From NCBI GenBank assembly GCA_018266295.1, contig JAFEAQ010000013.1, positions 1 to 46,055 of the forward strand: a stretch of DNA of 46,055 nt, given 5' to 3'. The notes beneath the pieces were generated by a model. That model was not told where the DNA came from. It searched no databases and saw nothing but the letters and a program-made list of their open reading frames with translations. Position numbers and translations under genes: made by a program. The stretch comes from Bdellovibrionales bacterium (GTDB taxonomy: Bacteria > Bdellovibrionota > Bdellovibrionia > Bdellovibrionales > Bdellovibrionaceae). Below are positions 1 through 46,055 of this stretch, piece after piece (the stretch's first letter is position 1; each line of letters begins with the position of its first letter).

Positions 1-48
1 GGTGAGAGTTTCAGTTTTTCAGTGATGTGCGATGAGACTTACGTGTTC

Positions 49-115
49 GCCCAGTCGCTTACTTCGCGTGGGCCATCCGTCCGTGAGAACGGGGCTGTCC
101 GACCATCGTGGTCGG
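49..115. other. cluster of three hairpins, candidate structured RNA
   Basis: Three successive inverted repeats lie in a stretch with no convincing ORF. GCCCA at 49-53 pairs with TGGGC at 69-73. CCGT at 81-84 pairs with ACGG at 89-92 around a GAGA loop, which is a GNRA-type tetraloop. CCGACCA at 99-105 pairs with TGGTCGG at 109-115 around TCG. I do not recognise tmRNA, RNase P RNA, SRP RNA or 6S RNA. It could be the end of an RNA gene that starts outside the window, a dispersed repeat, or chance in a GC-rich patch. The rest of 116-399 shows nothing I can name. Confidence 0.3.
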
Positions 116-399
116 CCAGGCGAGGTATGTGGGAAGGCGATTTAAATATTTTTTGGGATAGGTGAAAAGGTATCAGGTCGCTTTTCTGGATCAGATCTTG
201 TTGGTTTGATATGAAGCTCGTTGGGATTCATTCCTTGCGTGCCGAGGTGGCGTACTTCAAGGATTTGGAGTGATATTTATTCGATCCGTTCAAGGGAAGG
301 CTCGAGGAGGGCCGAACCTGCGAACTTGCTGTTGGGGTTCGGAGGGGGAGAAGGACGGCGTGGCTCTGTGGATAACTGGACTTAGGTCGGATCATTTTG

Positions 400-446
400 A
401 ACGGACGTTTCAAAGTTTTGATTTAAACGTTCGTTTGAAATAGCCT
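400..446 (+). promoter_or_regulatory. tetR promoter with a candidate TetR operator
   Basis: The -35 TTGATT (418-423), a 17-bp spacer and a weak -10 TAGCCT (441-446) put transcription start near the ATG at 455. A 15-bp motif occurs twice in direct orientation, at 400-414 and 426-440, matching at 12 of 15 positions. The second copy fills the spacer between -35 and -10, where a repressor would block polymerase. Autoregulation by the TetR protein encoded next is an inference. No Shine-Dalgarno sequence precedes the start codon. Confidence 0.45.
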
Positions 447-454
447 GTGGACCT

Positions 455-1102
455 ATGCTCGAAATAGCAAAACGGACATCGCAGGATCTGAGCGCGCGCG
501 AATGGCTTTTACAAGTCGCCGCAAAGCTTTTTGCTGAAAAGGGGCTTGAAGGCACCAGTGTTCGCGACATCGCAAAAGTCGCTGGTTTAAATCTCAGTCT
601 CGTCAGCTATTACTTCGGCGGTAAAGAGGGACTTTATCGCGAGATCATTCAGAACTTCGCGCTGACGATCAAAAGCGAAGTTGAAAAAATCATCCGTATC
701 TCGGAAGCAGAAGAAACTTCAAAGGAAAATCTCGAGAAGGTTTTCATGATGATGGTTTCAAGCTTTTCCGAGATTCGCTCCGTCTATCCATATCATGGCA
801 TTATTTTGCAGCGTGAACGCCTGACGGGGCTGCCGTTTGCCCGGGATATTTACGAAACGACGTTTACTCCCATCGGTCAGAGTTTAGTGAAGCTCATCGG
901 AAAGGCTCAAGTGAAGGGGCTTGTGCGCAAAGACCTCAATCCATTGCTGATCTTTATTTTTCTTCAGGAGTCCATTCTTGGCTTTCACAATATTATGAAC
1001 TGTCAGCTTGAGATGATGCAGTCGCCAATGAGTCATGCGCAAAATTTTAAAGATTTTCAAAAACAATTAGTTACTATTTTCGTTCAAGGGATCTTCATAT
1101 GA
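455..1102 (+). CDS. TetR/AcrR-family transcriptional regulator
   Basis: A 215-aa one-component repressor. Residues about 10-60 form the TetR DNA-binding domain, with the family signature around GTSVRDIAKVAGLN and the recognition-helix end LVSYYFGGKEGLY. The remainder is an all-helical ligand and dimerisation domain that resembles the CecR-type C-terminal domain (inferred from length and pattern). The gene overlaps the following TolC-family gene by 4 bp (ATGA), so the regulator, outer-membrane channel and RND pump form one operon. The likely job is repression of the operon until a toxic compound is bound. A repeated 15-bp motif in its own promoter is the probable operator. The ATG at 455 has no Shine-Dalgarno sequence and the predicted transcript would start within about 2 nt of it. 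The ligand is unknown. Confidence 0.9.
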   Translation: MLEIAKRTSQDLSAREWLLQVAAKLFAEKGLEGTSVRDIAKVAGLNLSLVSYYFGGKEGLYREIIQNFALTIKSEVEKIIRISEAEETSKENLEKVFMMMVSSFSEIRSVYPYHGIILQRERLTGLPFARDIYETTFTPIGQSLVKLIGKAQVKGLVRKDLNPLLIFIFLQESILGFHNIMNCQLEMMQSPMSHAQNFKDFQKQLVTIFVQGIFI

Positions 1103-2517
1103 AAAAGCACAAATACGCCCTTCTTATGAGCTTGGCTTTCGCACACCTGAGTGCCTCAGCGATGACTCTCGAGCAATATCTCGCGGAAGTGCAAAAACGT
1201 AATAAAGACTTTCAAGCCTATACGACATCGGAAGAGGCGGCGGAGGATCGCCGTGAAGCCGGTGATCTGGGGCTTTCTCCAGTGCTTACGATGGCTGGCG
1301 GCTACCTCAGCGATGAAGCTCAGCCCCAGACAATCGGTTCAAAAATCGTCTCAAGACAATATAGCCTCGGTGTTGCAAAAGAATTCTCTTCCGGAACAAA
1401 AGCGTCTGTGACTGGAAACGTTCAGCAAACGCAGATTCGTGATGTGCCAACCGGGTATGAGAAGTTTGCCAACTATTCCGCATCCAGTCTGGGCGTGTCT
1501 TTGAGTCAGTCTTTGTGGAAAAATTTTTTCGGAAATGGCACGCGCCTTCGCCAAGAGCGCCAAGCAGCTGCAGCTACCTATGAAAAACAAGGTTACAGCC
1601 TTCAGCAGCGTCAAATCTTGATTGATGCAGAGATGGCATATTGGGATTACCTCTATCAACAGGAGGAACTCAAATCCCGCATGGAATCGCTGGAGCGTGC
1701 GAAGAAAATTGAAACCTGGTTAAAGCGCCGTTTCGCAGATGGGATCAATGATAAAGCGGATTTCCTCAATGGCCAGGCATTGACGGCTTCTCGCCAGTTG
1801 CTTTTGGATTCCACCCGTGACCAAGCTGTATCTGCTGAGAAAAACCTGCGTCTCTATTTGGAAATGGATGATAAAGAAAAAACTCCGAGCCTGGAATCGG
1901 ATTTTAAAAAGCCGCGCGACATCCGCGCTTTGGTGGGCGGCAACGCCGGCCGCGTCGTTCGTTTAGACGCCTACTTGGCGGCACTGGATGCCAAGACCAA
2001 GGAGCTTGGAGCTAAAGAAGCAAAAGATCAATTGCGTCCTGATCTCGTTCTTTCCGGTTCATACAACACGAATTCGAATATTCAAGACAGCCCCGCATCT
2101 GCTTTAAATAAGATCTCGAATTTGGATATTCCAACGGCAAAAGTGGGTTTGAATTTTACCTATATTTTCGATACAGACGCAAAGGTTTCGCAAGAGGCTC
2201 TTTACCGCAAAGAAGCTCTCGCGGCCCAACTTAAGAGCGAAAGAAAGATGCTTGAAAGTGAAGTGTCCTGGGGAGAGCTTCTTCGCCGTTACGGTGAAAT
2301 GTTAAAGCAGATCGATACTGCCGAACGCATTAGTCAATTGCAGACGAGCAAAGCAAAGGAGCAGTCCTTAAAACTGAGCCGTGGCCGCGCCGTCACCTCG
2401 GATGTCGTGAATTCGGAAGAAGATGCGGCGAATTCGATTTTGACTTTGAATCGCTTGCGTTCAGAAGCGCGAAAAATGGAAGCCCAAAGCAGACTTTTTA
2501 TCCGGTTGAATGAGTAA
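1099..2517 (+). CDS. TolC-family outer-membrane efflux protein
   Basis: A 472-aa protein with a signal peptide (MKKHKYALLMSLAFAHLSAS, cleavage near residue 21) and long amphipathic helices typical of TolC/OprM proteins. TolC proteins are trimers that form a beta-barrel in the outer membrane and a helical tunnel across the periplasm. The length is normal for the family (about 420-500 aa). The start overlaps the tetR stop by 4 bp, and the RND pump gene follows after 18 bp. The neighbourhood indicates it is the exit duct for that pump. No periplasmic adaptor gene lies between them, unlike most tripartite operons. The family assignment is firm; the exported substrate cannot be read from the sequence. 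Confidence 0.88.
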   Translation: MKKHKYALLMSLAFAHLSASAMTLEQYLAEVQKRNKDFQAYTTSEEAAEDRREAGDLGLSPVLTMAGGYLSDEAQPQTIGSKIVSRQYSLGVAKEFSSGTKASVTGNVQQTQIRDVPTGYEKFANYSASSLGVSLSQSLWKNFFGNGTRLRQERQAAAATYEKQGYSLQQRQILIDAEMAYWDYLYQQEELKSRMESLERAKKIETWLKRRFADGINDKADFLNGQALTASRQLLLDSTRDQAVSAEKNLRLYLEMDDKEKTPSLESDFKKPRDIRALVGGNAGRVVRLDAYLAALDAKTKELGAKEAKDQLRPDLVLSGSYNTNSNIQDSPASALNKISNLDIPTAKVGLNFTYIFDTDAKVSQEALYRKEALAAQLKSERKMLESEVSWGELLRRYGEMLKQIDTAERISQLQTSKAKEQSLKLSRGRAVTSDVVNSEEDAANSILTLNRLRSEARKMEAQSRLFIRLNE

Positions 2518-2535
2518 TAGAAAGCGGAGCTATCA

Positions 2536-5500
2536 ATGAATTTATCATCACTCTCAATTAAACGACCGATTTTCATCTCCTGCGTGGTTTCACTTATGTT
2601 GATCCTCGGGGTGATTTGTCTTAATAAAATGCCGGTGGATCTCTTTCCGGATGTGACATTTCCGATTGTTGCGATTCAAGTAACCTATCCAGGCGCTTCG
2701 CCGATTGATATGGAAAAACAAGTTTCCAAGCTGATCGAAGATGAGCTTGGCAGTTTGTCCGGTCTAAAAACCATGACGTCGAATAACCTGGATTCGGTGG
2801 CGATGATCATCCTAGAGTTCCGTCTAGGGACGGATGTGAAGGATGCCGAGCAACAGGTTAGAAATCGTCTTGGCAATATCCGCAGAAATCTTCCAAATGA
2901 TATCTATGAACCGGTCATTTTCCGTTTTGACCCTGCCGATCAGCCGGTAATTACCCTTGCGTTTACGTCAAAACTCCCTGCGGGAGAGGCATATGACGTA
3001 GCCAACGAGCTCATCAAACCTCAGTTTGAGCGCCTCAGTGATATCGGTAAGGTGGATGTGGTCGGCGGCCGTAAGACTGAGATTCAAGTCTTGATCGACA
3101 AAAAGAAAATCCAAGACCGTCAGATCTCGATGTTACAGATTTCAAAGCGTGTTGAAGAAACTTCGAAAGATATTCCCATCGGTAAAGTTGAAAATCCGAT
3201 TAAAGAACTTCTGATGAGAACCATCGGGGAGTTTTCGTCTTTAGATGAAATCAAGAACGTCAACGTGAACTTTGTCGGTTCTGACCGTGCTGTGCTACTT
3301 AAAGATGTCGGTCGTGTTGAAAAAGGTCTTGAAGATCAAAAGACGATGGCCAGTATCAAAGGCTCGCCGGCGTTGCTTTTGCAGGTTTATAAGCAGTCAG
3401 GCTCTAACACGGTGGCAGTCACCGATGCCGTTAAAAAGAGTCTTGAGAAGGTCAATAAATATCTCACAGACAAAAAGATCGATGCTCATGTGCAAGTGGT
3501 TCGTGATATGTCCCGTCCGATTCGCCTGAATGTGGTGGACGTGAACGAGTCGATCCTCATCGGTATTTTCTTGTGCGTCGTCGTGGTGTTCTTCTTCTTG
3601 GGGTCTGGTCGATCGACTTTTATTACGGGCATGGCGCTTCCGAACTCGCTCCTTGGCGGTTTTGTTGTGATGTATGCCATGGGATTCTCGATTAACATGA
3701 TGACGCTCTTGGCGCTTTCGTTGGCGGTCGGTCTTTTGATCGATGACGCGATCGTGGTGCGTGAGAATATTTTCCGTCACATGGAGATGGGAAAAGATCC
3801 GAAGACGGCCGCTCTCGAAGGAACGACCGAGGTTGCTCAAGCCGTTGTTGCAACAACTTTGGTTGTGATCGCGGTTTTCGGTCCGATTTCATTCCTGTCG
3901 GGGATTATCGGTCAGTTCTTTAAACAGTTCGGCCTGACAATCGTGTTTACGATGCTGATTTCGTTGTTTGACGCCTTTACGGTGGCACCAATGTTGTCAG
4001 CTTATATGGCATCGCCAGCGGAGCATGATAAAGGAAATGGTTTTATCGCAAGAATTCTAAAAGCGTTTGATCGCTTCCAGACAGGGCTTGAAAATACCTA
4101 TGAGCGTTTGTTGGAAAAAACTCTGAAGTTTCCAAAAACAGTTCTGTTCTTGGGATTCTTGATCTTTGTGGCGAGTATGATGACAGTGCCGTTCATTCCT
4201 AAGACATTCTTGCCTCAGGCCGATAACGGTGAGTTCGGTGTGACTATTGAAATGCCGGTGGGAACTTCTTTGCAAGGAACCGCTGACTTCACCAAAGGAA
4301 TCGAGGACATTCTGAATGCCGATCCGGCTGTGGATATGGTTTTGACAACCGTCGGCTCAAACAATGGAGAGGCTAATAAGGCCAACCTGTTTGTTCGTTT
4401 GGTTGAAAGAAAACTGCGTTCTATGACCACCACTCAAATGAAAACAACGATTCGCGAGAAGCTAAAGTCTTTTAATGAAAAAGCAGTTGTTGAGATCGGT
4501 GATATCGATGCCGTGAATAGCGGTCAGAAGCCGTTTAATCTGAATATCACGGGCGATAATCTTGAAGAGCTTTCGGCATACGCAAATAAACTTAAAGAAC
4601 GTATTCGTAAAATTCCAGGTCTTGTCGATGTGGATACGAATTTCCGCTCGGGAAAACCGGAGTTCCATGTGGTCTTTGATCGTGAGAAGTCCGAGCATCT
4701 CGGTGTTTCAACCGTCATGGCGGGGGCAGAGCTTCGTAACCGCACGGAAGGTAACGAAGCGGCGGTTTTCCGCGATAAAGGGATTGAATACAAAGTCCGT
4801 GTTCGTTTCGATGAACAATATCGCGATTTGCGCAGTCAGTTTAATACGACCCTCGTGCCGAATGCGAATAACAATATGATTCCACTTAATCGTATTGCAA
4901 AAGCGGAAGATACTCTGGGTTATTCACAGATCAACCGTCAGAACAAGAGCCGTTTCATTAACATCGGCGCAAACTTGGGGCCAACAGGATCTTTGGGTAC
5001 GGTGTCTGAAGAAGTACAAAAGATCGTAAAGGATGAAATGCCGCCGCCTCCAGGAATCGATTACCGATTCCAAGGACAAGCAGAGGATTTTCAAGATTTG
5101 ATCTCAAGCATGTTGCTTGCGATCTTCTTGGGCGTTCTTTTCATTTACTTGGTGTTGTCATCGCTGTACGAAAGTTTCGTAACGCCGTTTACGATCCTTC
5201 TTGCGTTGCCGCTGGCGATGTGTGGAGCGATGGTTGCGCTCCTGGTGTTTGGCAAGAGTATCGATATCTTCTCGTTGATCGGTATCGTTCTTCTCTTGGG
5301 AGTTGTGGCAAAGAATTCCATCTTGCTTGTGGATTACACCAAGCAAATGGAACAAGCGGGACATCCACGTAACGAGGCGATCATTAAGGCCTGCCGTACG
5401 CGCCTTCGTCCTATCTTGATGACGTCACTAGCATTGATCTCGGGGATGATTCCGATCGCAATTGGTTTGAATGAAGCCAGTGCGATGAGAACATCCATGG

Positions 5501-5655
5501 GGATTGCGATCATTGGTGGATTGATCAGTTCGACGCTATTGACCTTGCTCATCGTTCCTGCGGCTTACGGATTCGTGGATAACTTCCGGATGGCTGCCGG
5601 TAGGTTCTTCCGCCGCTTCGGCGGACATACCAAAAAAGAATTCGAGAAAGCATAA
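2536..5655 (+). CDS. RND-family (AcrB/HAE1-type) efflux permease
   Basis: A 1039-aa inner-membrane proton-driven pump of full AcrB-like length. It opens with the family start (KRPIF followed by TM1 and PVDLFPDV). Two periplasmic porter loops follow, then TM4 with the proton-relay pair Asp403-Asp404 in GLLIDDAIVV. The C-terminal half contains the TM10 lysine in GVVAKNSILLVDY and the conserved SLALISGMIPIA segment. Proton relay residues therefore look intact. It is third in the tetR-tolC-RND operon and ends just before a strong terminator. Such pumps normally need a HlyD/MFP adaptor; none is encoded here, so an adaptor must come from elsewhere or be dispensable. Substrate specificity cannot be inferred. 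Confidence 0.93.
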   Translation: MNLSSLSIKRPIFISCVVSLMLILGVICLNKMPVDLFPDVTFPIVAIQVTYPGASPIDMEKQVSKLIEDELGSLSGLKTMTSNNLDSVAMIILEFRLGTDVKDAEQQVRNRLGNIRRNLPNDIYEPVIFRFDPADQPVITLAFTSKLPAGEAYDVANELIKPQFERLSDIGKVDVVGGRKTEIQVLIDKKKIQDRQISMLQISKRVEETSKDIPIGKVENPIKELLMRTIGEFSSLDEIKNVNVNFVGSDRAVLLKDVGRVEKGLEDQKTMASIKGSPALLLQVYKQSGSNTVAVTDAVKKSLEKVNKYLTDKKIDAHVQVVRDMSRPIRLNVVDVNESILIGIFLCVVVVFFFLGSGRSTFITGMALPNSLLGGFVVMYAMGFSINMMTLLALSLAVGLLIDDAIVVRENIFRHMEMGKDPKTAALEGTTEVAQAVVATTLVVIAVFGPISFLSGIIGQFFKQFGLTIVFTMLISLFDAFTVAPMLSAYMASPAEHDKGNGFIARILKAFDRFQTGLENTYERLLEKTLKFPKTVLFLGFLIFVASMMTVPFIPKTFLPQADNGEFGVTIEMPVGTSLQGTADFTKGIEDILNADPAVDMVLTTVGSNNGEANKANLFVRLVERKLRSMTTTQMKTTIREKLKSFNEKAVVEIGDIDAVNSGQKPFNLNITGDNLEELSAYANKLKERIRKIPGLVDVDTNFRSGKPEFHVVFDREKSEHLGVSTVMAGAELRNRTEGNEAAVFRDKGIEYKVRVRFDEQYRDLRSQFNTTLVPNANNNMIPLNRIAKAEDTLGYSQINRQNKSRFINIGANLGPTGSLGTVSEEVQKIVKDEMPPPPGIDYRFQGQAEDFQDLISSMLLAIFLGVLFIYLVLSSLYESFVTPFTILLALPLAMCGAMVALLVFGKSIDIFSLIGIVLLLGVVAKNSILLVDYTKQMEQAGHPRNEAIIKACRTRLRPILMTSLALISGMIPIAIGLNEASAMRTSMGIAIIGGLISSTLLTLLIVPAAYGFVDNFRMAAGRFFRRFGGHTKKEFEKA

Positions 5656-5690
5656 AATAAGAGCGGGGAAACCCGCTCTTATTCTTTTTC
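5656..5690 (+). terminator. Rho-independent terminator of the efflux operon
   Basis: A perfect 12-bp stem (5656-5667 with 5672-5683) closes on a GAAA tetraloop and is followed by CTTTTTC. It begins at the stop of the RND gene and overlaps the stop of the convergent gene at 5679, so it may work in both directions. The T-tract is better on the plus strand. Confidence 0.9.
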
Positions 5691-6260
5691 CGTTTTGAGA
5701 GTGTCGATCGCTCTTTTAACTTTTCCAGGACGGCCGCTGTCAATTCCCGATATACTGATCTGTGCTAGAAGTGTGAGGCTCCGGTGTTTTTGCGTCTTTA
5801 AAACACTCAACATACTGTCTTTCACTGCGGAACTAAGATTGGGGTCTATCCCAAGTTCATCGAGGGCTTCGATCGCCGTGACACGCAGGCCTGCTTCAAA
5901 GCTCTGCCTCATCTGATCGGCAGAGTGAGGATCTTGAGAAATCGCCACAGGCATAGGAGCCGTCGCTATGGCGGTGAGGGCCGGTAGGGCGGCAGGCCCC
6001 ATCTGGGTGAGCGTATACAGAGCTTTTCTGCGGGCCTCTTGGGATTGAGACTCGTCACGCACCATCTGCGAGAGCTGTTCTAATTCTGCCGAGGGTGTTG
6101 CACTTATTTTTTTGGACAAAGGTGTTTGCTGCGCACTTTGCTGAGGCGATGGTGTCACTGCTGTTTCCGTGGTGGAAACACTCTGTGATTTTGCATAAAA
6201 CTGATAGATAACTCCGCCAATAACTGCCAGAGCAAGGATCCCAAGAAAGCATTTTTTCAT
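5679..6260 (-). CDS. membrane-anchored HEAT-repeat-like protein
   Basis: A 193-aa protein of unknown function. An N-terminal hydrophobic segment (residues 5-22) is either a signal anchor or an uncleaved signal peptide. A Thr/Pro/Gln/Ser-rich linker (about 30-50) follows, and the rest is helical. A HEAT-like helix pair is visible around LTQMGPAALPALTAIA and another around VTAIEALDELG. HEAT repeats are protein-binding scaffolds. The start codon overlaps the stop of the upstream selO gene by 4 bp, so the two are co-transcribed and probably translationally coupled. Whether it works with SelO is unknown. Confidence 0.6.
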   Translation of the reverse strand: MKKCFLGILALAVIGGVIYQFYAKSQSVSTTETAVTPSPQQSAQQTPLSKKISATPSAELEQLSQMVRDESQSQEARRKALYTLTQMGPAALPALTAIATAPMPVAISQDPHSADQMRQSFEAGLRVTAIEALDELGIDPNLSSAVKDSMLSVLKTQKHRSLTLLAQISISGIDSGRPGKVKRAIDTLKTEKE

Positions 6261-7684
6261 GGGCGTGGTTCTATCATAAAAACGTCATAAATGCCCCGGA
6301 AAGACCTGATCTCATCGATTTTTCTATGGAAGTAACTCCAATCGTCGCGCTCAGAGATGTGTGACCAAATAGATTCGATTTCATCTATCAGCAGAGTGCA
6401 AGGCTTTCCGTTGGTAAAGTATGGATGAGATACAAGGGACGTATTGGCCGTTTCAAAGTCGGCAAGCTGGGTTTTAAATTTTTCAAAATCCTCACCTTTA
6501 TAGAAGTCCTTTTGCGGAGAGGTTTGCCAGCGCGGAGACATGATCCCGCCGAAGAAGTCAAAGAATGTCTGCTCGTAAAGAGCTGGGCTTGATTCTAAAA
6601 ACGTATAGAAATTTTTTAAAAGCTCACTATCAGCCTCTGCGCCGCGCGATTTGAGGTTGAGGCGAGTCAAGAAAAGGCGTTGCACATGAGCATTGAATTC
6701 ATCGGCAAACTCTTCAAGGATTTCATCCACCGGCAGAGATTCGTAACGGAGCTTCAAGCATTCACCCAGGCGTTGCAGATTCCACAGCATTGTCACCGGC
6801 TGACGGCCGAAAGAATACAGCCCGCGTTGATCAAAGTACGCGGCGGTAAAGCGCACATCGTATCGAGGCAAGAAGCGGTAAGGACCGTAATCGAAGCTCT
6901 CGCCGGTGATATTGATGTTATCCGTGTTCAGTACGCCATGAACGAACCCAGCCATCATCCACTGCGCGGTCAGCAGAGCGCAACTGCGCACGACTGCCTG
7001 GTAAAATAAAAAGGCACGCTCGTCAGCATCCGCCGATTGTAAATTCGGATAGTAGTACTTCAAACAAACATCCGTCAGCTTTTCGATATTGGCGGTGTCT
7101 TTGGTATAAGCTAGGCGCTGAAACGTTCCGATGCGCATATGCCCGTGACTCAGGCGCACAAGCACCGCCGCACGAGTGGGTGAAGGTTCATCGTTGCGCT
7201 CGAGGTTTTCGCCGGTCTCGAAGATGCTAAAAGTTTTACTGGTATGGACTCCCAAGCTTTGTAAAAGCTCTGTCGCTAAAGCTTCGCGGTAAGCCCCTTT
7301 GAGTGTGAGTCGGCCATCGCCAGCGCGAGAGTAGGGTGTTTGACCACTACCTTTGGTGCCGAGATCATACCATGTGTCGCCGACGGGAATTTGCGCGAAT
7401 AAAAAGCCGCGGCCATCGCCGAGCTCGTGATTGTAGTGCATGAATTGATGGCCGTGATAGCGAAGGGCCAAAGGCTCCGGTAGGTTCCCAGGCAGTGGCT
7501 GAAAAGCCCAGAAATGCTTTTGCCATTCTTCGGGGGATAAAGAGCCAAGGCCGACAGTCTCAGCGGCGGCTTGATTGCGAAAACGCAAAATAGCCTCGGG
7601 AAACACGGCGGGTTTCACCGGATCGAAGAAGTCGGGGCCAAGGGCCATGATAGGGCTATCGCCGTGAATATTTTCTCTGTCCAC
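6257..7684 (-). CDS. selO: SelO/YdiU-family protein adenylyltransferase (AMPylase)
   Basis: A 475-aa pseudokinase-fold enzyme that transfers AMP from ATP to Ser/Thr/Tyr of target proteins; in E. coli the targets are redox proteins. Family motifs are in order: GDGRGFL near residue 89, KGSGQTPYSRAGDGR with Lys111 as the probable nucleotide-binding lysine, a conserved Arg in LVRLSHG, HGVLNTDN with Asn253/Asp255, and DYGPYRF with Asp265, matching the catalytic magnesium-binding acid. Length is normal. A second ATG 12 codons in (MALGPDFF) could be the true start. The E. coli-type C-terminal Cys/Sec ending is absent. It is the first gene of a two-gene unit and is divergent from the merC-like gene. 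Confidence 0.9.
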   Translation of the reverse strand: MDRENIHGDSPIMALGPDFFDPVKPAVFPEAILRFRNQAAAETVGLGSLSPEEWQKHFWAFQPLPGNLPEPLALRYHGHQFMHYNHELGDGRGFLFAQIPVGDTWYDLGTKGSGQTPYSRAGDGRLTLKGAYREALATELLQSLGVHTSKTFSIFETGENLERNDEPSPTRAAVLVRLSHGHMRIGTFQRLAYTKDTANIEKLTDVCLKYYYPNLQSADADERAFLFYQAVVRSCALLTAQWMMAGFVHGVLNTDNINITGESFDYGPYRFLPRYDVRFTAAYFDQRGLYSFGRQPVTMLWNLQRLGECLKLRYESLPVDEILEEFADEFNAHVQRLFLTRLNLKSRGAEADSELLKNFYTFLESSPALYEQTFFDFFGGIMSPRWQTSPQKDFYKGEDFEKFKTQLADFETANTSLVSHPYFTNGKPCTLLIDEIESIWSHISERDDWSYFHRKIDEIRSFRGIYDVFMIEPRP

Positions 7685-7737
7685 AGACCTTTTATCCGCG
7701 AGCTGGGCCTAAAAGACAAGGCCATAAGGTCTCGTTA

Positions 7738-7766
7738 TTGACAATTATTTGCAATTAGAAGATAAC
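7738..7766 (+). promoter_or_regulatory. promoter of the MerC-like gene
   Basis: A consensus -35 TTGACA (7738-7743), a 17-bp spacer and -10 GATAAC (7761-7766) precede the gene by about 20 bp. The element is flanked by GTTAT and ATAAC in inverted order and is AT-rich, which would suit a metal-dependent repressor such as Fur or Zur, but I cannot match a defined box. Confidence 0.6.
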
Positions 7767-7786
7767 AACATCAGCACAGAGGAAAA

Positions 7787-8194
7787 ATGTCCTTGGATCA
7801 CGCCAGTCCCCCTGAAATTAAAACTGACCTCAAAGAATGGGACCGTACGGGGGCTCTGCTTTCGGCATTGTGTGCACTTCACTGCCTAGTGACACCATTT
7901 ATCACCCTGAGCTTACCCTTGTGGGTTTACTCTATTCATTATTCTCCGGTGCATCTGTTTATCTCTATTTTTATTTTTCCAATTGCGATCTACTCTTTTT
8001 GGAAGGGTTATAAGAAGCACGCGAACAAATCGGTGCTGTTCTTAGGCGGCCTTGGCCTCGTTCTTTTAAGTGTTGCTTTAATTTCGCCAGCTTCGCGCAA
8101 TCAGCTTCGTTGGAATGACATCATGACGATTGTCGGTAGCATCGCGCTCGTTTCCGGCCACTTCTTTAATCGCCGTTTTTTGCTTAGAAAATAA
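7787..8194 (+). CDS. MerC-domain membrane protein
   Basis: A 135-aa integral membrane protein with four hydrophobic segments. The first carries the MerC signature SALCALHCLVTP, with Cys29 and Cys33 as the probable metal-binding pair. MerC proteins import mercuric ion in mer operons. Stand-alone chromosomal members like this one are common and probably handle other metals; no merA or merR is nearby. The GAGG Shine-Dalgarno sequence is well placed. A strong sigma-70-type promoter lies just upstream. The HiPIP gene follows 107 bp later, so both may concern redox or metal handling, but the link is only positional. Confidence 0.75.
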   Translation: MSLDHASPPEIKTDLKEWDRTGALLSALCALHCLVTPFITLSLPLWVYSIHYSPVHLFISIFIFPIAIYSFWKGYKKHANKSVLFLGGLGLVLLSVALISPASRNQLRWNDIMTIVGSIALVSGHFFNRRFLLRK

Positions 8195-8267
8195 GCTTTC
8201 TCTTGATGCGATGGGCATCTGTTTACTGTGTTACTTGCAAACTAAATGAAAAAGGAGCAGCCTTGGG

Positions 8268-8283
8268 AAATACAACTGTATTT
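8268..8283. promoter_or_regulatory. palindrome upstream of HiPIP gene, candidate operator
   Basis: AAATACA (8268-8274) and TGTATTT (8277-8283) form a perfect 7-bp inverted repeat separated by AC, 18 bp before the HiPIP start codon. A dimeric repressor site is plausible. It is also short enough to occur by chance. I see no clear -35/-10 pair in 8195-8267. Confidence 0.35.
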
Positions 8284-8301
8284 GCATCAAGGAGGCTACA
8301 G

Positions 8302-8727
8302 ATGGAGCAAAACACTAGTCGTCGTCGTTTTTTCGTTCACATGGGTCAAATGATCGGTTTGGCAGCAATTGCGCCTGCATTGTTTGGTCAAAAAGTATTC
8401 GCTGAAGAGAGAAGAAGAGCTCGTCCTTCTGAAGGCGGAGCGGCTCCTGCTGCCGGTGGTGGTGGGGATTTGGCTTTGCCAATGGTTGAGCCAGGTAAAG
8501 GTGCTGCGGGCCCAGTAAACTATCATCTCAAACATGCAGATGTGAAAGACGCAGCTTTGAAAGTTGAAAGAAGCGGAGTTCCTTTTGAAAAGCAATTCTG
8601 CAACGGTTGCGGTTTTTACACTAAAGTGGGCAACAAAGATGGCGGCGAAGTTGGTAAATGCCAAATCTTCCCGAATCAATTGGTGAAAGGCACTGCTTGG
8701 TGCTCTTCTTGGAATAAGAAAGCTTAA
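8302..8727 (+). CDS. high-potential iron-sulfur protein (HiPIP), Tat-exported
   Basis: A 141-aa periplasmic electron carrier. The N-terminus has a twin-arginine motif (SRRRFF) and a hydrophobic stretch, so a cofactor-loaded Tat export is expected. The C-terminal 50 residues have the HiPIP cysteine pattern: Cys100 and Cys103 (CNGC), Cys120 and Cys134 (AWCSSW), which hold one [4Fe-4S] cluster. An Ala/Gly/Pro-rich linker separates the two parts. The ATG at 8302 is chosen because it follows AAGGAGG at ideal spacing and directly precedes the Tat motif; an upstream in-frame extension to 8203 would bury the signal. HiPIPs usually pass electrons to respiratory or photosynthetic complexes. No partner is encoded nearby. 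Confidence 0.88.
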   Translation: MEQNTSRRRFFVHMGQMIGLAAIAPALFGQKVFAEERRRARPSEGGAAPAAGGGGDLALPMVEPGKGAAGPVNYHLKHADVKDAALKVERSGVPFEKQFCNGCGFYTKVGNKDGGEVGKCQIFPNQLVKGTAWCSSWNKKA

Positions 8728-8742
8728 TCAGCTCAAAGTGGA

Positions 8743-8768
8743 CGAAGTAGCTCGAGAGAGCTACTTCG
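8743..8768. terminator. hairpin between convergent HiPIP and fadD genes
   Basis: A perfect 11-bp stem (8743-8753 with 8758-8768) with loop GAGA overlaps the fadD stop codon. It has no T-tract on either strand, so it may end transcription weakly or stabilise the 3' ends. Confidence 0.6.
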
Positions 8769-10440
8769 CTGCTTGTTGAACGTGTTCGTCGCGCAAAGCA
8801 CGGCGCAGGATTTTCCCCACATTCGTCTTTGGTAATTCAGTTCTGAATTCCACTTCTCTTGGAACTTTATAATTCGTTAAGCTCTTCTTTGCTTGAGCAA
8901 TCACATCCTGAGCTGTCAGGTTCGGATCCTTCTTCACAACGAAAACTTTCACGACTTCGCCGGAGTGCTCATTCGGAACACCGATTGCGGCCACCTCAAG
9001 AACGCCCGGGTGAGAGGCAATCGCATCCTCAACTTCATTCGGGTAAACATTGAAACCTGAAACAAGAATCATGTCTTTTTTACGGTCGACGATTTTAAAG
9101 TAACCATCTTCATCGACAACCGCGATATCGCCAGTATGAAGCCAGCCGTTTTTGAGAACCTTAGCGGTTTCATCAGGACGCTTCCAATAGCCTTGCATCA
9201 CTTGCGGGCCGAAAACGCACAGCTCGCCCGATTGCCCAGGAGGAACCTCTTGATCGTTGTCATCAACAAGTTTGATGTTGGTGCTTGGAACCGGCAAGCC
9301 TATCGTGCCGACTTTGTCGCGGCCGTCAATCGGGTTACAGCAAGCCACCGGCGAAGTCTCGGTCAAACCATAGCCTTCGACGAGAATGCTTTTTGTGAGT
9401 TCTTTCCAGCGATTGCAAACGGAGGTTTGCAAAGCCATCGCGCCGGCAACACTCATTTTGAGTTTTGAGAAATCAAGTTTGCGGAATTCTTCGTTGTTCA
9501 GAAGACCGTTGTAGAGCGTGTTCACGCCCGACATCAGAGTAAAGTGATTGTTGCGCATATCTTTGACCAGCGCCGGAAGATCGCGTGGATTTGTAACCAG
9601 CACGTTGTGTGCGCCGTATTTCATGAACGCGAGGCAATTCACTGTCAGAGAGAAAATATGATAAAGCGGAAGTGGTGTGATGCAAACTTCTTCGCCTTCT
9701 TTCAAAACAGGAGTCATCCACGCGCAAATTTGCAACATGTTGGCAATGATGTTTTTGTGACTAAGCACCGCGCCTTTAGAAACTCCCGTTGTTCCGCCAG
9801 TGTATTGCAAGAAGGCAATATCGTCATGGGTGCTCGCGATATTTTGGACGGGCTTTCCGTGACCTAGTTCCATGGCTTGCTTGAAAGTGTAAGCGTGAGG
9901 CAAGCTATAAGTCGGCACCATTTTCTTGATGTATTTCACCACTGAGTTCACGATCAAACCCTTCGGGAACGGGAAGAGGTCGGCGAGCTCCGTCACAATC
10001 ACAGATTCGATTTTCGTCTCTTTGAGAATCTTCTCGAGATGGTGAGCAAAGTTCGCCATAATCACGATGGCTTTAGGCTCTGCATCCTTGAATTGGTGAA
10101 GCATTTCAGTGGCGGTGTAGAGTGGATTTGTATTTACCACCGTTAGTCCAGACCGGAAGGCGGCAAACAAGGCCACTGGGAACTGAAGAAGGTTTGGCAT
10201 TTGCAAAGCGATGCGATCGCCTTTTTTCAGTTTTAATTCGTTCTGAAGAAAACCAGCAAAGATCTCGACCTTTTGGGCGAGTTCGGAGTAGGTGATTTTC
10301 ACGCCCATATTTGAGAAAGCAATCTTCTCAGGATATTTCTGGCAAGCTTCGTCGAAAACTTGCATAATCGAAGAGTATTCCTGCACATTAATTTCTGCAG
10401 GGATGCCCTTGGGGTAGTGCTTAAGCCAAATTTTCTCCAT
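8761..10440 (-). CDS. fadD: long-chain fatty acid-CoA ligase
   Basis: A 559-aa acyl-CoA synthetase of the ANL superfamily that activates long-chain fatty acids to acyl-CoA at the cytoplasmic membrane. The ATP/AMP motif YTGGTTGVSKGA, the GYGLTETSP motif, the hinge region with GWLHTGD and DRKKDMI, and the C-terminal lysine in NVGKILRR are all present. The N-terminal MEKIWLKHYP start is typical of FadD. Length matches E. coli FadD (561 aa). GGAGG precedes the ATG by 5 nt. The promoter is divergent from the lipoprotein gene and overlaps a palindrome. With the oleate hydratase at 33.6 kb it indicates use or detoxification of exogenous, perhaps prey-derived, fatty acids (inference). Confidence 0.95.
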   Translation of the reverse strand: MEKIWLKHYPKGIPAEINVQEYSSIMQVFDEACQKYPEKIAFSNMGVKITYSELAQKVEIFAGFLQNELKLKKGDRIALQMPNLLQFPVALFAAFRSGLTVVNTNPLYTATEMLHQFKDAEPKAIVIMANFAHHLEKILKETKIESVIVTELADLFPFPKGLIVNSVVKYIKKMVPTYSLPHAYTFKQAMELGHGKPVQNIASTHDDIAFLQYTGGTTGVSKGAVLSHKNIIANMLQICAWMTPVLKEGEEVCITPLPLYHIFSLTVNCLAFMKYGAHNVLVTNPRDLPALVKDMRNNHFTLMSGVNTLYNGLLNNEEFRKLDFSKLKMSVAGAMALQTSVCNRWKELTKSILVEGYGLTETSPVACCNPIDGRDKVGTIGLPVPSTNIKLVDDNDQEVPPGQSGELCVFGPQVMQGYWKRPDETAKVLKNGWLHTGDIAVVDEDGYFKIVDRKKDMILVSGFNVYPNEVEDAIASHPGVLEVAAIGVPNEHSGEVVKVFVVKKDPNLTAQDVIAQAKKSLTNYKVPREVEFRTELPKTNVGKILRRALRDEHVQQAAK

Positions 10441-10473
10441 CGCGGCCTCCGGGTTTTACTAATTGCAAGTAGC

Positions 10474-10509
10474 CTCTAAATTTTAGAGAGGTTACGCTAG
10501 GGAAGTCAA
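10474..10509 (-). promoter_or_regulatory. fadD promoter overlapping a palindromic operator
   Basis: On the minus strand TTGACT (10504-10509) and TAAAAT, 18 bp downstream, form a promoter. The -10 lies in the palindrome CTCTAAA-T-TTTAGAG (10474-10488). A repressor bound there would block fadD and could also affect the divergent lipoprotein gene. It does not match the E. coli FadR box that I know. Confidence 0.5.
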
Positions 10510-10512
10510 TAC

Positions 10513-11697
10513 ATGCGAGTTTTGCTCTTCAGTCTTATCATGCTCATTTTCTGTGCAAGTTGCACTTTCAAAAAGAAAGAGGCAGCTTCTGAGAGCGCGA
10601 CGCCTGAAGTTCGTGGGGCGCCGGTCCCAAAACTAAAGGCGACGATGACTCCTGAAGCGATCAAGCCTGCGGATCGTGAAGCACAGAAAATTCTCCATTG
10701 GTTTGAGCAGATGGACGCGATCTTTCGTGAGTCCCTTTGGGTGATTCGTAAGGAGCGCGCTCCGCAAGGAAAATCGATTTTCGGTAAGTTTCAAAGAGCG
10801 CTTCTGGTGGATATGAAGCAGAAGCTTTCGAACAAATCTCTGTTCCGATGCGATGTCTACTCGATGACTCGGAATGTGTCCGGCCTTGGGGGAGTTCCGC
10901 AAAATGCGGAGGTTATGCATCAGTGTAACACCAAAGAAAGCTTCATCAAAATCGGTGACTGGAATCATGCAAAGGACACGGAGCTTACCATGAACTTCCG
11001 TGGTGGCAATCTCTCGGAGGTTCTGGGTTTTACAACCGGGATTTTAAGTCCGCGGATCAGTTGTAAACTGAAGTCGTCCGAAAATGGCATTATTGAAAAT
11101 TTCAGCTGTGACGGATTTATGATTGATTATAATCCGGCAAAAAATCAGGTCTTGCGGTTTAATCAATACGAATACCAAAAAAACTCCAAGAACATGCTTT
11201 ATATCAAAGCGGAAGTTTTGGAAAATCTTGATCCGGTGAAGAAGATTGAAGTGAATATTCCTATGGAAGGAAAGATCACCGTCACAGAAACTGTTTTGCA
11301 ACAGCCTGAGTATCTGGCAAAACAAGTTCCGGCAACGCCGACCCCGGCGCCAAGTGTTTCTCCGACAGCAAACCTAGAAGCCATTAGTGCAGAGGATATT
11401 TATCATGACCGCAACGGCAAAGAAATCGACCGTCAAGAAAACCCGCAAAGCCGCGGCATCCGCGCGCCAAAAGCCCCAAAACAGCAACAGCCGCAAAACT
11501 CTTACGAAGGCGTCACGGAAAGCAACGACCAAGCGAATCCCGAAGACCAACAGCAAATCCAACAGCAGCAAGTCATCCAACAGCCGCCTCAGCTCCAGCA
11601 AGGGCAGCCTCAAGGAGAGCCTCAGCAGGAAGCCGTCCCGGCCAACGGCCAAGACCTCGACCCGCATGAACAAAACCGCGAGCAAAACACCCGCTAG
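10513..11697 (+). CDS. lipoprotein with Gln/Pro-rich C-terminal tail
   Basis: A 394-aa predicted lipoprotein with lipobox FCASC (acylated Cys17). Residues about 50-270 look like a mixed alpha/beta globular domain that I do not recognise. From about residue 275 it becomes low complexity: a Thr/Pro linker, then a long Gln/Pro/Asn-rich tail ending at 11697. The tail is read from DNA that is also open in the +1 frame, where it encodes the basic N-terminal extension of the peroxiredoxin below. About 23 of the 300 plus-strand bases at 11401-11700 are T, so stop codons are rare in every plus frame and open frames alone prove little. The body of the protein is well supported; the tail after about residue 297 is less sure. 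Confidence 0.72.
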   Translation: MRVLLFSLIMLIFCASCTFKKKEAASESATPEVRGAPVPKLKATMTPEAIKPADREAQKILHWFEQMDAIFRESLWVIRKERAPQGKSIFGKFQRALLVDMKQKLSNKSLFRCDVYSMTRNVSGLGGVPQNAEVMHQCNTKESFIKIGDWNHAKDTELTMNFRGGNLSEVLGFTTGILSPRISCKLKSSENGIIENFSCDGFMIDYNPAKNQVLRFNQYEYQKNSKNMLYIKAEVLENLDPVKKIEVNIPMEGKITVTETVLQQPEYLAKQVPATPTPAPSVSPTANLEAISAEDIYHDRNGKEIDRQENPQSRGIRAPKAPKQQQPQNSYEGVTESNDQANPEDQQQIQQQQVIQQPPQLQQGQPQGEPQQEAVPANGQDLDPHEQNREQNTR

Positions 11698-12160
11698 CTC
11701 TATGAAGTTAAACTCAGTCGTGCCAGATTTTACAATTCCATCGACTCACAGCGGGGATGTTTCGCTTTCAAGCCTGCGCGGCAAGAAGGTGGTGTTGTAT
11801 TTTTATCCGAAAGACAATACTCCGGGCTGCACTCTCGAGGGGCAAGAGTTCAATCATCTGTATCCTGAATTTCAAAAAGCCAACACGGTGGTTTTTGGTG
11901 TGTCCCGAGACAGCGTGAAGTCGCATGACAATTTCAAATGCAAATTTGATTTTAAATTCGAGTTGCTTTCAGATGCCGACGAAAAGCTCTGTAAGATTTT
12001 TGATGTGATCAAAGAAAAGAACATGTACGGACGTAGGGTTCTTGGAATTGAGCGCAGTACATTTGTAATCAACGAAGAAGGCCAGCTTGTCGGTGAGTTC
12101 CGTAAAATCAAAGCGCCAGGCCATGCGGCAGAGATGCTCAAGTTCGTTCAAGGCCTTTAA
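11405..12160 (+). CDS. bcp: Bcp/PrxQ-type peroxiredoxin with a basic N-terminal extension
   Basis: A thiol peroxidase that reduces hydrogen peroxide and organic hydroperoxides. The canonical domain starts at MKLNSVVPDF (ATG 11702) and is 152 aa, the normal Bcp length, with peroxidatic cysteine in YPKDNTPGCT. No cysteine lies five residues later as in E. coli Bcp, so a different resolving cysteine or a 1-Cys mechanism is likely. The long form from ATG 11405 adds 99 residues rich in Lys, Ser, Thr and Arg, read inside the upstream lipoprotein gene in another frame. Start choice: 11405 has AGAGG upstream, while 11702 lacks a Shine-Dalgarno sequence but sits 4 nt after the lipoprotein stop. The tail resembles histone-H1-like basic tails and may bind DNA or RNA (inference). 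Confidence 0.8.
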   Translation: MTATAKKSTVKKTRKAAASARQKPQNSNSRKTLTKASRKATTKRIPKTNSKSNSSKSSNSRLSSSKGSLKESLSRKPSRPTAKTSTRMNKTASKTPASSMKLNSVVPDFTIPSTHSGDVSLSSLRGKKVVLYFYPKDNTPGCTLEGQEFNHLYPEFQKANTVVFGVSRDSVKSHDNFKCKFDFKFELLSDADEKLCKIFDVIKEKNMYGRRVLGIERSTFVINEEGQLVGEFRKIKAPGHAAEMLKFVQGL

Positions 12161-12181
12161 GCTTCATATTGTAAGAATCAT

Positions 12182-12210
12182 AAAAAAGGCGCCGAGACGG
12201 CGCCTTTTTT
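12182..12210. terminator. bidirectional Rho-independent terminator of bcp and htpG
   Basis: A 13-bp perfect stem (12182-12194 with 12198-12210) includes A6 on the left and T6 on the right around a GGCGCCG core and an AGA loop. It lies between two convergent genes and would serve both strands. Confidence 0.93.
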
Positions 12211-12227
12211 GTTTGTAGAATCAAGTT

Positions 12228-14087
12228 CTAGTGCTGACCCAACATCAATTCAGCGAGCTGCTTACTAAAACGTTTCGGATCAGGAATATTAGACCCTTCG
12301 TTCAGCAGGGCCTGAGAGTAGAGGACCTCCGTCCAAAGCTTCTGCTGATCGCCTGTCAGGCTCAGAAGCTTTTCAATCACTGGATGCTTTGGATTGATCT
12401 CAAGAATGCGCTTGGCATTCATGCCTTGGTCCTGACCCATTTGCGACAAGATCTTCTGCATATGAGCCGAAGGATCGTGACTGCCAGCCACCAAAACCGC
12501 CGGAGTTTCTGTCAGACGGTCTGAGATGTTTACATCTTTAACCTGGTCTTTCAGGGTTTCCTTCATGGATTCCATCAAAGGTTTAAATCTTTCAAGGAAG
12601 CCTTTTTTCTCTTCTTCTTTGGTTTTCTTTTCTTCTTCCGTATCAAGATTCAGATCTTCTTTGGTGACGGACTGAAGTTTTTTATCTTTGTAATCACGAA
12701 GAACATCAACAACCCACTCATCGACTGGATCCGCAAGCAAAAGAACTTCGTAATTTTTTTCCTTCAGTTTCTCGAGATAAGGACTTTCCTTCATTTTCGC
12801 GAGGTCATCGCCTGTCATGAAGTAGATGTCTTTTTGACCGTCTTTCATGCGGCCCACGTATTCTTCCAAAGTGGTCCAAGCGTCTCCCGCAGTGCTCTTA
12901 AACAAAGTTACGTCCTGCAATTTTTCTTTGTTAGCAGCATCACTTGGGAAACCTTCTTTGAGAACGGCGCCGAATTCCTTCCAGAACATTTCATAAAGAC
13001 CGCGCTCTTTACTGATCATGTCCTTCAAAGAGCCAAGAACCTTATTAACGACATTTTTGCGGATCTGAGTGACTTGACGGTCTTGTTGCAAAATTTCGCG
13101 TGAAACGTTCAAAGACAGGTCGCTGCTATCGACAAGGCCTTTTACAAAGCGCAAGTACTGCGGAATGAGGTCTTTACAGTCTGCCATGATGAACACGCGT
13201 TTAACATACAGACTCAGGCCATACTCCGTATCGCGCATGTTGAAGTTCCAAGGCTTTTGTGTCGGGATGTAGAGCAAAGCATTAAACTCCATCGTGCCCT
13301 CAGCACGGTAGTGAATGGTCTTAATTGGATCATTCCAGTCGTGGCTAAGGTGATGATAGAATTCTTTGTATTCTTCTTTCGTAATTTCAGAAGGAGATTT
13401 CAGCCACAGCGCTTTTTGGCTATTGAGGGTTTCATCTTCTTTTTCGCCCTTCATTTTAATCGGATAAGCGATGAAGTCCGAATATTTTTTCACCAGCGCC
13501 TTCAGAGTAAATGCATCCGTGAAATCTTGAACTTCATCCTCTTCAGCGAATTTCTTTAAGTGAAGCGTAATCGTTGTTCCGTGGCCTTCAGCGCGTGGGA
13601 TTTCGTCAATCGTGTAAGTGCCGTCGCCTTTGCTTTCCCAAAGGGTGCCAACGTGGGTACCTGCTTTTTGTGTGTGAAGAGTCACTTTGTCAGCGACCAT
13701 AAACGAAGAATAGAAGCCCACACCAAACTGACCAATGAGTTCTGGGCGTTCTTTCATTTCTTGGCTGAGCTGAGCAAAGCGTTTTGTGCCAGAGCGGGCG
13801 ATGGTGCCGATGTATTCGACCACCTCTTCAGGGCTCATGCCGATCCCGTTATCTTGGATTTTCAGCGTATGGGCTTCTTTATTGGGCTCCAGGCGAATCA
13901 TCAACTCTGTGCCTGGAGTCATTAAATTGTCCTGAGTCAGGGAGTTGAACTTCAATTTGTCGATCGCATCGGACGCGTTGGATACGAGCTCACGCAAAAA
14001 GATTTCTTTGTGTGAGTAAAGGGAATGGATCATCAGATCCAAAAGTTGTTTGATTTCAGCGTTGAAGCTTTGTGTCTGTTTCGCCAT
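12228..14087 (-). CDS. htpG: molecular chaperone HtpG (bacterial Hsp90)
   Basis: A 619-aa ATP-dependent chaperone, close to the E. coli length. The N-terminal GHKL ATPase domain shows the Hsp90 signature around FLRELVSNASDAIDKLKF, the ADP-binding DNGIGM motif and the lid glycines in GQFGVGFYS. The middle domain contains the catalytic-arginine region and SSDLSLNVSREILQQ, and the C-terminal dimerisation domain is complete. AAAGGAG precedes the ATG. It starts only 19 bp after the stop of the tryptophan dioxygenase gene, so it is probably the last gene of that operon or has a promoter inside kynA. No heat-shock promoter fits in the gap. Confidence 0.97.
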   Translation of the reverse strand: MAKQTQSFNAEIKQLLDLMIHSLYSHKEIFLRELVSNASDAIDKLKFNSLTQDNLMTPGTELMIRLEPNKEAHTLKIQDNGIGMSPEEVVEYIGTIARSGTKRFAQLSQEMKERPELIGQFGVGFYSSFMVADKVTLHTQKAGTHVGTLWESKGDGTYTIDEIPRAEGHGTTITLHLKKFAEEDEVQDFTDAFTLKALVKKYSDFIAYPIKMKGEKEDETLNSQKALWLKSPSEITKEEYKEFYHHLSHDWNDPIKTIHYRAEGTMEFNALLYIPTQKPWNFNMRDTEYGLSLYVKRVFIMADCKDLIPQYLRFVKGLVDSSDLSLNVSREILQQDRQVTQIRKNVVNKVLGSLKDMISKERGLYEMFWKEFGAVLKEGFPSDAANKEKLQDVTLFKSTAGDAWTTLEEYVGRMKDGQKDIYFMTGDDLAKMKESPYLEKLKEKNYEVLLLADPVDEWVVDVLRDYKDKKLQSVTKEDLNLDTEEEKKTKEEEKKGFLERFKPLMESMKETLKDQVKDVNISDRLTETPAVLVAGSHDPSAHMQKILSQMGQDQGMNAKRILEINPKHPVIEKLLSLTGDQQKLWTEVLYSQALLNEGSNIPDPKRFSKQLAELMLGQH

Positions 14088-14106
14088 CGTTAAACTCCTT
14101 TAGTAT

Positions 14107-15186
14107 TTAGTAATTAAAATTCATTTTAGACTGAAGGCTCGCCGGCAAAGGCGGCACCTTCGAGCGTGGAATAAGGAACGTACTTAAATTAAAGAAATCA
14201 GTAAAGACTTTATGCTTGTCCGTTGCCGCCTTCAGATAGGCATGGCCGGAAGAACCGCCGGTTCCGATTTTTTGGCCGAGCATTCGATGAGCCATCAAAG
14301 CATGGCGGTAGCGCCACTGAGTTAATAACTCATCGATATCCATGAGCGAGCTTAAAATCTTAAACGGCACGTGGAAGATTGCTTGATCTCGGTAAAGATA
14401 AATCAGCAAAGCTCCGTGGAAGGCCTTAAACGACAAATGGAAATGACCTTCGTCTTGAAGCTTCTTGTAATCTTCTTCGCTGTAGGTCGCATGGAAGGTC
14501 TTCTCGGATGCATCAATCATCTCGATATTTTTCTTTTTTGCTTCGTCTGAGAGTTGTGGGTTTGTCAGAACCGTGGCGCGGTCGCCGTTAAACATATCGG
14601 TCACGGCTTGCTTGTAGGCGCCCCAGAAATCGAACTCTTTGTTTTGCAAGAACGGAGTCCGAGCAAGCCACTTATCAACCAGCTCAAAGAGGGAGTCTTT
14701 CTTCATAACCTCAGCAACAAGCTGTTGCTGTTTTTCAGGCAAGTGTTTTGAGAAAGGTGTTTGGTTGTAGAGCAGGCGTTCTTTTTCCTTGAGGCCCAGC
14801 TTGATTTCCATCAAACGGAATTGAAAGCTCTGGAATCCTGAAGCCGGGTAGAGGTATTCACGGAACTCGAGGAAATCCAGCGGTGTCATGGTCTCAAGCA
14901 CGTCGATTTGTCCCATGATCAATTTCAAAATAGAAATGACGCGGTCTAAACGGGCTGATGCCAAAGCCATATTTTGCTCAGGAATATTTTGGGCTGAGAA
15001 AATTTCAAGCACAGAGTCCACTTCAAAAAGAATTTGCTTAAACCAAAGTTCATAAGCTTGGTGAACCGTGATGAAGAGCAATTCGTCGTGAGCGGGATTT
15101 CCCATCTCTTCACTGCGGCGATTTTGCGCGCTCAGCAGTTGGTCTATCTTTAGGTAATCGTGGTAATGAATCGGTGGGTGTTTCAT
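14107..15186 (-). CDS. kynA: tryptophan 2,3-dioxygenase
   Basis: A 359-aa cytoplasmic heme enzyme that oxidises L-tryptophan to N-formylkynurenine, the first step of the kynurenine pathway. The family blocks are clear: the substrate-site region HQAYELWFKQILFEVD, the SGFQSFQFRLMEI segment, and the C-terminal GTGGSSGHAYL loop. It is longer than compact bacterial enzymes (about 280-300 aa) and nearer to eukaryotic-type length. The start MKHPPIHYHDYLK at 15186 overlaps the stop of the upstream PLP enzyme by 4 bp (ATGA), which decides the start against a longer reading to 15264. The two following pathway steps (formamidase, kynureninase) have no recognisable standard gene here. Confidence 0.94.
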   Translation of the reverse strand: MKHPPIHYHDYLKIDQLLSAQNRRSEEMGNPAHDELLFITVHQAYELWFKQILFEVDSVLEIFSAQNIPEQNMALASARLDRVISILKLIMGQIDVLETMTPLDFLEFREYLYPASGFQSFQFRLMEIKLGLKEKERLLYNQTPFSKHLPEKQQQLVAEVMKKDSLFELVDKWLARTPFLQNKEFDFWGAYKQAVTDMFNGDRATVLTNPQLSDEAKKKNIEMIDASEKTFHATYSEEDYKKLQDEGHFHLSFKAFHGALLIYLYRDQAIFHVPFKILSSLMDIDELLTQWRYRHALMAHRMLGQKIGTGGSSGHAYLKAATDKHKVFTDFFNLSTFLIPRSKVPPLPASLQSKMNFNY

Positions 15187-16208
15187 CGTGAAAGCTCCTG
15201 AAGACTTTGAACAAAGCCTTCGATATCGGACGGCTGAGTGTCCCAACTGGTCATCCAGCGGCACTCAAACGTGTGTTCGTCCCAGACATAAAAGAAATAT
15301 TTCTCGCGCAGAGGCTTGACCCAGGCCTGGGGGATTTTTGCAAAGATCGCATTGGCTTCGCGTTTTTGCGTGATGTGCACACCCGGGATGTCTTTGGCTC
15401 CTTGGTAAAGCTTTTCCGCCATTGCACAGGAATGTTCGGCAATTTCTTTCCAGAGACCGCCGTTAAAATATTCTAAAAACTGTGCGGAAATAAAACGGGT
15501 TTTAGACGGTAGCTGCGCCAATTGCTTACGGTAGAATTTGACATCTTTTGCAAGCTGAGGATTTAAAAACACCACAGCTTCACCCATCATGAGACCGTTT
15601 TTTGTGCCGCCAAAAGAAATCACATCGACGCCTAGGTCCGTGGTGAATTCTTTGAATGATTTTTTTAAGCTGACGGCCGCATTGGAAAGGCGGGCGCCAT
15701 CGATATGGACAAAAAGCTTTTCAGATTTTGCCCAACTGATGATTTCTTTAAGCTCTTCCATGGAGTACAGCGTGCCGAACTCTGTGGGCTGAGTCAGGCT
15801 CACGATCTGAGCTTGAGAATAATGCTGATCACCGCGACGGATGTGGGCGCGCTTTAAATCTTCCAGGCGAAGCTTTCCGTTCACTGTCGGGAGTGGAATG
15901 AGCTTAAGGCCTGCAAGATATTCCGGAGCCCCGCACTCATCGACGTTAATGTGCGCTAAGTCCGAGCAGTAGCAAGATTGGAAAGATTTCGAAGCCGCTT
16001 TCAGAGAAAGAACGTTGGCGGCGGTGCCGTTAAAAACGAAAAACACCTCCGCCTGCGGGCCGAAATGTTCGCGAAAAAGTTTTTCTGCTTTTTCGGTCCA
16101 TTCGTCGGTGCCGTAACTGGGGGCGTGTTCAGCATTGGCTTTTGCAAGCGCCTCCAAAATGCGGGGATGAACGCCGGAGTGATTGTCGGAACCAAAACCT
16201 CGCTTCAT
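15183..16208 (-). CDS. threonine-aldolase-family PLP enzyme (beta-eliminating lyase fold)
   Basis: A 341-aa fold-type I PLP enzyme. The N-terminus (SDNHSGVHPRIL) and HIDGAR (168-173) match low-specificity threonine aldolases, and Lys203 in SFGGTKNG is the probable Schiff-base lysine. Threonine aldolases cleave L-threonine or allo-threonine to glycine and acetaldehyde. Its place between an arginase-family enzyme and tryptophan dioxygenase, with a 4-bp overlap to the latter, makes a role in kynurenine side-chain cleavage worth testing, because kynureninase shares the fold; sequence alone favours the aldolase family. It is 11 bp downstream of the arginase-family gene. Confidence 0.85.
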   Translation of the reverse strand: MKRGFGSDNHSGVHPRILEALAKANAEHAPSYGTDEWTEKAEKLFREHFGPQAEVFFVFNGTAANVLSLKAASKSFQSCYCSDLAHINVDECGAPEYLAGLKLIPLPTVNGKLRLEDLKRAHIRRGDQHYSQAQIVSLTQPTEFGTLYSMEELKEIISWAKSEKLFVHIDGARLSNAAVSLKKSFKEFTTDLGVDVISFGGTKNGLMMGEAVVFLNPQLAKDVKFYRKQLAQLPSKTRFISAQFLEYFNGGLWKEIAEHSCAMAEKLYQGAKDIPGVHITQKREANAIFAKIPQAWVKPLREKYFFYVWDEHTFECRWMTSWDTQPSDIEGFVQSLQELSR

Positions 16209-16219
16209 GAAAGGTCTCC

Positions 16220-17176
16220 TTAAGAATTAAAAATCGTATGATGCAGAATCAGTGCCGCCAATTTGCTGGTACGGTTGTCTTGATCCAGCGGCGGCGAAAC
16301 TTCGTAAATCGCCAGGCTGCGCACGTCCAGCAAAGACTGAAGCATTTGAAGTGTGGGCAGGAAGTCCTGCATTCTTAAGCCCGTGGTCCACGATTGACTG
16401 CAGCCCGGAGCTTCGTTCGAAGTAAAGGCATCAATATCCACACTCAACATACACGGACGGCCTTTGAAGCTCTGAACCAAGGGTTCGAGTGTTGCTTTAA
16501 GTCCTAGCTCCATCATGTCTTGATAAAGCAAAATCTGCGCGCCCTTGCTCTTTGCCCAATTTAAGTGAGCAAGGCTATTGCACTGGTTTTGCAACCCCAC
16601 TTCGACAAAGTCGAACTGGCCATCGTACTGAGTTAGCAGGCGATTGAAAGGAGTGCCGCTATGAAAGCCCTTATCGGTCGGACGAACATCTAAGTGAGCA
16701 TCAAAGTTGATCACAACCGGGCGTTGATTTTTGCTCAAGCAATAGTCGATAAATCCCGCGCCGTCGGCATAGCCATAATCATGGCCTCCGCCGAGACTGA
16801 GGGTGCGGTGACCGTGGGCTAAAGAAGCGCGAGTGATTTCGCGCCCACGTTCGTGGCGCTCGGCCAGCGGAAGTTCGACCGGGACGTTACCAAGATCCAC
16901 TAAATTTTGCGGCTTGGGATTTAACAGGGACGGCGTCATTTTGTAGAAGTAAGTGCGAATGGCCTGGGGAGCTTCTTTAGCCCCCGGACGGCCGCCGTTC
17001 ATGGCAATGCCCTCGTCATCGGGATACCCGAGCAGGGTCCAAGCCGGCGATGAAATCTGAGCAAAGTCGTCTGTTTTATGCGGAGAAAAAGCTTTGACCC
17101 ATTCGCCGAGGCGAGGGTCTGAGGCGTCATTGCGTGTGAAGAAAAGTTTTGAATCGGTGGGTGTGGTCCAAGCCAT
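16220..17176 (-). CDS. arginase/formimidoylglutamase-family metallohydrolase
   Basis: A 318-aa binuclear-metal amidohydrolase of the ureohydrolase superfamily. Metal ligands are in place: His132 in GGGHDYG, Asp159/His161/Asp163 in NFDAHLD, and Asp247/Asp249 in SVDID. The GGRPGAKEAPQAIR block near residue 61 and SNEAPG near 253 are also typical. The family includes arginase, agmatinase and HutG; the overall pattern is closest to HutG-like members, but no hut genes are nearby. It lies 2 bp after the upstream secreted-protein gene and 11 bp before the PLP enzyme. In this operon it could act as an N-formyl- or formimidoyl-hydrolase, for example on N-formylkynurenine. That is inference only. Confidence 0.85.
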   Translation of the reverse strand: MAWTTPTDSKLFFTRNDASDPRLGEWVKAFSPHKTDDFAQISSPAWTLLGYPDDEGIAMNGGRPGAKEAPQAIRTYFYKMTPSLLNPKPQNLVDLGNVPVELPLAERHERGREITRASLAHGHRTLSLGGGHDYGYADGAGFIDYCLSKNQRPVVINFDAHLDVRPTDKGFHSGTPFNRLLTQYDGQFDFVEVGLQNQCNSLAHLNWAKSKGAQILLYQDMMELGLKATLEPLVQSFKGRPCMLSVDIDAFTSNEAPGCSQSWTTGLRMQDFLPTLQMLQSLLDVRSLAIYEVSPPLDQDNRTSKLAALILHHTIFNS

Positions 17177-17178
17177 GC

Positions 17179-17745
17179 TTAAGGTCTTTCAAGTTTGAGA
17201 GTGCGTACAATCTTACCACTTTCAGACTCAAAGATCTTCATGATGACTTTATTCTTTGTAAATTCCACGGTTGCGAAGGTTGTGCTCTTGTCGTCTGACA
17301 GAAAGAGTCCCCACTCATTGCCGTCACTTGGGGTGACGCTGTAGCGGAATTCTTTTTGATAATTGGTAAGACGCGAATCCAAGTTGATATCTCTAAAGCG
17401 CGGAGTAAAGCGCATGGTTGAGAAATCTTTAAACACCATCGTGCCTTCAGAGCCGATCCACGGCCCAAGAAGTTTGCGAAGGCCGACGTAGTCGACGCTG
17501 TCGATGGAGAGTTTTTTGTTGGTCGTATCAAGCGTTCCGTTGCCGGCGATGAAGTCGCCATTTTCAAGACGAGAAAGACTGTCTTGAACATCCGGATTTC
17601 CAGCTGAGATTTTGTAGAACAATTCAGAACTTTTTGGTGTGAAATAATAGTTCACGCCCTTTTTGGTCATGTAACCACTAAAGGCTTGAACTCCAAGTAC
17701 AAACTGGAATGAGAATGTCGCTAACAGGAAGAATATGTACTTCAT
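17179..17745 (-). CDS. secreted or periplasmic protein of unknown function
   Basis: A 188-aa protein with a clear signal peptide (MKYIFFLLATFSFQFVLGVQAF, roughly residues 1-20). The mature part is rich in beta-type alternation with charged turns and has no cysteines; I recognise no family. The start at 17745 is chosen because it gives a canonical Lys-plus-hydrophobic signal peptide. An in-frame ATG at 17763 adds six residues, and neither has a good Shine-Dalgarno sequence. It is the first gene of the operon running through the arginase-family, PLP and kynA genes to htpG, with only 2 bp to the next gene. Its export contrasts with the cytoplasmic enzymes that follow. Confidence 0.65.
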   Translation of the reverse strand: MKYIFFLLATFSFQFVLGVQAFSGYMTKKGVNYYFTPKSSELFYKISAGNPDVQDSLSRLENGDFIAGNGTLDTTNKKLSIDSVDYVGLRKLLGPWIGSEGTMVFKDFSTMRFTPRFRDINLDSRLTNYQKEFRYSVTPSDGNEWGLFLSDDKSTTFATVEFTKNKVIMKIFESESGKIVRTLKLERP

Positions 17746-17846
17746 GGCAACAGTTTCTGGCATGCGAGCAGCGCCCGGTCAAAAATAAAAACTCTAGTTA
17801 GCCCCGCGTGTTATTTTAGTGCGGACACCGAGTCCCGAGAGCGGGC

Positions 17847-17876
17847 TTGCGCTTCCATAAATTCCGTCGGTAGAAT
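17847..17876 (+). promoter_or_regulatory. promoter placing the start site next to the ATG
   Basis: TTGCGC (17847-17852), an 18-bp spacer and TAGAAT (17871-17876) predict transcription start near 17883, only about 3 nt before the ATG at 17886. There is no Shine-Dalgarno sequence, so the mRNA is probably leaderless or nearly so. Confidence 0.5.
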
Positions 17877-17885
17877 TTAAAAATC

Positions 17886-18713
17886 ATGATGAGAAAACAA
17901 GAGCTTCGGCAGGTGAAGGATTATGAGGTTCTCGGCGTAGGCGCAGCCCGTCGAGAAGAGCTTCTAGCGAGGGCAATTCCGGCAGAGCTTCTGACCCATA
18001 AAGAACTTGTGCCTACAGCGCAGGCAAGCCTGTATGAAGCGTTACTAACAGAGACTTTGCAGTGGCTGCAGCCGGCCTCTGTTCGGCCCGTGAAGCTTCC
18101 GGTTGCGCCATCGGAATACCTGCTTGAAGTATTACTTGAAGAGTTTAAAAAGCAGTTTCCCCAAACCGGAGCTTATCTGAAGGGCGGGGTGCGTGAACTG
18201 CTCAAGGATTACTTGAAGGAAGTGCCTTGGGAAGGACCTTTGCTCAGCGCGCACTTTCGCTATTTGCCGGTGTTTTTGAAACGCAAACTTCAGGACCCTC
18301 GTCTTTACCTCATCGCGCAAAAAGAGTGGCTTTGGTCCTATTTAAGTTTTGCTGATTTTGGTTTTCCGCCAGCCGAACAGGGGCGGTTGCTTGTAAATCC
18401 TTCTTTGCAAAGTCTCTACACGGCTGAAGAAGTGGCGGAGGTCGAGTTGTCTCCGGGGCTTTCTATTTTTTATTACGACCACTCTTCTAAAAAGATCCGT
18501 GATTATAAAATGGATCTCTGGGACGCGGCGATTGCGGATGTGCTACAGGAGGATAGAAAGTACACACTCGACCAACTCCTAGATCAGGTCCTGATGATGG
18601 AATTAGATTCACAGTTGCCGCGAGAAGAGTGGGCGAAAAAGATATCTTATTTGCAAGCTCAGGGTATAATTTTAGAGTCCGGTTCAGAATGGATTCTGAA
18701 CACAAACAAGTAA
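17886..18713 (+). CDS. unknown cytoplasmic protein, possible C-terminal winged helix
   Basis: A 275-aa protein without signal peptide or membrane segments; I do not recognise the family. It is rich in Leu, Glu and Lys and mostly helical. Visible features are a helical N-terminal half with several aromatic patches, a middle segment that switches to strands, and a C-terminal stretch (about 225-275) with the helix-helix-strand layout of a winged helix (YTLDQLLDQVLMMELDSQ, then a short hairpin ending GSEWILN). It begins with two ATG codons in a row and lacks a ribosome binding site. The beta-barrel gene follows 9 bp later, so they share a transcript. Confidence 0.65.
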   Translation: MMRKQELRQVKDYEVLGVGAARREELLARAIPAELLTHKELVPTAQASLYEALLTETLQWLQPASVRPVKLPVAPSEYLLEVLLEEFKKQFPQTGAYLKGGVRELLKDYLKEVPWEGPLLSAHFRYLPVFLKRKLQDPRLYLIAQKEWLWSYLSFADFGFPPAEQGRLLVNPSLQSLYTAEEVAEVELSPGLSIFYYDHSSKKIRDYKMDLWDAAIADVLQEDRKYTLDQLLDQVLMMELDSQLPREEWAKKISYLQAQGIILESGSEWILNTNK

Positions 18714-18722
18714 GGAGTGCTT

Positions 18723-19283
18723 ATGAAAAACATGTGGTTCTCAGCTCTGATTCTTGCTTCCTCTCTGGCTTTTGCAGCAACGGCGCACGCTCGCGGCGGT
18801 AGTGGCGGTTCCGGCGTGATGCTGACATTCAATGGTTTCTACAATACGGATAAAACTCAAACTCAGTCCGGTGGTTCGACAACGACCTCAGATACGAAAG
18901 GGGCTGTTTACGACGTGAAGCTCGGTTATCTTGAAGGCGACGGTTGGTATCTCGGCGGTATGTACACCTCACGCAGTTACGATGCGGGAGGCTCCTCGAC
19001 GGCGGGTTCTGCCACGGCAGGCTCCATCGGTTACGTCGGATCTATGGGGTTCTACGCGATGGCGCATTATATTTTCTCTGCGACCGAAGGTACGAACTAT
19101 AAGCAGGGCTCTGGATATCAGGGCGATCTCGGGTACCTTACCGCGATTAACGGAAGCTTCATTGTGGGCGTCGAACTGACCTATCGAACGATCACCTACA
19201 AGAAGGATGAAAACAATGCGGCTCTAGATCATTACACTCATGATGAGATTATGCCGATGCTGACCCTTGGGTACTTGTTCTAA
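18723..19283 (+). CDS. small outer-membrane beta-barrel protein
   Basis: A 186-aa protein with signal peptide (residues 1-23, cleavage after AHA) and a mature domain of alternating residues, many Tyr, Gly and Ser, ending in an aromatic/hydrophobic residue (LTLGYLF), as expected for an OMP recognised by the Bam complex. An eight-stranded barrel similar in size to OmpW/OmpA barrels is likely. AAGGAG at 18712 sets the start at ATG 18723 instead of the in-frame GTG at 18717. It lies 9 bp after the upstream gene and is followed by a strong terminator. Function is unknown. Confidence 0.75.
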   Translation: MKNMWFSALILASSLAFAATAHARGGSGGSGVMLTFNGFYNTDKTQTQSGGSTTTSDTKGAVYDVKLGYLEGDGWYLGGMYTSRSYDAGGSSTAGSATAGSIGYVGSMGFYAMAHYIFSATEGTNYKQGSGYQGDLGYLTAINGSFIVGVELTYRTITYKKDENNAALDHYTHDEIMPMLTLGYLF

Positions 19284-19305
19284 AACAAAATGGAATTTAA
19301 AACTT

Positions 19306-19337
19306 AAAACCCCGTGGGGCGAACCACGGGGTTTTTT
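19306..19337 (+). terminator. Rho-independent terminator
   Basis: A 12-bp stem (19306-19317 with 19324-19335) with loop GGCGAA and a T6 run follows the beta-barrel gene. It ends the two-gene unit that starts at 17886. Confidence 0.92.
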
Positions 19338-19396
19338 ATTTGCGGACCGCTTCCCGGAGGAGGGAAAGCGTTTGTGGGTTTATTTAGAAGAAAAAA

Positions 19397-19557
19397 CGGG
19401 CCTTAGAAATCTAAAGCCCGCAAAACTAAGTAGGGGATCTACTTTGTCTTTAAGCGACTTCTCAAGAGTAGTTTACCAACGAAAAATCACAATCTCTGAG
19501 GGTAAAAAATGCTTTAACTCATACTTCTGTGCACCGCACTCTATTTGAAAAGTGCGG
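19397..19557 (+). other. hairpin-rich gap before the two-component genes
   Basis: The 296-bp gap after the beta-barrel gene has no supported ORF beyond the terminator. It holds three more inverted repeats: 19397-19420 (CGGGC and TTAGA arms with one mismatch), 19428-19444 (AAGTAG/CTACTT) and 19534-19557 (CCGCACT/AGTGCGG, followed by a short T-rich run). The last one sits 22 bp before the response-regulator start. This could be a structured 5' leader, an attenuator or a small RNA; I cannot identify a known riboswitch. Confidence 0.35.
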
Positions 19558-19579
19558 CTGTTTGTAAGAAGATGAGCGC

Positions 19580-20254
19580 ATGAAAATTCTTATTGTTGAT
19601 GATGAAGTTGAAATCCTGAAGAAAATGACGTTCCTTGCTGAGTCAGATGGTGGCACTGTGAAAACGGCCACCAGCGCGACCGCCCTGCAGCAGGTTTTAA
19701 AAAACAAATCATTTTACCCCCATGTTATTGTGCTGGATCGTTTGCTGCAAAACACGGATTCAGTTTCTCTCATTGGCGATATTAAATCTACTTTTGCGGA
19801 TACGAAAATTATCATCGTTTCCGCGATTGATACTCCCCTTGAAAAAGCCCGGGCATTGGATGCGGGGGCTGATGACTATCTTGCAAAGCCTTTTTCTGCG
19901 GTGGAGTTGTCAGCACGTATTAAGGCCCTTTATCGCCGTAAAGATGTGATGCCGTCCCTCCGGGTGGAGCTGGGGAATCTGGCCCTCGATAAAGAGTCTC
20001 GCAGTCTGCTTGTCGGGCAGGAGGCCGTGCCGGTTTCGGCAAAAGAATATCAATTGTTGATTTTGTTTTGTGAAAATCCTGGCAAGATTTATCCCCGTGA
20101 AGTTTTGCTTTCAAAAGTCTGGAACTCTAAAGCGGAAGTAGATACGAAGGTCGTCGAGGCCACGATTAATAACCTTCGCCGTAAACTGGAGTCGTCTTCT
20201 GCAAGCGTTGCGATCAAAAATGCACGCAACGTGGGTTACTGGCTTGAGGCGTAA
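19580..20254 (+). CDS. OmpR-family two-component response regulator
   Basis: A 224-aa protein: receiver domain (1-118) with acidic pocket Asp7/Asp8, phosphoacceptor Asp53 in VLDR, a conserved Ser/Thr near 81 and Lys103 in YLAKPF, followed by a winged-helix DNA-binding domain (about 128-222) ending in the usual NVGYWLEA. It acts as a transcription factor when phosphorylated by a partner kinase. The histidine kinase gene starts inside its 3' end, so the pair is translationally coupled. No close Shine-Dalgarno sequence is obvious; the upstream region is hairpin-rich. Its targets are unknown; the neighbouring beta-barrel is a candidate. Confidence 0.93.
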   Translation: MKILIVDDEVEILKKMTFLAESDGGTVKTATSATALQQVLKNKSFYPHVIVLDRLLQNTDSVSLIGDIKSTFADTKIIIVSAIDTPLEKARALDAGADDYLAKPFSAVELSARIKALYRRKDVMPSLRVELGNLALDKESRSLLVGQEAVPVSAKEYQLLILFCENPGKIYPREVLLSKVWNSKAEVDTKVVEATINNLRRKLESSSASVAIKNARNVGYWLEA

Positions 20255-21593
20255 GTTTTTTCTTATCTCGTTTTTGGTGATTTTTACCTCGACGGCTTCC
20301 ATTGGGGTGATTTTACTTTATTACTTTCGTAGCGAAAGACTGAGTTACATCGATGATCAGATTCGTCAGACGGCGACCGCCATCATCGATTCAAAGCTTC
20401 TGGAACTTAAGACCTACGACTACGAAAAGGCCGATGAGATTATTTCAGAAGAGTTAGGTCCTGACAGTGTCGATAAATTTTTTATCGTTCGCAATGAACA
20501 TACAGGGGAAATTCTTTTTCAAACTCAGAATATTGAGCGCCTGGGAGTCGATATTGATCGTAAGCCGCTGTGGGTGACTCTCAGCTTGCCCAAACACTTT
20601 GTGCGTTTGGTAAATTTGGATTTGCCGCGGGTTCCGAATCGCACCATGCAAGTGGGGGTGATCGCTGATGCGAAATCAATGTCCCTGGTTTATGTCAGTA
20701 AAACGACTTGGCTGATGGTGGCACTGATTTTATCGTTGATGCTTGTTTTAACTTGGGTCCTTTCTTCATACCTTTTTTCGGCGATTCACTCTTTATCTTT
20801 GTATATCAACTCAGTGACGAAATCCTTTGAGGCCAATGCCGACTTACCGGCAATGCCGACAGCTCTTGCGGTGGAAATGGGGCCGGCGCCCCACGGCGAT
20901 GAGTTTTTGAATTTGCTCGCGGTTTTAAAAGGGATGGTTGAGAAGATTAATGTGAATCGTAAGTTTATGAAGACTTGGTCGTTTCAAATGGCTCATGAGT
21001 TAAAGACGCCATTGACGATTTTAAACCGTGATTTTGAGTTGGTGACTCAGCGGTACAGCGTCGACAAAGACACAAAAAATGACATCCAGGCCAATATCGA
21101 CAAAATTTCCGAAACGATTTCTGGTTTTTTAAGCTGGGCTGAGACGGTGTCCTCTCGCCAGGTCGATAACCTCTATGCGGTTCATATTGACCGGGTGTGC
21201 AGGCAAGAAGAGCTCAACTTCGAAAAAGTTTTTGGCGGTCGTATACAATTTTTGCCAAGCAAAGACTTCTTGGTGCTTTGCAATCCTCTTCATTTAGAAC
21301 AAGTCGTTCGTAATCTTGTCGGCAACGCTTTGAAATATTCCGAAGGCACGGTGGAAGTTCAGTTCCTTGATTTAGAGCTCACCGTCAGAGATCGTGGTCC
21401 CGGCATTCCGAATGAGGTTCTCGGTCGCCTGGGGGCGCCTTTCAACAAAGGACTTGGCTCCAGCGTTGTTGGGGGTGTGGGGCTGGGCTTAGCTTGGGTT
21501 AAGACGATTTGTGAAATCTATAACTGGGAGCTGCATTGGGACAACTCCCAGGGGACGACGGTTCGGATTCGTTTTAATCCCGTCGAAGATTAG
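20220..21593 (+). CDS. membrane sensor histidine kinase
   Basis: A classical sensor kinase of about 457 aa. TM1 lies at about residues 14-36, a periplasmic sensor domain of about 125 residues follows, and TM2 at about 163-185 leads into a HAMP-like linker. The DHp domain has the H-box MAHELKTPLT (phospho-His about residue 259). The catalytic domain has the N-box LVGNALKYS, G1 DRGPGIP and G2 GVGLGLAWVK. Partner of the response regulator, whose coding end it overlaps. The start is uncertain: ATG 20220 or TTG 20244; neither has a clear ribosome binding site, as expected for coupling to the upstream gene. Its stop overlaps the convergent lipoprotein stop by 4 bp. Confidence 0.92.
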   Translation: MHATWVTGLRRKFFLISFLVIFTSTASIGVILLYYFRSERLSYIDDQIRQTATAIIDSKLLELKTYDYEKADEIISEELGPDSVDKFFIVRNEHTGEILFQTQNIERLGVDIDRKPLWVTLSLPKHFVRLVNLDLPRVPNRTMQVGVIADAKSMSLVYVSKTTWLMVALILSLMLVLTWVLSSYLFSAIHSLSLYINSVTKSFEANADLPAMPTALAVEMGPAPHGDEFLNLLAVLKGMVEKINVNRKFMKTWSFQMAHELKTPLTILNRDFELVTQRYSVDKDTKNDIQANIDKISETISGFLSWAETVSSRQVDNLYAVHIDRVCRQEELNFEKVFGGRIQFLPSKDFLVLCNPLHLEQVVRNLVGNALKYSEGTVEVQFLDLELTVRDRGPGIPNEVLGRLGAPFNKGLGSSVVGGVGLGLAWVKTICEIYNWELHWDNSQGTTVRIRFNPVED

Positions 21594-23626
21594 TTTTTAA
21601 GAAGCCCTGCATAGCGTGCCACCCAGTATGCGTAGAGGTAGTCTACACCAGAGTACTCAAGCCCTGCAGGATGGGATGTCTGATAGGCGAAGGCGCCGCT
21701 CTTCCATACGAAATTGCTATCGAAAGCTTCTTGTTCAAAAATCGGATAGTTGTAGAGGCCTTGATAAAAATAATCCACAGGTGGCGGAGGAGTTTTTGCC
21801 GCCTTCCAGAACAGTCTCGGAATCGGTGACAAGCACCATTCGGGGTTGAGAGAGTGATCCACTTCAACATCTAAGAATGTCGGGCGTGGGTAAGGAATCT
21901 CGCGAAGGCCCCAGAAAGAGTGCTCTAGAGCCGCTTTGAATTCGGCGTCGCTCGATTTTTTGCGGAACTTATCTCCACGGGTGCCATGGCTGTACGCAAA
22001 AGCGTAAGTGGCCAGTGTATGAAGGTGGCGGCGAGTGGGACGGTATACGAGCCACTCATCCATCATCCGTTCGCGCAGTTGATCACGAATTTCTGTCGCC
22101 CCCAGTTTGTCGGCGAGCATGATGTTTGTGATATTGCCGACCATGCCGAGATTGATGCCGCTCCAATCGGCACTTCCATGCCAATAGAAATCGGTGGTAA
22201 AGCTGTAACCCGAAACTTTTACGCGAAGGCTTTTATAGGCATCGATGTATTTCTGGCGAAGATCTTTGTCGTCATTGATCAGAGCCGCCAGTCCCAAAGC
22301 GGTCGGTTTATTCTGGGGTTTTTCTTCCATGACGCTGAGTTCGCCCAGACGGCGGGATTTTTCTTTCAGTTGATCCCAGATGTCGGTCTCCGTTTTGGGG
22401 ATGACGAGACTCGCCCACAAGAAGGAATGTGCGACCCCTTTGATCATGTCGTTATTGCCGCCTTCAAGCCACATCCACTTATCATATGGTCCGGTGCCGC
22501 GATGCCATTTTTCTGAAAGCTTTGTGTTGGGATCATAGGCTTGCAGAGTCCGTGCGAACTCCTTACGGTCTCCCGTGATATCCAGAAGAATGAACATCGC
22601 TTTTAAGGACTTACGTACATTCTCGAGGGCTTCTTTGTCTTGGGTGATCATGTAGCGCATGGCTTGAGAGGCCACATACATTCCCGTCCAAAGAGTCGAG
22701 TCACCATCATATTGCTCATCGGTCGGTTGCTGAGTGGCTATATCGATTTTTCGTGCGACGAGCATGCCGGCGGCATTAAAATGTGAAGTGGCGTTCTTTT
22801 CAAAGCCGGCGGCTTTTTCCTCGTATGTCGGCGCATAGGCGTTTCTTTTTACGAGGACTTCGGTCAGGCTGATGTTGTCGGTGACTTTGTTGGTAACGCG
22901 AAGAGTGTCTTTGGTCTTTTGATAGAACTCATAGTCCGTCGGATCGAAAATCACGTAAGGGTTTTCGTCTTTATACTCTTTACGCTGACTGTATGATTTG
23001 ACGAGAGGGTCTTTTTCAAAACCGATGCGCAGTTTGAAGGCCTTGATCACGGCGCGGACTGCCAGCGGAACATCGTCGCCTTTGGCATCGAGCTTTACTC
23101 GTTGATCGACCCAGAGAGGTTCTGATTCCAGATTCCGGCGTGTTGTAATCCATTCCGAGTAGGTTGAAATATCGCGCACGCCGAATTGCGCAGCAAGGCC
23201 TTTGCTTGAGTCTGTGAAGTGCTCAAGAATATTCAATCCCGATTTGAAATCCTTCGGATCGCGGCGAAGATTGCCAAGGCGGGTGATATAGTCAGCTTGC
23301 TTTAGAGTGTAGCTCACAGTTAACGAGGAGCTGTCGGCAACGGCTTTGCCGGTCCAGATCTCTTGGACTTTAAATCCCTCGTAATAATAATTGATGTAGG
23401 TCACCGCACGAACGACGTCATAGGTGCCATCAGCGGTCCGGCGAAGCTCGATTTCGCCGTTATAAGGCCCGCGCTGGCTGTTGGTGCCTTGCAGGAACCA
23501 AATGCCTTCCAGATTTGCCGGTGTCTGCAAGGACGCCACTTCGCGGCTCGTTTTCGCCGAGAACTGGGCACAAGATGTTAGGATTAAAGAAAGAATTGTC
23601 AGAGAGAAAAATGCGACGTTTTTCAT
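21590..23626 (-). CDS. large lipoprotein of unknown function, helical-toroid-like
   Basis: A 678-aa predicted lipoprotein with lipobox LTSC (acylated Cys19). Residues about 40-115 look like a small beta domain (EGIWFLQGT onward). The bulk (about 270-640) is helical with many Trp, Tyr and His residues, for example DSTLWTGMYVASQAMRYM, GGNNDMIKGVAHSFLWASLV and DFYWHGSADWSGINLGM. That pattern recalls alpha/alpha-toroid glycan-active proteins, but I cannot name a family or catalytic residues, so no enzyme function is claimed. It follows the gene at 23696 after 69 bp and converges on the histidine kinase. Confidence 0.75.
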   Translation of the reverse strand: MKNVAFFSLTILSLILTSCAQFSAKTSREVASLQTPANLEGIWFLQGTNSQRGPYNGEIELRRTADGTYDVVRAVTYINYYYEGFKVQEIWTGKAVADSSSLTVSYTLKQADYITRLGNLRRDPKDFKSGLNILEHFTDSSKGLAAQFGVRDISTYSEWITTRRNLESEPLWVDQRVKLDAKGDDVPLAVRAVIKAFKLRIGFEKDPLVKSYSQRKEYKDENPYVIFDPTDYEFYQKTKDTLRVTNKVTDNISLTEVLVKRNAYAPTYEEKAAGFEKNATSHFNAAGMLVARKIDIATQQPTDEQYDGDSTLWTGMYVASQAMRYMITQDKEALENVRKSLKAMFILLDITGDRKEFARTLQAYDPNTKLSEKWHRGTGPYDKWMWLEGGNNDMIKGVAHSFLWASLVIPKTETDIWDQLKEKSRRLGELSVMEEKPQNKPTALGLAALINDDKDLRQKYIDAYKSLRVKVSGYSFTTDFYWHGSADWSGINLGMVGNITNIMLADKLGATEIRDQLRERMMDEWLVYRPTRRHLHTLATYAFAYSHGTRGDKFRKKSSDAEFKAALEHSFWGLREIPYPRPTFLDVEVDHSLNPEWCLSPIPRLFWKAAKTPPPPVDYFYQGLYNYPIFEQEAFDSNFVWKSGAFAYQTSHPAGLEYSGVDYLYAYWVARYAGLLKN

Positions 23627-23695
23627 TCCTTTATTGTCTCTGAGATCCCGGGGGCAACAAAGGGGAGTTTTGCTGAGCTAGACCTAAGTGTGTTC

Positions 23696-24343
23696 TTAGA
23701 ATTTCCAGTCTTCGATAAGAACGGCGGCCTGAGCGCGCTTGTGGCGGGTCAGTACGGAAACGGATTTGATTTTATAACGGAAATCAAAGAGGCATTCTGA
23801 CTCCACCTCACGCACAGTGTGGTAAGGGAAATCGAGGCGCAGCAAGCCCGGCTTCATGAATTGAATAAGCTTGGTTGCAAGACCCGTGAGGGCGTAGAAG
23901 AAAAGGCTGTCGCGCTCCCAGAGTTCGTACCATGAACGTGACGTCAGCTCCTCGAGCGTGAATGAGCAGCGCTCAAAGCAACGCAGGCTGCGGAAGATTT
24001 GGAACTGATCTGGGTTGTAGATCTGAATGAATTTTTCATTCTCAAGAGTCGTGAATAGATCTTGGCTGGGGGCAATTCCTAAGCGGAGAAGAAAGCGCCA
24101 AACGAATTGACCCATGTCGATGTTGTCGTCAAATTTGCAAACGTCTTGAAGGGCTTCACAGTAGGCGCGGATACCGCGGATAATTTCCGCTTTCTGACTG
24201 TCGGTATGGCGGCTAAAGTTTGGTAAGCAAGCGTCGTGATAGGGCTTTACTTTATAACCAAGGTCGCTGAGCAGACCGGCAAGGGTCTCCAAATACTGAG
24301 CATACTCAGGGTTGTATGAGGCTGAACGGTTCACTTCAAGCAT
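23696..24343 (-). CDS. unknown cytoplasmic protein
   Basis: A 215-aa protein without signal or membrane segments; not recognised. It is mostly helical and unusually rich in aromatic residues and cysteines (Cys39, Cys62, Cys68, Cys122, Cys126 and Cys184). A promoter with TTGTGT and TATTTA boxes puts the transcript start next to the ATG, and there is no Shine-Dalgarno sequence, so it is probably leaderless. It may be co-transcribed with the large lipoprotein gene 69 bp downstream. Confidence 0.65.
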   Translation of the reverse strand: MLEVNRSASYNPEYAQYLETLAGLLSDLGYKVKPYHDACLPNFSRHTDSQKAEIIRGIRAYCEALQDVCKFDDNIDMGQFVWRFLLRLGIAPSQDLFTTLENEKFIQIYNPDQFQIFRSLRCFERCSFTLEELTSRSWYELWERDSLFFYALTGLATKLIQFMKPGLLRLDFPYHTVREVESECLFDFRYKIKSVSVLTRHKRAQAAVLIEDWKF

Positions 24344-24350
24344 GGTTAAA

Positions 24351-24379
24351 TAAATATAAGTCTTTGTTTATAAACACAA
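24351..24379 (-). promoter_or_regulatory. promoter of the 24343 gene, leaderless layout
   Basis: On the minus strand TTGTGT (24374-24379), a 17-bp spacer and TATTTA (24351-24356) predict a start at 24344, one base before the ATG. The 24344-24647 gap also holds the divergent pilin-operon promoter; a short open frame at 24383-24577 has no start or ribosome site that supports it. Confidence 0.5.
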
Positions 24380-24599
24380 GTTTTAGCTTTGTGAATGTAA
24401 AATGGAAACGGCTTTGCGCGATTTTGAGACGCGTACCTTAAATTGCTCAAGGGGTACATATGGGAGCAGAAATACCTCTGTTCCGCCAAGAACCTTCGAA
24501 ATTTGAGTTTCCCTTTTGATGGGGTCTTTGCGGCCTAAGCTATCAGAAAACAACATGAATAGTGCTCGATTTCTCAAAGCGAGACCTGATGGCGTTGTT

Positions 24600-24627
24600 T
24601 ACAGTGTTGTCCTCGTCTAGCCGATCA
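24600..24627 (+). promoter_or_regulatory. sigma-28-like promoter of the minor-pilin operon
   Basis: TACAGTGT (24600-24607) matches the sigma-28 -35 consensus TAAAGTTT at 6 of 8 positions, and GCCGATCA (24620-24627) matches the -10 GCCGATAA at 7 of 8. The spacer is 12 bp where 11 is usual. The transcript start would lie about 14 nt before the ATG, with a GAGG site between. No sigma-70 promoter is evident. Confidence 0.42.
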
Positions 24628-24647
24628 ATATCACAGAGGAAAACACC

Positions 24648-27584
24648 ATGAGAAGTAAACGACAGGCGCTACTTGCGCGTGCAACTAAACAACGGGGGAG
24701 TGCGATTTTGTACGCGCTCCTCGTTACATTGTTTATGACGTTCGCATTTTACGGCGTTTCCACATTGGTCATGGATCAAAACCGTGAAACCAAATCGAAC
24801 GAACACGTCATGAAGGCGCATCTGGCCCTCCATTCCATGATTGACTATACATTGTTGGGTTTGAAAAAACGCTGGTGCTTCACTGATGCCTGGCTGCCCG
24901 AGAATACGTCAGCTTGTACTTTGGCCCATCCAGCAAGTGTGGAACGCGTGATTATGGGTAATGACTCGGCCCGGGTTATTCTAAATATGATCGCAAGCAA
25001 ACAGCTCACAGTAGCTTATGCGACTCCGCTTCAACTAGAGAGTTTTGAGAAAACCATTTCTCTCGCGAATTTTTCCGATGCCCATCCGATCTATTCGATG
25101 ATGGTCGGCCTTAAGAAGATGAGTGAAGTCAGCTCAATCCGAGTGGGTGTATATCGAGATCATAGAGCAAGCCTTCCACAGAATGGACGCGAGGTTTATC
25201 TTAAGATCGTCACGGCGCTTTTAAATAAGGCTGGCAATGTCATTGTTGTCGGAAGCAGCCGTCTTCAAGCGACCTCTTACGTGGGTGTGTACCCGCGAGA
25301 ACTTTCTGGCTTTGCGCTCATTTTACCTCGGGATCTTCATTTAGATAAGAAGTCTAGTGTAGGTCTCGGAACTGGCGACAATTTTTTCCAGATGTATGAC
25401 AGTCGTGCTACAGCTTTGAAATATCCAGGCATTTCCTTCGACAGTCCGGTTTTTGTAAATCGTGATATTATTTTGCCTAATCGTGGGCCTCTAGATGGAG
25501 ACACACAGTATACTCCCGTGAGCTTCAATGATCGTGTTGTGCTCGGAGCTGGCCGGGTTAAATTTCCGAGTGACACTCTCTACTCAACTCGAACACAAGG
25601 TGCTGATGGTGATCAGCTTTGGGTGCAGGCGCGAGAGTTTGGTGGTTTTGTAAAGGGCATTGATGTTGATGGCGTGAGCGATGCCGGGCTTGAGGCACTG
25701 GCGGGTCTTACGACGGGTGCAGGCAGTCCCGATTTAAATCTTGTGAATAAGTGTATCGAGCGTAATAAGCGTCTAGCCGATCTTACGACCACGAAAGACA
25801 GCGTCCTACAGGGGGTTCGTGTAGATCCGCAAGTTCTTAGTGGGCAGTTTAAATATAACCTTTTTTTGACGGGTGATAATCGCTTTAATAAGCAGAGAAT
25901 AGACTATTACACGAACGTCAATGACTATAGTAAGGTCAATGGAAATCCCTACACTTCGGATACTGGAAAAGTTGCTGTGACCGTAAAAGTTCATGTGGGA
26001 AACCTCGTTGTGGAAGCACCAATTGGCGATAATGGTGGGTACCTTGAATTTAGCCCTAAAGTAGATATGCAGGTCTATATTAACAAATTAAAAAGTGACT
26101 TGCAGAATGCTCAAAAGAAACTTGATGATGCAGGGGCCGCTCAAAAGTCGGCTGAAAATGCTCTTAATGGTCCTCCGAGTCCTGGGTTGTATGCACAATT
26201 AAAAGCTGCACAAGATAATCTGGCGGCGGAGAAAGCTAAACCAACTCCAACCCCGACACCTTCGACAAGTCCAACACCTTCTCCGACGGTTTCGCCTTCA
26301 CCGACAGAAACGGTTTCTCCATCGCCTTCAGCGACGGTGTCGCCGTCGCCGTCGGCAACAATTTCTCCATCACCATCTCCAACTGCAACGGTTTCTCCTT
26401 CTCCTACGGCGGACCCTACGGAGTACTACGATCAGACAAAAGTAGATGCTTTGACCGCGACGATTAACTCATTAAAAGCCAAGATCAGTACGCAAGAGAC
26501 AACTCTTGCGAAGGCGAAAGCTGACGTCGATGCATACACTAAAAATGTTGCTTCTATGCAAAGTGACTTAAATGATGCAAATAGTTTGAAAGACAAGCAG
26601 CCGGTAATTCGTATTGATTTGGATCGAGCTCGGCAAAATCCGTCATATCGACAGCTGACTATGAGTTTTACTTACGAGAAAGCTCTTCGTGATAGCGCCG
26701 GTAATCTTATGCATGTTTGGATGGAGATTCAGGCCTACGATGTGAGTTATTACAGAGGCTGGTCGATGACTCCTTGGCGTCAGAGCAACATGCAGGGGAT
26801 AATTGATTTTGCTTGGACTGGAACGAATTTTGGTGTCGTTCAATATTTGATGGATAAAAACTGGAATTCGAGGGGGTTCCAGGGTGAAGGGGGCTCAGAC
26901 GAAGACTTAGATGCACTTTGCTCGTCGTCTGCCGCGGATTTCAGTACAGCCTTTGATGGGGCGGATTGGAATGTCTCTTTCCTTGATAGTGCACGTCTTT
27001 CTTGGGATTTCACAGGATCGCAGAATGAGATTTTCATTCTAAATGACATGAATGCCTCAAAGGTAAAAGGAACTTCGGTTTTCCTGGTGAAATCCATCGC
27101 AAAAGAATGCCGAATTCAGGCGACGGCAGATTTTGTAGCAGGATTCTATACTTGCGATAATCTAATCATCGAGAAGAGAACTACTCCTTTAAGAATTATT
27201 GGTACGATAATCGCACTCAAAATGACAATTGATCCAAGCGTGTATGAGTATGGTTTACGGTGGAGCTCTATCTTTAGTCCGATGTCAGTCTATGATTTGA
27301 GAGAAGCTGGTATCTTAAGGACCTCTTATACAGATGTGCGCTGTCAAGATGTCGACTTCCCGTTGTGGCACCCTTATCCGTCGCAAGTGGATTTAGCTAA
27401 CTCATATAGCTGTAATGCAATATCTTTGCGCTCGAAGGCGGATCCGTTTACGTGGACCGCAGTAGATCCCGATTGTGGATTTTTGAAGACAAACGCATCG
27501 GCGGACCCGATTAAATCGACCGTCTGTAAAAACCGCTTATTGAATTTTAATGTCATTGAAATTTCAAGGGATGCCGGAATATGA
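24648..27584 (+). CDS. giant PilX/GspK-like minor pilin with coiled-coil and Pro-rich insert
   Basis: A 978-aa protein whose N-terminus ([20 protein letters not shown]) has the class III signal layout of PilX/GspK proteins: basic head, Gly before the hydrophobic helix, and no Glu at +5. PilX proteins are normally about 150-200 aa, so this is about five times longer. Residues 472-531 and about 595-650 are heptad-like helices that flank a Thr/Pro/Ser-rich segment (about 532-592), together resembling a coiled-coil hairpin with a flexible tip. The flanking regions look beta-rich and contain cysteines near the C-terminus. It is first in an operon with PilV- and PilW-like genes (4-bp overlaps) and an EF-hand protein. 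It is probably a pilus-tip or pseudopilus-tip component; function is inferred from context. Confidence 0.78.
26241..26416 (+). repeat. degenerate Pro/Ser/Thr repeat tract inside the PilX-like gene
   Basis: Imperfect short repeats encode alternating Thr-Pro, then Ser-Pro-Ser and Val-Ser-Pro-Ser units (residues about 532-590). Codons differ between copies, so the tract is old and under protein-level selection, unlike the identical repeats at 45910-46055. It probably forms a flexible linker or tip. Confidence 0.75.
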
Positions 27585-28000
27585 AGTTGAACCAAAAAGG
27601 TTTTACCATTTTAGAGGTTCTTGTGGCCTTGGCGATGATCGTGACGGTCGGATCCCTTTTTTCATTGGGATTCTTAAACTACCAAGCGATTCACTTGAAA
27701 GCTGTGAATTCGAGTATTGTGATGAAGCAGATTAATAATTTGGTCGAGAGTATTCGCCCGAATCTTCAGGCTTATCAGATTAATTTTGATTCAAATACCC
27801 AGCTGAGTGCGGATAATTTGCCAATGGCGTGGAATAAAGACTACATCGGCAGGGTAGAGGACTGTCCGGATTGTCCAGGTCGCCTGGGCTATACGATTCA
27901 ACCGACGACTCAGTCTGGACTTTTTTTGGTGAACGTTATGGTGACTCATAAAGAGTGGAAAGAATCTGAGTATTATCAAACGTACGTGAGTATAAAATGA
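27581..28000 (+). CDS. PilV-like minor pilin (prepilin)
   Basis: A 139-aa type IV pilin-like protein. It has a short leader MKLNQKG, the prepilin peptidase site between Gly7 and Phe8, Glu at +5 (FTILE) and a hydrophobic helix to about residue 32. The body has a CPDC motif that might form a disulfide. PilV/GspI-type minor pilins prime pilus assembly and sit in the tip complex. The ATG overlaps the stop of the PilX-like gene, and its own stop overlaps the PilW-like start, each by 4 bp, so a fixed stoichiometry by coupled translation is likely. Confidence 0.88.
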
Positions 28001-28965
28001 TGAATAATAGAGGCTTTTCATTAGTAGAAACACTCATTGCGATTGGTTTGCTGGGGATCGTGACCGGCGCCACGGCGATGATTATTGCCGAATCAAGTAA
28101 GAGTTTGAAAGGCCTTGAAAAGCAAATTTCCGACGCGACCGAGTCTGAAATCGCAGAACGTGTTTTGATGCGTGATTTGAAAGGATCAGAACCTTCTTTT
28201 AATAATGTGATTATGATAGATGACGCCGGGAAGAATTTTTTCGATTACGTTTCGGATGCTATAGATAAAACCACGATTACGAATTCTGCTCGAGAATATA
28301 CAATGGATATCTCAAAAAAGTCGACCTTTACGATGGCGACGATTGATGAGTCTCCTGGTGGAGCTATTTTCTATGAACCGGTGATGGCTTATAGTGTTGG
28401 CGAAGAACCGCTGCAATTTGATCAAGCAGCTCAGCTCACTTTTGTTTCTTTAAATAAGGATAATTATCTTGCTTTGCAAAATCCAGCATATTGGAGCACC
28501 GGAAGAATTTTAATGCTAGATACTCCAACGGCAGTTCGAAACTTAAAAAACGGGGTTCCTGACTATGCAAGTACGCCGCGCTCACCTTCATTTGTTGGAG
28601 TTGTCCAGGGTGGAACTTCGCCGTTAAAATCATTGGTATCCATGTTGCCAGGACTCTTTAATACAACTCATCCGCTCTATCCGGCGAAAGATATTAATTC
28701 TGAAGATGTTTTTTTGCGGTCGGTCCCTCCGGCAGGTGGAGGAGCCGCCATTGTCCGTCTTCGTCCTTTAAGGCTGATTCAATATAGGCTGGAGGCCGGT
28801 AAGGTCGCCGGTACCAATACGCTTATTCGTAGAATGTGGGATGGGCAGAATAATAATTGGGCCAGTGACCAGACTTTGGCGACTAATATTACGACGGCTG
28901 TTTTTTCAAGAAAAGCTACGAATGACCCCATTGTGTATTTCCAGCTCAACAGGCCGGAGAAATAG
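27997..28965 (+). CDS. PilW-like minor pilin (prepilin)
   Basis: A 322-aa type IV pilin-like protein. The leader MMNNRG is followed by the peptidase site before Phe7, Glu at +5 (FSLVE) and a hydrophobic helix to about residue 30. The long C-terminal domain is beta-rich, typical of PilW/GspJ minor pilins although at the upper end of their size. Third gene of the operon, 12 bp before the EF-hand gene. With the PilX- and PilV-like proteins it would form the initiating tip complex of a pilus or type II-like pseudopilus. Confidence 0.86.
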   Translation: MMNNRGFSLVETLIAIGLLGIVTGATAMIIAESSKSLKGLEKQISDATESEIAERVLMRDLKGSEPSFNNVIMIDDAGKNFFDYVSDAIDKTTITNSAREYTMDISKKSTFTMATIDESPGGAIFYEPVMAYSVGEEPLQFDQAAQLTFVSLNKDNYLALQNPAYWSTGRILMLDTPTAVRNLKNGVPDYASTPRSPSFVGVVQGGTSPLKSLVSMLPGLFNTTHPLYPAKDINSEDVFLRSVPPAGGGAAIVRLRPLRLIQYRLEAGKVAGTNTLIRRMWDGQNNNWASDQTLATNITTAVFSRKATNDPIVYFQLNRPEK

Positions 28966-28977
28966 GAGAGAAGCATC

Positions 28978-30414
28978 ATGAAATACGTCGGTACGTTTCT
29001 TATTCTCTTATTTGGTACTAATGTGTGGGCTCAAAGCTCCAATAAGGGAGCTAAGGCTGCAGCTGCTCCGCTTTCGGTGAATACGGGCGCTACCGCCAGT
29101 AGCACATTTAATTCTGTTGTTCTTGCTGGACAAGTATCTCGCGGTGGTAATGGGAATGTTACATTTGTAGTAAAAAATAGCTGTTTTGGTACGAATCTTC
29201 GTCAAGTTCCAAATCCTCTCTCTCCGATTTCAACAGTCACTTTGGTCGTCGGTATCCGCAATTCTGATGGAACGACAAGTACTTATTGGTTGAAATATCC
29301 GGCTGGCGCCGTGACGGCGACGGGAATGGGGCAAGTGATGCCTTTGGATAAGGCGATGGTTTCCGACAGCAGTAAGGTGCGCGGAACGGCGATTGCTAAT
29401 GTTGTGCGTTTCAAAACTCCGCTTGCAACAACCGCGACCGTGGATGCCAATGGAAATATGAGCTTTGTGCGAAACGGTGAACTTGTAAGTTTAAAGTTTG
29501 AGCAAGATTTCATACAGGTGCAGGCTGTTGAGCAGCCGGCTTTTCCAATTTATGGACCCATATCCAATTTGTTATGTTCAGGCTGTACCAGTCAAGCGGG
29601 AGCCCAAGGATATCTTAAGAGAGCCTTGCCGTTCAAAGATATGACGGAAGCAAATAAGTTTTTTAACGACAATCCATTAGTTGTTGCTAACGTCAGTGAC
29701 GATGTAACTTACAATAAGAACTACCAAATTTGGTACAACTGGTTTCAGGAAAAACTACAGGTCGTACGCAGAGGTCCCGGCGATGATCGCGGTCCCTACA
29801 TGGGGCTACCGGGGGACTTGGCGGCCCACGTGCTTGTGAATGAATCGCGTGATGGTAAGACGATTGAGATCAACGCTGCCTTCCCGGGCCAAGAAGGGTA
29901 TTGCGGGGGGTATCACTCGCCGTTGATGGTGTTCTTTGATGACAAGCGGCCGAAGTTTACCGGCGAGTCGATGTTCCCACTTCACTTAGGGAAGACGACA
30001 TGGCCTGAGAAAAATGCGCCTGGATACTTCATAGCGCTTGATAAACTGGGTGACGGTGTCATCACGAAAAAAGATGAACTTTTCGGCAATAGTGATGAAT
30101 TTAAAAATGGTTTTGAAGCTCTCCGCGTTCTTGATACGAATCACGACGGCGTGATCGATGAGAAGGACAAAGACTTTAAGAAACTGCTTTTGTGGCAGGA
30201 TAAGAATGGCGATGGCTTTTCACAGCGTGATGAGCTTTCGCCGCTTTATAAGCGCATTAAATCCATTTCTTTGGATTATGACGACAAGACAGTGACGAGC
30301 TTCGGGAATCGCGCCGAAGTCAAAGGCCGTGCGAAGTTTATCTTTATTGAAAAAGGTCAGGAAAAAACCGGAGAAGTCCTCGACGTGTGGTTCACTCCGG
30401 CCGGTAGCCGCTAA
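28978..30414 (+). CDS. secreted protein with three EF-hand-like calcium loops
   Basis: A 478-aa protein with a signal peptide (residues 1-18, ending VWAQ). The N-terminal part is Ala/Ser/Gly-rich and beta-type; a CSGC pair lies near residue 199. The C-terminal third has three EF-hand-like loops: DKLGDGVITKKD (from about 355), DTNHDGVIDEKD (from about 386) and DKNGDGFSQRDE (from about 408), each with acidic residues at loop positions 1, 5 and 12 and Gly at 6. Calcium binding is therefore likely. It closes the minor-pilin operon, the place PilY1 takes in other bacteria; PilY1 is a calcium-regulated tip adhesin. The two are not recognisably homologous, so equivalence is inference. GGAG precedes the ATG. 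Confidence 0.78.
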   Translation: MKYVGTFLILLFGTNVWAQSSNKGAKAAAAPLSVNTGATASSTFNSVVLAGQVSRGGNGNVTFVVKNSCFGTNLRQVPNPLSPISTVTLVVGIRNSDGTTSTYWLKYPAGAVTATGMGQVMPLDKAMVSDSSKVRGTAIANVVRFKTPLATTATVDANGNMSFVRNGELVSLKFEQDFIQVQAVEQPAFPIYGPISNLLCSGCTSQAGAQGYLKRALPFKDMTEANKFFNDNPLVVANVSDDVTYNKNYQIWYNWFQEKLQVVRRGPGDDRGPYMGLPGDLAAHVLVNESRDGKTIEINAAFPGQEGYCGGYHSPLMVFFDDKRPKFTGESMFPLHLGKTTWPEKNAPGYFIALDKLGDGVITKKDELFGNSDEFKNGFEALRVLDTNHDGVIDEKDKDFKKLLLWQDKNGDGFSQRDELSPLYKRIKSISLDYDDKTVTSFGNRAEVKGRAKFIFIEKGQEKTGEVLDVWFTPAGSR

Positions 30415-31545
30415 TTACTTACAAAGAGCTTTTTTCGCAGGGGTGAAGTTATAAATCATCACTGAGCCCTTCGCGAAGAGTTTGGTTTTTAACTCATCCA
30501 AATAAGGTGGAGGCGAGCCCATCACGCGCTGGCCTCTGGTGTCCGTGTCGATCGTTCCAGCCACACCTAGGCAGCCCGCTGTTGGCGAGAACGGGTCCCA
30601 GCCATGTAGCAAGACGCCGCGATCCGTGATGTCTCTGTTGCCGGATTCTAGTCCCACAAGTGTAATTCCGTCGTTGATATTGCCTGCACGAGGGGGGCGG
30701 TAGGATTTTGTCATAATGGCGCCGTTCGGAGTTTTCTGGGAACCAGCCCCCGCGCCAAAACCACCCGCACCTCGAGAAACCCAAATCGGATTTTTCTCAA
30801 TAATATTTGCCGGTGTGCCGTCGGGTTTTAAGAACCACATCTTACCCATCAAGCCGCCATCAGAAAAGTCATTGAAGACGATAATGTCTTCGTCGATTTT
30901 ACTCTTATTTTCGCGATAAGCGTCGAGGGCCTGCTGTATCCCACAGTTGCCGGCCATCCCTGGAGGAGCTGCCATACCCGCTTCCGGGCCGCAAGCAGGT
31001 TTGGCATTCCCTGAAGAGACGGAGTTACCTTTTGCGATGGTGTCGTTCATGGCATTTACAACCGCTTTGTTACCGGTTTCTTTTTGATCGCTCGATTTGA
31101 ACCAGTTAAACGGATTCAGCATACTAAAGAACTTTCCGATGAGATCGAAAATGCCGGTGCCGAATGTTGAAGTGTCACTTTGGAGTGTGCAAGTGTTCGT
31201 GCTTGAAGTTAAACAGCTCGGAGAGCTTGCTTGCAAATCAGATTTTTGGACGACAAGACTGTTGCTGGCGGCACGACTGACAAGATCCTCGGTGTCTGAG
31301 GCGCTGAGAGTGGAGTTGGAAATTGATTTCACATTGAGAAGTCCACTCGCATTTGTTTTTTCGTAGCTGCCGGCAGTGGATCCCGGGACAAAGTATGTCT
31401 GCGAAGAGTCGACGTTATCCCAAGTGATTGTGGTTCCCTTCGAGAGGGCCCCCAGAGGTAAGACAGTTTTTACTGCCGTCAGATCTTCATTAGAGTAAGC
31501 CGTTGACACTGCTAAGAAAAATAAGAGCGCTGGAAAAAGTCTCAT
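30415..31545 (-). CDS. L,D-transpeptidase catalytic-domain protein (YkuD_2 type)
   Basis: A 376-aa secreted protein: signal peptide (1-18), a Ser/Thr-rich N-terminal region with a possible disulfide (Cys111/Cys119), a linker rich in Gly/Pro/Met, then a murein L,D-transpeptidase domain (about 205-370). The catalytic pair is His314 (LLHGWD) and Cys325 in SPTAGCLGV. The family makes 3-3 crosslinks or attaches proteins to peptidoglycan; in Bdellovibrio, L,D-transpeptidases also act on the prey wall (known for other members). The stop codon directly abuts that of the convergent EF-hand gene, with no terminator between them. Confidence 0.85.
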   Translation of the reverse strand: MRLFPALLFFLAVSTAYSNEDLTAVKTVLPLGALSKGTTITWDNVDSSQTYFVPGSTAGSYEKTNASGLLNVKSISNSTLSASDTEDLVSRAASNSLVVQKSDLQASSPSCLTSSTNTCTLQSDTSTFGTGIFDLIGKFFSMLNPFNWFKSSDQKETGNKAVVNAMNDTIAKGNSVSSGNAKPACGPEAGMAAPPGMAGNCGIQQALDAYRENKSKIDEDIIVFNDFSDGGLMGKMWFLKPDGTPANIIEKNPIWVSRGAGGFGAGAGSQKTPNGAIMTKSYRPPRAGNINDGITLVGLESGNRDITDRGVLLHGWDPFSPTAGCLGVAGTIDTDTRGQRVMGSPPPYLDELKTKLFAKGSVMIYNFTPAKKALCK

Positions 31546-31586
31546 ATTCTTAATTTAGGGGAAATAAATAAGAAATTTAAGACCAG

Positions 31587-31614
31587 TTTATACTGACCAC
31601 AGGACTTTTAGCAA
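31587..31614 (-). promoter_or_regulatory. promoter of the L,D-transpeptidase gene
   Basis: On the minus strand TTGCTA (31609-31614), a 16-bp spacer and TATAAA (31587-31592) form a good sigma-70-type promoter about 40 bp before the ATG at 31545. Confidence 0.6.
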
Positions 31615-31651
31615 GGAAGGGTCTCTGATTGTTCCCGTTTATTCGCAGGAA

Positions 31652-32125
31652 CTATCGTGTAAGTAGCTGAGAGAGGGTCTCAGAGTCATCGAAAGGGCGT
31701 CCCGCGAGGTCCTCGAGAGATTTACGAACCAGCAGGTTATCCATCACGTAAGCCTTGGTGCCGAAGAAGAAACCACCAATCGAGGAACGTCCCGGGAGCC
31801 AAGAAGTCGGAAAGCAGCCGAGGTTCTCTGAAGCATCGGCGATGAACTGCCCGGCTGTTATGTGGCTAAGATCTCGATAGACAATCTGATTTGCCTTGCC
31901 GGTGGTGTTTGTCACAAAGAGGTTTTCGATTTCGCTCATTTGCTCATCGCTGAGTTGTGCGCAGTAAGTGCGACTGCCCTCTAAGGCGCGTTCGGTGTTG
32001 ATGGTCTCAAGGCGGTCATTCACTTTTTGCACGTAGTGCGCGATGAATTCCGCCGTCGACATTGTTGTCGCTGCATTTGCTTGTAACCCAAAAATTAAGA
32101 AAAACCCCACTAAGAACGTCTTCAT
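31652..32125 (-). CDS. small secreted protein of unknown function
   Basis: A 157-aa protein with a signal peptide (MKTFLVGFFLIFGLQANA, 1-18). The mature part is mostly helical at first and has two cysteines (Cys55 and Cys103), which may pair. No family is recognised. A strong GGGGAGAGG site precedes the ATG. A sigma-54-like sequence with one deviation in the -12 element lies just upstream. It is transcribed away from the L,D-transpeptidase gene in the same direction but with its own start region. Confidence 0.65.
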   Translation of the reverse strand: MKTFLVGFFLIFGLQANAATTMSTAEFIAHYVQKVNDRLETINTERALEGSRTYCAQLSDEQMSEIENLFVTNTTGKANQIVYRDLSHITAGQFIADASENLGCFPTSWLPGRSSIGGFFFGTKAYVMDNLLVRKSLEDLAGRPFDDSETLSQLLTR

Positions 32126-32151
32126 GACCTCTCCCCAGTAGCCAGAATAAC

Positions 32152-32168
32152 TACAAAGTTCGCGCCAG
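32152..32168 (-). promoter_or_regulatory. possible sigma-54 promoter (weak -12)
   Basis: On the minus strand CTGGCGCGAACTTTGTA matches the sigma-54 pattern with correct spacing between the -24 GG and -12 position, but the invariant GC is GT. The leader would be about 16 nt and would contain the ribosome site. Weaker than the two sites at 41781 and 43204. Confidence 0.25.
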
Positions 32169-32186
32169 AGGTCATAGCGAATATAG

Positions 32187-32207
32187 ACGAGCTTAGAAAA
32201 AGCTCGT
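32187..32207 (-). terminator. hairpin after the 32236 gene
   Basis: ACGAGCTT (32187-32194) and AAGCTCGT (32200-32207) form an 8-bp stem 30-50 bp downstream of the stop at 32236. There is no good T-tract. Confidence 0.45.
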
Positions 32208-32235
32208 GAGAAAAATTACAAAAAGGTGTCGAAAA

Positions 32236-33432
32236 TTAGAACAACGGGCTCATTTTATAAACGCCCGAACCCCACTCTTGATTGCCCACGGCTGAGTTCA
32301 TGATGGTGTAGAACACGATCTCATTACGCTCGTTGATACGAACATTTCCGCCAAAACCCGGGAAGGTCGGGTTTGCAAGAATGCGCCCCATGCCCATGTC
32401 TGTTGGGATTTGATCGCCTTCACCAATCACGCGGCGAATCTCGTGGCCATCGGCTAAATAGATTCCACGGAGGCCTTTTGAGTTTTTCGCGCGAAAGATG
32501 GCAATGCCTTGGCTATTGACTTGAGGAGCAAATAGTTCGATCTCTGAAACGCCATCCTGACCTTCAGTTGCGTAGCGAGTTTGAACTCCCTGATCGTCAA
32601 TCACCAAAGTTTTCGAGCCGTCTTTAAGAATTCCGACAAAAGCGACAAGGCCATTTTCTGAAAGAGAAACCGAGTTGGCAAATCCTGCAAAAGGAGATTG
32701 TGGATCACTTTTTTGATCGCGAGCCACTATGCGATGAGTGCCGTCCGCATTGAGTAAAAGAATTTGATCCGGGAAAGTATTGTCCCAATCCATTTTGCCA
32801 CCGAGGCGAATTTTGCTGGCCATCTGCTGGCGGTTATTGACCATCGGGCCAAAAAGGTAAGAGGCCTTGAAGCCCAAAGTATCATCGCCTTCAGAGAATA
32901 TCATATTCAGAGATTTGTCGAAGCTATAAAAACTGTGATCCTGCCCCATGTGGGTGCCTCGGAAAAAGATTTCGCCACTTTTAAGAACTTGCAAATAACT
33001 ATGAGCAATCAAATCTGTACCCTGGTTCGGAAGGACATTGGCGACCGAATCCGATTTCATATCGTAGACAAAGATCCCGTCGCTGGAAGCTTCTTCAAAA
33101 ACCGATACGGCAATCAGACCGCTGTCGTTCATCGCAGGTTCCGTCATGACTTTACCTTCAGGCGCACGAAATACAACTTTACCATTGATCCACAAAGCCT
33201 GGGTGTTTTCACCCTCGACCGCCATCAGCTTAAAGCTGACATCGCCATTGTTATTAATGTTCGGAGAAGTGCTATTGAGAAAAGACATTGGCGGCAAGTT
33301 GTAGGAATCAGGACCATTTGCCCGCGCCATGAGTTCCGGGGCTTTGTAGTCAGGAATCACCGCAAAGGATGTGGATGAAATCGCGAAAGAGATTGCAAAA
33401 GAGGAAAATCCGAGCAGAAGAGATTTTGTCAT
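32236..33432 (-). CDS. secreted beta-propeller-like repeat protein
   Basis: A 398-aa protein with a signal peptide (1-23, ending SFA). The mature part has repeated units with the pattern N-x-x-G-x-(V/I)-(A/S)-F followed by strands and DG or NG turns (for example NINNNGDVSFK, AMNDSGLIAVS, SLSENGLVAFVG, QVNSQGIAIFRA and INERNEIVFYT), about one every 50-60 residues. This indicates a seven- or eight-bladed propeller-like fold as seen in choice-of-anchor and Bdellovibrio/Myxococcus exported proteins. No catalytic motif or cysteines. A binding role is likely, but the ligand is unknown. Divergent from oleate hydratase. Confidence 0.7.
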   Translation of the reverse strand: MTKSLLLGFSSFAISFAISSTSFAVIPDYKAPELMARANGPDSYNLPPMSFLNSTSPNINNNGDVSFKLMAVEGENTQALWINGKVVFRAPEGKVMTEPAMNDSGLIAVSVFEEASSDGIFVYDMKSDSVANVLPNQGTDLIAHSYLQVLKSGEIFFRGTHMGQDHSFYSFDKSLNMIFSEGDDTLGFKASYLFGPMVNNRQQMASKIRLGGKMDWDNTFPDQILLLNADGTHRIVARDQKSDPQSPFAGFANSVSLSENGLVAFVGILKDGSKTLVIDDQGVQTRYATEGQDGVSEIELFAPQVNSQGIAIFRAKNSKGLRGIYLADGHEIRRVIGEGDQIPTDMGMGRILANPTFPGFGGNVRINERNEIVFYTIMNSAVGNQEWGSGVYKMSPLF

Positions 33433-33597
33433 TCGTTGGTTCCTTTGTATGTAATGCTACAATGGCGCACTGATTTTTAAATTTCAACATCTCTTGCTTT
33501 TATTCTCAATGTGTTTTCGTTTTCGATGAGCTTTTCTTCACTTTACTCTGATCCTTACGGGACCTTAGGATTTTTAGACAGTCCAGAGGGGGTCGTC

Positions 33598-35208
33598 ATG
33601 GCAGACAGAAAGTGCTATTTGGTAGGAAGTGGCATCGCATCCCTGGCGAGTGCGGCCTATTTAATTCGCGAAGGAAATCTCTCCGGTGAGAATATTATCA
33701 TCATCGAAGAGGGTACGATGACAGGTGGTAGTCTCGATGCCAGCGGCGATGCCGAGAAGGGCTATGTCATGCGGGGCGGCCGCATGCTGAATTTTTCTTA
33801 TCTCTGCACCTATGATCTTCTATCATTTATTCCCTCGCTGAATGATCAGACCAAAACGGTCATGGATGAGATTCACGACTTTAACCAGAAGATTAAAACG
33901 AACTCTCACTGCCGGCTTGTCCATCACGGGGAAAAAATTGATTCAACCGCCATGGGTTTTAGCTACAAAGACCGCTTCGATATTCTTGAAGTCATGATGA
34001 AATCCGAAGAGAGTCTTGGTGGTCGCAGTATTGAGGACTGCTTTCAGGGGGCCTTCTTTGAAACCAACTTCTGGTACATGTGGGCGACGATGTTTGCCTT
34101 TCAGCCGTGGCACAGTGTTGTTGAGTTTAAGCGCTACCTCCATCGGTTCATTCATGAATTTCCACGTATCAACACGCTCGAAGGTGTCGATCGCACTCCT
34201 TACAATCAGTACGACTCGATCGTCTTGCCTTTGCTCAAGTGGCTGAAGCGCGAAGGTGTGCACTTTATGATGGAAACCGAAGTGACCGATCTTGAGTTTA
34301 CGGATCTCGGTACGAAAAAGGCCGTTTCAAAAATTTTCTATCGACGGAACGAAGATCAAAACCATATTCCGATAGAGTCCGAGGACTTGGTTTTTGTCAC
34401 GAATGGCTCGATGACCGCGTCCTCGAGTCTTGGTTCGATGAAAACGGTTCCACTCATGAAGTCCAAGCGAGAAGGCGGGGATTGGGCGCTCTGGGAAAGA
34501 TTGGCTTTTAACCGGCCCGAGTTCGGGCGACCCTCGGTTTTTTCAGGCCGGGTGGATGAATCTAAATGGGTTTCGTTCACTGTCACTTCAAAGGGACATC
34601 AGTTTTTTGATTTGATGGAGAAATTCACGGGGAATGAAGCGGGAACAGGGGGACTTGTCACCTTTACGGACTCAAACTGGCTTATGTCGATCGTTCTTGC
34701 TCATCAACCTCACTTTTTAAATCAGCCAAAGGATGTGACCGTTTTCTGGGGTTATGGCCTTTTTGTTGATCAGCCAGGCAATTTTGTGAAGAAGAAAATG
34801 TCGGAGTGTAACGGTGAAGAAATTCTCACGGAGCTTTGCTCGCATTTGAATTTCATAGAAGAAATGCCTGAGATTATTGCCCAGGCCAACTGCATTCCCT
34901 GTATGATGCCGTTTATCACAAGTCAGTTTTTAACTCGTGATAAGGGCGATCGCCCGGAAGTCGTGCCGCCGGGTTATGTGAATCTCGCCTTTATCGGCCA
35001 GTACTGCGAGATTCCTGAAGACGTGGTGTTTACCGTGGAGTATTCCGTGCGGTCAGCGCAGACGGCGGTCTTTAGTCTTCTGCAGCTTGAATGCGAGCCG
35101 GTGCCGGTCTACGACGGAGCTCGGGATTTTCATGTGTTGTTTGAATCAATGAAGACAATGTTTAAAGAAACCGAAGAGCGAACCCGAGAAGAGCGGCCGC
35201 CACTTTGA
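33598..35208 (+). CDS. ohyA: oleate hydratase (10-linoleic/oleic acid hydratase, MCRA family)
   Basis: A 536-aa FAD-dependent enzyme that adds water to the cis-9 double bond of oleic acid to give 10-hydroxystearate. The Rossmann motif GSGIASLASAAYLI starts near residue 10, then GGSLD, the strongly conserved GYVMRGGRMLNFSYLCTYDLL block with the catalytic Glu/Tyr region downstream, and the C-terminal ITSQFLTR and FIGQYCEIPEDVVFTVEY blocks of the MCRA family. The start at 33598 follows GAGGGGG at good spacing; in-frame starts at 33526 (ATG) or 33511 (GTG) would add 24-29 residues that resemble the PEGV lead-in of some homologs, so the start is open. It probably detoxifies unsaturated fatty acids, for example from prey lipids (inference). 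Confidence 0.92.
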   Translation: MADRKCYLVGSGIASLASAAYLIREGNLSGENIIIIEEGTMTGGSLDASGDAEKGYVMRGGRMLNFSYLCTYDLLSFIPSLNDQTKTVMDEIHDFNQKIKTNSHCRLVHHGEKIDSTAMGFSYKDRFDILEVMMKSEESLGGRSIEDCFQGAFFETNFWYMWATMFAFQPWHSVVEFKRYLHRFIHEFPRINTLEGVDRTPYNQYDSIVLPLLKWLKREGVHFMMETEVTDLEFTDLGTKKAVSKIFYRRNEDQNHIPIESEDLVFVTNGSMTASSSLGSMKTVPLMKSKREGGDWALWERLAFNRPEFGRPSVFSGRVDESKWVSFTVTSKGHQFFDLMEKFTGNEAGTGGLVTFTDSNWLMSIVLAHQPHFLNQPKDVTVFWGYGLFVDQPGNFVKKKMSECNGEEILTELCSHLNFIEEMPEIIAQANCIPCMMPFITSQFLTRDKGDRPEVVPPGYVNLAFIGQYCEIPEDVVFTVEYSVRSAQTAVFSLLQLECEPVPVYDGARDFHVLFESMKTMFKETEERTREERPPL

Positions 35209-35211
35209 GGG

Positions 35212-36081
35212 CTATTTCTTTTTCGGTGCTGGAGGAGCTTTTTTGCCAGCCCCAACGCGAAGACCATCTTCGTCGATGCTGACAAGGCGCTGCTTGTACA
35301 GCCCACCGAGAGCGATCTTGTACTTCTTTTTGCTGACGCCAAAAAGGTCATAGATTTTTTCAGGCGGCGTTTTTTCTGTGAGAGCCAAGAAGCCGTTATT
35401 TTTTTCTAGGAGTTCGAGAATTTTTGGTCCGACGTCCTCAGCTCCTTGGTGTCCGGTTTTTTGTAAACCGAGATCAATCTTACCGTCTTCTGCGCGGATG
35501 TGACGAATGAAGCCACGGATTTTTTGACCGATCTTCAAAGGCTGAAAAACCTCATTGTGATAGAGCATGCCCTGATGTGTGCCATTGATGATCGCCTTAA
35601 AACCCAGATCCGTACGGTTATAGATCATCAAATCAACACTTTGACCCGCTTCAAAATCCGCGGGCTCTTTCGATAAATAGCGCTCGACACGCATCGAAGA
35701 GGAAATGCGGTCGGTGTTATCAAGATAAAGGTAAACAACCACTTGATCGCCCGGGTGAATGTTGTGTGTTTGCTCTGAAAACGGCAAAAAGAGATCTTTA
35801 TCAAGTCCCCACGCAAGGAACGCGCCTACTTTCGTGGCAGCCACCACCGTCAGGTAAGCAAATTCACCCACCTGAGCTTGAGGAGTTTCGGTTGTCGCCA
35901 TCAAGCGGTCTTCGGAATCAAAGCAAACAAAAACTTCGAGCACGTCACCCACTTGAGCGTTCTCGGGAACGAACTTTTTCGGCAAAAGAATTTCGCCGTC
36001 TTCGCCGCCGTCCAAAAAGACGCCGAAATCAACGAGTTTAGTAACTGTAAGTTTATTGAATCTTCCGATATCGACTAGCAT
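35212..36081 (-). CDS. cvfB: CvfB-family S1-like RNA-binding protein
   Basis: A 289-aa protein with three S1-type OB-fold domains (about 1-65, 70-135 and 145-210) and a C-terminal winged helix (about 220-280, with PPEKIYDLFGVSKKKYKIALGGLYKQ), the layout of CvfB/YitL proteins. These bind RNA and affect virulence or ribosome-related regulation in Gram-positive bacteria. The C-terminus ends in a Lys/Pro/Ala tail. The gene converges on oleate hydratase with 3 bp between stop codons. A candidate promoter places the transcript start almost at the ATG. Confidence 0.88.
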   Translation of the reverse strand: MLVDIGRFNKLTVTKLVDFGVFLDGGEDGEILLPKKFVPENAQVGDVLEVFVCFDSEDRLMATTETPQAQVGEFAYLTVVAATKVGAFLAWGLDKDLFLPFSEQTHNIHPGDQVVVYLYLDNTDRISSSMRVERYLSKEPADFEAGQSVDLMIYNRTDLGFKAIINGTHQGMLYHNEVFQPLKIGQKIRGFIRHIRAEDGKIDLGLQKTGHQGAEDVGPKILELLEKNNGFLALTEKTPPEKIYDLFGVSKKKYKIALGGLYKQRLVSIDEDGLRVGAGKKAPPAPKKK

Positions 36082-36089
36082 GGCGAAGG

Positions 36090-36118
36090 ACCTTAACAGG
36101 GCCCCTCGGTAGGGTCAA
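36090..36118 (-). promoter_or_regulatory. weak promoter candidate for cvfB
   Basis: Minus strand TTGACC (36113-36118), a 17-bp spacer and TAAGGT (36090-36095). The -10 is poor. If it is real, the 5' leader is about 2 nt. Confidence 0.3.
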
Positions 36119-36217
36119 TAGAGGCAAACCTATTTCTTTCGGGCGATCACCGTAAAGACATGCCAGTGTAATATTTCATGGCTTTTGAATTCCACTACGT
36201 CAGCAGATCATTCAATT

Positions 36218-36589
36218 CTAGGGTGTTGCCGGGTGCTTTGCGCGAAGTTCACGCAAAGCCGTCATAAACGGATCCATTCCAGGAAACGGCGAGATCTTTC
36301 CAAGCTTCCGGCCTTGTTTGAAAAAGAAAAAGGCCGGAATGCCGTGCAAGCCAAAGCGAGTTCCTAGGTCCATGTCTTCGTAAACGTTGACGTGGAACCA
36401 GCGCAGTCCCAGCTGTTTCACGATGTCTGCATCCTGAAACAGCATTTTTTTCGCGACTTCACAATTGGGACAGTCGTGCCCCCAGAAAAATACACAGACG
36501 AGTTCTTCGGCATGTTTTTCCAGTGCCTGATCAAAATTATCCGGACGAAGTTGTTCGCACTCCAGTGCCGCGAAAAACGGGTGAGACAT
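36218..36589 (-). CDS. thioredoxin-family protein
   Basis: A 123-aa cytoplasmic thioredoxin-fold protein with the active-site pair Cys40-Cys43 in GHDCPNC, the cis-proline in GIPAFFFF and the following GRKLGK turn. The active-site dipeptide Pro-Asn differs from the usual Gly-Pro of TrxA, which suggests altered redox potential or partner choice. Starts one base after the stop of the upstream DUF1993 gene, so they form an operon. It is a general thiol reductant or specialised thioredoxin; the partner is unknown. Confidence 0.88.
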   Translation of the reverse strand: MSHPFFAALECEQLRPDNFDQALEKHAEELVCVFFWGHDCPNCEVAKKMLFQDADIVKQLGLRWFHVNVYEDMDLGTRFGLHGIPAFFFFKQGRKLGKISPFPGMDPFMTALRELRAKHPATP

Positions 36590-37096
36590 CTAAGCCTTCA
36601 AAGGCAAATCGCCCAAGTAGTCTTTTTTGCCGATATCAACGCCATTGTGACGAAGAATTGAGTAGGCAGTCGTCACGTGGAAATAGAAATTAGGCAGCGC
36701 ATGTTGTTGGGCATATTCAGCACCTAGAAGATACTTTCCTTCCCAGCGAGGCTGGGTGATTTTTCTTTCCTCTGCGCCGTTGAAATCAGCTGCTTTAAAA
36801 GTGTTGAGATATTGAATCACGCTTTCGATTCTTGCTTTTAGTTCCGGCAGGGTTTTCTCGTTGTCTTCGTGTTTCGGTGCTTCTTTGCCTGTCAGGCGCG
36901 AAACAGAGAGTTTTGCGGTGTCGGTGGCGATCTGAATTTGGCGGATAAGGTTGAATTGATCCGGTGCTAGGCGGGAATTTAACAAAACGTCCACATCAAA
37001 TTTCTTCGTTTCGGCAAGTTGGACACCTTTGTCGAGAAGGCGGTTAAGATTTTGAAGCATTTTCGCGTATTGTGGGGCTGTCAATTCGTAGAGCAT
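36590..37096 (-). CDS. DUF1993 family protein
   Basis: A 168-aa helical-bundle protein matching the DUF1993 family: MLYELTAPQYAKMLQNLN at the N-terminus, a central conserved LPELKARIESVIQYLN helix and the C-terminal PNFYFHVTTAYSILRHNGVDIGK block. The fold resembles DinB/YfiT-like four-helix bundles, but no function is established. The start at 37096 is set by GGAGG 5 nt upstream and family homology, against an in-frame ATG at 37150. First gene of a two-gene unit with the thioredoxin-like gene. The promoter TTGCCT-17-TATTTT overlaps that of the divergent RGG-tail gene. Confidence 0.85.
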   Translation of the reverse strand: MLYELTAPQYAKMLQNLNRLLDKGVQLAETKKFDVDVLLNSRLAPDQFNLIRQIQIATDTAKLSVSRLTGKEAPKHEDNEKTLPELKARIESVIQYLNTFKAADFNGAEERKITQPRWEGKYLLGAEYAQQHALPNFYFHVTTAYSILRHNGVDIGKKDYLGDLPLKA

Positions 37097-37121
37097 AGGA
37101 CCTCCGGTTGATTTAAGGCCT

Positions 37122-37184
37122 AAAATAGGATGCATTATTGACCCAGGCAAGGTTTATGCGCATGATGAATGCCTGAATCATTCA
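37122..37184. promoter_or_regulatory. overlapping divergent promoters with inverted repeat
   Basis: Minus strand: TTGCCT (37145-37150), 17 bp, TATTTT (37122-37127). Plus strand: TTGACC (37138-37143), 17 bp, CATGAT (37161-37166). The two -35 elements overlap, so the promoters compete. TGAATG (37166-37171) and CATTCA (37179-37184), separated by 7 bp, form an inverted repeat over the plus-strand start site and could be an operator. Confidence 0.5.
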
Positions 37185-37196
37185 GAGAGGATGTCT

Positions 37197-37643
37197 ATGA
37201 AATCAATCACAGAATTTGCAGTTTTCACATTGAATAAAGGTCTTGCCGCGAAAGCAGCATTGGCGAACCAAGGAAAGAGTCCTGAAGAAATCCAAACGAG
37301 TCTCGGTGAAACCTTCAAATTCGAAGGCGATAAGTTAAAGTATTTCATTAATGCGCTCGACGTAGCTGGCCAAAACCAGCAGGATTTGAAGCGTGTTTTT
37401 GTTATTTCTCTCGGTGAAGGGGAGTCTGCTCCGGCGAAAGCTGTTCAAGTTGAAGAGCACCACTATGTTCCTGAATTTTTAAACACAGCTAAGCCAGTGG
37501 CAGCTGCAACGGATGCTAAAGGCGGCCGTGGCGGAGGCAAAGGTGGACGCGGTGGTGGCCGTGGTGAGAAAAAAGGTGGATCTCCATGGGGTATGACTCC
37601 AGAAGAGAAAGCGGCGAAGGGAAAAGGCGCTCCCAAGGCCTAG
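37197..37643 (+). CDS. protein with RGG-box-like tail, unknown function
   Basis: A 148-aa cytoplasmic protein of unknown family. Residues 1-95 form a compact helical/beta domain. Residues about 105-130 are Gly/Arg/Lys-rich with repeated GGRGGG units, like RGG boxes of RNA-binding proteins, followed by a short Lys/Ala/Pro tail. RNA binding is an inference from the tail. AGAGAGG precedes the ATG at 37197 by 6 nt; the ATG at 37191 is too close to it. A strong terminator follows, so the gene is probably monocistronic. Confidence 0.75.
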   Translation: MKSITEFAVFTLNKGLAAKAALANQGKSPEEIQTSLGETFKFEGDKLKYFINALDVAGQNQQDLKRVFVISLGEGESAPAKAVQVEEHHYVPEFLNTAKPVAAATDAKGGRGGGKGGRGGGRGEKKGGSPWGMTPEEKAAKGKGAPKA

Positions 37644-37665
37644 TTTTAAATAAGAGGATTGTTCG

Positions 37666-37696
37666 AAAAAGCCGAGGAGAAGTCCTCGGCTTTTTT
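37666..37696 (+). terminator. Rho-independent terminator of the RGG-tail gene
   Basis: A 13-bp perfect stem (37666-37678 with 37683-37695) with loop GAAG and a T6 run. Confidence 0.95.
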
Positions 37697-37706
37697 GTTA
37701 TCTACT

Positions 37707-37821
37707 CACATTGGTGCTGTGATGCAGACAGAGTTAATCATGAAAAAGTACTCACAATTTACAAGAGATGTTTGAGTCGAACGCCGGACTTTGATACGGT
37801 AAAACAACACCATTGGTGTTG
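37707..37821 (+). promoter_or_regulatory. repeated operator-like sites before the XRE gene
   Basis: CAACACC-ATT-GGTGTTG (37805-37821) is a perfect 7-bp-arm palindrome 29 bp before the GTG start. A half-site copy, CACATTGGTGCTG, lies at 37707-37719. Both belong to a longer similar string of about 18 bp. TTGAGT (37772-37777) and TACGGT (37795-37800) with 17-bp spacing are a weak promoter that the palindrome would overlap. Autorepression by the XRE protein is likely. Confidence 0.4.
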
Positions 37822-37849
37822 CGACTGCCGTCAATTTAGAATTTCGAAT

Positions 37850-38074
37850 GTGGGTTCATTGGATCGAAAGTACGACGTCTTACTGACGAATATTGCAGCT
37901 AATATCAAGCGTCTGCGCAAAGATAAAGGTCTCTCTCAGAGAGAGATGGAGGCCTTCGGCTTTGATCTGCGCAACTACCAAAGACTAGAGTCCGGCAGTC
38001 ACTCTCCAAGTCTCTATACACTCTATAAACTGGGCGAGGCCTTCTGCGTGGATCTCCACGAGTTCTTCAAATAA
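37850..38074 (+). CDS. small XRE-family HTH regulator
   Basis: A 74-aa DNA-binding protein that is essentially one XRE/Cro helix-turn-helix: IAANIKRLRKDKGLSQREME, then the recognition part FDLRNYQRLESGSHSPSLYTLYKLGEAF. Start uncertain: GTG 37850 or TTG 37859. The frame stays open back into the preceding gene but crosses its terminator, so longer forms are unlikely. A palindromic site just upstream suggests autoregulation. Stand-alone Cro-like regulators are frequent in Bdellovibrio-type and phage-derived regions; no phage genes are next to it. Confidence 0.75.
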   Translation: MGSLDRKYDVLLTNIAANIKRLRKDKGLSQREMEAFGFDLRNYQRLESGSHSPSLYTLYKLGEAFCVDLHEFFK

Positions 38075-38088
38075 TTGTTCGAAACAGC

Positions 38089-38115
38089 TTAAGTTCAAAA
38101 AGTCCGAGCCGATAA
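38089..38115 (+). promoter_or_regulatory. near-consensus sigma-28 (FliA) promoter
   Basis: TTAAGTTC (38089-38096), exactly 11 bp, then GCCGATAA (38108-38115). The -10 is identical to the enterobacterial sigma-28 consensus, the -35 matches 6 of 8, and the spacing is exact. Transcription would begin near 38122. No gene starts downstream on this strand before the terminator at 38226. Confidence 0.65.
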
Positions 38116-38121
38116 TTTAGC

Positions 38122-38253
38122 ATCTTACATACGGTATAACTTCACCACCATATCGAATGATGCATTGGGGACTCAGCAATGATGTTCAACATGTTGTCCT
38201 TGAGCACTGTCTTGGTTTGGAGGTAGGGTCCGTCGCAAGACGGGCCCTTTTTT
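38122..38253 (+). ncRNA. candidate sigma-28-driven small RNA
   Basis: About 132 nt from the predicted start to the T-tract. Internal structure: CATTG (38163-38167) pairs with CAATG (38177-38181), CAACATGTTG (38187-38196) is self-complementary, and the 3' end is the strong terminator stem. A 15-codon open frame (ATG 38179, stop 38224-38226) with GGGGA seven bases upstream could encode a short hydrophobic peptide, so a dual-function RNA is possible. It faces ftsH and overlaps only the ftsH stop codon. The alternative is that the terminator merely ends the XRE transcript. It is not recognisable as a c-di-GMP riboswitch (merRNA type). Confidence 0.5.
38226..38253 (+). terminator. Rho-independent terminator opposite the ftsH end
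   Basis: A 9-bp stem (38226-38234 with 38239-38247, one T-G pair), loop GCAA and T6 on the plus strand. On the minus strand it lacks a T-tract, so it is made for a plus-strand transcript. Confidence 0.88.
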
Positions 38254-40132
38254 ATACTTCCGCTGGCGGCGTTGTCGGAGGAGTCGGTTTCCAAAGAGCA
38301 TTAATGGAAATCTCTGTAGGGACCAACTTTTTGAAAAGATTTTTTAGATCTGCTTCTGAGAGAGTTTCTTTCTCTAGCAGCTGCTGCGCGCCTTCTTCAA
38401 GCACCGCCCGGTTTTGTTGCAAAATCTTTTCTGTAATTTTCTTTGCGACTTCAATGACATTTTTAATTTCAAGATCGATCAAATGGGCGGTGTCTTCACT
38501 GTAATGACGGATCTCATGGCCCTGTAGAGGACTTTCGAGAAACGGACTCAGTTGCTGCTCATAGACCACCATGCCTACGGTGGGACTCATCCCATACTTC
38601 GTCACCAGAGCTTCAGCGATATTTGTGACCTTTACGAGATCATCGGCGGCCCCAGTTGAGAACTCGTTGAACACCAAAAGCTCGGCACCTCGGCCACCGA
38701 GCAGAACGGCCATTTTATGAATCAATTCGTCACGCGTGACGATGTAGCGGTCTTCAGTGGGGCGCTGGATGGTATAGCCAAGGGCTCCGATTCCGCGCGG
38801 GATGATTGAGACTTTTTGCGGACGATCGCAGCCAGGCAGAGCCCCTGCGACAATGGCGTGGCCCATTTCGTGGTACGCCACGGTTTTTCTTTCTTTGGGG
38901 TTTAGAATGCGGCTTTTCTTTTCAAGCCCCGCAACGATTCTTTCAATCGCTAAAATGAAATCATTTTTGTCGACAATGGCCGAATTTCTCCGAGTCGCAA
39001 CGAGTGCCGCCTCATTCACAAGATTAGCAAGGTCCGCACCGGTGAAACCCGATGTCAGGGCGGCGATATGGTCCACTTCCAGGTTGGGCTCATATTTAAT
39101 GTTTTTAAGGTGAACCCGCAAAATGGCTTCGCGGCCTTTTTTATCGGGGCGATCGACAAGCACTTGTTTGTCAAAACGTCCTGAGCGCAGCAGTGCGGGA
39201 TCTAAAATCTCGGGCCGATTGGTGGCAGCGAGCAGGATAATGCCTGATTGCGTGTCAAAGCCATCAAGTTCTGCGAGCAGTTGATTGAGAGTCTGCTCTT
39301 TTTCGTCATGGCCTCCGCCCATAATTTGCGTTGCACGAACCTTGCCGAGAGCATCCAGTTCGTCAATAAAGATAATGCACGGGGCTTTCTCGCGGGCTTT
39401 TTCAAACAGATCACGCACTCGGGCTGCGCCGACGCCGACAAAGAGCTCCACGAATTCTGAGCCGCTAATAGAGAAAAAGGGGACCCGCGCCTCACCAGCG
39501 ACCGCTTTGGCTAACAGGGTTTTACCGGTTCCCGGTGGGCCGACAAGCAGAATCCCTTTCGGCATGCGCGCGCCCAAGCGACTGTAGTGATCTGGATTTT
39601 TTAAAAACTCCACCACTTCTCGAAGTTCATCTTTGGCTTCATCAACGCCGGCCACATCGGCGAAAGTGGTTTTCACATCGGTTTCGACATAGAGTTTTGC
39701 CCGGCTTTTCCCAACAGCCATCAGTCCGCCGCCAATACCCCCGCGTGCGGCCATCATTCGGCCTATGAAAATCCAGGCGCCAATAAATATCAAGGCGGGA
39801 ATTGTCCAAGAAAGCAGATCGCGCAAAAATCCGCTTTCAACGACGCGCAGATAGGTGACTCCACTGTCGTCGAGTTCCTTAGCGAGATCTTCATTCACGC
39901 GAGCTGTGTAGAACTCCGTCTTTTTATCGGGGCGGGGGTTTTTAAATTGTCCTCGGATGTATTGTTCGCTGATATTGAGATTATCAACTTCTTTGGTTTT
40001 CAGCAAAGTTTGAAATTCGCTGTACGGAATTTCCACCATTTGTCGGGATTGCAACCAGACAGTTTGCAGCCAAAACGTCATGACGATCGCAAAAGACAAT
40101 AAGAGCCAAGCGTAGTTCTTTTTCGGCGGCAC
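38252..40132 (-). CDS. ftsH: ATP-dependent zinc metalloprotease FtsH
   Basis: A 626-aa inner-membrane AAA+ protease that extracts and degrades membrane and short-lived cytosolic proteins. TM1 lies near residues 8-25, a periplasmic domain to about 95, and TM2 at about 98-118. The AAA module has Walker A GPPGTGKT, Walker [11 protein letters not shown], the SRH region [17 protein letters not shown], and the zinc site HEMGH; the third ligand lies in the TGAADDL region. The start GTG 40132 is chosen because AGGAGG lies 6 nt upstream; an ATG at 40174 has no ribosome site. A Pro/Thr-rich C-terminus closes the protein. Complete and probably active. Confidence 0.95.
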
Positions 40133-40280
40133 TGGAGACCTCCTAAAGATTGGCGAGTACGGATATTTAAACATCAAATGCTAGGTCGGGCGAGTGACGA
40201 TTTATTCTTGAACTGAGGGCAAAACATCAATGAGTCAGTGGCACGATAAGGAAATTTAAAAAATCGAAAGGAGTTTTTCT

Positions 40281-41051
40281 ATGCAATTTGCAAAATTATT
40301 TTTACTGTCTTTAGTTGCGGTTTCATTTCTTGGCCTTGGTGGCGCGCAAGCTCGTCCCGCAGAGGAAAAAACCATAGTTCTTGTTCACGGGGCTTTCGCG
40401 GATGGCTCTTCTTGGCAGAAGGTCATTCCACTTTTAAAAGCCAAAGGCTACAAAGTCATCGCTGTGCAAAATCCGTTGAGTTCCCTCGACGATGACGTGA
40501 AAGTGACTAAAAGAATCGTTAATAATCAGCAGGGTCCTGTGATTCTGGTGGGGCACTCTTGGGGTGGAATGGTTATTTCCGAGTTAGGGAGTAATCCAAA
40601 AGTGGCGGCACTCGTTTATGTCGCGGCCTTTGCTCCGGCGGAAGGAGATTCAGTGGCCAGTCTTTTGGCGTCGGCAAAGGTTCCTGCTCCGGGGCTTACA
40701 GAAGTTGTTGCCGATAATGAGGGCTATCTTTCAATGAGTGAAAAAGGAGTTCGTGAACACTTCGCGCCAGATTTAACTCCAGCAGAACAAGATATCGTCT
40801 ACGCCGTTCAAGGACCGATTTTTGGCAATGCCTTTGGCACTAAAACATCTGTTGCAACCTGGAGAAGCGTTCCTTCGTGGTATATCATTGCCGATCAGGA
40901 TCATATGATTCCACCGGATGTGCAGAATACCATGAGTCAGAGAGTGGGCTCTAAAGTCACGCATGTGGCTTCTTCCCATGTGCCGATGCTGTCAAAACCA
41001 GATGAAGTTGCAAAAGTAATTCTGGAAGCAGCTGATCAGTCCGGAAATTAG
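40281..41051 (+). CDS. exported alpha/beta hydrolase
   Basis: A 256-aa alpha/beta-hydrolase with a signal peptide (residues 1-24, ending AQA). LVHGAFADGSSW carries the oxyanion HG motif, GHSWGG gives nucleophile Ser at about 95, an acid follows in the ADQDHMIPP segment, and His lies in SSHVPML near the C-terminus. The triad is complete. The pattern resembles the MhpC/salicylate-esterase-like group with broad esterase activity; the substrate is unknown. AAAGGAG precedes the ATG. Exported, so it acts in the periplasm or outside, possibly on prey material (inference). Confidence 0.87.
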   Translation: MQFAKLFLLSLVAVSFLGLGGAQARPAEEKTIVLVHGAFADGSSWQKVIPLLKAKGYKVIAVQNPLSSLDDDVKVTKRIVNNQQGPVILVGHSWGGMVISELGSNPKVAALVYVAAFAPAEGDSVASLLASAKVPAPGLTEVVADNEGYLSMSEKGVREHFAPDLTPAEQDIVYAVQGPIFGNAFGTKTSVATWRSVPSWYIIADQDHMIPPDVQNTMSQRVGSKVTHVASSHVPMLSKPDEVAKVILEAADQSGN

Positions 41052-41078
41052 AGGCGAAAATCAGCGAAGATAAAGAGG

Positions 41079-41109
41079 CAGTGGATATATCCGTAGGATA
41101 TATCCACTG
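41079..41109. terminator. perfect 14-bp inverted repeat between convergent genes
   Basis: CAGTGGATATATCC (41079-41092) and its exact complement (41096-41109) around GTA. It lies between the hydrolase and outer-membrane-protein stops. No T-tract follows on either strand, so it is a stabilising or Rho-type 3' hairpin, or a binding site. Confidence 0.6.
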
Positions 41110-41121
41110 AAGGCGGGATGG

Positions 41122-41739
41122 TTAGAGAGCGACCGGGAAGGAAACGCTCAGGATGTATGATTTGTCGTTGCCTTTAACGCTGTCAAAGGTGCCGGTGATA
41201 GGTCCGGCTTTTTCAACGGTGACAGAATCATATTTTGAATCTTGATATTCTAAATTTAAGCTCACAGCGGCGATGTAGATCCCGGCTCCGACACGGTAGC
41301 CTTTTGGGTTATTGAATTTAACATCGACTCCATTAATTGCTTCGGGATTTAAAGAGCCTGTTAACAGATAAGTTCCCCATACACGAATCCCCGCAAGCGG
41401 AGTTTGTACTCCCAAAGTCACACCGAGGTTTGACATGTCGGCAGTTGCCGAGCCGTTCAGGGCAGAAGATTCATAGTTGGGTCGCGCGTAACGTCCGTCA
41501 GCGGCGATAAAAAGAGAATCATATACATGAAAACCTAAGCGGAGGCCCAAGCCAAGGCCGTTGATTTTTTCAGTTGAGTCAGAAAACGGACTTGGATAAG
41601 TCACTTTCATTTCGCCGGACTGGTAAGTCAGTGCCGGCTCAACAAATAATCCACCGGGACTGGGTTCTTCGGCATTTGCGAAATGACTGAAGCAAGAAAG
41701 TGCGAAAGTGCAGATGATTAGTTTACTTGTGAAATTCAT
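41122..41739 (-). CDS. outer-membrane beta-barrel protein, sigma-54-controlled
   Basis: A 205-aa protein with signal peptide (1-23, ending ANA) and an eight-strand-type barrel pattern: alternating strands, Gly and Tyr turns, terminal strand SYILSVSFPVAL. It is similar in size and style to OmpW-like or opacity-like barrels. The start at 41739 is set by AAGGAA upstream and the signal peptide; the longer open frame to 41904 crosses the promoter. A sigma-54 promoter with exact spacing lies 42 bp upstream, so expression should depend on an NtrC-type activator such as the one at 43352. Confidence 0.8.
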   Translation of the reverse strand: MNFTSKLIICTFALSCFSHFANAEEPSPGGLFVEPALTYQSGEMKVTYPSPFSDSTEKINGLGLGLRLGFHVYDSLFIAADGRYARPNYESSALNGSATADMSNLGVTLGVQTPLAGIRVWGTYLLTGSLNPEAINGVDVKFNNPKGYRVGAGIYIAAVSLNLEYQDSKYDSVTVEKAGPITGTFDSVKGNDKSYILSVSFPVAL

Positions 41740-41780
41740 GGAAGTTCCTTTCGTTGTGTCCCTCATGTAATAAGTGTTAT

Positions 41781-41797
41781 TGCAAGCTCGGTACCAA
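41781..41797 (-). promoter_or_regulatory. sigma-54 promoter of the outer-membrane protein gene
   Basis: Minus strand TTGGTACCGAGCTTGCA: -24 GG (41794-41795), exactly 10 bases, -12 GC (41782-41783), with TTGCA matching consensus. Predicted start near 41770, leader about 31 nt with AAGGAA. The divergent Hpt gene has its own sigma-70 promoter. Confidence 0.7.
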
Positions 41798-41843
41798 CTT
41801 GAAATGTTGATATATTTTAGATGAGCGTGGCGTCTAACAATGA

Positions 41844-41862
41844 ATGAGGAAAAATGCCTCAT
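41844..41862. promoter_or_regulatory. palindrome, candidate activator site
   Basis: ATGAGG-AAAAATG-CCTCAT, 6-bp arms with 7-bp centre, about 50 bp upstream of the -24 element at 41795, a fitting place for an enhancer of a sigma-54 promoter. The 11-mer CATTTTTCCTC inside it (minus strand) also occurs at 43307-43317 above the second sigma-54 promoter. Confidence 0.45.
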
Positions 41863-41889
41863 GGGCATGGGGAATTTTAGTTTTTCATG

Positions 41890-41918
41890 TTGAGTAAACA
41901 CCAAGATTCTCTTATAAA
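41890..41918 (+). promoter_or_regulatory. promoter of the Hpt gene, leaderless layout
   Basis: TTGAGT (41890-41895), 17 bp, TATAAA (41913-41918). The seventh base after the -10 is the A of the ATG at 41925, and there is no Shine-Dalgarno sequence. Confidence 0.65.
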
Positions 41919-41924
41919 TAATCT

Positions 41925-42233
41925 ATGCCAACAAATTTTCACGTCCCTTACGAACTCAGAATGCGTTATCTGACTCGCAAAAATGAAGAGCTTGAAATTT
42001 GCCGCGCGCAACTTGCGCAGCACGAGCTGGATGCTGTTAAAACATTGGCCCATCAAATGCGTGGAAATGCCGTGAGTTTTAATTTTCCTTTGTTGGAACA
42101 GCTCGGAATTCTTTTAGAAAAATGCATTGAGTGTGAAGATATTGAGGGAGCAAAAGTTCTTGTCGATGATGTTCAACTGGCGATTAATGGTTTTATTCAG
42201 CGTCTTGAAAAATCCGAATTACAGATGAAATAA
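41925..42233 (+). CDS. Hpt-domain phosphotransfer protein
   Basis: A 102-aa helical protein that is a stand-alone histidine phosphotransfer domain. The phosphoacceptor is His43 in TLAHQMRGNAVSF, the Hpt pattern HxxKG-x-A with Arg for Lys, followed by helices with FPLLEQLGILLEKCIE and a C-terminal helix. Hpt proteins relay phosphate between hybrid kinases and response regulators. Its nearness to the NtrC-type regulator at 43352 makes that a candidate partner. The mRNA is predicted leaderless. An in-frame internal Met (41961) lacks a ribosome site. Confidence 0.8.
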   Translation: MPTNFHVPYELRMRYLTRKNEELEICRAQLAQHELDAVKTLAHQMRGNAVSFNFPLLEQLGILLEKCIECEDIEGAKVLVDDVQLAINGFIQRLEKSELQMK

Positions 42234-42262
42234 AAAAACCCGAGGGCGATGACGCCCCCGGG
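42232..42262 (-). terminator. terminator of the CsbD operon
   Basis: CCCG-A-GGGCG (42239-42248) and CGCCC-C-CGGG (42253-42262) around ATGA, with A7 on the plus strand (42232-42238) that reads as T7 on the minus strand. One internal mismatch. It also lies at the end of the Hpt gene. Confidence 0.85.
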
Positions 42263-42289
42263 CACTTGCTTTGCGTTCAGGCATTCTCT

Positions 42290-42535
42290 TTAGTGGCGGA
42301 TCTCGTCTTCTTTTGCCAGGTCGTCGCGTTTTTCTGACAAGTATCGGTCCATCACTTTGGAAACTCTTTGTTGGGCATCGTCTTTGGCATAACCATAGCG
42401 TTTTTGCAAAACACCAGCAATCGCAGTGGCATCGCCTTTAGTTTGCTCCCACTCGTCGTCAGTGATATTGCCCCACATTTTGCGCAAATCACCTTTAATC
42501 TCTTTCCATTTACCTTGGATGATATTTTTATCCAT
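42290..42535 (-). CDS. CsbD-family stress protein
   Basis: An 81-aa hydrophilic helical protein of the CsbD family, with MDKNIIQGKWKEIKGDLRK at the N-terminus and the GDATAIAGVLQKRYGYAKDDA middle block. CsbD proteins accumulate under general stress; their biochemical role is unknown. GGAGG lies 6 nt before the ATG at 42535, which decides the start. It follows the OmpA-like lipoprotein gene after 20 bp, so it shares the sigma-54 promoter at 43204. Confidence 0.92.
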   Translation of the reverse strand: MDKNIIQGKWKEIKGDLRKMWGNITDDEWEQTKGDATAIAGVLQKRYGYAKDDAQQRVSKVMDRYLSEKRDDLAKEDEIRH

Positions 42536-42555
42536 AAAATCCTCCTTTTGGATCA

Positions 42556-43128
42556 TTATTCGTACTTAACGAAAATCACAGCTTTTGATGCTTTGTTTTC
42601 AATTTTATTGATGGCCGTTGCGTGATCGCTTGGAGCCGCCCCCGTGCCTTGGAATGTGTTTTTTGTTTTGTAGTCTTCAGTTTTAAAGAGCTCAGCTATC
42701 GCACCTGGGCGTTTCGCCATGTTGTGACCGTTCACTGATTCAGTTGTGCTCAGATCTTTTTTCATGAAATCTTTGATGGCATCAGCACGTCCCTGAGCAA
42801 GATCAACTTCTTGAGAAGTTGCTTTTTGTCCTTCTGTTGGGTACTCACGGTCGGCCCAAGCTAGAACTTCGTACTCGGCAATTTTCCCGTTGTGGGGAGC
42901 TTGAGAAGCGAGATTGCGAAGTTTCTCTTTATCAGCTTCATCAAGAGTTTTACCGCCTTTAGCGAAGTCGACAACGACATAGTGTCCGCCACCGGCCTCC
43001 GCAGTTGCTTGCGAAGTTTTTGGCAGAGTCGCTTCGGTCGAAGCTTGCTTAGGTTCACTTGAGCAGCCAACAACTAAAAGAACAGCACTCGCAAGTGTTA
43101 GAAAAGCGGTTTGTTTTTTGAAATTCAT
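42556..43128 (-). CDS. OmpA-like lipoprotein
   Basis: A 190-aa predicted lipoprotein with lipobox VVGC (acylated Cys22), a short linker rich in Ser/Thr/Ala, and a C-terminal domain resembling OmpA-like peptidoglycan-binding domains: VVVDFAKGGKTLDEADKEKL at the start (the F-x-x-G-x-x-x-L pattern), then helix and strand to LAQGRADAIKDFM, where the LSxxRA motif is degenerate. It probably links the outer membrane to peptidoglycan, although binding may be weakened. AGGAGA precedes the ATG at 43128; the longer open frame to 43224 would cover the promoter. Confidence 0.78.
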   Translation of the reverse strand: MNFKKQTAFLTLASAVLLVVGCSSEPKQASTEATLPKTSQATAEAGGGHYVVVDFAKGGKTLDEADKEKLRNLASQAPHNGKIAEYEVLAWADREYPTEGQKATSQEVDLAQGRADAIKDFMKKDLSTTESVNGHNMAKRPGAIAELFKTEDYKTKNTFQGTGAAPSDHATAINKIENKASKAVIFVKYE

Positions 43129-43203
43129 AGATGTCTCCTTCTTTCTTTCTTGAGATGAGCCGAGCATCGATGATGGGAGAATTGCCCGGACGATTTTTGT
43201 TTT

Positions 43204-43220
43204 TGCAATTCGTTTGCCAG
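43204..43220 (-). promoter_or_regulatory. sigma-54 promoter of the lipoprotein-csbD operon
   Basis: Minus strand CTGGCAAACGAATTGCA: -24 GG (43217-43218), exactly 10 bases, -12 GC (43205-43206), TTGCA intact. Predicted start near 43193, leader about 65 nt. It lies next to the divergent NtrC-type activator gene. Confidence 0.75.
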
Positions 43221-43283
43221 CCACAATTAAGCTTCAAATCAAATTAAAAAGCTATCCATCTGATATCCTTTTTTCGTCGAGAC

Positions 43284-43325
43284 AAAATGTCGCGGTTGAC
43301 GTGGGACATTTTTCCTCGCTATTTA
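43284..43325 (+). promoter_or_regulatory. promoter of the NtrC-type gene with inverted repeat
   Basis: TTGACG (43296-43301), 18 bp, TATTTA (43320-43325). AAAATGTC (43284-43291) and GACATTTT (43305-43312) form an 8-bp inverted repeat across the -35. These sites are 65-95 bp upstream of the sigma-54 -24 element on the other strand, so they could be both the activator's enhancer and an autoregulatory site. Confidence 0.55.
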
Positions 43326-43351
43326 AAAGGAGGACGAAAGGGAGGTATGTG

Positions 43352-44752
43352 ATGAATTCGTCACAACGTTTGCTTTTAATTGAAGATGATTTGGACCTTG
43401 CAGAATTATCTATTGCGTTCTTTAAGCAGAAATCGATTGAGGTCACTCATTTTACGGATCCTCTTCAGGCGATGCAAAGTCTTTTAAAAGATGACAAACA
43501 ATACGGCGCTGTCGTTACAGATTTAGATCTGCCGGGAATTTCTGGAGTAGATCTTATTAAACGTCTGCGCGCTGAAGGCTCAACGATCCCGGTTATTCTT
43601 ATTACTGTCTCTAATGATGTCGAAACTGCCATTGGGGCTATCGACGCCGGCGCTTATGACTTTGTGGTGAAACCTCTGCATTTTCCACAACTCCTTATCT
43701 CAGTTCAGCGCGCTTTGAAGTTTCATTCTCTGCATGAAGAAAATGCCAGCCTTCGGGATATTTTGGATGTCAGTAAAGGTATTCATGCCGAGGGCATTAT
43801 TGGTAAAAGTGAAAAGATCCGCAAAGTCATCGAACTTGCCAAGCGTATTTCAAAAAGTACCGCCACGGTGTGCATTAATGGCGAGAGCGGCACTGGTAAA
43901 GAGGTGTTCGCCCGCGCGATTCATCAATGGAGTCCTCGGGCGAAAAAGCAATTTGTTGCAATTAATTGCTCGGCGATTCCTGAAAATCTTTTGGAATCGG
44001 AACTTTTTGGTCATGCAAAAGGATCATTCACTGGAGCTATTGATAAGAAAATCGGTCTTTTTGAAGAAGCCGACGGTGGAACCTTGTTCTTAGATGAGAT
44101 CGGTGATTTAAGTCTACCGCTGCAAGCAAAACTCCTTCGCGTTCTTCAAGAGAAGGAGATCAAACGAGTCGGTGAGAACCAAGTACGAAGCGTCGACGTT
44201 CGAGTCATAGCGGCGACTCACAAAGATCTTCGTCAGGAGGTCCAGGCACAGCGTTTTCGTGAGGATTTGTTTTTTAGACTCAATGTCATACCCTTGCAGA
44301 TTCCGCCATTGCGCGATCGTAAAGAAGATGTTTTACCTCTGGCGGAATATTTCTTAAAAAAATACAGCAAGCTGAATCACGCAAATATCACTGGATTTAA
44401 AAAGGGGGCCAAAGAATATCTGCTCACTCAAGCGTGGCGGGGTAACGTGCGTGAGCTCGAAAATGCGATTGAACGAGCTGTTGTTCTCACAACGGGACCT
44501 GAAGTCGAACTGAGTGCGTTTTTATTATTTGAAGAGAAGAGTTCATTCGATCCCCAAGCCGTGCTTGATGATGGCGGCAATAGTTTCGTCTTTCATTTTG
44601 GCGATGAGTTGGAGTCTCTCTCGGTTTTAGAAAAGAAATATATTCACTTCGTGTTTGAACGCAGCGACCGGATGAAAGAAAAAACGGCCAAGGTTCTGGG
44701 GATTGATCGCAAAACCTTGGCGAGAAAGCTCCAAGAAATGGAGATACACTAA
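43352..44752 (+). CDS. NtrC-family sigma-54-dependent response regulator
   Basis: A 466-aa activator in three parts: receiver (1-120) with Asp12/Asp13, phosphoacceptor Asp57 and Lys107; AAA+ domain (about 148-385) with Walker A GESGTGKE (177-184), the sigma-54-contacting loop GSFTGA (224-229) and Walker B LFLDEIGD; Fis-type helix-turn-helix at the end (AKVLGIDRKTLARKL). The loop has Ser for the usual Ala (GAFTGA), a tolerated variant. GGGAGG precedes the ATG at 43352. It drives sigma-54 promoters by ATP hydrolysis; two such promoters lie within 1.6 kb. No partner kinase is adjacent. Its stop overlaps the next gene's stop by 4 bp. Confidence 0.94.
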   Translation: MNSSQRLLLIEDDLDLAELSIAFFKQKSIEVTHFTDPLQAMQSLLKDDKQYGAVVTDLDLPGISGVDLIKRLRAEGSTIPVILITVSNDVETAIGAIDAGAYDFVVKPLHFPQLLISVQRALKFHSLHEENASLRDILDVSKGIHAEGIIGKSEKIRKVIELAKRISKSTATVCINGESGTGKEVFARAIHQWSPRAKKQFVAINCSAIPENLLESELFGHAKGSFTGAIDKKIGLFEEADGGTLFLDEIGDLSLPLQAKLLRVLQEKEIKRVGENQVRSVDVRVIAATHKDLRQEVQAQRFREDLFFRLNVIPLQIPPLRDRKEDVLPLAEYFLKKYSKLNHANITGFKKGAKEYLLTQAWRGNVRELENAIERAVVLTTGPEVELSAFLLFEEKSSFDPQAVLDDGGNSFVFHFGDELESLSVLEKKYIHFVFERSDRMKEKTAKVLGIDRKTLARKLQEMEIH

Positions 44753-45018
44753 CGTCCTCTGTACAGAGATTCGCAAGTCGTGCCGCAGCGGTGCCACTGG
44801 ATCTCGACGTCGGTTGAATGAGAGCAATAATTGGCGCTACGTGGAGTGTATCCGGGTGGGCATGTTTTTCCTGGGGTCACGCAGTCTTCGAAGTTCCCTA
44901 AGTACGGAGAGTCGCAGCTGCGGATCATGGCGTGGATTGTTCCGTCGTCACTCGAAGTTTGTGCGAAGGCTATTGATTGGCACAAAATAGATAGAACCAG
45001 GATGGTGAGCGTTTTCAT
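44749..45018 (-). CDS. small secreted six-cysteine protein
   Basis: An 89-aa protein with a signal peptide (1-19, ending AFA). The 70-residue mature part has six cysteines (RSC, EDC, KTC, NYC, HRC, TTC), enough for three disulfides, and no hydrophobic core of note, which suggests a compact disulfide-stabilised secreted miniprotein. No family is recognised. GAGGAGG gives a strong ribosome site. It converges on the NtrC-type gene with a 4-bp stop overlap. Effector, inhibitor or structural roles are possible; none is shown. Confidence 0.7.
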   Translation of the reverse strand: MKTLTILVLSILCQSIAFAQTSSDDGTIHAMIRSCDSPYLGNFEDCVTPGKTCPPGYTPRSANYCSHSTDVEIQWHRCGTTCESLYRGR

Positions 45019-45119
45019 TTTTCCTCCTCAGGATTGATTTTGAAAAATGCTACCGAATATTTGTCGCAACTATTAGAAGAGGCGAAAAATATTTATTCAC
45101 ACACGGCCGTCCGTGGTTA

Positions 45120-46055
45120 TCATTGCAGACTCATTACGCAACGGAATCCGACATTATTCATGCCTAAATTCCATGATGCCGGTGCCTGTATTTCATTTGC
45201 GGTGATATCGCCGATATTGGCGGTGAAGATTCCAGTCGCGCCGTTAGAATGTATGCAGTTGGCGCCGCCTCGAATGACTTTTCCAGAACTCCCGCCAAAC
45301 AAGCTGCCCATTAAATTGTTCTGTTTCGGAACGCTCGTCATTCCTGTGAAATCAAATAACGCAGGAGATCCCGGCTTTACGTCCCAGTTGTTGTTAAAAT
45401 AATCGCGGGCATAGGGCTGTGACAAATCCGGGTTGTAAGAGCCACCGTAAATTGTGTCGCTAACCCATTCCCACGCGTTGCCACCGAAATCCCAAATGAT
45501 GTGACCGCTTGCGAGTTGAAAGGTGCGGCGTTCGCTATTGTCAGTTTTGCCAGTACCGTCATAGGGATTCGTCATATCATTCACGGCGATGGGTTCGCTC
45601 CACCCGGAGTAATAGCCTGTATAGAGTTTTCCGTTGAGTTTTGTGCCGCCAGACCAGTTTGCGTCTTGATTATAAATTTCGAGTGCGGCTGCGTTCCACT
45701 CTGCATTGGTCGGTAAACGGTAGCGGCTGCCGAGATCGGCGCAGGCTGCGGAGGCGGTGGCTTTGTTGGCGATCCAAGGCTTGTTCGCGGCCATTGAAAC
45801 GGCGGCGCCATTGACATTTTTCATTTCAAATTTAGCAATACAGAACGCCGCTGTGGCGGTTGTCGCGTTTGCTTCGACGCGCTCGAAATTCGCCGGGCAC
45901 GAAGTCACCGGAGTTGGTGTTGGAGTCGGAGTCACTGACGGAGTTGGTGTTGGAGTCGGAGTCACTGACGGAGTTGGTGTTGGAGTCGGAGTCACTGACG
46001 GAGTTGGTGTTGGAGTCGGAGTCACTGACGGAGTTGGTGTTGGAGTCGGAGTCAC
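45120..46055 (-). CDS. FGE/sulfatase-modifying-factor-domain protein, 5' end outside window
   Basis: At least 311 aa, cut at the window edge. The C-terminal 250 residues form a formylglycine-generating-enzyme-like domain: CPANFERV start, LPTNAEWNAAA, GNAWEWVSD, VIRGGAN and VGFRC. The two active-site cysteines typical of true FGE cannot be confirmed: Cys is present in GGANCIH and in GFRC. Many proteins with this fold are binding domains rather than enzymes. It is preceded by a linker of repeating SVTPTPTPTP units, at least four and a half, encoded by an identical DNA repeat. The start and any signal peptide lie outside the window. Probably exported. Confidence 0.8.
   Translation of the reverse strand: MTPTPTPTPSVTPTPTPTPSVTPTPTPTPSVTPTPTPTPSVTPTPTPTPVTSCPANFERVEANATTATAAFCIAKFEMKNVNGAAVSMAANKPWIANKATASAACADLGSRYRLPTNAEWNAAALEIYNQDANWSGGTKLNGKLYTGYYSGWSEPIAVNDMTNPYDGTGKTDNSERRTFQLASGHIIWDFGGNAWEWVSDTIYGGSYNPDLSQPYARDYFNNNWDVKPGSPALFDFTGMTSVPKQNNLMGSLFGGSSGKVIRGGANCIHSNGATGIFTANIGDITANEIQAPASWNLGMNNVGFRCVMSLQ
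45910..46055 (-). repeat. perfect 30-bp tandem repeat coding for a Thr/Pro linker
   Basis: Almost five copies of one 30-bp unit, identical at every base as far as I can read, run off the window edge. Each unit adds ten residues (SVTPTPTPTP). Base-level identity implies recent expansion or gene conversion, so copy number is probably variable between strains. Confidence 0.93.

Follow-up and report, generated by a model that had tools for sequence, protein, structure and literature searches.

When two bacterial genes that run in the same direction overlap over a long stretch, the overlap is usually put down to faulty annotation. One survey recognized no co-directional overlap longer than 60 bp as real (PMC2478687); Thermus rnpA-rpmH is a known same-strand exception, of another shape (PMC9841429). 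The window analysed here (the whole stretch of 46,055 nucleotides from a Bdellovibrionales bacterium) raises the question of whether a lipoprotein gene and the bcp peroxiredoxin gene that follows it truly share DNA in two frames, or whether one of the two tails encoded there is an artefact of composition. The sequence-only reading of this DNA had left both alternatives standing. Codon shuffles and comparison with relatives indicate that positions 11405-11697 are very probably true overprinting and not a composition artefact, the first alternative being favoured by the presence of the overlap in 17 species, by stop avoidance together with a Lys excess, and by substitutions of the dual-coding type. 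As a whole, genuine dual coding of these 293 nt, with the mechanism, history and tail roles proposed below, is the best explanation and appears highly likely.

The two genes and their shared stretch

The upstream gene (10513-11697, + strand, 394 aa) encodes a predicted lipoprotein with a signal peptide, a lipobox cysteine (Cys17) and four more conserved cysteines; the assignment draws on the ORF, an alignment, an AlphaFold model and the homologues that precede bcp in most family members. Read from an alignment of five sequences, C17 is invariant, and the residue at lipobox position -3 is Cys in the window (CASC), where homologues have LTSC, LVSC and VAAC. A globular domain (approximately residues 45-270) is predicted to be folded. 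It had no sequence match in Pfam, NCBIfam or PDB, and the fold search gave no confident match (best Z 7.2, to OspA; OspA-like rows at Z ∼7 are the usual background). Residues 270-394 (11320-11694, + strand) form a Gln/Pro-rich C-terminal tail that ends in Arg and is predicted to be disordered, with AlphaFold pLDDT <50.

The downstream gene, bcp/prxQ (11405-12160, + strand, 251 aa), encodes a peroxiredoxin core (11702-12160, + strand) that matches Pfam AhpC-TSA at E 3.6e-34 and the PrxQ structure PDB 5enu at E 1.7e-57. Its AhpC-TSA/Redoxin domain, related to solved PrxQ, places the protein by sequence among the Bcp/PrxQ peroxidases, and like these (PDB 5enu, 3gkn) it has the catalytic core with CP in a TPGCT motif. 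Unlike them, it carries an N-terminal tail of 99 residues rich in Lys, Ser, Thr and Arg (19 Lys, 9 Arg, 23 Ser, 14 Thr; net charge +27), a Lys-rich low-complexity segment of the histone H1-like kind. The tail is supported by the ORF and by similar tails across the order. A terminator-like hairpin at 12183-12211, downstream of bcp and common to the convergent gene, was listed for the - strand; its + strand T-run was noted by eye.

Both ORFs are open, with frames +1 apart, over 11405-11697 on the + strand. The shared stretch of 293 nt, slightly under the 11402-11697 first proposed, bears out the claim of about 290 bp read in two frames. In the lipoprotein frame it gives 97 residues with 26 Gln, 11 Pro and a net charge of -6. 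With 20-21 T, it holds less T than any other 293 nt of the 46 kb window (T is 27% window-wide). The T-poverty of the plus strand had been noticed before, with a count of about 23 T that we put at 21 for 11402-11697; the accompanying statement that stops hardly occur in any plus frame was nearly right, as the third plus frame holds two, at 11406 and 11667. When bases were shuffled with composition alone preserved, one frame stayed open in 14% of cases and both frames in 1.5%, so open frames alone are weak evidence for dual coding and the decision falls to codon-level and comparative tests. It is more plausible that dual coding led to the shortage of T than the other way round.

An antisense ORF (11374-11685, minus strand, 103 aa) also spans the overlap and was taken as a by-product of composition. 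Further same-strand ORF overlaps in the window, of 58 and 82 nt (in 37191-38074 and 14107-16208), are probably start-codon choices.

Distribution of the overlap among relatives

We searched 66 genomes of the family, nearly all of which have Bcp, and extracted the loci of most of them for reading. The assignment of the window to Bdellovibrionaceae is based on named Bdellovibrio records among its nearest matches. The genus of the window is represented by one genome only, and the nearest Bcp core elsewhere is 72% identical. The same overlap, 128-305 nt long and in an identical relative frame, is conserved between 17 species in six genera (g1, that of the window, and g5, g9, g13, g15 and g17). In all overlapping species, a profile of the lipoprotein recognized the upstream gene as homologous, at E 2.5e-14 or better. 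Two of the overlap genomes (G043 and G044) are single contigs at 99-100% completeness, and therefore assembly error does not explain the overlap. Stops or frameshifts of relatives in one of the two frames had been named beforehand as the observation that would count against overprinting; all 17 of 17 overlapping relatives were stop-free, and where the corresponding stretch does hold stops, the relative is either tail-less (Bdellovibrio Bcp) or non-overlapping (g19).

The locus occurs in three states within the family: a long overlap, a Lys-rich Bcp tail without overlap, and no Bcp tail. Bdellovibrio (g4) is of the third type; its lipoprotein has a Pro/Gln/Glu-rich tail and stops 11 nt inside bcp (xATGGCCGCTAA), which has a good Shine-Dalgarno (SD) site. 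In g19 and others the lipoprotein stops ahead of a Lys-rich Bcp tail, with a gap of 9-20 nt where both are well defined. Outside the family, at least 35 of 60 loci from members of the order and of the neighbouring class encode a Lys-rich tail on Bcp, up to 154 residues long (L179); among them are tails of the MAKKK type with an SD and no overlap. No lipoprotein homologue was found upstream of the order-level bcp loci outside the family. Such tails were found in none of 76 other loci, nearly all beta/gammaproteobacterial, and the literature searched held no description of Lys-rich N-tails on Bcp/PrxQ (bcp 5' ends L154-L213).

Codon choice in each frame

Codon usage for the shuffles was taken from genes of the window, in 18 stretches with 7631 codons in all; for the relatives, 150-500 local codons were available each, which makes their individual P values rough. 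When the Bcp amino acids of the window were kept and synonymous codons drawn, 9.2 stops were expected in the lipoprotein frame and 0 were seen (P(open) = 0.0003), and T at Bcp third positions stood at 0.02 vs. 0.25 expected (P < 1/4000). The trend to avoid stops and T was the same in all 17 overlap species. Non-overlapping Lys-rich tails mostly had 2-8 stops and T at expectation; two stop-free exceptions (L139 and L141) are from GC-rich genomes. Third-position T was 0.04 in the overlap group vs. 0.16 in the non-overlap group (Mann-Whitney P = 0.0008, uncorrected for relatedness).

These figures speak against a reading in which only the Bcp tail is real and the lipoprotein frame past approximately 11400 is non-functional read-through. 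The greater age and order-wide occurrence of the Bcp tail would suit this reading, as would the low complexity of the lipoprotein tail and its poor alignment among relatives. However, the lipoprotein has no earlier stop, so that ribosomes must continue through the stretch, and species without a Bcp tail retain a Gln/Pro-rich lipoprotein tail of similar length. The C-terminus points the same way. The window gene ends in CGC (Arg) followed by TAG (11695-11697, + strand), and Arg is the last lipoprotein residue in 51 of 56 relatives, independently of the surrounding DNA (11692-11697 in the window). Measured against bcp, the Arg-stop takes seven registers or more, the stop lying between -300 and +122 as counted from the bcp core, and its DNA differs accordingly: it falls in various bcp codons (VGS, MAAK; TPAS in the window) or in non-overlapping DNA. 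We regard the read-through reading as very improbable.

The converse shuffle kept the lipoprotein amino acids. Lys in the Bcp frame of the window then amounted to 20% vs. 11% expected (P < 1/4000), and the excess recurred in the other overlap species at P < 0.002 in 13 of 16 and at P < 0.01 in two more. In 22 tail-less controls of the Bdellovibrio type, Lys was as expected with one exception at P = 0.03. Net positive charge in the Bcp frame of the window was not above expectation (P = 0.14), which makes the signal there specific to Lys; the window tail is poorer in Lys than the tails of g17. The shuffles of the window thus point to selection in each frame given the other.

If instead only the lipoprotein tail were real, Bcp would be made from ATG 11702 by termination-reinitiation, and the basic tail would be an unused frame arising from Gln-rich codons. 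The upstream Bcp frame can indeed be open by chance, for up to 150 codons in Bdellovibrio L030, and its openness in the window is unremarkable given the lipoprotein (P = 0.23) and was not counted as evidence. The Lys excess, with Bdellovibrio controls at expectation, is not accounted for in this way, and the starts of bcp bear on the same alternative.

Start sites of bcp

An SD scan found the SD-like AGAGGA at 11391-11396 (+ strand), within lipoprotein codons and 8 nt before ATG 11405. It found no SD match for the possible short start at ATG 11702, in agreement with the earlier observation that the long bcp start alone has a ribosome site. Most overlapping relatives also have an SD-like site at the long start, AGGAGG in several. 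The predicted mRNA structure at the long start was no stronger than in shuffled sequences (z 0.59). ATG 11702 lies just 4 nt past the lipoprotein stop, near enough to allow reinitiation, a process confined to very short distances (PMC10666635), and the sister genus Bdellovibrio uses a short start. Against exclusive use of the short start stand the SD at the long one and the order-wide MAKKK-type tails that have an SD and no overlap, and we consider it improbable that the lipoprotein tail is the only real one.

Under dual coding, gene order suggests that the lipoprotein and bcp would be carried on a single mRNA. One set of ribosomes would read the lipoprotein to the TAG that ends at 11697. A second set, guided by AGAGGA, would initiate inside the lipoprotein gene at ATG 11405 and produce PrxQ with its 99-residue basic tail; internal initiation is needed for the long Bcp because its start sits 293 nt ahead of the lipoprotein stop. 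The same mRNA may also yield two forms of Bcp, one with the tail, initiated internally at 11405, and one without it, made when ribosomes reinitiate at ATG 11702, but we think this rather unlikely. If this were the case, translation of the lipoprotein would determine how much peroxidase is tethered and how much is free, and the overlap would owe its retention to this control in addition to history.

A programmed frameshift yielding a lipoprotein-peroxiredoxin fusion was also considered, and A-rich runs do lie close to the long bcp start in several relatives. Passage from the lipoprotein frame to the Bcp frame requires a +1 (or -2) shift, and a -1 shift runs into TGA at 11406. We saw no conserved site for such a shift; bcp retains its SD and start, and tails on Bcp also occur where the lipoprotein is absent. 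The frameshift was set aside on the grounds of direction, site and the retained start signals, and we rate it as extremely improbable.

Substitution pattern and compatibility of the two codes

Substitutions were compared in six species pairs (from outside the window's own genus) over approximately 98 alignable codons of overlap. Changes within the overlap are rarest at the codon position where substitutions are nonsynonymous for both proteins (16/98 vs. 62/198 elsewhere, P = 0.007), and the strong third-position peak that marks the non-overlapping parts has disappeared from the overlap (lipoprotein P = 0.001, Bcp P = 2e-7). As divergence prevents alignment of most of the tail, we take this pattern as supporting, not leading, evidence for dual coding.

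The relation between the frames is simple: bases 1-2-3 of a Bcp codon are lipoprotein codon positions 2-3-1. Bcp codons AAR, AAY and AGY (Lys, Asn and Ser) are read in the lipoprotein frame as CAR (Gln) when preceded by C, as GAR (Glu) when preceded by G, and as a stop when preceded by T. The sole hard requirement is therefore the absence of T at Bcp third positions before AAR, AAY or AGY, and the T avoidance observed matches it. With no T at these positions, a Lys-rich tail also reads as a stop-free Gln/Glu-rich tail. Both tails should tolerate drift at constant composition, since the lipoprotein tail is predicted to be disordered and the Bcp tail is of low complexity.

History of the locus

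The rpoB tree placed the window beside Bdellovibrio (support 0.73) and mixed overlap, non-overlap and tail-less states across the family. One ancestral overlap with losses fits this tree as well as several gains do. The basic Bcp tail looks ancestral to the order, judged by the sequences compared, because Lys-rich tails without overlap occur order-wide and are absent from the 76 other loci. The basic tail is probably the older partner, and the lipoprotein frame would have run into it within the family. Bdellovibrio would later have lost the Bcp tail. Absence of the Bcp tail beside a retained lipoprotein homologue is seen in Bdellovibrio and is probably also the case for L123 and L130, two loci from genera with the overlap in which the tail is seemingly lost and the end of the lipoprotein homologue still falls at the bcp core or close to it.

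Comparison with known systems and significance

In the lipoprotein-bcp case, two low-complexity tails overlap at the gene ends in a conserved manner, which is a known kind of arrangement in an unusual form. As in Thermus rnpA-rpmH (PMC9841429), one same-strand bacterial stretch would encode two functional proteins in different frames; there rpmH is fully nested and one initiation site is shared, whereas here the overlap of the tails is partial and bcp has a separate internal SD and start. Enterobacterial holD-rimI (PMC2478687) is likewise a conserved same-strand partial overlap between the 3' end of one gene and the 5' start of the next; in contrast, the overlap described here reaches 128-305 nt. 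A literature search for a lipoprotein-bcp overlap in Bdellovibrio returned nothing relevant.

For the basic tail, the histone H1-like tails of AlgP/PhaF offer a parallel as Lys-rich low-complexity tails on a bacterial protein, and that of AlgP has been linked to DNA and polyphosphate granules (PMC9239181). They differ in being C-terminal KPAA repeats with no peroxidase and no gene overlap. By its composition, the most likely role of the Bcp tail would be to tether the cytoplasmic peroxidase to DNA, RNA or polyphosphate. The lipoprotein tail, judged by its composition, would be a flexible extension that is exported and in which the last residue, Arg, is important.

The locus is a counter-example that is conserved, reaches 305 nt and shows signals of selection in each frame independently, and its non-overlapping and tail-less relatives serve as natural controls. 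It suggests that gene callers may have trimmed other pairs with disordered tails. There is a simple code-level reason why Lys-rich and Gln/Glu-rich low-complexity tails can share DNA, and the birth and loss of such an overlap are traceable within one family.
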